From: an uncultured Pseudomonadales bacterium
GTDB taxonomy: Bacteria > Pseudomonadota > Gammaproteobacteria > Pseudomonadales > Azotimanducaceae
Length of the DNA: 47,223 nt
Direction: 5' to 3'
Assembly: GCA_905182155.1 (NCBI GenBank)
Contig: CAJJAX010000002.1
Location: 1-47,223 of the forward strand
This document shows, piece after piece, positions 1 through 47,223 of this stretch. Made by a program: the position numbers and the translations under genes. The stretch's first letter is position 1. Every line of letters begins with the position of its first letter. Under the pieces are notes generated by a model that did no database searches, was not told where the DNA came from, and saw nothing but the letters and a program-made list of their open reading frames with translations.

Positions 1-3000
1 GTTTGGTGTTTGGTGTTTGGTGTTTGGTGTTTGGTGTTTGGTGTTTGGTGTTTGGTGTTTGGTGTTTGGTGTTTGGTGTTTGGTGTTTGGTGTTTGGTGT
101 TTGGTGTTTGGTGTTTGGTGTTTGGTGTTTGGTGTTTGGTGTTTGGTGTTTGGTGTTTGGTGTTTGGTGTTTGGTGTTTGGTGTTTGGTGTTTGGTGTTT
201 GGTGTTTGGTGTTTGGTGTTTGGTGTTTGGTGTTTGGTGTTTGGTGTTTGGTGTTTGGTGTTTGGTGTTTGGTGTTTGGTGTTTGGTGTTTGGTGTTTGG
301 TGTTTGGTGTTTGGTGTTTGGTGTTTGGTGTTTGGTGTTTGGTGTTTGGTGTTTGGTGTTTGGTGTTTGGTGTTTGGTGTTTGGTGTTTGGTGTTTGGTG
401 TTTGGTGTTTGGTGTTTGGTGTTTGGTGTTTGGTGTTTGGTGTTTGGTGTTTGGTGTTTGGTGTTTGGTGTTTGGTGTTTGGTGTTTGGTGTTTGGTGTT
501 TGGTGTTTGGTGTTTGGTGTTTGGTGTTTGGTGTTTGGTGTTTGGTGTTTGGTGTTTGGTGTTTGGTGTTTGGTGTTTGGTGTTTGGTGTTTGGTGTTTG
601 GTGTTTGGTGTTTGGTGTTTGGTGTTTGGTGTTTGGTGTTTGGTGTTTGGTGTTTGGTGTTTGGTGTTTGGTGTTTGGTGTTTGGTGTTTGGTGTTTGGT
701 GTTTGGTGTTTGGTGTTTGGTGTTTGGTGTTTGGTGTTTGGTGTTTGGTGTTTGGTGTTTGGTGTTTGGTGTTTGGTGTTTGGTGTTTGGTGTTTGGTGT
801 TTGGTGTTTGGTGTTTGGTGTTTGGTGTTTGGTGTTTGGTGTTTGGTGTTTGGTGTTTGGTGTTTGGTGTTTGGTGTTTGGTGTTTGGTGTTTGGTGTTT
901 GGTGTTTGGTGTTTGGTGTTTGGTGTTTGGTGTTTGGTGTTTGGTGTTTGGTGTTTGGTGTTTGGTGTTTGGTGTTTGGTGTTTGGTGTTTGGTGTTTGG
1001 TGTTTGGTGTTTGGTGTTTGGTGTTTGGTGTTTGGTGTTTGGTGTTTGGTGTTTGGTGTTTGGTGTTTGGTGTTTGGTGTTTGGTGTTTGGTGTTTGGTG
1101 TTTGGTGTTTGGTGTTTGGTGTTTGGTGTTTGGTGTTTGGTGTTTGGTGTTTGGTGTTTGGTGTTTGGTGTTTGGTGTTTGGTGTTTGGTGTTTGGTGTT
1201 TGGTGTTTGGTGTTTGGTGTTTGGTGTTTGGTGTTTGGTGTTTGGTGTTTGGTGTTTGGTGTTTGGTGTTTGGTGTTTGGTGTTTGGTGTTTGGTGTTTG
1301 GTGTTTGGTGTTTGGTGTTTGGTGTTTGGTGTTTGGTGTTTGGTGTTTGGTGTTTGGTGTTTGGTGTTTGGTGTTTGGTGTTTGGTGTTTGGTGTTTGGT
1401 GTTTGGTGTTTGGTGTTTGGTGTTTGGTGTTTGGTGTTTGGTGTTTGGTGTTTGGTGTTTGGTGTTTGGTGTTTGGTGTTTGGTGTTTGGTGTTTGGTGT
1501 TTGGTGTTTGGTGTTTGGTGTTTGGTGTTTGGTGTTTGGTGTTTGGTGTTTGGTGTTTGGTGTTTGGTGTTTGGTGTTTGGTGTTTGGTGTTTGGTGTTT
1601 GGTGTTTGGTGTTTGGTGTTTGGTGTTTGGTGTTTGGTGTTTGGTGTTTGGTGTTTGGTGTTTGGTGTTTGGTGTTTGGTGTTTGGTGTTTGGTGTTTGG
1701 TGTTTGGTGTTTGGTGTTTGGTGTTTGGTGTTTGGTGTTTGGTGTTTGGTGTTTGGTGTTTGGTGTTTGGTGTTTGGTGTTTGGTGTTTGGTGTTTGGTG
1801 TTTGGTGTTTGGTGTTTGGTGTTTGGTGTTTGGTGTTTGGTGTTTGGTGTTTGGTGTTTGGTGTTTGGTGTTTGGTGTTTGGTGTTTGGTGTTTGGTGTT
1901 TGGTGTTTGGTGTTTGGTGTTTGGTGTTTGGTGTTTGGTGTTTGGTGTTTGGTGTTTGGTGTTTGGTGTTTGGTGTTTGGTGTTTGGTGTTTGGTGTTTG
2001 GTGTTTGGTGTTTGGTGTTTGGTGTTTGGTGTTTGGTGTTTGGTGTTTGGTGTTTGGTGTTTGGTGTTTGGTGTTTGGTGTTTGGTGTTTGGTGTTTGGT
2101 GTTTGGTGTTTGGTGTTTGGTGTTTGGTGTTTGGTGTTTGGTGTTTGGTGTTTGGTGTTTGGTGTTTGGTGTTTGGTGTTTGGTGTTTGGTGTTTGGTGT
2201 TTGGTGTTTGGTGTTTGGTGTTTGGTGTTTGGTGTTTGGTGTTTGGTGTTTGGTGTTTGGTGTTTGGTGTTTGGTGTTTGGTGTTTGGTGTTTGGTGTTT
2301 GGTGTTTGGTGTTTGGTGTTTGGTGTTTGGTGTTTGGTGTTTGGTGTTTGGTGTTTGGTGTTTGGTGTTTGGTGTTTGGTGTTTGGTGTTTGGTGTTTGG
2401 TGTTTGGTGTTTGGTGTTTGGTGTTTGGTGTTTGGTGTTTGGTGTTTGGTGTTTGGTGTTTGGTGTTTGGTGTTTGGTGTTTGGTGTTTGGTGTTTGGTG
2501 TTTGGTGTTTGGTGTTTGGTGTTTGGTGTTTGGTGTTTGGTGTTTGGTGTTTGGTGTTTGGTGTTTGGTGTTTGGTGTTTGGTGTTTGGTGTTTGGTGTT
2601 TGGTGTTTGGTGTTTGGTGTTTGGTGTTTGGTGTTTGGTGTTTGGTGTTTGGTGTTTGGTGTTTGGTGTTTGGTGTTTGGTGTTTGGTGTTTGGTGTTTG
2701 GTGTTTGGTGTTTGGTGTTTGGTGTTTGGTGTTTGGTGTTTGGTGTTTGGTGTTTGGTGTTTGGTGTTTGGTGTTTGGTGTTTGGTGTTTGGTGTTTGGT
2801 GTTTGGTGTTTGGTGTTTGGTGTTTGGTGTTTGGTGTTTGGTGTTTGGTGTTTGGTGTTTGGTGTTTGGTGTTTGGTGTTTGGTGTTTGGTGTTTGGTGT
2901 TTGGTGTTTGGTGTTTGGTGTTTGGTGTTTGGTGTTTGGTGTTTGGTGTTTGGTGTTTGGTGTTTGGTGTTTGGTGTTTGGTGTTTGGTGTTTGGTGTTT

Positions 3001-3287
3001 GGTGTTTGGTGTTTGGTGTTTGGTGTTTGGTGTTTGGTGTTTGGTGTTTGGTGTTTGGTGTTTGGTGTTTGGTGTTTGGTGTTTGGTGTTTGGTGTTTGG
3101 TGTTTGGTGTTTGGTGTTTGGTGTTTGGTGTTTGGTGTTTGGTGTTTGGTGTTTGGTGTTTGGTGTTTGGTGTTTGGTGTTTGGTGTTTGGTGTTTGGTG
3201 TTTGGTGTTTGGTGTTTGGTGTTTGGTGTTTGGTGTTTGGTGTTTGGTGTTTGGTGTTTGGTGTTTGGTGTTTGGTGTTTGGTGTTT
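1..3287 (+). repeat. Perfect heptanucleotide tandem array (GTTTGGT)n, about 470 copies
   Basis: A head-to-tail array of GTTTGGT that stays in phase from the first base to 3287, with no variant copy that I can see. It begins at the window edge, so its true length is unknown. The plus strand contains only G and T, the complement only A and C. Seven is not a multiple of three, so all three forward frames read the same peptide CLVFGVW without a stop, and the reverse frames read TKHQTPN without a start codon. The long apparent ORFs are therefore by-products. The last copy ends 51 bases before the ATG of the amidohydrolase gene. It may be a real satellite or VNTR, or an assembly artefact at a contig end; the sequence alone cannot decide. 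Confidence 0.97.
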
Positions 3288-3338
3288 CAGTATTAGCACG
3301 TTATTCTCAAAGCAAAACAACAACCGACTGGAGGCATC

Positions 3339-4520
3339 ATGGCTTACATCGAGGGGCAGACCGTACACGATGCAGACTCTCATGTTATGGAGCTGCCCGA
3401 TAAGATTATCGAGTACCTGGCGCCGAGCGCCGTGAACGCCTTTATCGAAAAAGCCAATAAACCCATCACGGTCAGTACGGACCTCCAAAAAGCCATTGCA
3501 CTGCAATCGGACCCAAGCTTTCGGGCTGAAGATGACGCGCAGTTAATGCTTCGAAAAAATCACTTGGCCTTGGGCGCATTTGTTTCAAAGGATCGACCAA
3601 AGACCCTAGACCTACTGGGTTTTACCAGCCAATTGGTGTTCACCACCGCGGCCTTGGGGAATTTTGGCCTTGATGAAAAGGACTTGCCCCTTGCGCAAGC
3701 TGCAGCCCGAGCGCACAACCGAATGAACAGCGACTTCTGTTCGGTGGACCCAAGACTTTTGGCGACGGGCTATGTGCCCCTCAGTGATTTAAGCGCCGCG
3801 CCCGGCATCGCAATCGATGCCATCGAGCTGGGTTGTCGCGGCCTGGTCATTCCGTCAGTCTGCCCAACGCATCACAGCCCGAGCCATATTGGCCTGGACC
3901 CGCTCTGGGCATGCCTCGAAGAAGCTGGCCTCCCCGTTTTGTTTCATGTTGGCGGTGAAGAGAAAATGGCAGCCGCCTATGCCAATAACGGCGGCGAGCG
4001 GGTTCTTGATTTTCATGGCGGTGATGAAAACTTTACAGGGCTCTCATTTATGAGTATCCCACTGTCGATTTGGCAGACCATGACAGCGCTTATCTTCGAC
4101 GGTGTTTTAGAACGTTTTCCGCGCCTCAAATTCGGCGCCATTGAATTGGGCGCTGCCTGGCTGCCGAGCTGGCTGGCCTACATGGATGCAGGCTTTGAGG
4201 CCTTTCGAAAGGGCGAGGCGCGTTTGCAAAAACTCTCCATGCGGCCAAGCGACTATGCAAAGCGGCAGTTCAGAGTGACGCCTTATAGCCACGAACCCAC
4301 CGGTTGGATACTCAATAATAGCGATCCAAACATGTTGTTATTTTCATCTGACTTTCCGCATGTAGAAGGCGGTCGCAATCCGGTTAAACGCTTTGAGGAT
4401 CAGCTCACCGGCATCAGTGAGGCCCACCGCAAACAATTTTATCGCGACAACTTTATCGACCTCATGGGCGCAGGCTTGCCAAAAGCGTTACATGACCATC
4501 CGAGCCTCATTACACATTAA
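3339..4520 (+). CDS. Amidohydrolase-2 family metal-dependent hydrolase
   Basis: A 393-residue TIM-barrel hydrolase of the amidohydrolase_2 (COG2159) type. Near the N-terminus DADSH supplies the D-x-D/H-x-H-like metal-site motif (about residue 10). LFHVGGE around residue 204 sits where the family has its second metal histidine, and SDFPHVEGG near residue 338 is the characteristic late aspartate motif. Members hydrolyse or decarboxylate cyclic or aromatic acids and esters; the substrate is unknown here. TGGAGG lies just before the ATG. A kinase-like gene follows after 18 bases on the same strand, so the two are probably one operon. The upstream promoter must lie in the 51-base leader or in the GTTTGGT array. 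Confidence 0.9.
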   Translation: MAYIEGQTVHDADSHVMELPDKIIEYLAPSAVNAFIEKANKPITVSTDLQKAIALQSDPSFRAEDDAQLMLRKNHLALGAFVSKDRPKTLDLLGFTSQLVFTTAALGNFGLDEKDLPLAQAAARAHNRMNSDFCSVDPRLLATGYVPLSDLSAAPGIAIDAIELGCRGLVIPSVCPTHHSPSHIGLDPLWACLEEAGLPVLFHVGGEEKMAAAYANNGGERVLDFHGGDENFTGLSFMSIPLSIWQTMTALIFDGVLERFPRLKFGAIELGAAWLPSWLAYMDAGFEAFRKGEARLQKLSMRPSDYAKRQFRVTPYSHEPTGWILNNSDPNMLLFSSDFPHVEGGRNPVKRFEDQLTGISEAHRKQFYRDNFIDLMGAGLPKALHDHPSLITH

Positions 4521-4538
4521 TCAACAGAGACATTTGCA

Positions 4539-5648
4539 ATGCAGCAAGATTTCCCCAGAACACCAGAAGCCGTTGAATCAAAATGGTTAACCTCCGCATT
4601 ACAAAGCCACGGCACGCTGACGTCAGACCAACAAGTGGTCGCTGTTCAACAGGCGTCCATCGGCGATATTGTTGGCGTGGTCGGCGAAGTCGCTCGTTTT
4701 GAGCTGACCTATTCTCCTGCTAAGGCTGGCCCCGCCTCTGTCGTTATTAAGTTCGCCCATCGCAACCCCGAAAATCGCGCCATCGCCAACAACACCAAGA
4801 TGTATGAACGGGAAGTCATTTTTTTCAACGAGGTCGCCGAGAAGGTTGAAACACCATTAACAACCTGTTTCTTCGCAACAATGGATACAAACTCTGGGGC
4901 CAATATCGTCGTCTTAGAAGACCTAAGAGACTACCAAGTGGGGGATCAGGTCACGGGGATCAGTTTCGAGCAAGCCAAACAGGTTGTCGCAACCTTGGCG
5001 CCACTGCACGCTCGGTTTTTTAGCAGCTGGGCGACCGAGTTTCCCGACATGCTCACCATCGCCTCGGATGCCTACATCGACCCTTTCCTCCCAGGCTTTT
5101 TAGGCTGTTGGGAGGCGGCAATGACCAACTTCCCACAATGTTTTGACAATGCGATGGGACCACAGATGCCCGCTTATGCTGCCAGCGTCAAACAGCTCAT
5201 GAAAATGATGGGTGATGGACCAATGACCTTCATTCATGGGGATGCTCGAATGGACAACGCCATGTTTGGCGACCCGGCGCGCGGACAACACCCGGTGGTG
5301 ATGATCGATTGGCAAAACATGATGATTTCTAATCCATTGCAGGATCTGGCCTGGATGACCACCTCCAGCTTTACCGTTGAGACCCGGCGTGCCAATGAAG
5401 CGGCTCTTCTGGCGGACTATCACGCAGCATTGGTCGGGCTAGGGGTTGAGGACATTTCTCTTGCGACCATTACCGAGCGTTACGATCTCGCGGTGCTCTT
5501 TGTTTTAAATTTTCATATGATCATCGCCGGCGCATTTGTCCCATCGACCGAACGCGCGAAAAAAATGGCCGAGGAAGGGGTTCATCGAGCGGTTCAAGCG
5601 GTGCTCGACCGCGGCCTCCTCAACCGGATCCCGGGCGGTACCCAGTAA
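4539..5648 (+). CDS. Phosphotransferase family protein (APH / ecdysteroid-kinase-like fold)
   Basis: A 369-residue protein with the aminoglycoside-phosphotransferase-like kinase fold. VVIKFAH (about residue 68) fits the ATP-binding lysine strand, IHGDARMDN (about 231) is the catalytic HGDxxxxN loop, and MIDWQ (about 255) supplies the metal-binding aspartate. Proteobacterial relatives often lie beside acyl-CoA dehydrogenases and amidohydrolases in catabolic clusters and are thought to phosphorylate small alcohols or sterol-like substrates rather than antibiotics. It follows the amidohydrolase by 18 bases, so co-transcription is likely. The substrate cannot be predicted. A weak terminator-like element lies just downstream. 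Confidence 0.87.
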   Translation: MQQDFPRTPEAVESKWLTSALQSHGTLTSDQQVVAVQQASIGDIVGVVGEVARFELTYSPAKAGPASVVIKFAHRNPENRAIANNTKMYEREVIFFNEVAEKVETPLTTCFFATMDTNSGANIVVLEDLRDYQVGDQVTGISFEQAKQVVATLAPLHARFFSSWATEFPDMLTIASDAYIDPFLPGFLGCWEAAMTNFPQCFDNAMGPQMPAYAASVKQLMKMMGDGPMTFIHGDARMDNAMFGDPARGQHPVVMIDWQNMMISNPLQDLAWMTTSSFTVETRRANEAALLADYHAALVGLGVEDISLATITERYDLAVLFVLNFHMIIAGAFVPSTERAKKMAEEGVHRAVQAVLDRGLLNRIPGGTQ

Positions 5649-5660
5649 GCCCAAAATTAA

Positions 5661-5686
5661 GCACGGTCGAGCATTGTGCGTTTTTT
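5661..5686 (+). terminator. Weak terminator-like hairpin after the phosphotransferase gene
   Basis: GCAC (5661-5664) can pair with GTGC (5676-5679) around an 11-base loop, followed by G and six T. Position and T-run suit an intrinsic terminator of the amidohydrolase-phosphotransferase operon, but the four-pair stem is short. The rest of 5649-5955 shows no gene that I can support. Confidence 0.3.
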
Positions 5687-5955
5687 AATGGCGCACGCAG
5701 ACAATATAGACTTAGTCAGGCTTAAACAGCCAAGGCACCGTCTCGGTTGACCTATCCTCACCTGCACGCGCCGGGATTACGCATTTTTCACCCGCAAGCC
5801 AGCGCCCAAACACCATGAGCACCAAACCAGGCGTTAGCATCGCCACAGGCGTTAATTCCGACCTATTTTTTGAGCGATTCTTTCAGGGCTTTCAAATTGT
5901 ATCGCGCCGGCAGTCTTCGTGATTCGCGGTCTGTACACGCCTTACCGCCGGCACC

Positions 5956-6336
5956 TCAGCGCCGAATGACCTGCCGATGAACGCCCTCTATAGCGCCAGA
6001 CCAGAGCCAAAAAAGCACCCCCGCCGCACAGACCATAACGTTCAATACTGAAATGTGCCCAAGGCGCCCTCGTTGCAGGCTCTGACTTTTTAAAAAAAAA
6101 GCCGATAGCAAACCTAACCCGCTCGAAACAACCATTTCAATCCGCCGCACGACCAATTGCGGAACAGGCGCCTCAACGCTTGAGCGGCTCATTGTGGCGC
6201 TCGCCTGTGACACTATCAGCCCAGCAATCCCAAGCTGGAGACAACCCAGGCCCAGGCGCTCGTTCACCCATTCAAGTGACTGATTCGACGCGATAAGCGG
6301 GTATGCCGCAGCATACCCAAAGCGGGTGAAACCCAT
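5956..6336 (-). CDS. Hypothetical small membrane protein (uncertain)
   Basis: An open frame of 126 codons whose translation has three hydrophobic stretches (about residues 30-50, 68-84 and 95-115) separated by short polar or basic segments, as expected for a three-helix inner-membrane protein. I do not recognise a family. No convincing ribosome-binding site precedes the ATG, and the frame lies alone between two plus-strand genes, so it could be a chance ORF. The hydrophobic pattern is the only argument for it. Confidence 0.35.
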   Translation of the reverse strand: MGFTRFGYAAAYPLIASNQSLEWVNERLGLGCLQLGIAGLIVSQASATMSRSSVEAPVPQLVVRRIEMVVSSGLGLLSAFFLKSQSLQRGRLGHISVLNVMVCAAGVLFWLWSGAIEGVHRQVIRR

Positions 6337-6397
6337 TACACTCAGGGCGTCAAACGCGAAGATCTCAGCTTGCGGCCCATGTTAAAGGAGCGATTCA

Positions 6398-7904
6398 ATG
6401 GATCATGTTAACGTCATTATTGTTGGTGCTGGCTTGTCGGGCATCGGCGCCGCCGCTCACTTGGTCGAGAAGTGTCCTGAAAAAACCTTTACCTTACTTG
6501 AGGGCCGCGCGGCCGTTGGCGGTACTTGGGATCTATTTCGTTACCCTGGGATCCGCTCGGACAGCGACATGCACACCTTAGGCTATAGCTTTAAGCCCTG
6601 GACCCAGGCCAAATCCATCGCCGATGGGCCGTCGATCCGCGACTATGTGAATGAAACGGCCGACGAGTTTGATATCCGACGACATATTCGCTTCGATCAC
6701 AAAGTTCAAACCGCGTCATGGGATTCGACCCAATCGCATTGGGTTTTAACCAGCACCCTGTCCGATGGCAGCACAACCAAGATATCTGGCGACTTTCTGT
6801 TCATGTGCGGCGGCTACTACAGTTACGACGATCCCCATAGGCCAGAATTCCCGGGCGAATCTCGCTACCAAGGGCAGGTTCTACACCCTCAGTTTTGGCC
6901 AGAAGATTTAAACTATGAAGATAAAAAAGTCGTGGTCATCGGCTCAGGAGCAACGGCAGTTACCTTAGTGCCCTCAATGGCTGAAAAAAGGGGCCCAGGT
7001 CACCATGGTTCAGCGCTCGCCCACTTACGTGGTGTCTCGTCCGGCTGAGGACAAAATTGCCAACACCCTGCGCAAGCTGCTGCCCGAGAAGTGGGCGTAC
7101 GCCATTACCCGGCTGAAAAACACGACGCTCAGCGGTTACTTCTACCGCCAGACCCGCAGCCAGCCCGCCAAAACCAAAGCGCAACTGCTCGGCATGGCCA
7201 CCGCCAATCTGGGTGAAGAGATGGTTAAGGCGCATTTCACGCCAAGCTATAACCCTTGGGATCAAAGGATGTGCCTGATCCCGGATGGGGATCTGTACCA
7301 ATCGATTAATGAAGGCAGCGCCGAAGTTGTCACCGGTGACATTGAAACCTGGACCGAGGAGGGCCTAGTGATGAAAGACGGCACCGAGGTTACGGCCGAT
7401 ATCATCGTGACCGCAACGGGCATCAATTTAACGGTGATGTCGGGCATCGCTTTTGATCTGGATGGCCAAGCCGTCAACTTCCCGGACACCTTTACCTATA
7501 AAGGTATGATGTACTCCGGCCTGCCCAACATGGCGCATACCTTTGGTTATATCAACGCCTCCTGGACGTTACGCGCCGATCTTACGGCGGAATATGTTTG
7601 CAGGTTGCTCAACCATATGACCGGGCAGCAGCAAGCGGTGGTTACACCCACCCTGCGCGCTGAAGATGCGGGCATGCCAACGGGCGACTGGATCCAGGAC
7701 TTCTCGGCGGGCTATATGCGCCGCATGATGCACCTGTTCCCGAAGCAAGGGCGAGACCCTTGGCGCAATACCCAAGACTACAAGCTGGACAAGAAGATGA
7801 TCCGGCAGGCGCCGATCGAAGACGGGGTTTTGGTGTTTGCTGAAGCCGGCGCTGCCAACACAGCGGCGGTAGACGACTCACCCGCACTGACCAAGGTGGC
7901 TTAA
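6398..7904 (+). pseudogene. Flavin-containing (Baeyer-Villiger type) monooxygenase, frame broken once
   Basis: Two overlapping frames together make one enzyme of about 500 residues, the usual length. The first half has the FAD-binding IIVGAGLSGIGAA, then VGGTWDLFRYPGIRSDSDMH, typical of class B flavin monooxygenases, and the NADPH-site start VVVIGSGATA. The frame is lost at about 6985-6994 in the run AAAAAAGGGG; removing one base joins PSMAEKGAQVTMVQRSP and the rest continues to 7904. The late ITATGIN-type motif appears as VTATGINL. Such enzymes oxygenate ketones, terpenoids or amines with NADPH and O2; the substrate is unknown. AAAGGAG lies 8 bases before the ATG. A homopolymer sequencing error is the simplest explanation for the break. 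Confidence 0.9.
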
Positions 7905-8333
7905 CGCTGGCTTTGGCCACATTGCTGCCGCATCAAGAGGGCAATGTCGGCCCAACAACGTTTACGGCCAAGGCAAGTCCAACAAAAGAGATCCTCCGCA
8001 GATGGCCTGCGCGCGCTCATAACTGGCCTTTCTTAATCCGCGCGCCACCTAATCCGGACTGAGGAATGCCCAAGGCACTGACACAGCCTTCACCCGCGCC
8101 CCACGGCCCAATCCGAATGTCATCCTACAAAGCGTGTGGACTATGGCGTTCTGGGCAGGCCATACACCGCAGTGTTTGAGCCTGACACCGCTAATTTCGG
8201 TTTTAGCCAGTCAACCACGCGGAACAAACTTTTATTCCCCAGTATTGCGTGTAAAATTCCAACATCCATGCGGTTGGGGCCCCTAAAGTCAGGTGCTACA
8301 ACCCTAAACAATTTAGATTTTAAGGGTTATTCG
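7905..8333. other. Intergenic stretch with a possible leader hairpin
   Basis: No gene is supported in these 429 bases. Just before the DUF3127 start, AACCCT (8300-8305) is complementary to AGGGTT (8323-8328). The pairing would hide the AAGGG ribosome-binding site, so a leader structure is possible but unproven. Confidence 0.4.
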
Positions 8334-8721
8334 ATGTCGAAAAGTTTTGAAGTTCAGGGTCTGGTTCATTCCATTGGCGAGACCACCGAGTATGGGCAAA
8401 ACGGCTTTACCAAACGGGAGTTCGTTCTCAAACTCACCGGCGAGGGTGAAAATAGTGATTACCCCAACTTCATCGCGCTCGAGCTGATCAAAGATAAATG
8501 CGCGCTGATGGACAAATACCAAATTGGCGATGAGATCAGTACGCAGTTCAACTTGTCGGGCCGGCTTTGGTCCGGTAACGATCGGCCCGAAAAAATGCTT
8601 TACCAGCTTGCAAGCTTGGAAGGTTGATTCATTAGGTGCGAGCCACGGCGGCGGCGGCGGACAAGACTTCTTTGCAACCGGCGCTACAGGGACAGATTTT
8701 GATGACGACATTCCCTTTTAA
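8334..8721 (+). pseudogene. DUF3127 OB-fold protein with SSB-like acidic tail, frame broken once
   Basis: The ATG at 8334, after AAGGG, opens with MSKSFEVQG, followed by SIGETTEYG.NGFTKREFVL and NFIALELIKDKCA, which I recognise as DUF3127, a small single-stranded-nucleic-acid-binding-like OB fold. After NDRPEK the apparent frame ends early, but a six-A run at 8590-8595 appears to hold one A too many. Shifting there restores KCFTSLQAWKVDSLG, a glycine-rich linker and the end DFDDDIPF, stopping at 8721. The restored product is about 128 residues. The DDDIPF terminus matches the acidic peptide by which SSB recruits its partner proteins. The longer upstream open frame from 8136 has no family support. 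Confidence 0.85.
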
Positions 8722-9047
8722 AACCCGCAGTCTTTAAAGACATTCTCATTCAAGGTCTAGCCTTGGGTCGAAGCGGAAAAGCGGTCTCTCGCCTTATCGA
8801 ATAGAACATGACCGCGCAACCTAGCGCATCCCATAGCAGGGCGTGGTCTGCCATTGAAGCCAGGCTCGCGACCACCGGCACCAAAACTTCGCTGAAGGCC
8901 ACGTCGATGCACCCAGCCTTTTTGACAACGATGATTGGGCTGAATCGGCGCCGAACCCCTAACCAAGCCGTACCTCAAGGCGCGCCTTGTTAAAGCGCCG
9001 ATGCGCTTTAACAATCCCACCGTCACCGCGATCAAAAGGCGATTCGG
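8722..9047. other. Intergenic stretch, nothing supported
   Basis: 326 bases between the DUF3127 gene and the convergent epimerase gene. Short open frames on both strands have no recognisable family, ribosome-binding site or signal. I see no strong terminator. Confidence 0.5.
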
Positions 9048-10118
9048 CTAAAACCCTGGCTTTCGCACGGGCTCAACACCCCCAACCGAAATCAGCGTTT
9101 CCACACAATCCCGAATGGAAACATCCAGCGGCCGAAACGCCATGCCGAGCGTTTCACAGATGCGATCATTGCGCAGCTCGCAACCGCCCCAAATGGCTCT
9201 AAATTGCGCCTCCTTCGCCTGCACCTTTTCGGGCAAAGGATCGATAAGTTCCGCACCCGCAAACCCCAGCTCCGGGAGCAGGCGATCAATACTTGCGCAA
9301 ACGTCTTCGACATTGCGAGTCTCGGTTGACCAAGCAATGAATCGCTCGCCATTTTGCACGTTGACGCTTTCAAGGATTCGGATGTGCGCTTCGGCAACAT
9401 CCCGCACATCAACCGTAAACCAAGCGCGATACGCGCCGATCACATTTTGTGAGTACTGACCCAGCAGCATGGTCTCGATATGATGCTGCCAGGGGCCAAA
9501 ATTCTTTTGATGCGCCGACAAGATCGGCCCCACGTTATCGCCCGGGCAGCAGGTAATGGCGTCCCAACGGCCGCTTTCCTCGGCGGCATCCGCAAAGGCC
9601 CGTTCCGCCAGCACCTTGCCCATTGAATAGCCTTGCCCACGATTGGCCTGGCGCTTGGGGTTTTGTTCATCCGGATAGCGGTCTTCGTACAACACCGGGC
9701 GGCGGACGAGCTCTTGTATATCCGATTCAGACATGACCGCCGCAATACTCGACGTCACCACCACCCGATTAACCGTTTCGGACTGATTGACGCTATTGAT
9801 CACGTGGTCGCAGACCCGTTTAACATAGTCCATGTCATCGTAGCTACTGACGTGGGATAAGTGCGCCACACCCTGACAGCCTTTGAAGATCTCATCGAAG
9901 CAACCCGCTTCATCCAAGTTTGCAGAATGCAGTGACAGGCGGCCCGAGGCATAACCGGGCATTGCTTTTAAGAAGCCCACCTTCTCGTCGTCGTTTGCAT
10001 CGCGCACACAGGCCCGCACCCGATAGCCTTCATCTAATAGTTGGTGCACGACCCAACCGCCGATAAATCCGGCACTGCCTGTTACTGCTACGGTTCCACC
10101 TTGAGGAATTGGCGCCAT
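9048..10118 (-). CDS. NAD(P)-dependent epimerase/dehydratase (extended SDR)
   Basis: A 356-residue extended short-chain dehydrogenase. The Rossmann motif VTGSAGFIGGWVV is at residues 12-24, VVVTSSIAAV carries the catalytic serine region near 120, and YSMGKVLAERAF (about 165) is the YxxxK motif. The layout resembles dihydroflavonol-4-reductase and aldehyde- or ketone-reducing members rather than sugar-nucleotide epimerases, but the substrate is not readable. It stands divergently from the hydroxyacid dehydrogenase gene at 10368, with 249 bases between them for both promoters. GGAGAGCATCG precedes the ATG. Confidence 0.88.
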   Translation of the reverse strand: MAPIPQGGTVAVTGSAGFIGGWVVHQLLDEGYRVRACVRDANDDEKVGFLKAMPGYASGRLSLHSANLDEAGCFDEIFKGCQGVAHLSHVSSYDDMDYVKRVCDHVINSVNQSETVNRVVVTSSIAAVMSESDIQELVRRPVLYEDRYPDEQNPKRQANRGQGYSMGKVLAERAFADAAEESGRWDAITCCPGDNVGPILSAHQKNFGPWQHHIETMLLGQYSQNVIGAYRAWFTVDVRDVAEAHIRILESVNVQNGERFIAWSTETRNVEDVCASIDRLLPELGFAGAELIDPLPEKVQAKEAQFRAIWGGCELRNDRICETLGMAFRPLDVSIRDCVETLISVGGVEPVRKPGF

Positions 10119-10367
10119 CGATGCTCTCCTGAAATAATAGTTTTAAGGACCCAATGATACTTGAGCTGAATCAAATTTGTTCTTTGATCCCTCTTTTTGT
10201 AAAAGGGCTCAATATCGAACAGGCCGTTACCTGCTGCTTCAAGCATAGCAACCCAATGGGGCGCCGGAAGACGTGCATTTACGTTTCTTCTCGCAAGACG
10301 CAAACTGAGCCAAACTGCCGATGAACCAGGGCGACGGCGAACGATTCTTTTTTTAACAGGAGAAGAC

Positions 10368-11372
10368 ATGATTCGAGTACTTTGGCCACAAACGCGGTGG
10401 GAGGATGATTACGCACCAGAGCTCTGGGGGTTGGGCGACGGCATCCAAGCAGAATTCGTTTCGCGATTTGAGGACGTAACCGAGGCGCAGTGGCGCAACT
10501 GCGACGGCATTGTTGGTGCGTCGCCGCCTTTGCAGTATCTGCCGCTCCTAGACAAGTGCCGCATCTACGCAAAAGCCGCGGTTGGCTATGATGAAATCGA
10601 TTTGCAAGCCTGGGGTGAACTCGGTATTGCCGTGTGCAACAACCCCAACTATGGCACTCGGGAAGTCGCAGACCATGCGATGGCCTTGATGCTAACCCTC
10701 ACCAAAAGCATTGCCTTTCACGATCAGTCCCTGCGGGAAGACCCCCTGGGTAACTGGCGGCCGGCACTCAACCCCTTTGGTCAGCGCCTCGCTGACTGCA
10801 CCTTCGGGGTTGTCGGCCTCGGACGGATTGGTGGGGCCGCCGCGCTCCGAGCCAAAGCCTTTGATATGGACGTGGTGTTTTATGACCCCTACAAGCCCAA
10901 CGGATCTGATCTGACGCTGGGTATTCGTCGAGCGGATAGCCTGCAAGAGCTCTTCAGCCTGTGCGATATTGTGACCCTGCACATACCCCTGAATGATGAA
11001 ACGCGCAATTTGATCAACGCCGAGGTTCTGGCTAGCGCGAAAAAAGGCATCATCATCATTAATACCGCACGCGGCCCGGTGATTGATATCGATGCCCTGT
11101 ATGACGCGTTAAAGGCGGACATCGTGCTGGCTGCAGGCCTTGATGTGTTGCCAGAGGAGCCGGCGAATCTGGACCGGAAATTGATTAAAGCCTGGCACGA
11201 TGGCGAGGCGTGGTTGCGCCATCGTCTAATCCTGACCCCACACTCCGCATTTTTCACCCCGCAGAGCCTGCACGACATCAGGGGTTTCGCCGCCAGAACC
11301 GCCGCCCGTTACCTGCGAGATGGGCGTTTGGAAAACTGCGTCAACGAGCAATTTCTTAAACATCGGCGATAG
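10368..11372 (+). CDS. D-isomer-specific 2-hydroxyacid dehydrogenase
   Basis: A 334-residue NAD-dependent dehydrogenase. GVVGLGRIGG (about residue 145) is the nucleotide-binding motif, followed by the acidic residue in VVFYDP. NTARGPVID supplies the catalytic arginine (about 238), LPEEPAN the glutamate (about 262) and TPHSAFF the histidine (about 293). It resembles the CtBP/phosphoglycerate-dehydrogenase-like group, which interconverts D-2-hydroxyacids and 2-oxoacids. AGGAG sits 5 bases before the ATG. Its 3' neighbours (esterase, SDR, RraA-like) on the same strand suggest a catabolic set that ends in hydroxy- or oxo-acid handling. Confidence 0.92.
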   Translation: MIRVLWPQTRWEDDYAPELWGLGDGIQAEFVSRFEDVTEAQWRNCDGIVGASPPLQYLPLLDKCRIYAKAAVGYDEIDLQAWGELGIAVCNNPNYGTREVADHAMALMLTLTKSIAFHDQSLREDPLGNWRPALNPFGQRLADCTFGVVGLGRIGGAAALRAKAFDMDVVFYDPYKPNGSDLTLGIRRADSLQELFSLCDIVTLHIPLNDETRNLINAEVLASAKKGIIIINTARGPVIDIDALYDALKADIVLAAGLDVLPEEPANLDRKLIKAWHDGEAWLRHRLILTPHSAFFTPQSLHDIRGFAARTAARYLRDGRLENCVNEQFLKHRR

Positions 11373-11518
11373 AACAATCACTGCGCGCCAAATACGTTGA
11401 GGACCTCATGATCCTCAACGCTGGCACCGCAAGGACGTGGCGCCCATCAGACAAAGCCTGATTGACCTGCGGCAAGGCCTGAGCGATGCTGCAAGGTCAA
11501 ACATCCGGATCAGCCCTT

Positions 11519-12496
11519 ATGGCCATTAACCCCCAAACTGCCGCTTTCTTAGCACAACTTGCCGCGGGCGTTGACCCAGAGGCGCCCGTTCCGCCTTTGG
11601 CGCCAGAGACATCTCGAGCCGGCTATCTGGCCATGGCCAGCGTTTTCGGCGTAGGCCCTGACCTCGCGCGGGTCAAAAACGACACGATACACAACGAAAC
11701 AATTGCTATCCCTATCAGAATCTATCAATCCACAACCGAGCCAAACCAACCCTGTGTACTTTATTTCCATGGTGGCGGTTGGGTCATCGGGGATCTGGAC
11801 ACTCACGATAAAGAATGTCGATTCCTTGCTGCCAAGATTGGCTGCACGGTTATCAGCACCCACTACCGGCTTGCGCCGGAGCACCCGTTCCCTGCTGGAC
11901 ATGACGACTGTTTGGCGGTTCTGCGGCATGTGTATCATCAGGGGCAAGTCTTAGGGATTGATACATCGCGCATTGCCGTCGCAGGCGATTCAGCCGGCGG
12001 CGGCATCGCTGCCTTCCTCGCTATCCACGCGCGAGATGAGGGCATTCCATTGGCCCGACAAGTATTAATGTACCCCGTCACGGATACCCGATCATACCTT
12101 GCGGGTCAGCAAACCTTTGCTTACTCATCGATTTCGGAAAATGCAGCTGGCCCAGTATTAACCCTCGAAACCATGCAATTTTTCGTAACAGAAACCACTC
12201 GAAACCAGAATGCAGAAGCCGCCGCCAACAATTGGCGACTCTCGCCTATTGTTGCAGAAGATTTAACAGGCCTAGCCCCAGCAATGGTCGCGACCTGTGA
12301 GCTCGACCCGCTGCGAGATGAGGGCAACGCCTATGCAAAGCGGCTTGAGGATGCAGGGAATTCGGTCCTTCACAAAGAGTGGCCAGGGCAACCGCATGTG
12401 TTGCTTCAGATGGCGACGGTTATAGATGATGGTATGGCGTTAATGGATTGGGTCTGCGAAACCTTAAGACGCGACTTTTTTGGTGCGCCATCGTGA
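11519..12496 (+). CDS. Alpha/beta hydrolase, hormone-sensitive-lipase-type esterase
   Basis: HGGGW (residues 83-87) is the oxyanion-hole motif of the HSL/GDXG lipolytic family, GDSAGGG (about 156) holds the nucleophilic serine, LDPLRDEG the aspartate and GQPHVLLQM the histidine. It should hydrolyse short-chain or alicyclic esters in the cytoplasm. I chose the ATG at 11519 because MAINPQTAAFL matches the usual family N-terminus; an in-frame ATG at 11486 would add 11 residues, and neither start has a strong ribosome-binding site. The stop overlaps the start of the next gene (GTGA), so translation is probably coupled to the SDR. Confidence 0.9.
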   Translation: MAINPQTAAFLAQLAAGVDPEAPVPPLAPETSRAGYLAMASVFGVGPDLARVKNDTIHNETIAIPIRIYQSTTEPNQPCVLYFHGGGWVIGDLDTHDKECRFLAAKIGCTVISTHYRLAPEHPFPAGHDDCLAVLRHVYHQGQVLGIDTSRIAVAGDSAGGGIAAFLAIHARDEGIPLARQVLMYPVTDTRSYLAGQQTFAYSSISENAAGPVLTLETMQFFVTETTRNQNAEAAANNWRLSPIVAEDLTGLAPAMVATCELDPLRDEGNAYAKRLEDAGNSVLHKEWPGQPHVLLQMATVIDDGMALMDWVCETLRRDFFGAPS

Positions 12497-13300
12497 CGTC
12501 TCCCGTTGCACTCGTGACCGGCGCGGCACGAGGCATTGGTCTGGCCATCACCCAAAGCTTAATTGCCGCCGGCTATCGCGTTATGGCCGCCGATCTTGGG
12601 ACGGATCAAGCCTGGAACTACCAACTCGGACAATCCGCCGACATTGCGCAAGCCCTGCAAGCCGCCAACCCCTCAACCGATAACGCGCCGCCTTACGCGG
12701 TGTGCACGGTCGATGTCACCAATGCCGAAGCCTGTGAGCAGGCTGTTCAGAAAACCATCGAAACCTTTGGGCAGCTCAATTTGCTGGTCAACAATGCCGG
12801 CATTGTTGATTCCGGCCCGAATTACAGCGTTCAGCGAAGCGGCCTGGGATCGCATTTTCGCGGTGAACACCAAGGGCATTTTTCTGATGTCAAAGGCCGC
12901 CATTCCGCATCTTTTGGTTGCCGACAATGCCAGCATCGTCAACACGGCGTCGATTGCGGGTAAAAAAGGCGTGTCGAACATGGCCGCCTACTGTGGCTCC
13001 AAATTTGCGGCAATCGGCATCACTCAATCTCTGGCTCAGGAGCTGGCTCAGGACAACATTCGGGTGAATGCAATCTGCCCCGGCATCGTGGGTACCGCGA
13101 TGTGGCTGGATCATTTAATCCCCAAGAACAATGCAACCAACGACACCCCAGTTGATTTTGAGACCCAAACCCAGCAACTGATTCCGATGGGCGTCGCCCA
13201 GACTGCAGAGGATATGGCTGATGCGGTGCTGTATTTGGCCCGCGCCCATAACGTCACCGGCATCGCGCTCACCGTTGCTGGCGGTATGGAAATGAACTAA
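12493..13300 (+). pseudogene. Short-chain dehydrogenase/reductase, frame broken once
   Basis: A GTG start overlaps the esterase stop as GTGA. The first part reads VALVTGAARGIGLAI (cofactor-binding TGxxxGxG) and LLVNNAGIVDSGP (NNAG motif). At about 12815-12830 one extra base moves the frame, and the protein resumes as FSEAAWDRIFAVN, NTASIAG (catalytic serine), AAYCGSKFA (YxxxK) and RVNAICPGIV, ending with VAGGMEMN at 13300. The restored length is about 268 residues, normal for classical SDRs. It probably oxidises or reduces an alcohol or ketone released by the upstream esterase. This is more likely a sequence error than a dead gene, because every motif on both sides is intact. Confidence 0.88.
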
Positions 13301-13312
13301 GGCGGAGGCCCG

Positions 13313-13993
13313 ATGAACACACAACAACACGAAGCACTTTTGCAACTTGATACCCCAACCGTTTGTAACGCCTTGGAAGTTGTTGACCCCTCCCGGCGCG
13401 GCCGCGGCTTTAACATTAAACCCTTTGTCTGTGGTCAGCCGTCGTTACCGCCTATCGTGGGCTACGCAAGAACCGCCAGAATTCGCGCGCAACATCCGCC
13501 TGCGACCCAAGTCGATAGCCTCGGCTACTACCAATACATCGCCGAAGGGGGTCCGACACCCAGCATCGTTGTGGTTGAGGACTTAGACTCGACGCCTGGG
13601 TTCGGCGCGCTCTGGGGCGAGGTCAACACCAACGTCCACTATGGCCTCGGCTGTTTAGGGGTAGTGACCAATGGCAGCATTCGCGATTTGCCCGATGCCC
13701 AGCCCAAGTTTCAAATGTTGGCGGGCATGGTGAATCCATCCCACGCCTTCGTGCATGTGGTTGATTGGGGTTGCCCGGTCACGGTCCACGGCCTGGAAGT
13801 TTGTGAGCAGGACCTGATTCATGCGGACCTACATGGCGCGGTGGTTGTGCCCGCCGCGGCCATTGATGATCTTTTGGCGGAGGCCGCTCGGATCATGAAA
13901 CGCGAGCGCATTTTAATCACAGCCGCGCAAACCGAAGGCTTTAACCTTGCGGCAATCAAAGCCGCTTACCGGTCAATGTCCGACATTCATTAA
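13313..13993 (+). CDS. RraA-like family protein (HMG/CHA aldolase-type fold)
   Basis: A 226-residue RraA-fold protein. TPTVCNALE at the start, GALWGEVNTN in the middle and GVVTNGSIRDLP match the RraA signature, in which an arginine-aspartate pair (here R-D) binds substrate and metal in the aldolase members. Relatives are class II 4-hydroxy-4-methyl-2-oxoglutarate aldolases, and RraA itself inhibits RNase E. In this catabolic neighbourhood an aldolase or oxaloacetate-decarboxylase-like role is more plausible than an RNase E inhibitor, but that is inference. GGCGGAGG precedes the ATG, 12 bases after the SDR stop, so it is probably in the same operon. Confidence 0.88.
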   Translation: MNTQQHEALLQLDTPTVCNALEVVDPSRRGRGFNIKPFVCGQPSLPPIVGYARTARIRAQHPPATQVDSLGYYQYIAEGGPTPSIVVVEDLDSTPGFGALWGEVNTNVHYGLGCLGVVTNGSIRDLPDAQPKFQMLAGMVNPSHAFVHVVDWGCPVTVHGLEVCEQDLIHADLHGAVVVPAAAIDDLLAEAARIMKRERILITAAQTEGFNLAAIKAAYRSMSDIH

Positions 13994-14342
13994 ACCGCAC
14001 GCTTTATTCAGGAGACGAGCGCATAAGCAAAGATAATGCGGTGCATAAAGTGAAACTCATGGCTGAACTGGCAAGCCATTTGCCCTGGTTGGGCATTCTG
14101 AAGGTTGGGGGAGGGTGATTTTCGCCGCCGTAGCTGGATAGCCGGATCGTTAACTGGGACCCGTTTCACTCGGTGGTGAAGAAGCGCAATGATAATTTGT
14201 GCCTGTTGTTGCATAGTTGTTGGGTGTGTGGCGACTTAAATGGGTGTCAGGGGTTGCTGTTTGACTACAGCAGTTTATATCAGTCGCCGGTTCCTGAGAG
14301 GCGGGTCACCTGGGTGCAAACTCGGATTGAAAGGGTAAGGAT
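13994..14342. other. Intergenic stretch, nothing supported
   Basis: 349 bases upstream of the symporter gene. A short plus-strand reading (AVHKVKLMAELASHLPWL) looks protein-like but has no start signal and stops quickly; it could be a relic. No clear promoter was recognised. Confidence 0.4.
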
Positions 14343-15824
14343 ATGATCAACGGCAAAGTCACTTTTAATACAAAGCTTGCTTATGGAATTGGTCAGGCAG
14401 GCGAAGGTATGTTTGGTACCGGGCTGAGTTTCTTCCTGCTCTTTTACTACAGTCAGATCCTAGGGCTGAGCCCTGGTCTGGCCGCTTCAGCCATAGGCCT
14501 CGCCGTCATTGTTGATGCGTTTTCGGATATTTTCGCGGGTTCGCTATCAGATCACTGGCAATCCAAGCTGGGCAGAAGGCACCCGTTTATGTATGCCTCT
14601 TTCCTGCCGCTATCGGCGTGTTTCTTTTTGTTGTTCTTTCCCTTGGTGACCTCTGAGTGGGCTTTGTTTACCTGGTTGGCCGTCTTTACGAACCTGGCAA
14701 GAACGATGATGTCCCTCTATCACGTCCCGCATATTGCTCTGGGTGCTGAGATTACAGAAGACATTGAAGACAGGACTGCACTGGTGGCCTACCGGCAGTT
14801 TTTCGCTAATATCGGTGCGCTTTTTGCCTTGATATTATTCTTTCTGGTTTTTTCGCCTTTTTTTAGAACCGATGATGCCGAGGGTCGTTTCGTACCAGAT
14901 GCCTACGTGCCATGGGCGCTGTGTGTCGCCGCCGCAATGGCCATCTCGATATTTTGGAGTGCCTGGGGTACCCGTGGCGTTATCCCCTTTCTTCTCAAAG
15001 TTAAACCTCAACCGAAGGTTTCGATCGCCACTGTTTTTTACCGGCTGATCAGTGACTTCAAGGATGTAACAAAGAGCAAGAATTTTCGGTTCTTATTTAC
15101 TGGGGTGCTGGTGGTCTACGTTATGGTCGGCGTCACCGGAACGCTGGACATCTATATGTTCACTTATTTCTGGGAATTAGACGAAAAAATTATTATCCCG
15201 GTCTTGGTCGCTTATGCGATTGGTAATGCACTGGGTACTTTTGCCTCGGTCAGACTGTTCTCCAGATTTGGCAAGAAAGCCTGCCTCATCTTTGGCGGCT
15301 TGTGCTGGGCTTTTTTCCAGACGCTACCGGTGGTGCTGAGATTGCTGGACTGGTTTCCCGAAAATGGTGATGGTTTGTTAATGCCACTTCTGGTTACGCT
15401 AAAGGTGATTCAGGGGTTTTCCACGGCTCAGGCAAATGTTGGTTATGGCTCTATGATGGCGGACGTCTGTGATGAGCATGAATATCAAACCGGGCGCCGT
15501 CAGGAAGGTGCTTTTTTTGCTGCGGTTGCATTTTCAGCGAAAGCGACCAGTGGCTTCGGTGCGGTCATAGCGGGCTGGGCCTTGGAGTTCATAGACTGGC
15601 CGGTCGGACCAGAAATAAGAACCGCGGCTGACGTCGCGCCGGATACGTTGTTAAACATGGGGATATTTTATGGCCCGATTATCGCTGGACTGGGTTTCCT
15701 GTCCGTGTTGTTTTATACCGGGTACAAATTAACGCCGGCACGACATGCCGAAATTCTGGTTGAATTGGCGGCTCGAAGGCAAGCGGATCGTCATTTTGAT
15801 GAGGATGTTCGTCCAGTCGTCTGA
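14343..15824 (+). CDS. MFS transporter, GPH (glycoside-pentoside-hexuronide):cation symporter type
   Basis: A 493-residue protein with about twelve hydrophobic segments. The opening KLAYGIGQAGEGMF and the DAFSDIFAGSLSDHWQSKLGRR region between helices 2 and 3 are the MelB/GPH family pattern, in which the aspartates contribute to cation binding. It should import a sugar or glycoside with Na+ or H+. AAGGATATG gives the start. It seems slightly less GC-rich than its upstream neighbours. Its last 147 bases recur, diverged, at 16637-16783, so a second copy once stood downstream. Confidence 0.9.
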   Translation: MINGKVTFNTKLAYGIGQAGEGMFGTGLSFFLLFYYSQILGLSPGLAASAIGLAVIVDAFSDIFAGSLSDHWQSKLGRRHPFMYASFLPLSACFFLLFFPLVTSEWALFTWLAVFTNLARTMMSLYHVPHIALGAEITEDIEDRTALVAYRQFFANIGALFALILFFLVFSPFFRTDDAEGRFVPDAYVPWALCVAAAMAISIFWSAWGTRGVIPFLLKVKPQPKVSIATVFYRLISDFKDVTKSKNFRFLFTGVLVVYVMVGVTGTLDIYMFTYFWELDEKIIIPVLVAYAIGNALGTFASVRLFSRFGKKACLIFGGLCWAFFQTLPVVLRLLDWFPENGDGLLMPLLVTLKVIQGFSTAQANVGYGSMMADVCDEHEYQTGRRQEGAFFAAVAFSAKATSGFGAVIAGWALEFIDWPVGPEIRTAADVAPDTLLNMGIFYGPIIAGLGFLSVLFYTGYKLTPARHAEILVELAARRQADRHFDEDVRPVV

Positions 15825-16282
15825 GGATCAAAACAGGCCAGATGGGTGCCGACTACAGAATTTTCCTGACGACACCTTCCTGCTACGAGCGAATGAAAAG
15901 AACGACGAAACCCATCATCCACCCGTTATCCTGTCCAACGATATTCGCAGACTTAATAAGCTCTATCCCAAGTAGACCCTCGAACGCACGCTATTCTTTC
16001 TCTTCGCCCACGCAAAAAGATTCGGACGCAAAACGCCAGAATCTTTTTGAGGCCAACCTGAAGCGCAAATACGATCCATCCTGTCGTCGGCAAACGAGAA
16101 CAGGATTCGTCGCTATCTATTCACCGGGCCGCAGTACTTTAAAGAGCGCACCAAAACCAGCGAATACAGGGAATTTCTGCGAGCGCCTACAGCGCGCCGT
16201 CAAAGCCCAAGATTGAACTGCGCAACACTTAAGCAAGCGGTCGCGCTTAGCGCAACCGACTTCCCTAATTCTGTTTTACAAT
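15825..16282. other. Unassigned stretch between the symporter and cold-shock genes
   Basis: 458 bases. A plus-strand open frame at 15842-16216 has no recognisable family or ribosome-binding site, and other frames give short protein-like segments (for example RRYLFTGPQYFKERTK) broken by stops. It may hold a decayed gene. The cold-shock terminator lies at its right end. Confidence 0.35.
16238..16258 (-). terminator. Hairpin downstream of the cold-shock gene
   Basis: Nine pairs (one wobble): CGGTTGCGC pairs with GCGCGACCG around the loop TAA, read on the minus strand 25 bases after the cold-shock stop. The following CTTGCTT is only weakly T-rich, so termination strength is uncertain. Confidence 0.4.
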
Positions 16283-16489
16283 TTAAACGGCAACAACTTT
16301 ATTAGCACAAGGACCTTTCTGGCCTTCACCAACTTCGAATTCAACCGCTTGGCCGTCGCTCAATGTTGCGTAACCACCGCCTGCTTGAATTTCTGAATGA
16401 TGAACAAACAAATCTTTGCTGCCATCTTCTGGTGTAATAAAACCGAAACCTTTGTCTGCATTAAACCACTTAACCGTACCTTTACTCAT
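16283..16489 (-). CDS. Cold-shock domain protein (CspA family)
   Basis: A 68-residue single cold-shock domain. [15 protein letters not shown] contains RNP1 (KGFGFI) and DLFVHHS contains RNP2, so it should bind single-stranded RNA or DNA as an RNA chaperone. The length is normal for the family. It lies alone on the minus strand between a GPH symporter gene and a relic of that gene's 3' end, which implies it entered the locus, or was left behind, during loss of a tandem symporter copy. AAAGG lies about 13 bases before the ATG. Confidence 0.95.
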
Positions 16490-16636
16490 AACTCTATCTA
16501 CCTTTGGTGAAAAAAAGTAAGCCCAACTGTACTATCACCATTACACAATCAAACTTGCCGTAGGTTATCACATAAACCTCGCCTAAGAGACGTCACTGAT
16601 GAAGATACTTGCATCGTTAATTCGCTAACTCACCCA

Positions 16637-16783
16637 GTTATCGCTGGGATGGGTTTCCGGTCAGTGTTGTTTTATACCGGGTACCAATTAACGCCAGGGC
16701 GACATAACGAAATTCTGGTTGAATTGGCAACTCGAAGGCAAGAGGGCCGTCATTTTAATGCGGATGTTCGTCCAGTCATCTGA
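16637..16783 (+). pseudogene. Relic of the 3' end of a GPH symporter gene
   Basis: These 147 bases align without gaps to the last 147 bases of the symporter gene (15678-15824), with 19 differences by my count, about 87% identity. The frame is open and ends in TGA at the same codon; the translation VIAGMGFRSVLFYTGY and RRQEGRHF parallels IIAGLGFLSVLFYTGY and RRQADRHF. Similarity continues for about 18 bases past the stop and ceases abruptly on the 5' side. It has no start and no transporter core, so it is the remnant of a tandem paralogue. Confidence 0.9.
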
Positions 16784-16998
16784 GTGTCAAAATTGGCAGA
16801 CTGACTTTCGTTCTATCTATCCTCGTGTCGGCAGCTCGATTCCACCTCTGGCCGCCCTTTAAGTAATGAATCAAGCGGGGCCATGCTCATGTTATTCCCC
16901 CGGGCCCCTAGTCGCGTGCACCTGAATTCCATTTCCCGATGTTTGTCATGGTAATTACTTTGATTAGGCGTAACGCACATATTGCTTAAGGTGAATAT

Positions 16999-17499
16999 AT
17001 GAACTGGGATGCTTTAGGTGCTATTTCAGAGATCATTGGCGCGGCGGTTATTGCGACGCTTTATTACTTATCGTTACAGATTAAAATTAATTCAATCGAG
17101 ATAAGTCAATCTGCTGACGTTCGGCGAGCGCAGTCCAACCATAATACAAATGCGTTGTATATCCAGGTGTGGCAACCTCTTATGCTGAATTCAGTGTTGG
17201 CCGCGATCTAACTTAAGGGCCTAAATGACGAATTACTTGATGATGTCGAAAAATAAAGATACTGCGTTTATATTAATACCTTCTTAGCGCTGCTAGAGGC
17301 GGTGTGTACGCAAGTCAAAGCCGATACACGTTTTGCCGGGCTGGACGAAGTTGCAGCGCTTTTTGAATTAATGACGCCGTATATGGATAAGATTCTTAAT
17401 TCAACCGTCGGAGATGCCTGGCTTAAAGAGGAGGCGCCGTCGCTTTTTGCTAGCGAATTTCTGAGCGATTTGCATCAAAATCGCAAAGAGAAGATCTAG
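16999..17499 (+). pseudogene. Hypothetical membrane-anchored protein interrupted by two in-frame TAA codons
   Basis: The ATG at 16999, after AAGGTGA, opens with MNWDALGAISEIIGAAVIATLYYLSLQI, matching a common proteobacterial family of unknown function with one N-terminal helix (MNWDALGAIAEIVGA type). The frame meets TAA at 17209-17211 and again at 17254-17256. The codons between and after them still read as protein in the same frame, including NDELLDDVEK, INTFLALLEAV and FASEFLSDLHQN, up to 17499. The whole is 167 codons with no frameshift. Both stops fall where the local pattern would suit tyrosine (TAC). This looks like nonsense decay rather than the indel errors seen elsewhere. Confidence 0.7.
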
Positions 17500-17518
17500 C
17501 AACCCCAGGACGATCAAT

Positions 17519-17785
17519 ATGGCTTACAACCGGCTACCGCTACACCCCGAAAAAGTGCTGGCCGAAGTTTATACCGTCGAGATGGAACTCAACCAAACGG
17601 ATCTAGCAAAACTTTGCGGATGCTCTCCTCGAAAGATCAACAAGATCGTCAACAGCAATCGAGGTATTTCACCCACGTTTGCTATTGCTCTCGAGCTGGT
17701 TCTTTGTACGCGCGCCGAGATGTGGGCCCGGATGCAAGTAGAGTCCGATCTTTGGGAAGCACGCCAAGAAGGGGCCCGAACCTAA
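17519..17785 (+). CDS. HigA-family antitoxin-like HTH protein (orphan)
   Basis: 88 residues with an XRE-type helix-turn-helix. HPEKVLAEVY at the start, NQTDLAKLCGCSPRKINKIVNSNRGIS (the DNA-binding helices) and the tail MWARMQVESDLWEAR match the HigA/VapI antidote family. HigA normally represses its own operon and neutralises the RelE-like HigB toxin, usually encoded just upstream. No toxin frame is visible on either side: upstream is the TAA-interrupted gene, downstream a hairpin. It is therefore an orphan antitoxin or a stand-alone regulator. The last residues (ARQEGART) lack conservation. Confidence 0.85.
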   Translation: MAYNRLPLHPEKVLAEVYTVEMELNQTDLAKLCGCSPRKINKIVNSNRGISPTFAIALELVLCTRAEMWARMQVESDLWEARQEGART

Positions 17786-17812
17786 TAGAGGGATTCTATC
17801 TTCTTGTAAGGT

Positions 17813-17839
17813 ACCCACGCGTTAAAAAATTGCGTGGGT
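17813..17839 (+). terminator. Hairpin after the HigA-like gene
   Basis: ACCCACGC (17813-17820) pairs perfectly with GCGTGGGT (17832-17839) around an A-rich 11-base loop, 28 bases after the stop. No T-run follows, so this may be a stabilising hairpin instead of a terminator. The rest of 17786-18120 shows nothing I can support. Confidence 0.45.
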
Positions 17840-18120
17840 CAATCGTTGTCCAACTTCTCTCTTAAGCTGCTGTTATAAAGTGCCACGTTGCGAATGACCG
17901 GATGTCGTCTTTGAATGAAACACGACTCGCTCATCGGAAAGCCTGTGGGCGCAGGACCTGACCGATCGCCGGTTCAGCCTGGGCTGATGCGACCGGGTTC
18001 TTTCGTTTCTTGTGCACCGTATTCGCTAAGCCAAGGACCACGGCCCGCTAATTAACCGCCAAATCACGTCGATTGCTTCTGGCAGAGACGCAATGCGTTA
18101 CGGGGTCAACCTTCTAAGCG

Positions 18121-18600
18121 TTACCTCTTGGCCCGCTGCGCATTCAAGTATTGAATCAGGGTTAAGACCTCGCTTGGATCCATCCGGCCCACCGGCGAAT
18201 TGCTGTAGGTCGAGAACATGACCTTGCCGGATTGCGTGACCAGTAGCTCCGTGGGCTGAATAAACCCGCGCTGTTCATCCCACCAGGCGCCTAAGGCCGC
18301 TGCATCTGCACGAGTAATGCCGTGCGCCAACGGAAAGGACAGATCCTCTGCAACCTTTGTACTGTCTGCCAGCGCATCGACCGAACCTGCAAACAACCCA
18401 ACCCCTGCTTCTAAGAACGCATCACGGCGCGCTTCATAGCCGACTAACAGCCGGCGACAAAAAGGTCACCAGTGCCCGCGATAAAAGAGTACTAGGTTGA
18501 GCGGTTGCTCAAAACATTCAGGCCACTGCTGCTCGCCGTGATCAATTGTCGTGACCGTGAGGCTCGGCAAACGATCGCCACCACTTAAAGGACCACTCAT
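18121..18600 (-). CDS. Peroxiredoxin-like (AhpC/TSA) selenoprotein with UxxC motif, TGA read as selenocysteine
   Basis: From the ATG at 18600 the frame runs 159 codons to 18121, with one TGA at 18466-18468 (codon 45). The sequence before it (LVLFYRGHW) and after it (PFCRRLLVGYEARR) is continuous in frame, and the family normally has WCPYC/WCPFC here. The TGA therefore stands for the first residue of the redox CxxC, giving UPFC. The C-terminal half (DLSFPLAHGI, FIQPTELLV, GRMDPSEVLTLIQYL) is a normal thioredoxin-fold AhpC/TSA ending. Such proteins reduce peroxides or disulfides, and Sec-containing UxxC relatives are known. A SECIS-like hairpin follows directly (separate entry). AAGGTGG precedes the start. 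A point error TGC to TGA is the main alternative; the hairpin argues against it. Confidence 0.82.
18439..18455 (-). promoter_or_regulatory. Bacterial SECIS-like hairpin after the in-frame TGA
   Basis: On the minus strand GCCGGCU (18455-18449) pairs with AGUCGGC (18445-18439), seven pairs including one G-U, around the loop GUU. The loop begins 17 bases after the TGA, with G as its first base. Bacterial SECIS elements are described as having a loop about 16-37 bases after the UGA and a G among the first two loop bases; both conditions hold. SelB would bind this element to deliver Sec-tRNA. The selA, selB, selC and selD genes are not in the window. Confidence 0.75.
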
Positions 18601-18891
18601 CATGAACGCCACCTTGTGTGAGACTGTTTCTTGAACGGTTATCTAACCCCCGCTTTTAACGCGTAGCAAGGGTTATTTGCAATTAAACGTCTAGCCGCAA
18701 GCAGCGCTTGGCCCAACAACCCAGCGCTTATCGGCTTAAACCCATAAGCTCAAGGCGTGGTTCATCTGCAGGCTGCGAGTACAGGCGAAGAACCAACAAT
18801 AGCGCTGTCACAAACTTGGCGATGCCAGACTAGGTTAGAGATGGTCAAAAATGAACGGGGTCTGGCAGTTGCCAGGAAGATAGGCGTTTGC

Positions 18892-18934
18892 AAAAAAGAA
18901 GGGCCGGCAGAATCATCCATGATTCTGCCGACCC
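18892..18934 (-). terminator. Strong intrinsic terminator (minus strand)
   Basis: A 15-pair stem (18901-18915 with 18920-18934, one G-U on the RNA) closes a four-base loop and is followed on the minus strand by TTCTTTTTT. It lies 228 bases after the serine-hydrolase stop and upstream of the selenoprotein gene, so it separates the two transcripts. The stretch 18601-19162 around it contains only short frames that cross the hairpin and have no family support. Confidence 0.8.
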
Positions 18935-19162
18935 GAAGGAAAAATCGTTGTCCTTCAATCTCACGAGACAGCCCGGGGGGGGCGGTGTCTCGATCGAGGT
19001 GCATCATCCCGAAGCGATATTAAGATTCGATAAAGATTTAGTAAAGATCATCGAAAAACCTGCGACCAAGCACCCATTAACTGACGCCGAGTCATTGTGT
19101 TGATTTAAAAGCCGGCCTAACCGGGACGCATGCTGGGATCTCCAACCCCAAAAAGACCTCGT

Positions 19163-20425
19163 TTACTCAAGCAACGCTTGATAAACCTGAGCCCGAAGCT
19201 CCCGCCGCAGCGGGTAGGTCGATGACGGCAGCAATTGCGTCAAAAATACCACAAAGAGTTCTTCTTTGGGGTCCAGCCAGAAAAACGTGCTGGCCGCACC
19301 GCCCCAGTGATGCTCGCCAACCGAGGCCACAATATTGGCTTTGACCGGATCGATCACCACGGCCCAGCCAATGCCGAAGCCAATCCCCTCGTAATTGGTT
19401 TCACTCCAAACCGCCTGGCCCATCGCAGCGAGGTCAGCCCCGTTCGGCAATTGATTCAGCCGCATATACTCAATCGTTTTGGGTGACAACAGACGCGTTT
19501 GACCCAAGATGCCGCCATCCATGAGCATCTGACAGAATCGGCAGTAATCACCCATTGTCGAAACCAAACCGCCTCCGCCGGAGTAAAATCGAGGCGATCG
19601 CAAGTACGGGCTGGTTGCCACCGCATCCAGCAACAACAAGCCAGGATCACGATCTTTTAACGGATCAACAGGCGGTGACGCGGCCCCCATCACCGCACCA
19701 GATGCAGGGCGATATAATGATGAAAACCGGTGGGCTTGATCCTCTGGCACAGCAAACCCGGTATCTTGCATGCCCAGTGGGCCAAAGATTTCTTGCTCAA
19801 AAAATTCCGCCAAAGACTGCCCAGACCAGATCTCCACCAACCGGCCTAAAACATCCGTTGAAACGCTGTAATGCCACTCGGTGCCTGGCTGACAGATCAG
19901 CGGCACTTCGGCCAATTCATCCACCCAGTCGGCCAACAGAGTTTCTTTATTTTGATCCAGGCCTCGAGTGCGATAATCCGCATCAACCACATTCTGATTC
20001 ATAAAGCCGTAAGTCAGCCCCGACGTGTGGGTCATCAGCTGGCGCACCGTCATACGGGTTGTTTGCGGTTCGGTCTTGGTAAGATCGCCGCCCAGCCAAA
20101 CCGGCGTATCGGCGAATTCCGGCAAATACTTAGACACGGGGTCATCAAGCTGAAAAGAACCTTGTTCATATAGCATCATCGCGGCCACCGTCGTGATCGG
20201 TTTGGTCATTGAAAATATTCGGACAATGGTATCGTCCGCAAAGGCTTGCCCTGTGCCTTGGTCTGAAACCCCAGCGGTCTGCTGGTAGACAATCTGGCCT
20301 CGCCGAGCAATGGCCAAACTCGCGCCAGCAAGCCGCTCCGAGCTAACCTGGGCTTCTAGCCAAGCCGACACCTGCGTCAATCGTTCGCTGCTCATCCCCA
20401 CACTTTCTGGCTTTGTTCGTTCCAC
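19163..20425 (-). CDS. Serine hydrolase, class C beta-lactamase / EstB-like family
   Basis: A 420-residue penicillin-binding-protein-like hydrolase. SMTK (about residue 72) carries the nucleophilic serine and general-base lysine, and YSVS (about 186) provides the tyrosine of the YxN-type motif. LMTHTSGLTYG is a family signature. No signal peptide is visible (MERTKPESVGMSSERL), so a cytoplasmic esterase of the EstB type is more likely than a periplasmic beta-lactamase. The start is GTG with AAGGA upstream. It follows the acyl-CoA dehydrogenase gene on the same strand by 92 bases. Confidence 0.9.
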   Translation of the reverse strand: MERTKPESVGMSSERLTQVSAWLEAQVSSERLAGASLAIARRGQIVYQQTAGVSDQGTGQAFADDTIVRIFSMTKPITTVAAMMLYEQGSFQLDDPVSKYLPEFADTPVWLGGDLTKTEPQTTRMTVRQLMTHTSGLTYGFMNQNVVDADYRTRGLDQNKETLLADWVDELAEVPLICQPGTEWHYSVSTDVLGRLVEIWSGQSLAEFFEQEIFGPLGMQDTGFAVPEDQAHRFSSLYRPASGAVMGAASPPVDPLKDRDPGLLLLDAVATSPYLRSPRFYSGGGGLVSTMGDYCRFCQMLMDGGILGQTRLLSPKTIEYMRLNQLPNGADLAAMGQAVWSETNYEGIGFGIGWAVVIDPVKANIVASVGEHHWGGAASTFFWLDPKEELFVVFLTQLLPSSTYPLRRELRAQVYQALLE

Positions 20426-20517
20426 GTATCCATCCTTATGGGCATCGGCCAGATTACGCTGGCCGCACCGTTAATCACCGCAACGTGCGGATCTATCTGC
20501 TCTGCGCTGGGGTTTCC

Positions 20518-21796
20518 CTACCAGGCCTCAACTTCTCGTTCGATTTCATGGCCGAGCAAATCAAGGGCCGCCGCGCGCCGATATCGATGACGCCGCGGGA
20601 GCGGACGGCCACGATGATGGTGACTCAAAAACAACTTCGCCATCGCAAAGCACTTTGCCATCGGCAATGCCCATCACGTAAGAGCTCAACAACATGCCGG
20701 ATAAGGGGAGCTCGTTCGACACCCCCAGCGCGCCGTGGACCTGAATGCACCGCGACACGACGTCATGATAGACCTTGGGCATCATCGCCTTAATCGCCGC
20801 AATATCCTTTCGAACTTTCACGTAATCGTTGAACTGATCGATTCGCCAGGCCGTGCGGAGCACCAAAAGCCGAAAGGCTTCCATCTCGATCCAAGAGTCG
20901 GCAATCTTTTCTTGCACCATCTGCTTGTCGGCCAGCATTTCTCCCTTGGTTGTCCGCGACAAGGCGCGCTGACACATCATGTCAAAGGCCCGTTTGATTT
21001 GCCCCACCGTACGCATGGCATGGTGCACCCGTCCACCACCCAGTCGAGTTTGCGCCACGGCGAAACCTTGGCCCCTTGGGCCCAGCAGGTTCTGCTTTGG
21101 TACCCGCACATCGGTATATCGAACATAGGCATGGGTGCCGTGTCCGGGCGGCTCATCCCCCACACCAACATTACGGATAATCTCAACGCCCGGCGTATCG
21201 GTGGGCACCACAATCATACTGGCCCGGCCATGGGCGGACGCTTCTGGATCGGTGACCACCATGACAATTAAAAAGCTCGCAAACCGCGCATTAGACGAAA
21301 ACCACTTCTCGCCATTGATGACCCATTCGTCGCCATCTCTTACAGCTGAACATTTAAACTCCTCTGGCCCACCCGCATGAGGTTCGCTCATCGAATAGCT
21401 CGACGCCAACTCACCGTTCAACAAGGGCTGTAAATACTTGGCTTTGATCTCATCGCTGCCATAGTGGGCCAGAATTTCGGCGTTGCCGGTATCCGGCGCC
21501 TGGCAACCAAACACGACCGACGCAAACCGGGATTGACCCAGAATTTCATTCAGCAGCGCCAATTTTAATTGGCCAAAGCCAAGTCCACCCAAATCAGGCC
21601 CCAAATGACAAGCCCAAAGCCCCATGTCTTTGACCTCCTGCTGCAGCGGGCGCACCAAGCGAATAAAATCCGGGTCTTGGTATTGCATTGCCGAACCCAA
21701 AACCATATCGAGCGGCGCCACCTTCTTTTCAACAAAGTCCGCCGTCCAATCCAGTAACACCTGATATTCCGCATCCGTTTCAAAATCCCAAGCCAT
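20518..21796 (-). pseudogene. Acyl-CoA dehydrogenase, C-terminal frame broken once
   Basis: A start at 21796 (MAWDFETDAEY, AGGGGC upstream) fits the family better than the longer open frame beginning at 21889. YSMSEPHAGG and WVINGEKWFSSNA are FAD-site motifs, and IQVHGALGVSNELPL the late flavin-contact segment. After VMGIADG and DGEVVF (about 20600-20625) the apparent end is unlike the family. One shift there restores an ending with RAAALDLLGHEIEREVEAW and a stop at 20518, close to typical ACAD C-termini, giving about 426 residues. It should oxidise acyl-CoA at the alpha-beta position and pass electrons to ETF. The MaoC-like and SDR genes nearby could act on later steps. Confidence 0.87.
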
Positions 21797-22062
21797 GTTA
21801 AGCCCCTTTTTTATTGTTAATAATGAGTACAACATTTTCCGTTGCAGTGAATTCGCCGCCAACAGTCGCGCACAAGCCTTTGTGTGCAACTCTTGTTTAA
21901 CGCCACTTACCTAAAACACCCTAGCCCTCGCTTTTGGTAACAAACCGCGCAAGCCCACCTCAAACGTAACGGCTTCTTGGGCAACCCGCAAGCACTGGCT
22001 CAAACCAGATTGATTCAGTTATAGTGCCGTCTTAACTCAATGAATAACCCCAAGGAGCCACC

Positions 22063-22842
22063 GTGGTCGATACAACCTTGTTTGATCTTTCTGGAAAAGT
22101 TGCCCTGATAACGGGCGCCTCTAAAGGCATGGGTAAAGCCATGGCAGAGGGCCTTGCGGAGCACGGCGCGAAAGTCGTGATATCCAGTCGCAAGCAAGAC
22201 CAGTGCGACGAAACCGCCGCTGAAATTAATGAAAAATGCGGCGGGGGATCGGCGATCGCCGTGGCCTGCAACATTGGCTACAAGGATCAACTGCAAAATC
22301 TAGTAGATGAAACCCATCGGCAATTGGGGCCCATCGATTTTCTGATCGGCAATGCGGGCGTTAATCCGTACTACGGATCAATCCTTGAAATTCCCGATGA
22401 CGCCTACAACAAGATTATGGAAAGCAACGTGCGCTCGAATTTGTGGCTCGCCAAAATGGTTGCCCCCGATATGATCGAGAAAAAATGCGGCTCCATTGCG
22501 ATCACCGCAAGCACCGGCGCTTTTGGTCCTTCAGAGGTTTTGGGGACCTATAACATCTCGAAACTTGCCGACATCGCCCTAGTTCGTAACCTTGCGATGG
22601 AACTTGGGCCCCATGGCATACGGGTGAATGCCATCTGCCCCGGACTCGTCAAAACCGATTTTGCCAAAGCCCTTTGGGACAACCCTGAAGCTGAACAGCG
22701 CGCCAATGAAGTCACGCCCCTACGCCGATTGGGCGAGGCAGATGACTTCAAAGGCATTGCGGTCTTCTTGGGCTCGGATGCCTCGAGTTGGATCACGGGC
22801 CAAGCCATGACGGTTTGTGGTGGCACCAACATGTGGGGGTAA
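22063..22842 (+). CDS. Short-chain dehydrogenase/reductase (classical SDR)
   Basis: 259 residues with a GTG start after a good AAGGAG. VALITGASKGMGKAMA is the TGxxxGxG cofactor motif, LIGNAGVNP the NAG motif, IAITASTGAFG the catalytic serine, YNISKLA the YxxxK, and RVNAICPGLVKT the family C-terminal signature, ending GGTNMWG. The pattern resembles DHRS4/FabG-like oxidoreductases acting on ketones or acyl intermediates. It is divergent from the acyl-CoA dehydrogenase gene (266 bases between) and convergent with DUF3429, whose stop lies 1 base away. Confidence 0.92.
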   Translation: MVDTTLFDLSGKVALITGASKGMGKAMAEGLAEHGAKVVISSRKQDQCDETAAEINEKCGGGSAIAVACNIGYKDQLQNLVDETHRQLGPIDFLIGNAGVNPYYGSILEIPDDAYNKIMESNVRSNLWLAKMVAPDMIEKKCGSIAITASTGAFGPSEVLGTYNISKLADIALVRNLAMELGPHGIRVNAICPGLVKTDFAKALWDNPEAEQRANEVTPLRRLGEADDFKGIAVFLGSDASSWITGQAMTVCGGTNMWG

Positions 22843-22843
22843 C

Positions 22844-23305
22844 CTAACCGGGCGCACTCATTTTAAGAACCGCCATTAAACCATGCAGCAGCGCGACCAG
22901 CGCGGTCACGCGGCGGCGCATCGTTTGATAGTAGCTTGGCGCCGACCGAAACACGGGGCGCCAACGTTCAACCGCCAGGAGAACGACAAACAACCCACCC
23001 TGGGCGAGCAGCGCCCAGGCTAGCGGCATTAGAAAAATCATCACGGCCAGTATCACCAGGGCATTACTCAAGCCAATCTCAAACCACGGCATTCGCCTTG
23101 GCGCCGTGCGGGTTAGCACAATCCCCCACCAGCTACCCAACAAAAACGCCGCGATAGCCAGACCATACGCTCGAAAAATGAGGCTCGCCAAGGGCGCCTG
23201 AAACACCTGGTCTGCGACGATACAACCGGCAAAAGGCAACAGGCCCAGATAGGTCAGGACCGGCACCCAAACTGTTCGGTCTTGCCAGTCTGGCATCGCT
23301 TTCAC
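22844..23305 (-). CDS. DUF3429 family membrane protein
   Basis: 153 residues with about four to five hydrophobic helices (for example PVLTYLGLLPFAGCI and AFLLGSWWGIVL). I assign DUF3429, a small inner-membrane family of unknown function often found beside photolyase or ChrR-sigma genes in Gammaproteobacteria. The start is GTG immediately after the photolyase TAG, or ATG at 23296 (MPDWQDR). The zero-base gap implies one transcript with photolyase and thus a place in the light/oxidative stress response. Confidence 0.75.
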   Translation of the reverse strand: MKAMPDWQDRTVWVPVLTYLGLLPFAGCIVADQVFQAPLASLIFRAYGLAIAAFLLGSWWGIVLTRTAPRRMPWFEIGLSNALVILAVMIFLMPLAWALLAQGGLFVVLLAVERWRPVFRSAPSYYQTMRRRVTALVALLHGLMAVLKMSAPG

Positions 23306-24724
23306 CTACCCTGCGGCGCGACGTTTCATTTCACTAAACGCCAAAAGCGCAGCCTCTCTGGAGGCCTTCACCTCAACGATGGGCGCTGGATAATCTTTGC
23401 CCATGACAATGCCGGCGGCGCGACTGATCTCAACCGGGCAAGCCCAAGGCTCATACAAATATTGATTCGGCAAGCCCAATAGCTCCGGCACATAACGTCG
23501 CGTGTACTCACCGTCAGGGTCAAACCGTTGGCCTTGGGTCGTGGGATTGAAAATCCGAAAATAGGGCGCTGCATCGCAACCACATCCTGCTGCCCATTGC
23601 CAACTGGCGCTGTTGCTGGCAAGGTCCGCATCCACCAAGCAATCCCAAAACCACCGTTCACCATGGTGCCAATGCAGCCTCAGATTTTTAACTAAGAACG
23701 AGGCCACAATCATTCGAACCCGATTGTGCATGCTACCGGTTTGCCATAACTCGCGCATCCCGGCATCCACAATCGGATAGCCTGTTTGTCCTGTCTGCCA
23801 TGCTTTCAATAGGGCCTCGTTCGCCTCCCAGGGGAAATGATCGAATTTCGCTTGCAGGTTCTTCTCTTGCAGCGTGGGAAAGTGATACAACAGGTTGTAA
23901 GAAAACTCTCGCCAAACCAGCTCTTTAATAAAATGCGCCTGGTTATCATCCGAGGGTGACTCGGCGCGGGCGCTTGCTAAAACTTGATGCGGCGAAATCT
24001 CACCGAAATGGAGATGCGCAGATAAACCAGAAACCGAACGCTTGGCTGGAAAATCTCGACCTTCTCGGTAATCACCCATTCCGGTTGCCAAAAAATGCTG
24101 TAACCGACGCTGCGCGCCCTGCTCACCCGGCGTCCAGTCGGTCAACATCGCGTCATCCCAAGTTACCGGCGGGCGCAACGCGAGCGACTCGAGTCCAGCT
24201 TGTTCCGCATGCGGCACCACCCGAATCCGAGTGGCGTTGAGCACGCCCGGGATGCGCGGCGATAGATTCGCCATGCAATGCTTATAAAACGGCGTGTACA
24301 CCCGATAGGGGAAGCCATCTTTCTTAACCGTGTCCCAGGGCTCAAACAAGAGCGCGCCATTGAAACTGGTAACAGCCAGGCCCCTGGCTTTCAGTGCTGT
24401 TTTCAAACCCGAGTCGCGCTGAATGGTCCAAGGCTCGTAGCCTCGATTCCAGGTCACGGCCTCAATCTGGTAGCGCGCGCACAAATCGGGAATGAGGGTT
24501 TGAGCAGAGCCCTTCAGCATCACCAGGTTGTTATTGAGACTTGCATTCAGCGCCGTTAAAGATCGGTGCAGCCAAGCGCGGGAGGCACCGCCCAGCGCCG
24601 AGCGCGCGGGCTCATCGGTGTCCAATATAAAAACCGGCAGCACGGCGCCTTGCTGACAGGCCGCGAGCAACGCGGGATTATCCTGCAACCGAAGATCGTT
24701 TCTAAACCAGTGAAGCGTTCGCAT
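23306..24724 (-). CDS. phrB: Deoxyribodipyrimidine photolyase (cryptochrome/photolyase family)
   Basis: 472 residues, the usual class I CPD photolyase length. TLHWFRNDLRLQDNPAL opens the antenna-binding domain. MHNRVRMIVASFLVKNL and WQWAAGCGCDAAPYFRIFNP form the FAD-binding region; most homologues have GTGCD where this has GCGCD. RYVPEL is the conserved C-terminal element. It repairs cyclobutane pyrimidine dimers with blue light. It lies between a MaoC-like gene (34 bases upstream) and DUF3429 on one strand, near the ChrR/ECF sigma locus, consistent with the photo-oxidative regulons described for this sigma group. Confidence 0.95.
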   Translation of the reverse strand: MRTLHWFRNDLRLQDNPALLAACQQGAVLPVFILDTDEPARSALGGASRAWLHRSLTALNASLNNNLVMLKGSAQTLIPDLCARYQIEAVTWNRGYEPWTIQRDSGLKTALKARGLAVTSFNGALLFEPWDTVKKDGFPYRVYTPFYKHCMANLSPRIPGVLNATRIRVVPHAEQAGLESLALRPPVTWDDAMLTDWTPGEQGAQRRLQHFLATGMGDYREGRDFPAKRSVSGLSAHLHFGEISPHQVLASARAESPSDDNQAHFIKELVWREFSYNLLYHFPTLQEKNLQAKFDHFPWEANEALLKAWQTGQTGYPIVDAGMRELWQTGSMHNRVRMIVASFLVKNLRLHWHHGERWFWDCLVDADLASNSASWQWAAGCGCDAAPYFRIFNPTTQGQRFDPDGEYTRRYVPELLGLPNQYLYEPWACPVEISRAAGIVMGKDYPAPIVEVKASREAALLAFSEMKRRAAG

Positions 24725-24758
24725 TATATTTTGCCTCGTATCATCGTTGTAGCCGTCA

Positions 24759-25652
24759 TTAAATTATTGCCGCCGAGTCTTGTGACCAAACCATAAACCC
24801 CTCTTTAATCACGGGCGCTTGACCCTCATTGAGCAGCTCGAACAACACCCAACCTGCACCTTGCGCCGTTATCTGCAACGTCAATTCTTGGGGCATCAAA
24901 ACCATACTGGCAAAGCGCCCACCCAACCGGGTCACTTGATCGGCCGCGCCACCGAGCAGGCGGTTGACCAAGGCGCTGACTGCTAGCGCAAGCGATGCCG
25001 TGCCATGCAAAATAATATCCGGCAATCCAGCGGCCAGCGCAAAAGCACGATCGGAGTGAATCGGATTGTAGATTCTTGCGGTCTCGGTATAGACGTTGCC
25101 GAGCCCTGCTGAAACCGAGATTGGGATCCGCGCCGCCGCAACCGCCACGGCCTTCGACTGAGGTGCTTGGGGCCAGGCTGGCGCTTGAGCAATCGGCGTC
25201 ACCAATGGGCCTTCAATAGCCACGCCTCGACTGACATTGGTTTGCCACGTTCTAGCCACCAGTTCATCGGCCTCATCAAGGGTGTCAAGTTGTAGACAAA
25301 CCCGCGCGCCCTGTCGACCGGACTGAAGATCAACCACGGTGGCAGTGGTTTGATAGGCCTGGCCGGGCACAAGCCGCTTTAATAGATGCAAATCGTGGGT
25401 TGCATGAACCCCTCGGGCAAGCTCTTCATTGGTTAAGCAATCCTGTCCGGGGAGCGCTCGGCTATCCAGAACACTCGGCCATTCCAGACAAACCGGAAAG
25501 AGCGGGTGAACGGCAATGCTTGCTTGGGTGGTATCGAGCAGCTTCAGATTGTCATCTTGCAACCCGGCGGCGTAAGCCATGGTCCAACGACTTTCAACCA
25601 CGTGGATTCTGGGCAAGGTGCGCTGTCCAATAAGCTGGGTCTGAAGCGGCAT
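24759..25652 (-). CDS. MaoC-like / FAS1-type double-hotdog dehydratase
   Basis: 297 residues. The C-terminal hotdog holds RIYNPIHSDRAFA (about residue 190) and LPDIILHGTASL, the hydratase-2 motif with its aspartate and histidine, and the N-terminal half fits a second degenerate hotdog. Relatives hydrate enoyl-CoA or act in lipid remodelling. AAAGGATCG precedes the ATG. It is the first gene of the probable MaoC-phr-DUF3429 transcript. The 25653-25867 leader shows no TGATC-N18-GTA element like those of folE and the sigma gene. Confidence 0.82.
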   Translation of the reverse strand: MPLQTQLIGQRTLPRIHVVESRWTMAYAAGLQDDNLKLLDTTQASIAVHPLFPVCLEWPSVLDSRALPGQDCLTNEELARGVHATHDLHLLKRLVPGQAYQTTATVVDLQSGRQGARVCLQLDTLDEADELVARTWQTNVSRGVAIEGPLVTPIAQAPAWPQAPQSKAVAVAAARIPISVSAGLGNVYTETARIYNPIHSDRAFALAAGLPDIILHGTASLALAVSALVNRLLGGAADQVTRLGGRFASMVLMPQELTLQITAQGAGWVLFELLNEGQAPVIKEGFMVWSQDSAAII

Positions 25653-25867
25653 AAGATCGATCCTTTTTTAAAACACCAAGCGATCACAAAAAAACGATCG
25701 CAAGCTCGCCCCCAACACTACCGCGCGGTCTTACGGCGTGCGCACTGCGCACTGAACCCTTTGACAACCAAATGCCCATATACTGAGGCCCTGTTCGACA
25801 TTAGCAAATTCATCATCAAGCAATTTGAATACCCGCCCGGACGAACCCATTTTAGGCGGACCTGAAC

Positions 25868-26176
25868 CTACAAATTGATCGGCATCTCAAAGGCCAGATC
25901 GCTGCTCGCCGCCGGATTGCCAATCATTTCATCAAAACTACTTCGATGCCTCAAGGTCGCAGCAATATACCGCACCTCGGTAAGCTCGCGCTTCATCGCA
26001 CCCAGACTTCGGGTCATCAGTCGTTGTCCACGTCCCGCTGTTACGCCGTAACGCACCCCACCCACCTCAGCCTCGGCCAAATAAATCTCAGGGTCCTGAC
26101 TTTGGATCAGCAGATTGACTGACTCTTTTTGTGACCGCTGAGTCAAACCATCGAGGCTTATCTTTTTAAATTCCAT
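25868..26176 (-). CDS. DUF6482 family protein
   Basis: 102 residues matching DUF6482, a small gammaproteobacterial family: an N-terminal beta-rich half (IYLAEAEVGGVRYGV) and the C-terminal SSFDEMIGNP, which resembles the family's SAYDEMIG motif. The function is unknown. It diverges from folE, with 205 bases between the starts that include the first sigma-type promoter element, but no matching element is oriented towards this gene. Confidence 0.75.
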   Translation of the reverse strand: MEFKKISLDGLTQRSQKESVNLLIQSQDPEIYLAEAEVGGVRYGVTAGRGQRLMTRSLGAMKRELTEVRYIAATLRHRSSFDEMIGNPAASSDLAFEMPINL

Positions 26177-26322
26177 CGCTGTCTTATCCTCTTACCTGAT
26201 CTTAACCAGTGGACTCTAAGGACCCGCCATACCGACCCACCCCTAGAGGCGGCCAACCCTTTATTCAACGATTAATTCGAGCAAAGAGACCAGTTATGGG
26301 CGAATTCCTGACAAACTGTAAT

Positions 26323-26348
26323 TGATCTGATTTGATCAAAGCCTCGTA
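26323..26348 (+). promoter_or_regulatory. Candidate ChrR-linked ECF sigma promoter upstream of folE
   Basis: TGATC at 26323-26327, then 18 bases, then GTATT from 26346, ending 34 bases before the folE ATG. The same TGATC-N18-GTA arrangement precedes the ECF sigma gene at 27697. A -35 beginning TGATC is what I recall for the ChrR-controlled sigma group (ECF11). A second TGATC at 26332 overlaps the spacer. Confidence 0.6.
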
Positions 26349-26381
26349 TTTTTCTCTACTTGTCACGAATAGGACCTAGAC

Positions 26382-27061
26382 ATGACGTCACTTGCCGCCT
26401 CATCAATAACCCGAAAAACTGCAATCAGCGCCGAAGCTGCCGCGGTGAAGAATGCTTTAGTGCTCAAAGGACTTGAGACGCCGATGCTTGAAACCGGCCT
26501 GACCCGAGATGAAAAGTACCTCCGAATCAAAGCTGCAATGCGCGATGTTGTTACGACCTTGGGCCTCGATCTGTCTGATGACAGCCTAACAGAGACACCT
26601 CACCGCATTGCAAAAATGTATATCGACGAAATTTTTTCCGGACTGGATTACAGTCACTTCCCAAAGATCTCTGTCATTGAGAATAAGATGGGCGTTGAGG
26701 AAATGGTCAAAATTACCGACATCAATCTCACTGAGTACCTGCGAGCACCACTTTGTGACCATTGACGGCATTGCTGACGTGGCTTATCTCCCCAACGAAA
26801 AGATTATTGGTTTGTCTAAAATCAATCGTATCGTGCGCTTCTTTGGCAAAAAGACCACAAGTTCAAGAGCGATTGACCCAACAGATCCTTGTGGCCTTAC
26901 AAACTTTGCTCGGCACCGATAGTGTTGCAGTCCGAATCAAAGCCACGCATTACTGCGTGAAATCGAGAGGCGTCATGGACACAAGCTCACAAACCGAAAC
27001 CACCGCCTTGGGCGGCCAATTTAAGGCGGACCCAACCGCTAGAGCCGAATTCCTCAGGTGA
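26382..27061 (+). pseudogene. folE: GTP cyclohydrolase I, frame broken twice
   Basis: Three successive frames make one FolE of about 226 residues. [20 protein letters not shown] and INLT are in the first. An extra G near 26733 moves the frame to [20 protein letters not shown], which includes the zinc-binding cysteine and histidine, and [15 protein letters not shown]. An extra A in the run 26848-26852 leads to [27 protein letters not shown] (the second zinc cysteine) and EFLR. FolE makes dihydroneopterin triphosphate from GTP for folate and pterins, and pterins are also photolyase antenna cofactors. Both breaks are single insertions and every catalytic motif survives, so errors are likelier than loss. 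Confidence 0.92.
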
Positions 27062-27696
27062 GCTGCCGCCTTGGGCATGTCGATGCTGATGCTGAGCCAA
27101 CGCTCAGAGCGTCATCTTCGGCGTCCAAATTCGCCCCAGTTGGAATTGGTCTCTTGCTTCTTCTGCTGTATGGCTGCAGCGCTCAACCGAGACTACCTAT
27201 GAAAGCAGTGGCTGACTTGAACCTTGATCGTTTCATGGGAGATTGGTACGTCCTTGCCGATATTGAGACCCCGTTCGATCGCAAAGCGGTCGCGCCGCTT
27301 GAAACGTACAAACAAGCCCCAGGCGGCGTCGTCGAAACCACTTATTCTTACCGAGAAGGCAGTTCCGATGGACCCCTGCGGGAGCGCAATCTGAAAGGGT
27401 TTGTATCAGACGCGTCACCGGCGATTTGGGGCATGCAAATTTTCTGGCCGGTTAAGGCTGAATACCGCGTCGTTTATCTCGACGATGACTACCAAACGAC
27501 CATTATTGGTCGAACAAAGCGAGACTTTGTTTGGGTCATGGCTCGAACGCCGTCCATTGACCCAGCAACCTTTAAGGCGCTCCTGAAGACGGTTCAAACC
27601 TTAGGCTACGATCTAGAGAAAATTCGCATTCACGAACCCATGCGCTCCCTGCACGCTACCAATACAACGAGCAATGCTAAAAGCTCTGATAGATAA
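27058..27696 (+). CDS. Blc-like lipocalin lipoprotein
   Basis: 212 residues. A hydrophobic stretch ending in LLLLLLYGC gives a lipobox with lipid-modified C40. [15 protein letters not shown] is the lipocalin GxW motif, followed by FGCF-like beta strands ([22 protein letters not shown], read in two parts) and a C-terminal helix ([15 protein letters not shown]). Bacterial lipocalins bind fatty acids or lysophospholipids at the outer membrane under envelope stress. The GTG start overlaps the folE stop (GTGA), so it is coupled to folE. The sigma promoter begins at the base after its stop. Confidence 0.85.
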
Positions 27697-27722
27697 TGAT
27701 CTAAAGGACAACTTGTGCCGTA
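27697..27722 (+). promoter_or_regulatory. Candidate autoregulatory promoter of the ECF sigma gene
   Basis: TGATC at 27697-27701, 18 bases, then GTAA from 27720. The architecture is identical to the folE element. It sits 63 bases before the sigma start I prefer (27785), which leaves room for a short leader. Positive autoregulation is the rule in the RpoE-ChrR group. Confidence 0.65.
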
Positions 27723-27784
27723 AACCTTTGAAATCATGCGGACAAGCGCTAATAATGTCTATTTCAATCAAATCAAAGGCCAAA

Positions 27785-28378
27785 ATGACCAACCCAAGTG
27801 GACCAGACTGGAACGCCCTGCTTGTGAAAGTCGGCAGCCACCAAGACAAGGCGGCCTTCGGCGCCCTCTTCTCACACTTTGGGCCATTGCTGAAAGGCTT
27901 CCTCCTTAAGGGTGGCGGCGTTGAGCCAGAGCAAGCTGAAGAACTGGTCCAAGAAACCATGATTAAAGTTTGGCGGAAAGCGCCAAGCTATGCGCCAACC
28001 CAAGCTGCCGCCAGCACCTGGATGTACACTATCGCCAGAAATACCCGTATTGACTGGTTGAGAAAGCACGCCAAAAAGAACCACCAAACCGACGAACTCG
28101 TGGCGGAAAACCTTTTTGATGAAAACGAAGAGTCCTCACCCTTTAGCGCGCTCATCCAGAGCCGCAATGCCAGCAACATCAAAGAACATTTGAACAGCTT
28201 GCCCCAAGAGCAGCTCCAGGTTCTGACCCTGATGTACTTTCAAGGCAAGTCTGGTCAAGAAGTCGCAAATGAACTCGAAATCCCGCTCGGGACGGTTAAA
28301 TCCAGAGTGCGATTGGCGCTGCAAAAATTAAAACTAAAAATAAGCCCTGAAGGGGAAGAACATGGGGTGTACGCTTAA
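27785..28378 (+). CDS. ECF RNA polymerase sigma factor, ChrR-associated (ECF11-type)
   Basis: 197 residues. FGALFSHFGPLLKGFLLKGG to QAEELVQETMIKVWRKA is region 2 (core binding and -10 recognition), and LPQEQLQVLTLMYFQGKSGQEVANEL to TVKSRVRLALQKLK is region 4 (-35 recognition); each is quoted here by its boundary segments. I chose the ATG at 27785, with AAAGG upstream, because the candidate promoter lies at 27697-27722, so earlier starts would lie in or before it. The stop overlaps the ATG of the ChrR gene (TAATG). In related bacteria this pair controls the singlet-oxygen response. Confidence 0.9.
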   Translation: MTNPSGPDWNALLVKVGSHQDKAAFGALFSHFGPLLKGFLLKGGGVEPEQAEELVQETMIKVWRKAPSYAPTQAAASTWMYTIARNTRIDWLRKHAKKNHQTDELVAENLFDENEESSPFSALIQSRNASNIKEHLNSLPQEQLQVLTLMYFQGKSGQEVANELEIPLGTVKSRVRLALQKLKLKISPEGEEHGVYA

Positions 28379-29058
28379 TGATCAATAATCATCCAAATAC
28401 GCAGTTTTTGACCGACTACGCAGCCGGCGCCCTTTCGATAGCGCCCTTAATTTCGATCACAACGCATCTACAGTTTTGCGACCCATGTCGAGAAGCCGTC
28501 AGCGGCCTCAATATTCTCGGCGGTGAACTGCTTGCAGACTGCGATCAGGCTGAATTGTCCGATGATTTGTTAGCCCAAACCCTAGCGAAGCTTACGGCGC
28601 CAATGGAGACAACGCCTGAGACTCAGCCTGCAGTCGGCGCAGCTGATGCGGGGACACTCTGCCCGGAGCTGGCAAACCAGCTGCCAAAATATCTTCATAA
28701 ATTCCTTAATCATCATGAGCTTGAGTGGCGCGCCTTGTCATCAACCTTGTCGGTTGCCGCCATGAGTGTTGGCGAGACCGACTACGAGCTGGCATTGCAT
28801 CGCATCGATGCCGGCGGCAAGGCCCCGGTTCATGATCATAAAGGCACCGAGTTAACGGTTGTGCTCAAAGGCAGCTTTTCGGACGAGGATGGTATTTACC
28901 ACGAGGGCGACTTCCTCGTAAGGCAACCCGGTGATGTGCACCGGCCTTCCGCAACTCTCGACCAAGCCTGCATTTGCCTGTCTGTGCTGTCAGCGCCCAT
29001 TAAGCTCACAGGATTAAAGCGAGTCCTGAACCCGTTCATGCGGTTTAACCCCAGTTAA
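28378..29058 (+). CDS. chrR: ChrR-family zinc anti-sigma factor with cupin domain
   Basis: 226 residues. The N-terminal anti-sigma domain has H5, H30, C34 and C37, exactly one residue offset from the four zinc ligands H6, H31, C35 and C38 of Rhodobacter ChrR as I recall them. The C-terminal cupin reads HRIDAGGKAPVHDHKGTELT and later PGDVH, giving the second metal site needed for the singlet-oxygen response. It holds the upstream sigma factor inactive at the membrane-free cytoplasmic stage until released. Its one-base overlap with the sigma gene keeps the two in balance. Confidence 0.92.
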   Translation: MINNHPNTQFLTDYAAGALSIAPLISITTHLQFCDPCREAVSGLNILGGELLADCDQAELSDDLLAQTLAKLTAPMETTPETQPAVGAADAGTLCPELANQLPKYLHKFLNHHELEWRALSSTLSVAAMSVGETDYELALHRIDAGGKAPVHDHKGTELTVVLKGSFSDEDGIYHEGDFLVRQPGDVHRPSATLDQACICLSVLSAPIKLTGLKRVLNPFMRFNPS

Positions 29059-29185
29059 TCCCAAGTCATTCTGGTTAATTTAAAACGACCCAGCCGGGGC
29101 TAAAAGCAGCCTCCTCTTGCAACATCTGGTGCACCCTAGGCGGGCTTCTGACTTCGGTTGTTGTTTGCGCCGTCAAGGGTCGCCT

Positions 29186-30205
29186 TCAGCAAGGCTCATA
29201 CGGGGTAGGATCAAACCCAAAAATGCCATAGCGCGCGGTCACCGCGGCCAAGGTTTCTTTTGTCCAATAGGCATTGCCCGGCGCCGGAAATCCCATCACA
29301 CATCGCTGGTGCACGCTGGCCTCCCCAATCCACTTTTCAAAAAACTGATCTTTTTGATACGCCGACCAAGCCCAACCCGGATGCAAGGTGCTGACCCATT
29401 CAGCGACGGCCACTCGAAACGTCATGTTATGCGCCAACCGCCGGGCGCCGGACTTCAAGGGCGTTCCGCGATGCCAAGTGTCATGACGATAAAGCAGCAG
29501 GTCGCCTGGCACATACGCAATCCGCGCCTCACGTTCGTATAGCGCCGCTCGGAACTGCGCCATCTCTGGCGCTTTTTCTGAAAGATAAGCTTCTGCGGCC
29601 GCGCGATCGTTCACAAACCTCAGATCCCCAATGCCCGGCGCATCGATAATTGGCCATCGGTAGGCCGGATCTTCTGGGCCCGTACGGGGCACAACGGCCG
29701 TCTCCCCGCCGCAATCCGCTGAGTCTGAATAATACAAGATCAACTCAACCGCCTCCGGCGCATCCCACCTCGGCGGATGGACCAAGGAGTGGTTCGGATA
29801 ATCCACATGCATGCGTTGATCTCGATTGTCTTGCTCAGATTGCCGCTCGCTGCGGCCATACTTCGGCCAAAGGTCAGACTGGGTAAGGCGTAACTGCGCG
29901 ATTTCTGTGCCCAGCAGGTCCGCGACCGCTTGCAGCAACGCCGAGTCTAGGGTGATCTCGTTGAAGATCGTGTGCGGCGAGGGAAAGACTAAAGCGCCGT
30001 TACTGCCGAAGCCGGTCACCTTTTCGGCCGCAGCAGACCCTGCCGCAGGGAAGGTGGCTTCCGCCAAGTCGAGCATCTGTTGTTGTAAAGACGGATCAAT
30101 CAAGCCGTTGACCAGCGCATAGCCCTGCTGGCGCCAACCATCAATCTGGGCGCTTGAAAGTCGGCCTGAGGTGACAATTTCTGAATGGATCTCACGCGGG
30201 GTCAT
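29186..30205 (-). CDS. Phytanoyl-CoA dioxygenase (PhyH) family protein
   Basis: About 339 residues from the ATG at 30205 (GAGG six bases upstream; in-frame ATGs at 30217 and 30226 are possible). HVDYPNH supplies the HxD iron ligands and WHRGTPLKSGARR the distal histidine and 2-oxoglutarate-binding arginine of the non-haem Fe(II) dioxygenase fold. Relatives hydroxylate acyl-CoAs or small molecules, some in natural-product pathways. The gene lies downstream of two acyl-CoA dehydrogenases on the same strand, consistent with branched-chain or modified acyl catabolism. Confidence 0.88.
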   Translation of the reverse strand: MTPREIHSEIVTSGRLSSAQIDGWRQQGYALVNGLIDPSLQQQMLDLAEATFPAAGSAAAEKVTGFGSNGALVFPSPHTIFNEITLDSALLQAVADLLGTEIAQLRLTQSDLWPKYGRSERQSEQDNRDQRMHVDYPNHSLVHPPRWDAPEAVELILYYSDSADCGGETAVVPRTGPEDPAYRWPIIDAPGIGDLRFVNDRAAAEAYLSEKAPEMAQFRAALYEREARIAYVPGDLLLYRHDTWHRGTPLKSGARRLAHNMTFRVAVAEWVSTLHPGWAWSAYQKDQFFEKWIGEASVHQRCVMGFPAPGNAYWTKETLAAVTARYGIFGFDPTPYEPC

Positions 30206-30275
30206 GGCGAGCCTCATGGTTGGCACTCAAAGACCGGCCGGGCAATCCGACGAGCCTTGGGCACACAGGTTGGTA

Positions 30276-31382
30276 TCAGAACAATAACGCACCCAATTTC
30301 TGACGCTGATGACGGTCATCGCCAAACTGGTATTGACTCCAAAGCGCGCGCCTTAAAAACAGTTGGGCATCACACTCGTAGGTAAACCCGAAACCGCCAT
30401 GAAATTGGATGCCGCGATCACCGGCTTCTGAGAAGTGTTCGCTCGCACAGCATTTAGCCATTCGAACGGCCGCTTCGATTACGGCTTCATCGGTTTCATC
30501 GCGCCATACCGTGGCCGCATGGTAGAGGTAGGACCGCGTCATTTCTGCCCCCATCAAAATATCGACCGTGGGGTGTTTCATCGCTTGGTAACTGCCAATC
30601 AACTTATCGAACTGTTTCCGGGTATTGAGATAGCCAACAATCACGGCGAGCACGCCTTCAAGCCCGCCAGACATTTCCGCCGTAATGAGCAGCATGGCGG
30701 CTAGTTCAATTTTTTGAAACGCGGTACCGGGCAGGATCTGATCTGCTCGTATCGGCACATCCGATAGCGTAAGACTATAGCTCCGTCTGGTTTCGTCGAT
30801 CACAACTTCACGCTGGATTGCGCCTTCCGGGATTTCGGACGCATCGATCAGGCACCAACACAACGCACCGTCCCGCAATGCCGAAACCAAAATCACATCG
30901 GCAACGCCTGCATCGAGCACAAAGGTTTTACTGCCGGTCAACGTCATTTCACCTGAACCGGCTTGCGTCAGATGCGTTGTGATTTGATCGGTCTCCCAGG
31001 ATCCATTGGCCTCGGTTAAGGCAATGGTTGCAATCTGTCCGGCCGCGATCTTGGGAAGCCACTGGTTTTTCTGTGCTTCACTGCCATTCGTGATCAAAAC
31101 CTGGGCCGCAAGGGTCGTGGCCAATAAGGGCGTCGCCAAAAGTTGGCTGCCCATCGCCTCAAAGATCGGAACCGTATCTGCCAAATCTAAACCCAGCCCA
31201 CCAAAGGCTTCTGGAATGGTTACCCCAAGCCAGCCTAAATCAACCATCGTTTGCCAGAGCGTGGCGTCGAGCGGTTGGCCTGCTTCAATGACCCGCCGAA
31301 CCTCTGCGATTGGCGACTGTTTTTGACAGAATTCTCTGGCCGTATCCAAGAGCATTGCTTGTTCTTCGGAAAACCGTATCAC
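30276..31382 (-). CDS. Acyl-CoA dehydrogenase family protein (short, second subunit type)
   Basis: 368 residues from a GTG start at 31382, with AAGGAG 7 bases upstream; the longer open frame to 31457 overlaps the preceding gene and lacks support. GWLGVTIPEAFGGLGLDL, ALTEANG and RKQFDKLIGSYQAMKH are ACAD features, but several flavin and catalytic positions look degenerate, as in the smaller partners of heteromeric alpha2beta2 ACADs that act on bulky (for example steroid side-chain) acyl-CoAs. It is 10 bases after the other ACAD gene, so a two-subunit enzyme is a plausible inference. Confidence 0.87.
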   Translation of the reverse strand: MIRFSEEQAMLLDTAREFCQKQSPIAEVRRVIEAGQPLDATLWQTMVDLGWLGVTIPEAFGGLGLDLADTVPIFEAMGSQLLATPLLATTLAAQVLITNGSEAQKNQWLPKIAAGQIATIALTEANGSWETDQITTHLTQAGSGEMTLTGSKTFVLDAGVADVILVSALRDGALCWCLIDASEIPEGAIQREVVIDETRRSYSLTLSDVPIRADQILPGTAFQKIELAAMLLITAEMSGGLEGVLAVIVGYLNTRKQFDKLIGSYQAMKHPTVDILMGAEMTRSYLYHAATVWRDETDEAVIEAAVRMAKCCASEHFSEAGDRGIQFHGGFGFTYECDAQLFLRRALWSQYQFGDDRHQRQKLGALLF

Positions 31383-31392
31383 GGGCGACTCC

Positions 31393-32589
31393 TTAACTTT
31401 TGGGTAAGCCGAGCACGCGCTCGCCAAGAATATTTTTTTGGATTTGGGTCGTGCCACCGCCGATGGTACCGGAAAAAGAATTCAGGTAAGACCGCTGCCA
31501 CTTGCCACCATCCAGCGCATCATCACTGATGTACCGCGCGCCATTTGCGCCCTGTAACGACACCGCAAACCGGGTCATCTTGCGCTTTAGCTCGGAACTC
31601 CTGAGCTTTCCGGACATTGCCACAGCCGTTGGGTAAGTGCCGCCAAGCGCCGGGACACGTGCGCGCGACCCCATCAGAGCATTTCCCTTGGCTTCCAATA
31701 CCAGCTTCACCAACTCGTCCCGGGTTAATGGATCATCAATGGCCGGCTGGCCATTTCGGGTCGCCCGACGCGCAAGTTCAATAATATCGTTGATGTTTAA
31801 ATCCATCATCGACAACCCGCCGGCTTGACCCCCAACTGCGCCGCGTTCATACATGAGGGTTTTCATTGCGACCGACCAGCCCTCGCCTTCATTTCCGAGC
31901 ATGCAATCAGCGGGTATTCGAGCGTCGGTAAAATAAGTCTGACAGAACCCGAATTCGCCGGTCAGTTTTTTGATCGGGGTGGGCTCAATGCCCGGCGCGG
32001 TCATGGGCGCTAGGAAAAAGCTTAGGCCCGCGTACTTGTTCGGACCCTCATTTGAGGTTCTTGCAATCAGGATCATGTATTTGGCGTAACTGCCCAGGCT
32101 GGTCCAGATCTTGGAGCCATTGATCACATACTCGTCGCCGTCCTTCACTGCCCGAACCTGCGCATTGCCTAAATCAGACCCGTGATCTGGCTCTGAAAAC
32201 CCTTGGCACCAAATGTCTTCGGCACTCAAGATATTCTTAACGTAGCGCTGCTTATCCGCCTCTGAGCCCATATCTAAAATCAACGGACCCGCCCAATTCA
32301 AACCGATGGTATTGGGTACAAAAGGCACTCGCTGGGCCGCCATTTCTTGATTAACGATATCTTGCATCACTTGCGGCTGACCGCCGCCACCGTAGGCCTC
32401 GGGCCAAGACATACCCAAATAGCCCGCCTCGTAGACGGTTTGCTGCCAACGCCTTAGAAACTCGAATTGCTGATCGGTGCCCACTTCCATAAAGGTTTCA
32501 GGCAATAAGAAAGACGGCGTGGCCGGCTTATTCTCGTTCAGCCAGGCCCGTACGTCAGACCTGAATTCGTTGATTTCATTTTCGTTCAC
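31393..32589 (-). CDS. Acyl-CoA dehydrogenase family protein (larger partner)
   Basis: 398 residues with a GTG start and AAGGAG upstream. YLGMSWPEAYGGGG, WCQGFSEPDHGSDL and YVINGSKIWTSLG are the N-terminal and FAD-binding ACAD motifs; the C-terminus has GTIGGGTTQIQKNILGERVLG, the flavin-pocket and catalytic region. This form is common in proteobacterial sterol, cholate and terpenoid degradation clusters, paired with a shorter ACAD as here. It is the first gene of a probable operon ACAD-ACAD-PhyH. Confidence 0.92.
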   Translation of the reverse strand: MNENEINEFRSDVRAWLNENKPATPSFLLPETFMEVGTDQQFEFLRRWQQTVYEAGYLGMSWPEAYGGGGQPQVMQDIVNQEMAAQRVPFVPNTIGLNWAGPLILDMGSEADKQRYVKNILSAEDIWCQGFSEPDHGSDLGNAQVRAVKDGDEYVINGSKIWTSLGSYAKYMILIARTSNEGPNKYAGLSFFLAPMTAPGIEPTPIKKLTGEFGFCQTYFTDARIPADCMLGNEGEGWSVAMKTLMYERGAVGGQAGGLSMMDLNINDIIELARRATRNGQPAIDDPLTRDELVKLVLEAKGNALMGSRARVPALGGTYPTAVAMSGKLRSSELKRKMTRFAVSLQGANGARYISDDALDGGKWQRSYLNSFSGTIGGGTTQIQKNILGERVLGLPKS

Positions 32590-33431
32590 AAGCGCTCCTT
32601 AACCGTTCATCACCGAACCTTGGGAATATAATAGGAGCTAACCAGGGCGTTGACCACAGATCGGGCGGCCGTGATAAGACGGCATCCATGCCCTCAATAA
32701 CGGCTACTTCGTCCTTTAGGCTTTCGGGCTTTCGGGCGCTCAGTGCGCTCAGTGCGATGAATGATGCCCGTGTTGAACGGTTCGATGTAAAAAAGGGGAT
32801 TAGGCCTATAGGGATTCCTGCATCAGGGCCCTTGGGCCCTGATGCATTGAGCAGGTTAGAGGGTTAGCGGATTAGACGGTTCGGCACAATCAATAGCCCG
32901 CGATTGTGTGGCATCAAGGCCGGGATAAACCAAAGTAACCGTCAAATATCCCAAGGCGACTCTGCAGCGCTTTGGACGCACCAAAGGCCGGCGCGCGCTC
33001 ATACTGGCTAGGCCCCGTTGAAACCGGATCTTTTGTGAAGGGGCACGCGCCGCGCATAAAGACGATCCAAGCCAAAGCAACAACTCGAATAACAACCAGA
33101 GACGGAACAAGACACCCTGCTTGGGGCCGCGCCTTGGCGCGCCAGGCGCTACGGCATCACAAGGCAAATGCCGAAAATCATCCTTTAAGATGCGGCGCAA
33201 TACGGCATTTTGACCAACCTTAACATTCGCCAGACCGGCTCAATAGGAATGTACCGCGGCAGCAAGACAAGACTCGTAAGGATTGCAGCCAATAGATCGT
33301 TTTCGCATGGGTTTTAACTTGGGCGATCGCCCAATCGATACACACCGGAAGGAGCATCCGAGTTGTGATGTACAACTCGGATGTCTGCAAAGACACAACA
33401 CCGATAACCACTCGCTCGTTACAAGCTGTGG
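32590..33431. other. Long gene-poor interval with short repeats and a palindrome
   Basis: 842 bases. CTTTCGGG is repeated twice (32721-32736) and CTCAGTGCG twice (32739-32756). A 13-pair perfect inverted repeat with a two-base loop lies at 32819-32846. Open frames on both strands (for example 32856-33200 on the minus strand) show no family or start signal, so I leave them out. Confidence 0.6.
32819..32846. repeat. Perfect 13-bp inverted repeat
   Basis: TGCATCAGGGCCC and its exact reverse complement are separated only by TT. No T-run follows on either strand, so it is not a classical intrinsic terminator. It could form a cruciform or a bidirectional stem-loop, or be a protein-binding site. 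Confidence 0.8.
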
Positions 33432-33611
33432 TTAATCCTTCTTCGTGCTGATTCTAATATGGCGAGAGCCACTTTGTGCATTCTGACCACTCACACCGTT
33501 CGGTATTTCTTGAATCTTTTTACCGGACGCCAAAAAGGCCTCCGTTTCAGAAACAATCTTATCGCGCAACGACTGTTGTGCGAGGGCATCAGAATTTGAT
33601 TTTTTAGACAT
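33432..33611 (-). CDS. Small SutA-like protein, 59 residues
   Basis: An ATG-to-TAA frame of 60 codons: MSKKSNSDALAQQSLRDKI, then VSETEAFLASGKKIQEIPNG and a polar, basic tail ending HIRISTKKD. EAFLASGKKIQEI resembles the EAFLARGGxIxEV segment of SutA, a small RNA-polymerase-binding regulator, and of related short gammaproteobacterial proteins. It begins 17 bases after the RRM gene on the same strand, so the two probably form an operon for RNA-level regulation. No strong ribosome-binding site is seen. The resemblance covers only about 15 residues. Confidence 0.65.
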   Translation of the reverse strand: MSKKSNSDALAQQSLRDKIVSETEAFLASGKKIQEIPNGVSGQNAQSGSRHIRISTKKD

Positions 33612-33628
33612 AATCGTTAGGGCTGCGG

Positions 33629-33889
33629 TTATCGACGCGGCCGATCCTCTTTTGGACGAGCTTCATTGACGGTCAGCGCGCGGCCGTCAAACTCTTTGCC
33701 GTTCAGCGCGTGAATGGCAGCATTACCTGCTTCTTGCTCGCTCATTTCAATAAAACCGAACCCCTTGGAGCGACCCGTGTCTCGATCGGTGATGATCACA
33801 GCATCCGTGACAGCACCATGGGCTTCAAACATTTCAGCCAGTTCGCCCTGTGAGATTTTAAACGGAAGGTTACCTACATATATTTTCAA
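33629..33889 (-). CDS. RNA-recognition-motif (RRM) RNA-binding protein
   Basis: 86 residues forming a single RRM. KIYVGNLPF holds RNP2 and SKGFGFIEM RNP1; the basic tail RPKEDRPRR follows. Bacterial RRM proteins of this size bind single-stranded RNA and are often cold-induced. It heads a short transcript with the SutA-like gene. The SlyD-like gene lies upstream on the same strand, 74 bases away. Confidence 0.95.
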   Translation of the reverse strand: MKIYVGNLPFKISQGELAEMFEAHGAVTDAVIITDRDTGRSKGFGFIEMSEQEAGNAAIHALNGKEFDGRALTVNEARPKEDRPRR

Positions 33890-33963
33890 GTTAATTCCTT
33901 ATGAATCATGATTTCTAGTTTGTGCAGACCGGTAACCCTGCTCATGCAGACCGGTGGTTTCCA

Positions 33964-34431
33964 TCACGGATGCACATGTCCGTGGCTGATTTCTTCTTCT
34001 GTCGCCGCTCGTACGCTGATCACTTCAACCTCGAAATGGAGCGTCTGACCCGCCAGAGGATGATTCCCATCAACTGTAATCTCGTCGCCATTTACTTCTG
34101 CAATCGCAACCGATTGCTGATCGCCCTGTCCGTCCGAGGCCGTAAAACGCATCCCGGCTTCAATCGACTCAACCCCCGCAAAAGCAGACCGCGGCACAAC
34201 CTGAACCAGCGATGGGTTCACCGCGCCATACGCGTCGTCCGGCTCGATCACTGCAGTGAATTGATCGCCCACAACCTTGTCCAACAAAGCAGCCTCAAGC
34301 CCGGGAATCACACCACCGGTGCCGTGCAAATAAATGAGCGGATCTTGTCCTTCGGAGCTGTCTAGGACCTCTTCTGCGGCATTCGTTAAGGTGTAATGCA
34401 TTGCCACAACAGCGTGGTCACAAATTTTCAT
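33964..34431 (-). CDS. slyD: FKBP-type peptidyl-prolyl isomerase, SlyD-like
   Basis: 155 residues from the ATG at 34431 (MKICDHAVVAMHYTL); the frame is open further to 34491 but the family starts here. GTGGVIPGLEAALLDKVVGD is the FKBP core, interrupted as in SlyD by an insert-in-flap domain, and the end ISHGHVHP is a short His-rich metal-binding tail. It should catalyse prolyl isomerisation and act as a chaperone, possibly in metal delivery. Confidence 0.92.
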   Translation of the reverse strand: MKICDHAVVAMHYTLTNAAEEVLDSSEGQDPLIYLHGTGGVIPGLEAALLDKVVGDQFTAVIEPDDAYGAVNPSLVQVVPRSAFAGVESIEAGMRFTASDGQGDQQSVAIAEVNGDEITVDGNHPLAGQTLHFEVEVISVRAATEEEISHGHVHP

Positions 34432-34724
34432 GCGGGGCTCACTATTCGTCTGGTCCGGAATCAGTCCTAGACCCTCGCGACGATCTAGCAAGATTCAATC
34501 AATTAATACGATCAACTGAGCTTTTAACACGGACTTGATAACAAATAGTGAAAGAAAAGAAACAGTCAACATTGCGCGAGCCCCGCATGTTAACTGAAAT
34601 CACCCGGAATACCTAGGATGCCCGGTCTGAGCGCTGATCTGGGTTGGACTATTGCGGTAAGCCTTGGCAGTATTGGGACGCGCCGCTCAAGACTTTTGGT
34701 CATCTAGGGACCTGTAAAACAATT

Positions 34725-36062
34725 ATGACCCCCATTACTCGCACAACCGCTTGGATCTACGGCTCGGTTAGCCTACCGCTGGCCATCATCGGCTACCCTT
34801 TAGCGGTCTGGATCCCTCGGCTGTATTCAACAGAGATCGGGATTGACCTAGGATTGATTGGCCTCGTGATTTTTTGCGCCGCCATATTCGATGCAATTTC
34901 GGATCCCGCCATGGGGTTTATGTCGGACCGCTTTCAAACCCGCTGGGGTCGACGCAAGCCTTGGATCGCAATCGGCGTACCCATTTACGCGGTAGCGGTC
35001 TGGATGCTCCTCAATCCAGATCAAGGCAGCACCGTTTTATATCTTGCGCTCTTCTTTATCTTGCTCCGGCTAGCAACCACCATTTTAGGCCTGCCTTATG
35101 CCGCCTGGGGGATGGAGCTCTCGGACGAATACCATACCCGAACCATGATCCAATCTGCCCGGGAAAAGTATGTGCTGGCGGGTTTGATCGTCGCCTCGGC
35201 CATCGTGCTCATTTCAGAGGAGGTGTTCGATAATCGATCGGCCAGCTTCGTGCTGAGTAATTTTTCTTGGGTGATCGTGACTCTGCTACCACTCACCGCC
35301 TTACTCGTTATTTTAAAGGTGCCCGAAGTCGCGGTGCCGAAGGCGCCCCGCGTCTCGATTGTGGCCTCGCTGCGGCAAATGACCCGAAACAAGCTTTTCT
35401 TCCGATTGCTGATGATCGAATTACTCATTGCTGGCGGCGAGAACTTCAGAAATACCCTGTCGCTTTTTTTCGTGCAGGACTACGTTGGCGCAGATCGAGT
35501 GGGGCGCTTATATGTGCTGTATTTTGGCGTGGGACTGTTAGCCATTCCGGTCTGGGATTGGATTGCGCGTCGGTTTGGTAAGCACCAGTCTTTAGCGACC
35601 GCCATGGTACTGGTCAGTATCATCGCAATTGCTTGCTTTATGCTGGACTACGGCCAGATCACCGAGTTTTATGTTTTGTTTGCCTTAAAGGGCTTTTGTT
35701 TCGGCGCGTTTGCCTACCTACCCCGCGCCATGCTGGCAGACGTTGTGGATTTCGATACTGTGCGATCGGGTACGGCACAACCCGCCAGTTATTTTGCCAT
35801 TTTGGGCTTCATGACCAAGTGCGCGGCATCCTTTGGCGGCTTGTCACTGCCCATTCTTGGCCTCGTGGGCTACTCGGTCGCAAAAAACGTGACCAACGGG
35901 CCAACAGAACTCATGTGGCTGGGCATCCTGTATGCGATTGTGCCAACCCTTATGTTTGTGGTGGCCTTTTACCTGTGCATCACCTGGCCCTTAAACGCCC
36001 AGCTTCATCAACGTTTGCAGCGCCTTGTTGCCCGCAAACAGGCCCGCTACGCCAAGGGTTGA
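34725..36062 (+). CDS. MFS transporter, GPH-type symporter (second copy in window)
   Basis: 445 residues with about twelve helices. DAISDPAMGFMSDRFQTRWGRRKPW between helices 2 and 3 (shown up to W; the acidic positions are the cation-site pattern) marks the GPH family. I prefer the ATG at 34725 (MTPITRTTAWIYGS) over 34644, since it begins at the usual place for the first helix; the ribosome-binding site is weak for both. It is clearly distinct from the symporter at 14343. It is convergent with the next gene, with only 8 bases between the stops. A TGATC-N17-GTAA sequence lies at 34635. Confidence 0.87.
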   Translation: MTPITRTTAWIYGSVSLPLAIIGYPLAVWIPRLYSTEIGIDLGLIGLVIFCAAIFDAISDPAMGFMSDRFQTRWGRRKPWIAIGVPIYAVAVWMLLNPDQGSTVLYLALFFILLRLATTILGLPYAAWGMELSDEYHTRTMIQSAREKYVLAGLIVASAIVLISEEVFDNRSASFVLSNFSWVIVTLLPLTALLVILKVPEVAVPKAPRVSIVASLRQMTRNKLFFRLLMIELLIAGGENFRNTLSLFFVQDYVGADRVGRLYVLYFGVGLLAIPVWDWIARRFGKHQSLATAMVLVSIIAIACFMLDYGQITEFYVLFALKGFCFGAFAYLPRAMLADVVDFDTVRSGTAQPASYFAILGFMTKCAASFGGLSLPILGLVGYSVAKNVTNGPTELMWLGILYAIVPTLMFVVAFYLCITWPLNAQLHQRLQRLVARKQARYAKG

Positions 36063-36070
36063 TGCCGGAC

Positions 36071-36709
36071 CTAGTGAACCGGTGTGCCGCTCAACAAGCC
36101 GCCCACCAAATGTAGCCGGGCTTCGATTGAATTGCATTCTAGAAGCTGTTGCATGATATCGGCATCAAATTTCAAATATTGGAAAATGCGATACGAAAAA
36201 ACCGACGACGACTGTTCTTGCCAGCTGGTGGCCGCCAGAATCTTCCGCAACGACTGATGCTCATCGCCGATTAGCGCCAGCAGACTGTCGTTAATCTCTC
36301 TTTGCAGCGCAGGATATTCCTGCTCGGCATCCTCATCGACCAATCGTTCCGCGCGCACAATTTTGTACGGCAGCGTTTGCACTTCCGAGACCACGCGATA
36401 GCGCGCTTGCATCTCGATGGTGGCATGAATGCGCCCATCATCGAGGGTCTCTAGAATCCGGCAAGGGCCTGCTGAGAAAACCTCGAAAGGTAGATAAGTC
36501 GCCTGGTTCGTGCTCAGCGCCTCTTCAGTGGTTTTCAACTGCGGCGCCGCACGGATCTGTTTGCGAGTATGGCAAACGCCAATTGGACGCTCGGCGGCCA
36601 CGCTATCGGCCACCATCTTGCGATAACGCGGCTCAAACACATGGAGCGGGACTTCGTGGCCAGGGAAGGCCACCAACTCTGGAATCGGAAATAACGCGAT
36701 CTCTTGCAC
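36071..36709 (-). CDS. Lon-type substrate-binding (LON-domain) protein
   Basis: 212 residues with only the N-terminal substrate-binding domain of Lon protease (COG2802 type): LFPIPELVAFPGHEVPLHVFEPRYRKM is the defining start, given here by its key run LFPIPELVAFPGHEV and then EPRYRKM. There is no ATPase or protease domain, as is normal for this stand-alone family. The start is GTG, with AAGGAG about 10 bases upstream. The function is unknown; a role in recognising damaged proteins is often assumed. Confidence 0.9.
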   Translation of the reverse strand: MQEIALFPIPELVAFPGHEVPLHVFEPRYRKMVADSVAAERPIGVCHTRKQIRAAPQLKTTEEALSTNQATYLPFEVFSAGPCRILETLDDGRIHATIEMQARYRVVSEVQTLPYKIVRAERLVDEDAEQEYPALQREINDSLLALIGDEHQSLRKILAATSWQEQSSSVFSYRIFQYLKFDADIMQQLLECNSIEARLHLVGGLLSGTPVH

Positions 36710-37290
36710 CGTTTAACAGCTCCTTGCCTTGTTCGTTGTGGGTCACGGCGTAACGCTTCCGCTCAAACCAGACCCACAACAGAATTACCCGATCTGTAAC
36801 CCAGTCTACACACCGAGCGGCCACCAGCAACCTTTGCCATGAAAACGGCCTCTCATTGAAGCTTGGCTTGTTATCGACCAGCCCGCGCGAACCCCAAGTC
36901 GATGAGTGATACGGATCTATGTGCCACTGGGATTGGAAATCCCTGTGTCGGTGCAGGTGTCCTGCCCGTACGATTCCACCTCGGGCCACCAACTTCAACT
37001 TTTTCGCAAGGCGGCAAAGATGAAGAAGGCCTAGAATCCACCAAAAGCGGCAGGCTTTTCACGAAGTGAAATGCTGAGCGCGTCAACCCGAACACAAATC
37101 TCGCTAGGTGACAGTGAATTTGGTGACGATCCGCTGCATTAGGCGGAAGTCATGAGCGCCCAGAAAAAAATCAAACACCCGTACACTGTGTTTCATTCAA
37201 CGCAACGAATGTTAAGTCCTTGCAAACCTCGTACTGCAAAGGTCGGTTGATCATTCCCATCTTCGTCCAGGCGTTCCAGACGAAAAAACC
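36710..37290. other. Gene-poor interval with a tRNA-Leu-like relic
   Basis: 581 bases. On the minus strand 36881-36986 resembles a tRNA-Leu: GCCCGAG at the 5' end, GTGGAATCG, then GACAC and a GGGA/TCCC anticodon-type stem, and CGGGC at the 3' end. A 5-pair hairpin, GCAGG-ACA-CCTGC (36953-36965), is inserted in the D-loop region and no proper T-arm follows, so it is not a working tRNA. No protein gene is supported in the rest. Confidence 0.4.
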
Positions 37291-38089
37291 CTAGCTTAGG
37301 CGCTCATCGGCATGCTCTAAAACAAAAACAGCAGTTTGGTGCGTAAACTTCAGCACTCCCTGGTCTTCGCGAGCCTCGAGCCCTGTTTCGTCACTCACCA
37401 CACTTTGCTCAAACCTTGATCGAATCGCTTGTTTCTGCGCCTTGCTTGGCCCCCCATGCAGGAGCCACTGCTCTACTTCATAGTCCATCGTCCCCAAATC
37501 GACAACTCGCCACATCCAGTCCCGTTGCATCAAATAGTCCTTGAAAGGTGGTTTTAGATAAGCAGCGCACATGCGTTGGGTCGCAGAGCTGCTCTAGCGC
37601 ATCGTGCTGCGCGGCCTTCGCGGCCTCTTCATTGCCAAGGATATCTGCAATGATCATTTCGCCATCGGGTTTAAGAACCCTGGCCATTTCTTTAAGTACC
37701 TGTTCTGGCTCGGCAAAGTGATTGAAAGGCCGCGCGGCAACTCACCGTGTCAAAGGTCCCGTTATCAAAGGGGATATCCAATGCAGAACCCTGAGCAAAT
37801 ACAATATTGGGGATTGCCAGTTTCGCAGCCTCTGCGCGGGCGATATTCAGCAGGTTTTCGGTGACATCTAGGCCGGTTGCTTGTTTTGCATGATTGGCGA
37901 ACGCCATCGTTAATCGACCGGGTCCGCACGCAACATCCAAAGTCAGGCTCGAGGCGTTTGTTTTCGTTAAACGAACCAAGCCCGCCATTGCACGCACATC
38001 TTTTGCCTGCTTAGTCTGGGCGTATTCTTCGGCCTGGCGATTAAACTGTTTTTGAATGTTCTTGGTGTGTGAGTCATACGAACCCTCAT
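37291..38089 (-). pseudogene. Class I SAM-dependent methyltransferase (UbiE-like), frame broken about three times
   Basis: TLDVACGPGRLTMAFA is the SAM-binding motif I, followed by ATGLDVTENLL, QGSALDIPFDNGTFDTVSCR (motif with the acidic post-strand residue) and, after a shift near 37727, FAEPEQVLKEMARVLKPDGEMIIADI. Another shift in a G-run at about 37493-37498 leads to TMDYEVEQWLLHGG and a stop at 37291. The N-terminus needs a further shift near 38060 to connect to the ATG at 38089 (AAGGA upstream). The restored protein is about 265 residues. The substrate is unknown. The ATG overlaps the stop of a short frame upstream (ATGA). Confidence 0.82.
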
Positions 38090-38217
38090 AAGGATTCCTT
38101 GCTGTTGGGTTCTACCCGTTGGGCAACCTTGCGGGTTAAGCCGCTGCGCAGGGGATTCATTATGCCCGTAAATTCAACTTCCGGCGCGCGCGAGTGACCA
38201 ATATCCAGCAGGCCCAT
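38086..38217 (-). CDS. Short frame overlapping the methyltransferase start (uncertain)
   Basis: From ATG 38217 (MGLLDIGHSRAPEVEF) the frame runs 43 codons to a TGA that overlaps the methyltransferase ATG as ATGA. Its composition is protein-like and the open frame continues upstream (VLVFTRAPERVRLSGS) without a clear start, so it may be the C-terminal end of a broken gene. I recognise no family. Confidence 0.3.
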   Translation of the reverse strand: MGLLDIGHSRAPEVEFTGIMNPLRSGLTRKVAQRVEPNSKESL

Positions 38218-38608
38218 AAACGAGCCACTGAGCCGAACCCTTTCTGGGGCTCTGGTAAATACCAAAACGGGGCATAGCTTAGATTTATCGGTCTAATTTA
38301 GCGGCAATAGGGCCGGTCTAGCGACGAAAGCTCGATTAGCATTGGCTTTATATTGATGCCAGAGCGCTCAAGGCATGGCATCATTTAGACCTCGCTTAGG
38401 GGGATAGCTGGGGCACCAGAAGACGGTTATCGCAACCCTTATAAAAATTCAAAACGGTACTATTATTAAGACGTACAGTATGCCAAAACCGCTTGTCCGA
38501 CCGGCCAAATTTGTGTCGACGCTTTCGGGTTAGAAGAGGGCTCCTAAGCTAGGATTTAGAATTCACTATGCTGGCTTTGGCCAACCCGTTAAGGCTTGGC
38601 GCCGCCGT
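38218..38608. other. Unassigned interval between methyltransferase region and desaturase-like gene
   Basis: No gene is supported. Several minus-strand frames give short protein-like stretches, which may be the upstream part of the broken gene at 38086-38217. AT-rich TTATAAAAATTC near 38440 could be promoter-like, but no partner hexamer was clear. Confidence 0.35.
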
Positions 38609-39477
38609 CTATTTAATGCCGAACATCAAGGTTTCGGGCCGGATTCCAGCCCCTTTCCAAGTCCCTAATAATTGGTCCCAGATCGCCAAAGCACTCCCCA
38701 AATTGACATGGCGATGATCTGCACTGTGGTGCAACTGATGTTGTGCCGGACTGACAAAAATTTTTCTAGCGGACCAAAAGAAAGGTAGACATGGGAGTGC
38801 CGCAAGTTGGCGAACGCTAGATTAAACATAAAGCCAAAAGCATTCACCCCTAATACTTCTAAGCCGCTTAGGCCCCGACCAAAAAGCCAGACGAACCCGC
38901 CAATTACAACGCCAGATGCCAAAATCGCGCGAAGAAAATAAATCGCAGATTCAATCGGATGAACGCGGTAAATCGTCAGCGGGGTTAAAACTGTCGCTGA
39001 ATGGTGGACTTTATGGAGAGACCATAGCAACGGTAATCTGTGCATCAAATAATGGGTACAGAAACGAGTGAAATCATCGAACACAAATAAGGCTCCAGAG
39101 AACGCAAGTGTGATGCCATAGAGCGGCATATCCTGTAAGAAATTGGCATCCCCTAGATTATCCTGCAACATCGATCCAACGGTAATCGCGACAAGCAGGC
39201 TCGAACCAAACACGGGCACAAACAGCAATAGCTTTAAAAGCCCATTCGTCATCAGCAGGGCAACATCGACCGCGCTCGAAGCAGAAAAAAAATAGCCCGG
39301 GCCAAGCGATCTTAGACGCCGAATCCCGCCTCGGAGGCCGACGGCCTTAATGGCGAACAATCCCGTGACCAATAGCGCTGGCAGCAGATAGACAAAGTAG
39401 GTTCGGCTGGCTGGGTCGATTAGCGGGGACATGAAAACCCCAATGAACCCCTCCCAATCGATTAGCGCCTCAAGCAT
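38609..39477 (-). pseudogene. Sterol desaturase / fatty-acid hydroxylase family membrane protein, frame broken once
   Basis: Multiple helices, then the histidine boxes HYLMH and HKVHH of the di-iron hydroxylase superfamily. The third box is lost in the raw frame: at AAAAATTTTT (38756-38765) one A seems missing. Restoring it gives KIFVSPAQHQLHHSADHRHVN and an ending LGTWKGAGIRPETLMFGIK with the stop at 38609, about 290 residues. These enzymes hydroxylate or desaturate lipids in the membrane using O2. The ATG at 39477 overlaps the TonB-receptor stop by 8 bases, so it is the last gene of the Fur-linked operon. Confidence 0.88.
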
Positions 39478-41631
39478 CGCCAAACCTTAGCCGAATACCG
39501 ACGTACCTCGGCGCGTTGGGCCTCGCACCAAAAGGCCTTCTAGACACAATGGCCTGCTCATCGGTTGCGTTTTTGATAAACAACTGCACTTGAACCTCTT
39601 GATTGACCTTATACAACACCGACAGCGCAAGGGTTACGCGTCTTTCGGTGCGCTCGCCAGGTAAGGCAACCGAACTGCCTGGCCGCTCTCGCATAAAGTC
39701 TTGATACCCTATATCCGCTCGATATTGCAATTGGTCCCGCGTAAGCGTTACCGAGCCGCTACCAACATGCGATGGCAGATACGGTAACGCATCGCCCTTA
39801 CGCACCAGTCCCCACTGAGAAAATGATGATAGAAATTCACTTTGAAACGCCGATTCGGTGTACGTGTAGTTCAATCTAAAATCAAATCGGCCGACCCCAG
39901 TGGCCAACCCCGTTTTTGAGGCAGAAAACTCGACGCCACCAATTTCCACTTGACCGCCGCTAAACTCAGAGCCGACTTCGCAGCCTGCATCACTCGCCCT
40001 GCAACGACCGACTAAGTTTTCATAGTCACTGAAAAAACCAACGACGTCGACCTCCAGAGAATCATCAAAATATCTGAGGCCGTACTCGAAATTAACAGAC
40101 CGCTCTGGGACCGGTGTTCGCGCGGCAGCCGACGCAGGGGAAAAGCCTTCATAAACACCAGAGAACACAACAAAGCGATCCCAAAAAACCGACTCACGCC
40201 AAGCCCTGGCATCATCTCCCGTTGCACCGTTTGCCGCTGTTCTAAATTCGAGAAATCGATAACCTCCGAGCCAATTCGTTCATGCCGCACGCCAAAATCA
40301 ATATTCCAGGCGCGCCAATCAATCTGGTTTGAAACAACAAAGGCCGTTGCTTTCGCTTCGACATCATTATTAACCTTCAGGTCATACGCGACGCCATCGG
40401 AAACCAGCGCGCCCGCCGCCAGATTAAACCCAAATGGTTGATGCTTTCGGCGCACACCATCAATATGCCGACGGATGCCCAGTTTGACTACGTATTGCCC
40501 GCCGCCCTCAAAAGACCAGACTTTCTCAGTATCAACAGAGATTCCCTGTGCTCGATAGACCCGAGCATTGTCTGTCTTATCAATTGAGAGCCCTGTTGTG
40601 ACGCTATCCTGAGCACCGGTTAAGGTGAGGTAATGCGGCACATAGTCTTCTGGGTCATTCAACACTTGGGTCAAGCTAGGCCCGGACAGGAATCCATCGA
40701 CTTTGAACCAACTCCGATCAAAGCGGTGCCGATAGGCCTTCGCCGAAATGCGGAAACCGTCTGACGGCGCCATCGTATGGATCAGCTGTATTTTTGAATG
40801 TTTAGAGTTGAACTGGTCCCCTCTTGAGCTGACGTATCGACGATAGGGACTTTCATCAAAGTCTGTGTCTGAAAGCCCAAGGTAGGTCTCATCCGAGGTT
40901 TCGTTTGCGATCCCCATCTTTAAAAATGATCTGGCATTGTTGGCCAAACGTGCACAAGCTTAAGATCGAAGTCCTGACGGTTGAAGCCCGTTTCACCACC
41001 GCCATCAACCGATTTAAATCCCTTTGAACCATATGACAAGACCTGACCCAAAACCGTTGTCTGGTCGATCTTTCCAGACGCCGCCGCGAGCACCTTATGA
41101 CTTCCAAAGCGCCCCAGCTCTATATCTACCAATAAGGGCTTCGATAGATCCGCTGACCGACTCAAAAAATTAATGGCGCCGCCCACCGTATGCGGTCCGT
41201 GGTTAATCGCACTCGGGCCTTTTAGCACCTCGATACCCACAATCTTCGCGGCGGTTGGAATGTAATAGGCAGCCGGCGCAGCATAAGGTGCCGGCGTAAT
41301 TAAAATACCGTCCTCCATCAAAGTGATCTTCTGAGATCGTTCGGAAGTCGCGCCTCGGATGCCAATATTGGGCCGCAGACCAAAACCGTCTTCCTCTCGG
41401 ACATACAACCCTGGCACTTTAAGCAAAATTTGGTTCAGATCGGTTAACCCTGCATCGCCCAAATCTTCTTGGCTTAGGATCGTCGCTGATCCAGCGATTG
41501 TTTGTCTAGAAGCCTTAATACAACCCTTTCACCATAAGATGAAGGAAGTGTAGAAATCCAACGCCCAATAGACACCCTAACAGCACCGTTAACCGCGCCT
41601 TCACACCTTTATTTTGCCGTAATCTAATCAT
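39470..41631 (-). pseudogene. TonB-dependent outer-membrane receptor (FecA/ferric-siderophore type), frame broken about four times
   Basis: The plug domain reads LTDLNQILLKVPGLYVREED, NIGIRGATSERSQKITLMED and VLKGPSAINHGPHTVGGAINFLS, a TonB-receptor signature, and the barrel ends with APRYVGIRLRFGDA. Shifts are inferred near 40183 (a T-run one base short), 40943, 41522 and 41553. With the last two repaired, the start is the ATG at 41631: MIRLRQNKGVKARLTVLLG gives a signal peptide, then STLPSSYGERVV joins ASRQTIAGSATILSQEDL. The total is about 720 residues, normal for the family. It overlaps the imelysin stop (ATGATTAG). It should import an iron chelate with TonB-ExbB energy. Confidence 0.9.
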
Positions 41632-42908
41632 TATCTGACTGCACATTGCCTGGAATTGACACCTCGATGATGGTTACAAAATCGATTTTTAAATCATCGG
41701 TCACTCGCTTCACTAAGCCCGCTAAGTTGCAAGCAGAGAAGCTTCTATCTTCTGCATCTGGGTTGGCAAACGCATTGACGCAATCGGCACTACGACCTGA
41801 ATCCCTCAATTTTTTGACCTGTTCAGCAAGCCCTACCGAGGCATTTTCGGCATTCGTCCTCGCGGCGATTACTTGATCCCTGAAACGCTGATTAACGTCT
41901 GGAAAGCCGGCTTGCTCGATAATATCGTCAAAACCGAAGTCAGCCCCGCCTTCGTAGATCAGAAGGAACGTCTCCAAATTGATCGCAATGTTATCTAGTG
42001 AACGTTCTAGATAGGGCGACTCGACTAACGCCCCACAGGTCACAGTGGAGCAATCGGAATCAAGGCCTAGGGGTACCGTCAACTTCCGGGATTTGGTGTT
42101 TTTCTCAACATAAAACAAAGCATCACTGAGCGCCTGAAAATTCGCGCCTGTATTGATGTCATGCGTAAATTCGCTCAGGAAATTTCCATCCTCCGGATCC
42201 CACAAGGCAAAAGCACTTGCAGTCGCATCGGCGACGTCCACGGCAACGGTTTGCGCCAAGTTGCAGCGCTGTCGTTTTCGCTCAACTTCGGACAGGCCAT
42301 TCCATCCTTGCGTTGCAGGCACCTGTGCGGGACAAGAATGATTCAGGTTTGGATTTGCGAAAATATGGAAACCCTTTTTGATTACTTGCCCGGATATCGA
42401 TGCTGTAATCGCCCTCGGTATGCGACACAACCGCTTGGTCAAGACTGCAGGTGGCAAGCGGAAAATCAATATAAGGATGAATTCTGTGATGAAGGCCGCC
42501 TTCATTGGCAACTAAAGGACCCAACAGCAACAATTCGACGACTTGAATGCTGTCAACGAGATCGTTTAAGCGCGCCTTCGTTTGAAATCGCATTTCAGCT
42601 TCCGTCTCCGTGCCGATAGCATTGCAGTAATCGGTAATTGCATTTCCGTCTCCAGAAAAAACCGCAGCGTCGTCTCTTAAAGCCTTATAGGCCGGTAGAA
42701 TGATGTTCTCGCCAACATTTAACAGAACCTCACGCTTCGGATTGGTATCCGATTCACTCACTACACCGTCACTTGTGGTCGCGTCCGTGCTTGCGGACGA
42801 TTCACTCACAGCGGGCCCCACCGGTGAACCCGTCTCAGACACATCCCTAGACTGGTCAACACAACCAGCCAAGGTAACCAAAATCGATACCATGATTAGA
42901 CGAAACAT
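41624..42908 (-). pseudogene. Imelysin (peptidase M75-like) lipoprotein, frame broken once
   Basis: LVTLAGC gives a lipobox near the N-terminus, followed by a Ser/Thr/Asp-rich linker. REVLLNVGENIILPAYKAL is the typical imelysin start, and GFHIFANPNLNHSC and GADFGFDDIIEQAGF belong to its conserved core. An A-run near 42372-42380 separates two frames that together give about 427 residues. Imelysins are periplasmic or surface proteins tied to iron uptake; protease activity is doubtful for many. An intrinsic terminator lies 21 bases upstream of the start. The stop overlaps the TonB-receptor start. Confidence 0.88.
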
Positions 42909-42928
42909 CTTTTTCTAACTCCTCGAAA

Positions 42929-42962
42929 CAAAAAAAAATCGGCCTGGAAAGTCCAAGCCGAT
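42929..42962 (-). terminator. Intrinsic terminator between the DUF4856 and imelysin genes
   Basis: On the minus strand ATCGGCTTGG pairs with CCAGGCCGAT (ten pairs, one wobble) around a five-base loop, followed directly by nine T. It lies 24 bases after the DUF4856 stop and 21 before the imelysin ATG, inside what otherwise looks like one operon. It would lower or condition expression of the downstream genes. Confidence 0.88.
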
Positions 42963-42985
42963 CGTAAGGCAGCGCCCGCTGTGCA

Positions 42986-44761
42986 TCACCAGTTTTGAAC
43001 GTTTTCCTCATCAAACCCATAAGCACTCTGAAGGAGTCCCCTCGCCGTGAGCAAATCAGCACGATAAGCTTCAACCCGGGCTAAATCAGCGCCAACTTCA
43101 CCCGCTTGACTGCCGTCAGCGAGCACCGGACCGTCTCCCATAAGGTCTAGTACACTTTTCAATGAAGCAAGTGATTCCGAACTGGCCCTAAAGGGGGATA
43201 CCGGACTAAATTGCAATCCTAAAGCGAACCCCTTCATTTCAGACCAGTGTTTTGCCAAGGTGGTAAAATTGCCGCCATCGGCAAAGCTACCGCTCTCGAA
43301 ATTACTCATATCGGATCTAACATCGTTAATATAGTGCACGACTGTCGCAGCTAAACACTGCTCCCAGGTTAAGGAAGCGGTTGTGATTGCCGTTTGAAGC
43401 GCCTCGGCACCCGTCGCGGTTAAAACGCCGGTCTCAGCGCCATCTGCTAGTACTTTTCTGCCCGCAATAAACGCATCCATGATTTCTTTGGAAAAATCAG
43501 TCGGCGTCGTATTGCTCGCTGTGCCCCGGTCCCGTTTGGCACAATTCTGAGAAGCCGCAAAATTGTACTCACTCCGCAAATCAATTTGGCCATCGCCATT
43601 TGAATCGCTATAGCCATTGCTATAAGCGTCACGCCCACCTTTGCCGGCCGCCTCGTCGTCGATGTAATCGTTATTATCTCTCGCGGCAACCGTAGTAACC
43701 AAAGGCTTCATCAAAATCATGCTCAGCGGCAGTATAATTTTTTGAATCGCCTTCTCTGGTGCCAATCAGACTCGCAAAATCAGTTTGAAAGTAATCATTG
43801 GTACCCTGAGAAAATGTCACCGCCCCAATCAGAAACTTCTGCAGGAGCTGTCGGTAGTCACGACCCAATGCATCCAACGTCGGCGCCTCAATTAAAGTAG
43901 CAGGATTATCTACGGTTGCTATCACGACACCCACACCATCGCTAGCGTTAGAGGCAACCCTCGTAATCCATAAATTAACCAGATCAATCGGAATGCCGCT
44001 GGTGGTGAGCCCATCTTCCCATCCGAAAAAATCATCCCCAATGAGTCTTGATGTCTCGCCACCCCCTAAACCGTTACCACCGGCTATCTTGCCATTAAGG
44101 TTCTTGCCCGTTGAAACATCGCCAAAGTTCGGACCAGGGATCACGGTCTCGCCGCCTTTAAGCGTAAAACCGTGCGGGGTGTCATCAACGCCATCGCCTG
44201 TAACAAAAAACTGAAGCTCAGAATTGATGGCATCCGACTCACCCGCGCGCTCAGACAAACCCACCAACGAATCGACCAGTCCGGATATCAACAGCTGGCG
44301 AGCTGTCTGTCCGGTATAACTAACGCCTGAAGCTTCGGTATCGTAAACGCCCTTAAAATTATAGGACGTCGGTAGCGCCGCACAGGCGTCGCCCAATGTA
44401 TTGCCATCCACATCTGCTTGATCGGCATTAGGCGTATCAACACAGTTATCTGCATTATCACCGACACCGTCACCGTCGGTATCAGGACATCCGTTCATTT
44501 CAGCACTTCCGGCTTGTTACCAACCCCATCACCGTCACTGTCGAGGGTTTCATCGCCATCATTCGGGAATGCATCAGCATTATTTCCAATACCGTCACCA
44601 TCCGAATCAGTCGTCTCACTCGAATTCGCTGGAAATGCATCCTGCAAATCTGAGACGCCGTCACCATCGGAGTCTGTTGGACCGTCACTTCCGCCACCAC
44701 AGGCCGTTATAAGCAAGGTCATACCCACCAAAAATACGCTTCTGAATTCAATTGCCAACAA
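42986..44761 (-). pseudogene. DUF4856 lipoprotein with thrombospondin type-3-like repeats, frame broken twice
   Basis: A TTG start after a near-perfect AAGGAGGA. LITACGGG is the lipobox; then three to four DSDGDGVxD-type TSP3 calcium-binding repeats lead into GCPDTDGDGVGDNADNC. The main domain, YNFKGVYDTEASGVSYTGQTARQ (key part SYTGQTARQ) to HDFDEAFGYYGAARDNNDY, is DUF4856, and the end is YGFDEENVQNW. Shifts near 44513-44517 (one base missing) and 43683-43694 (one extra) cancel out, restoring about 591 residues. The repeat pattern running across the first break is the argument against two genes. It is probably a surface iron-locus partner of imelysin and the TonB receptor. Confidence 0.87.
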
Positions 44762-44813
44762 AATAATCCTCCTTAATCTTAATAGTGGATATTGCTTATC
44801 ACTTACCCAAATC

Positions 44814-44832
44814 TAAATGAGAATCATTCGCA
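44814..44832 (-). promoter_or_regulatory. Fur box upstream of the DUF4856-imelysin-TonB operon
   Basis: TAAATGAGAATCATTCGCA (19 bases) closely matches the Fur consensus core AATGATAATCATT, with one change in the core. It lies 53 bases before the TTG start of the first gene, a normal place for repression by Fe-Fur. Low iron should therefore induce the operon. The rest of 44833-45107 shows no supported gene. Confidence 0.8.
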
Positions 44833-45107
44833 ACAAATAAAAAGGGTCTTTGAATGATTGGTGAAAATTTCAAAATGCGTTACCCGACGACCCAACAAGA
44901 TTCATTCTATTGGGCCCAGTGCCCTTAAAATGAGGAGGATGATTGCAATTCGACGTGCACAACAGGCGCCGCTTGCTACGAAGGATGCTCGATGCAGCAT
45001 CGGGCCTTACACCATCTGCGCCATCCCGCATGATCAACGCAATCTCAATGCCAAACACAATCGAATGTCTGGCATACTACTGACACGGTAATCAAAAGCT
45101 CTGACTT

Positions 45108-46131
45108 ATGGCGCAGCACAGCATTCTCGATCTAGTTCCCATCACCTTTGGCAGCGACGCAGCCTGCGCCCTTGAGCGCAGCAAACAGCTTGCGATCAAG
45201 GCAGAATCTTGGGGTTATCATCGGTATTGGGTCGCCGAACATCACAACATGCCCGGCATTGCGAGCTCTGCCACGGCGGTGGTGATCGGTCATCTTGCCT
45301 CGGCCACTCAAACCATACGGGTGGGCTCCGGGGGCATCATGTTGCCAAACCATGCGCCGCTGATGGTGGCGGAACAATTTGGCACGCTCGCCACCTTATA
45401 TCCCAACCGGATTGATCTCGGCATTGGTCGTGCACCCGGCACCGATGGCCTGACGATGCAGGCCTTACGACGAAACCTTGCCGCAAAGCGTCGAAGATTT
45501 CCCCAGAGACGTGGTGGAACTTCAGCATTACTTAAAACCCGTTCAGCCTGGCCAACGGGTGAGCGCAACGCCTGGGGCCGGCACCGAAGTGCCAATTTGG
45601 ATATTAGGCTCAAGTTTGTATGGCGCCCAACTAGCCGCCATGCTCGGCATGCCCTTCGCCTTTGCCTCACATTTTGCGCCCACCTACCTGATGGCTGCGA
45701 TTCAAACCTATCGTGAGCAATTTAAGCCCTCAGAAACCTTGAAGGCGCCCTACGTCATGCTGGGCTTTAACCTGTGCGCTGCAGATACCAACGCGCAGGC
45801 GCACTTTTTACGCTCGTCCTCGCTGCAATCCTTTGTGAACCTTAGGCGCGGCGCGCCCGGACCCCTGCCAGAACCCATCGAGGGATTTGAAGCGAGTCTG
45901 GCACCTGCTGAGCAACAGATGGTTGAAGCCATCGGTCAATGCTCGGCGGTTGGCGATCTGGCAACGGTTCAGGCCCAGATCGGCGCCTTTCTTGCGCAAA
46001 CCGGGGCGGATGAACTGATGCTGGTGTCATCCATTTTCGATCCAGAACAGCGTTTGAAAAGCTATGAGCTTGGCGCAATCGCCATGCAGAACCTCGCGCA
46101 GGCCGATGAACCACAGCGGGCGGCGCGCTAA
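45108..46131 (+). pseudogene. Luciferase-like (LLM class) flavin-dependent monooxygenase, frame broken once
   Basis: [20 protein letters not shown] and [20 protein letters not shown] are typical of the MsnO8/YhbW-type LLM family, followed by [20 protein letters not shown] and [11 protein letters not shown]. An extra T near 45475-45478 shifts the frame; beyond it [16 protein letters not shown] and [21 protein letters not shown] continue to 46131. The restored length is about 340 residues, normal for the family. These use reduced FMN and O2; the substrate is unknown. The gene stands alone between the iron operon and a symporter gene. Confidence 0.9.
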
Positions 46132-46163
46132 GCTAAATCCGGACCTTCAATTAAGGCATCTTT

Positions 46164-46283
46164 ATGGACCCTTCCCTTGCCGGCAGCCTCATCGTTGTCT
46201 TCATTGTTATTCTGATTGCCGTTCTGAGCGCCAAGAAAACGCCTTCTCGAGACAAAGACCCGAACGAAAACCCTTTCCAATAG
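46164..46283 (+). CDS. Small single-pass membrane peptide, 39 residues
   Basis: ATG to TAG, 40 codons: MDPSLAGSLIVVFIVILIAV is one hydrophobic helix, followed by a charged tail LSAKKTPSRDKDPNENPFQ. AAGG precedes the ATG by 7 bases. It has the shape of the tiny subunits that accompany sodium-coupled symporters, and a symporter gene lies next to it, though on the opposite strand. I know no family for it. Confidence 0.55.
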   Translation: MDPSLAGSLIVVFIVILIAVLSAKKTPSRDKDPNENPFQ

Positions 46284-46403
46284 TCGGCGCACCATTACAA
46301 GCCCGCCAAACCAATCTTGTAGAGCCGTTTCGCGTTGGGCAACCCCTGGCCATCAACGGCCGCCAACAGCGCACAAGCAAAATGCTCGGTAACTGAACCC
46401 GCC

Positions 46404-47223
46404 TTAAAACTCCATCGCTCGAAGAATGTCTTCATCCAGGGTATCGATCTTCGGCTGCGTTAAAAAGGAAACGCCAACAAACAAAACAATCGAGGTTACA
46501 AACGCCAAAAAGCCTGCGCTGATACCGTAGGGCAGTCCGATGGACGCCACATTGAACACCACATTAATCGAAAGGCTCGACACAATTGCAACGATCGCGC
46601 CTTGGTGCGTGGCACCCTTCCAATTCAGCCCAATCGCCAGAACCGGGAAAATCGCGGCCGCAAACGTCGCCCAGCCAATCGTGCCCAACAACGCCACCAA
46701 GGTATCGCTCACCAGGGCAATGGTCGCGGCCACAACCGCCAGCACCACGGTTACGATCCGAGCTTTCAACAGCTCGTTTTTGATTTCAGTCGCGCCAAAG
46801 GCTTTGGGCATGTCATGAATCAAGGCTGCGGTGCCAACATTTAAAAAGGCATCTGCCGTTGACATAATCGCTGCAAACAAACCCGCAAAGACCACGCCCG
46901 CCAGCAACGGACTGGCAAAAACCGATAAGAAAAAGGGTGCAGCTTGATCCGGCCCGGTTAAGGGTTCTGCCTGACCGTCAATCACCAGCGCCCTCATCAC
47001 CGTGCCAATGGAGATCCAAAGGAGCGCCGCGAACGCATAGCCCATAACCGACACCGGCAAGACAATCCGATTGTCCGCGATCTTTCGGTTCATCATCATT
47101 TTGGTCACGAGGTGGGGCTGGCCAGCAACCCCGACACCGAAAATAAACGCCCAGCCCAGACACGCAATAACCCCCGCGGTGCCAAAGGGCATCACCGCTT
47201 CGGCATCATCTTGCATAATGACC
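46404..47223 (-). CDS. Sodium:solute symporter (SSS family), 3' part only
   Basis: The frame stays open to the window edge, so the N-terminal helices are missing; the visible part is about 273 residues. GVAGQPHLVTKMM is the SSS-family GQPH motif of PutP-like transporters. AGLFAAIMSTADAFLNVGTA is the helix with the sodium-site serines, and at least seven hydrophobic segments can be counted. Proline, pantothenate and short-chain acids are typical substrates; this one cannot be told. The stop is at 46404. Confidence 0.9.
   Translation of the reverse strand, partial: VIMQDDAEAVMPFGTAGVIACLGWAFIFGVGVAGQPHLVTKMMMNRKIADNRIVLPVSVMGYAFAALLWISIGTVMRALVIDGQAEPLTGPDQAAPFFLSVFASPLLAGVVFAGLFAAIMSTADAFLNVGTAALIHDMPKAFGATEIKNELLKARIVTVVLAVVAATIALVSDTLVALLGTIGWATFAAAIFPVLAIGLNWKGATHQGAIVAIVSSLSINVVFNVASIGLPYGISAGFLAFVTSIVLFVGVSFLTQPKIDTLDEDILRAMEF

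Follow-up and report, generated by a model that had tools for sequence, protein, structure and literature searches.

The locus and its reading frame

The window, by which we mean the whole stretch of 47,223 nucleotides that was analysed, contains on its minus strand a predicted gene for a small UxxC selenoprotein (Table 1). The strand, which the first-pass annotation had not given, was taken from a translation of positions 18720-18121 with TGA read as U. The frame holds a single internal TGA, 18468-18466, between the residues LFYRGHW and PFCRRL, and ends with a TAA at 18123-18121. As had been claimed at first pass, it is broken by nothing but this one codon and lies open from ATG to TAA when TGA is read as selenocysteine (Sec), and both flanks are intact with zero indels needed. 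The adjacent ATG codons at 18603 and 18600 are the likely starts. They give proteins of 160 and 159 residues, respectively, and the 159 residues named earlier match the second of them. Upstream of ATG 18603 lies an AAGGTGG that we take to be a Shine-Dalgarno-like motif.

The protein is recognized by the Pfam models AhpC-TSA (45 bits against a cut-off of 26, E 1.2e-11) and Redoxin (27.1 bits against 26.6, E 4e-6), and its AlphaFold model has a mean pLDDT of 91.4. Among the NCBIfam models none reached its cut-off, the best being that for the SelL-related redox protein NF040769 with 19.1 of the 120 bits required. A plain ORF list truncates the protein at the UGA: with translation table 11 only a 91-codon ORF starting from a TTG, 18396-18121, appears in the mechanical list, and this is the C-terminal piece that gene callers had been expected to keep. 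Judging from the ORF list and the NCBIfam result, annotation of marine bins will probably either overlook the protein or record it as a fragment.

Table 1. Features of the predicted selenoprotein gene (window coordinates) and further TGA-bearing matches in the same genome (contig coordinates).
Feature	Position	Strand	Basis or detail
Predicted selenoprotein CDS, UxxC peroxiredoxin-like	18121..18603	minus	Open frame with TGA as Sec; Pfam; AlphaFold
In-frame TGA, predicted Sec, residue 46 from ATG 18603	18466..18468	minus	TGA in 110/110 orthologue loci
Cys49 codon, second redox residue of UxxC	18457..18459	minus	Invariant in 28-row alignment A1
Hairpin 1, canonical bacterial SECIS candidate	18439..18455	minus	6-bp stem, loop UGUUA, 16 nt after UGA
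Hairpin 2, distal conserved hairpin	18415..18432	minus	Loop CGUGAU, 39 nt after UGA
Shine-Dalgarno-like AAGGTGG	18609..18615	minus	5 nt before ATG 18603
RSVDWUPYC AhpC-TSA match	G000:C44:28163-28471		In-frame TGA
UGC-type AhpC-TSA match (apparent)	G000:C17:35226-35567		In-frame TGA
UGC-type AhpC-TSA match (apparent)	G000:C24:41465-41797		In-frame TGA and TAG

Conservation of the UGA codon

A search of 195 relatives, the window genome included, returned near-full matches at E < 1e-36 in 50 genomes, 48 of which show a single TGA in frame within the match while two (G018 and G023) show two. In a 51st genome, G076, the match falls into two frames and its N-terminal piece contains a TGA. Beyond the 50 genomes, weaker matches to other AhpC/TSA relatives were numerous, some with TGA and some without. 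We read the codon in 110 loci, comprising L020-L049, taken from 30 of these genomes, and L070-L149, the 80 loci retained out of 122 relatives in a scan of genome contigs; note that the two sets overlap to a large extent. As one of the two peptide patterns used in the contig scan had Cys at the site, we saw no tilt towards Sec in this sample, whose scan titles name Pseudomonadales, HTCC2089, the K189A clade, OM182, SAR86, Pseudohongiella and, in one case, Myxococcota. All 110 orthologue loci, corresponding to 83 distinct sequences, have TGA at the site and none has Cys. A motif that allowed any residue there matched 109 of them and yielded 82 distinct sequences, with TGA in 82 of 82, and in L142, the locus outside the motif match, the TGA was read by eye.

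The UxxC motif is invariant in alignment A1, which contains 28 of the 30 loci after L036 (no nearby start codon) and L038 (N-containing) had been left out. With respect to the two nearest relatives, at 75% identity, pN/pS is 0.21-0.26 upstream of the TGA, where saturation was reached at synonymous sites, and 0.17-0.19 on its downstream side. The gene itself excepted, each neighbour from the window is found again in at most 8 of 79 loci. In a class-wide search of 369 genomes, matches at E <= 1e-12 occurred in 22, and a stop inside the match was seen only in the genome of the window.

For a comparison of Cys and Sec forms, 41 further loci were used, of which 40 matched the family alignment (L153 did not). 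At the column of the TGA, 27 of these have TGC or TGT and 13 have TGA, the latter from other Sec-containing peroxiredoxin-like (Prx-like) relatives. The sequence around the site reads RGxHCPxC or RGxWCPxC in 26 of the 27 Cys relatives, and the earlier placement of the TGA at the first Cys of a WCxxC was thus right in spirit. The homologue alignment proposed at first pass therefore gave TGA in every orthologue read and, in distant relatives, codons for Cys in the corresponding column. In a tree of 53 rows the Sec family of the window groups with 21 of the 27 Cys rows at a support of 100/99 and separately from the remaining 13 Sec rows, and the labels Sec and Cys change twice. These changes suggest separate switches between the two residues, with the caution that the branches are long and that some joins may be false, as a warning of the tool states. 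The close orthologues examined all have the predicted Sec at the site and none has a Cys, pointing to a selenium-dependent function.

Selenocysteine machinery

The genome of the window is a bin of 2.3 Mb that is 72.7% complete. It encodes a tRNA-Sec with anticodon TCA, called by ARAGORN and scoring 45.8 bits, slightly below the 47 of Rfam, a selA with 562 bits against a cut-off of 268 and, in a fused ORF of 738 residues, a selD with 257 bits against 125. The first 71 codons of selB overlap the end of selA and are cut by the end of contig C46 (G000:C46:1-1604, L003); this piece scores 111-111.8 bits to the selB model, below the cut-off of the model. The search for the four components proposed in the first-pass annotation thus located selA, selD, tRNA-Sec and an N-terminal piece of selB, and the absence of all Sec machinery, which had been held against the selenocysteine reading in advance, is not the situation in this genome, 73% complete as it is. 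By its look, we take the N-terminal half of the 738-residue selD ORF to be an NADH-dehydrogenase-type flavoprotein. The fusion resembles the Ndh-SelD fusions reported in PMC2398784.

Among the relatives, selA lies above the cut-off in 102 of 195, and as only 42 of those 102 hold the orthologue, its presence does not provide a sharp test. Within the 50 orthologue genomes selA was above the cut-off in 42 and present as contig-end fragments in two, and in the remaining six (G003, G004, G007, G054, G081 and G090) a true selA was missing by the profile cut-off. A selB above the cut-off was found in none of these six, and was present in two selA-positive genomes run alongside. Four of them, G003, G004, G007 and G054, contain tRNA-Sec together with the UGA gene (L057, L053, L055 and L050), and no tRNA-Sec was among the candidates scored in G081 and G090. 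We read the missing selA and selB as missing assembly, with which the completeness of G003 (93%, in 8 contigs) and of G007 (96%) is at odds.

Tandem hairpins downstream of the UGA

Across 82 distinct sequences, synonymous variation collapses at codon +13, where 73 of 77 Arg codons are CGC, at +14, with CGT in 74 of 74 Arg codons, and at +16, with GCG in 73 of 76 Ala codons, and it is lowered at codons +1, +4, +5, +8 and +9. From about +21 onward the codons are mostly near background. Exceptions are +60 and +72, which, like codons -10 and -8, exemplify a reduction outside the hairpins. Two predicted tandem hairpins account for most of the synonymous constraint, and the distal hairpin 2 is under the stronger constraint of the two. 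Counted from the T of TGA, columns 14-19 pair with 25-30 in hairpin 1 and columns 37-42 with 49-54 in hairpin 2. The pairs were evaluated on alignment A2, consisting of 80 of 83 rows (three that hold N were left out), where counting identical rows once left 73 sequences. Note that hairpin 2 was spotted from the codon constraint and then tested with pairs chosen from these same sequences.

Over both hairpins 92.6% of the cells in the 73 distinct sequences are paired. Two-sided changes are seen in 6 of the 12 pairs, and 4 of 500 shuffles attained this number. For covariation, none of the 500 shuffles and none of the slid controls came up to the score of 0.246; in both cases the shuffles keep shared descent. 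In the window, hairpin 1 forms 6 of 6 pairs, one of them G-U, and hairpin 2 forms 5 of 6. All six pairs of hairpin 2 are present in 61 of 73 Sec sequences and, at the same register, in none of the 27 Cys homologues; at least five pairs of hairpin 1 are present in 70 of 73 and 0 of 27, respectively. The other Sec-type relatives are mostly devoid of both hairpins at this register and have hairpins at other registers.

The published model of the bacterial SECIS element (bSECIS) specifies a loop of 3-9 nt, a stem of 4-16 bp, a G at the first or second loop position, a spacing of 16-37 nt and an MFE <= -7.5 (PMC13188914). Hairpin 1 of the window agrees with it in stem, loop, position of the G and spacing, and a 45-nt fold that contains it has -12.2 kcal/mol, while hairpin 2 fits the model except for its spacing. 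Folds of the single sequence are unremarkable against shuffles (z -0.2 to -1.6), and in two of four folds, those that extend upstream of the TGA, the TGA region is taken up by a different stem and the register of hairpin 1 shifts. RNAalifold on A2 returned six pairs only, columns 14-20 with 24-30, and hairpin 2 was absent. The Rfam model SECIS_1 gave zero matches in the genome of the window, and likewise in 14 control genomes.

A proximal loop with G followed by G or U at positions 2-3 is found in only 29 of 73 sequences. Hairpin 2 is kept in 44 of 44 sequences lacking such a loop, and the loop is present in 8 of 8 sequences lacking the distal hairpin. Fisher's test gives p 3e-4 for this association, and 0.008 under the looser demand for a G at either of the first two positions of the loop, values that are not corrected for descent. 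On the tree we count 3 changes of the distal hairpin and 15 of the proximal loop, leaving at most 3 independent pairs, a number too small to reach significance, and the association of the two hairpins is suggestive only. A possible, albeit doubtful, reading of the sequences is that two alternative hairpins direct Sec insertion, whereby SelB would in most members bind mainly at the distal CGUG loop at 39 nt, and the proximal GU loop would persist or reappear in members that have lost the distal hairpin. If true, it would widen the rules for finding bacterial SECIS elements, and such rules are described as failing for a subset of known selenoprotein genes (PMC13188914, PMC12013277). The new detail at this locus is the predicted pair of tandem covarying hairpins after the UGA, the distal one beyond the published 16-37 nt, which a specialist might not expect.

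Alternative readings of the UGA codon

The UGA could also mark a pseudogene or an error of assembly or base calling, where a Cys codon has recently turned into, or been misread as, TGA. The bin is 73% complete with other broken frames, and the N-terminal part of the C44 match apparently lies, by eye, in another frame, both of which would fit such an origin. It is refuted by conservation across genomes, in that all 83 distinct orthologue sequences, drawn from many assemblies, share this TGA, and purifying selection on both sides of the codon and the conserved RNA structure after it also speak against it, leaving it a negligible probability. That UGA is read as tryptophan, as in code 4, to give RGHWWPFC is suggested by the Trp preceding the TGA and by the near-cognate misreading of UGA by tRNA-Trp that occurs in bacteria. 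However, the frame apparently ends at a TGA in 11 of 30 orthologues, the tRNA-Trp that was found has the anticodon CCA, homologues have Cys at the site and the Sec machinery is present, so that we attach next to no weight to a Trp at this position. The mechanical ORF list, finally, offers the 91-codon piece from TTG 18396 as a separate small protein and the only product made. This piece would lack the strand and the helix that form the active site, and the invariant UxxC, the purifying selection on the upstream codons and an ATG 43-46 codons before U in most of the 30 orthologues examined make it exceedingly improbable. The selenocysteine reading of the first-pass annotation, in turn, is supported by the conserved TGA, by a column that pairs it with Cys and by the Sec machinery in the genome. 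With insertion and function inferred from sequence, we are very nearly certain that the gene is intact and encodes a small UxxC selenoprotein of peroxiredoxin/thioredoxin fold, its UGA being decoded as Sec.

Fold and proposed mechanism

The predicted fold is peroxiredoxin-like, and the best structural matches are peroxiredoxins. In the HMMER profile alignment Sec46 falls on the Thr of the peroxiredoxin TxxC and Cys49 on its Cys, and Sec46 also falls on the first Cys of the CxxC in ResA. We take the peroxiredoxin residue aligned with Cys49 to be the peroxidatic Cys, with the Thr of TxxC three residues before it. As Sec46 aligns with this Thr and with the first Cys of ResA, we assign the protein to the UxxC Prx-like type and not to the TxxU peroxiredoxins. 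The AhpC-TSA match (PF00578) and the motif UPFC are those of Prx-like UxxC proteins, and a TxxC or TxxU is absent: Gly43 stands three residues before Sec46, and the Thr position relative to Cys49 is taken by Sec. The earlier term peroxiredoxin-like consequently holds in the sense of Prx-like UxxC, whereas a peroxiredoxin in the strict sense was not borne out, with Sec at the Thr position, three before the presumed peroxidatic Cys.

The host is a gammaproteobacterium, probably marine, in which the UGA of the intact gene would be decoded by SelB and Sec-tRNA-Sec, directed by the hairpins just downstream within the CDS. In the structural model Sec46 is located at the N-terminal tip of the helix following the central strand, where its selenolate probably acts as the nucleophile, and by analogy with the CxxC chemistry of thioredoxin and ResA, Cys49 probably resolves the selenenylsulfide. 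Redox activity is suggested by fold and motif only, and the location is presumably cytosolic. In a true peroxidase the roles would be exchanged, with Cys49 attacking the peroxide and Sec46 resolving. The HMMER alignment, with Cys49 on what we take to be the peroxidatic Cys and Sec46 on the Thr of TxxC, would be in line with this, as would the peroxiredoxins among the structural matches. Nevertheless, in ResA, which is a thiol-disulfide oxidoreductase with CxxC, it is the first Cys that aligns with U, Sec itself stands where peroxiredoxins have their catalytic Thr, and the Cys relatives are of the CxxC type, and we consider the peroxidase rather unlikely.

Further TGA-bearing genes and side observations

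The genome contains three further AhpC-TSA matches with an in-frame TGA (L152, L153 and L155; Table 1), and therefore selenocysteine seems to be present in several of its redox proteins. A search for a Sec-containing formate dehydrogenase in this genome gave three weak partial matches, none above the cut-off and none with a stop. A codon-score scan of the window for genes with Sec-TGA proposed four candidates, all of them weak, and did not recover the known gene. Other groups of Sec-containing Prx-like proteins in the relatives carry the motifs RGHWUPAC, RAHWUPYC and RSADWUPFC. In loci from such groups (L157-L168 and L172-L176) the hairpin loops often contain GU (by eye GGU, CGU or AGU), and a loop of the GUUA type is found at the place of hairpin 1 in L163 and L166-L168.

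Elsewhere in the genome, a translation-GTPase stretch with one in-frame TGA at G000:C10:5596-6150 (L002), which we assume to be EF-Tu, is probably a broken copy. The window opens at the start of the contig with a perfect array of the heptamer GTTTGGT (1-3287, 469.6 copies, 100% match), which yields three overlapping ORFs of about 1100 codons, and at 45108-46131 a pair of ORFs that overlap in different frames resembles, by eye, the two halves of a single gene, presumably for a luciferase-like monooxygenase.

Comparison with known selenoproteins

The protein shares its overall fold with the Sec peroxiredoxins of the TxxU type (PF00578). In these, Sec is peroxidatic and Thr stands three residues before it, whereas here Sec is found at the position of the Thr and Cys at the peroxidatic position. 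The gammaproteobacterial Cys-containing AhpC/TSA-like proteins with RGxHCPxC have the same redox motif with Cys, but no hairpins at the same register.

That UxxC Prx-like selenoproteins are known from marine bacteria, as stated at first pass, agrees with PMC1088965, PMC2398784 and PMC13188914. The Sargasso Sea survey describes 22 such sequences with distant homology to peroxiredoxins (PMC1088965), the Global Ocean Sampling study 225 sequences of Prx-like 1, PF00578 and UxxC (PMC2398784), and two reviews list the class (PMC9312934, PMC13188914). The class has thus been published since at least 2005, and the present gene is a further member. In the literature collection searched, no paper joining selenoprotein and HTCC2089 was found, and among papers on marine gammaproteobacterial selenoproteomes none, judged by title, concerned this lineage. 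In a 2006 survey FdhA was the sole selenoprotein in the Pseudomonadales examined (PMC1794560), while the incomplete bin studied here shows several Prx-like Sec genes and no Sec-containing FdhA. The UGC-type Prx-like selenoproteins (PMC2398784) belong to the same Pfam family, with UGC in place of the UxxC found here. The closest counterpart is the Prx-like thiol:disulfide oxidoreductase UxxC in Table 1 of PMC13188914, likened by family, motif and description: it has the same PF00578 domain and a UxxC with Sec first, and the downstream bacterial SECIS element and marine source published for the class correspond to the candidate hairpins and the probably marine host described here.
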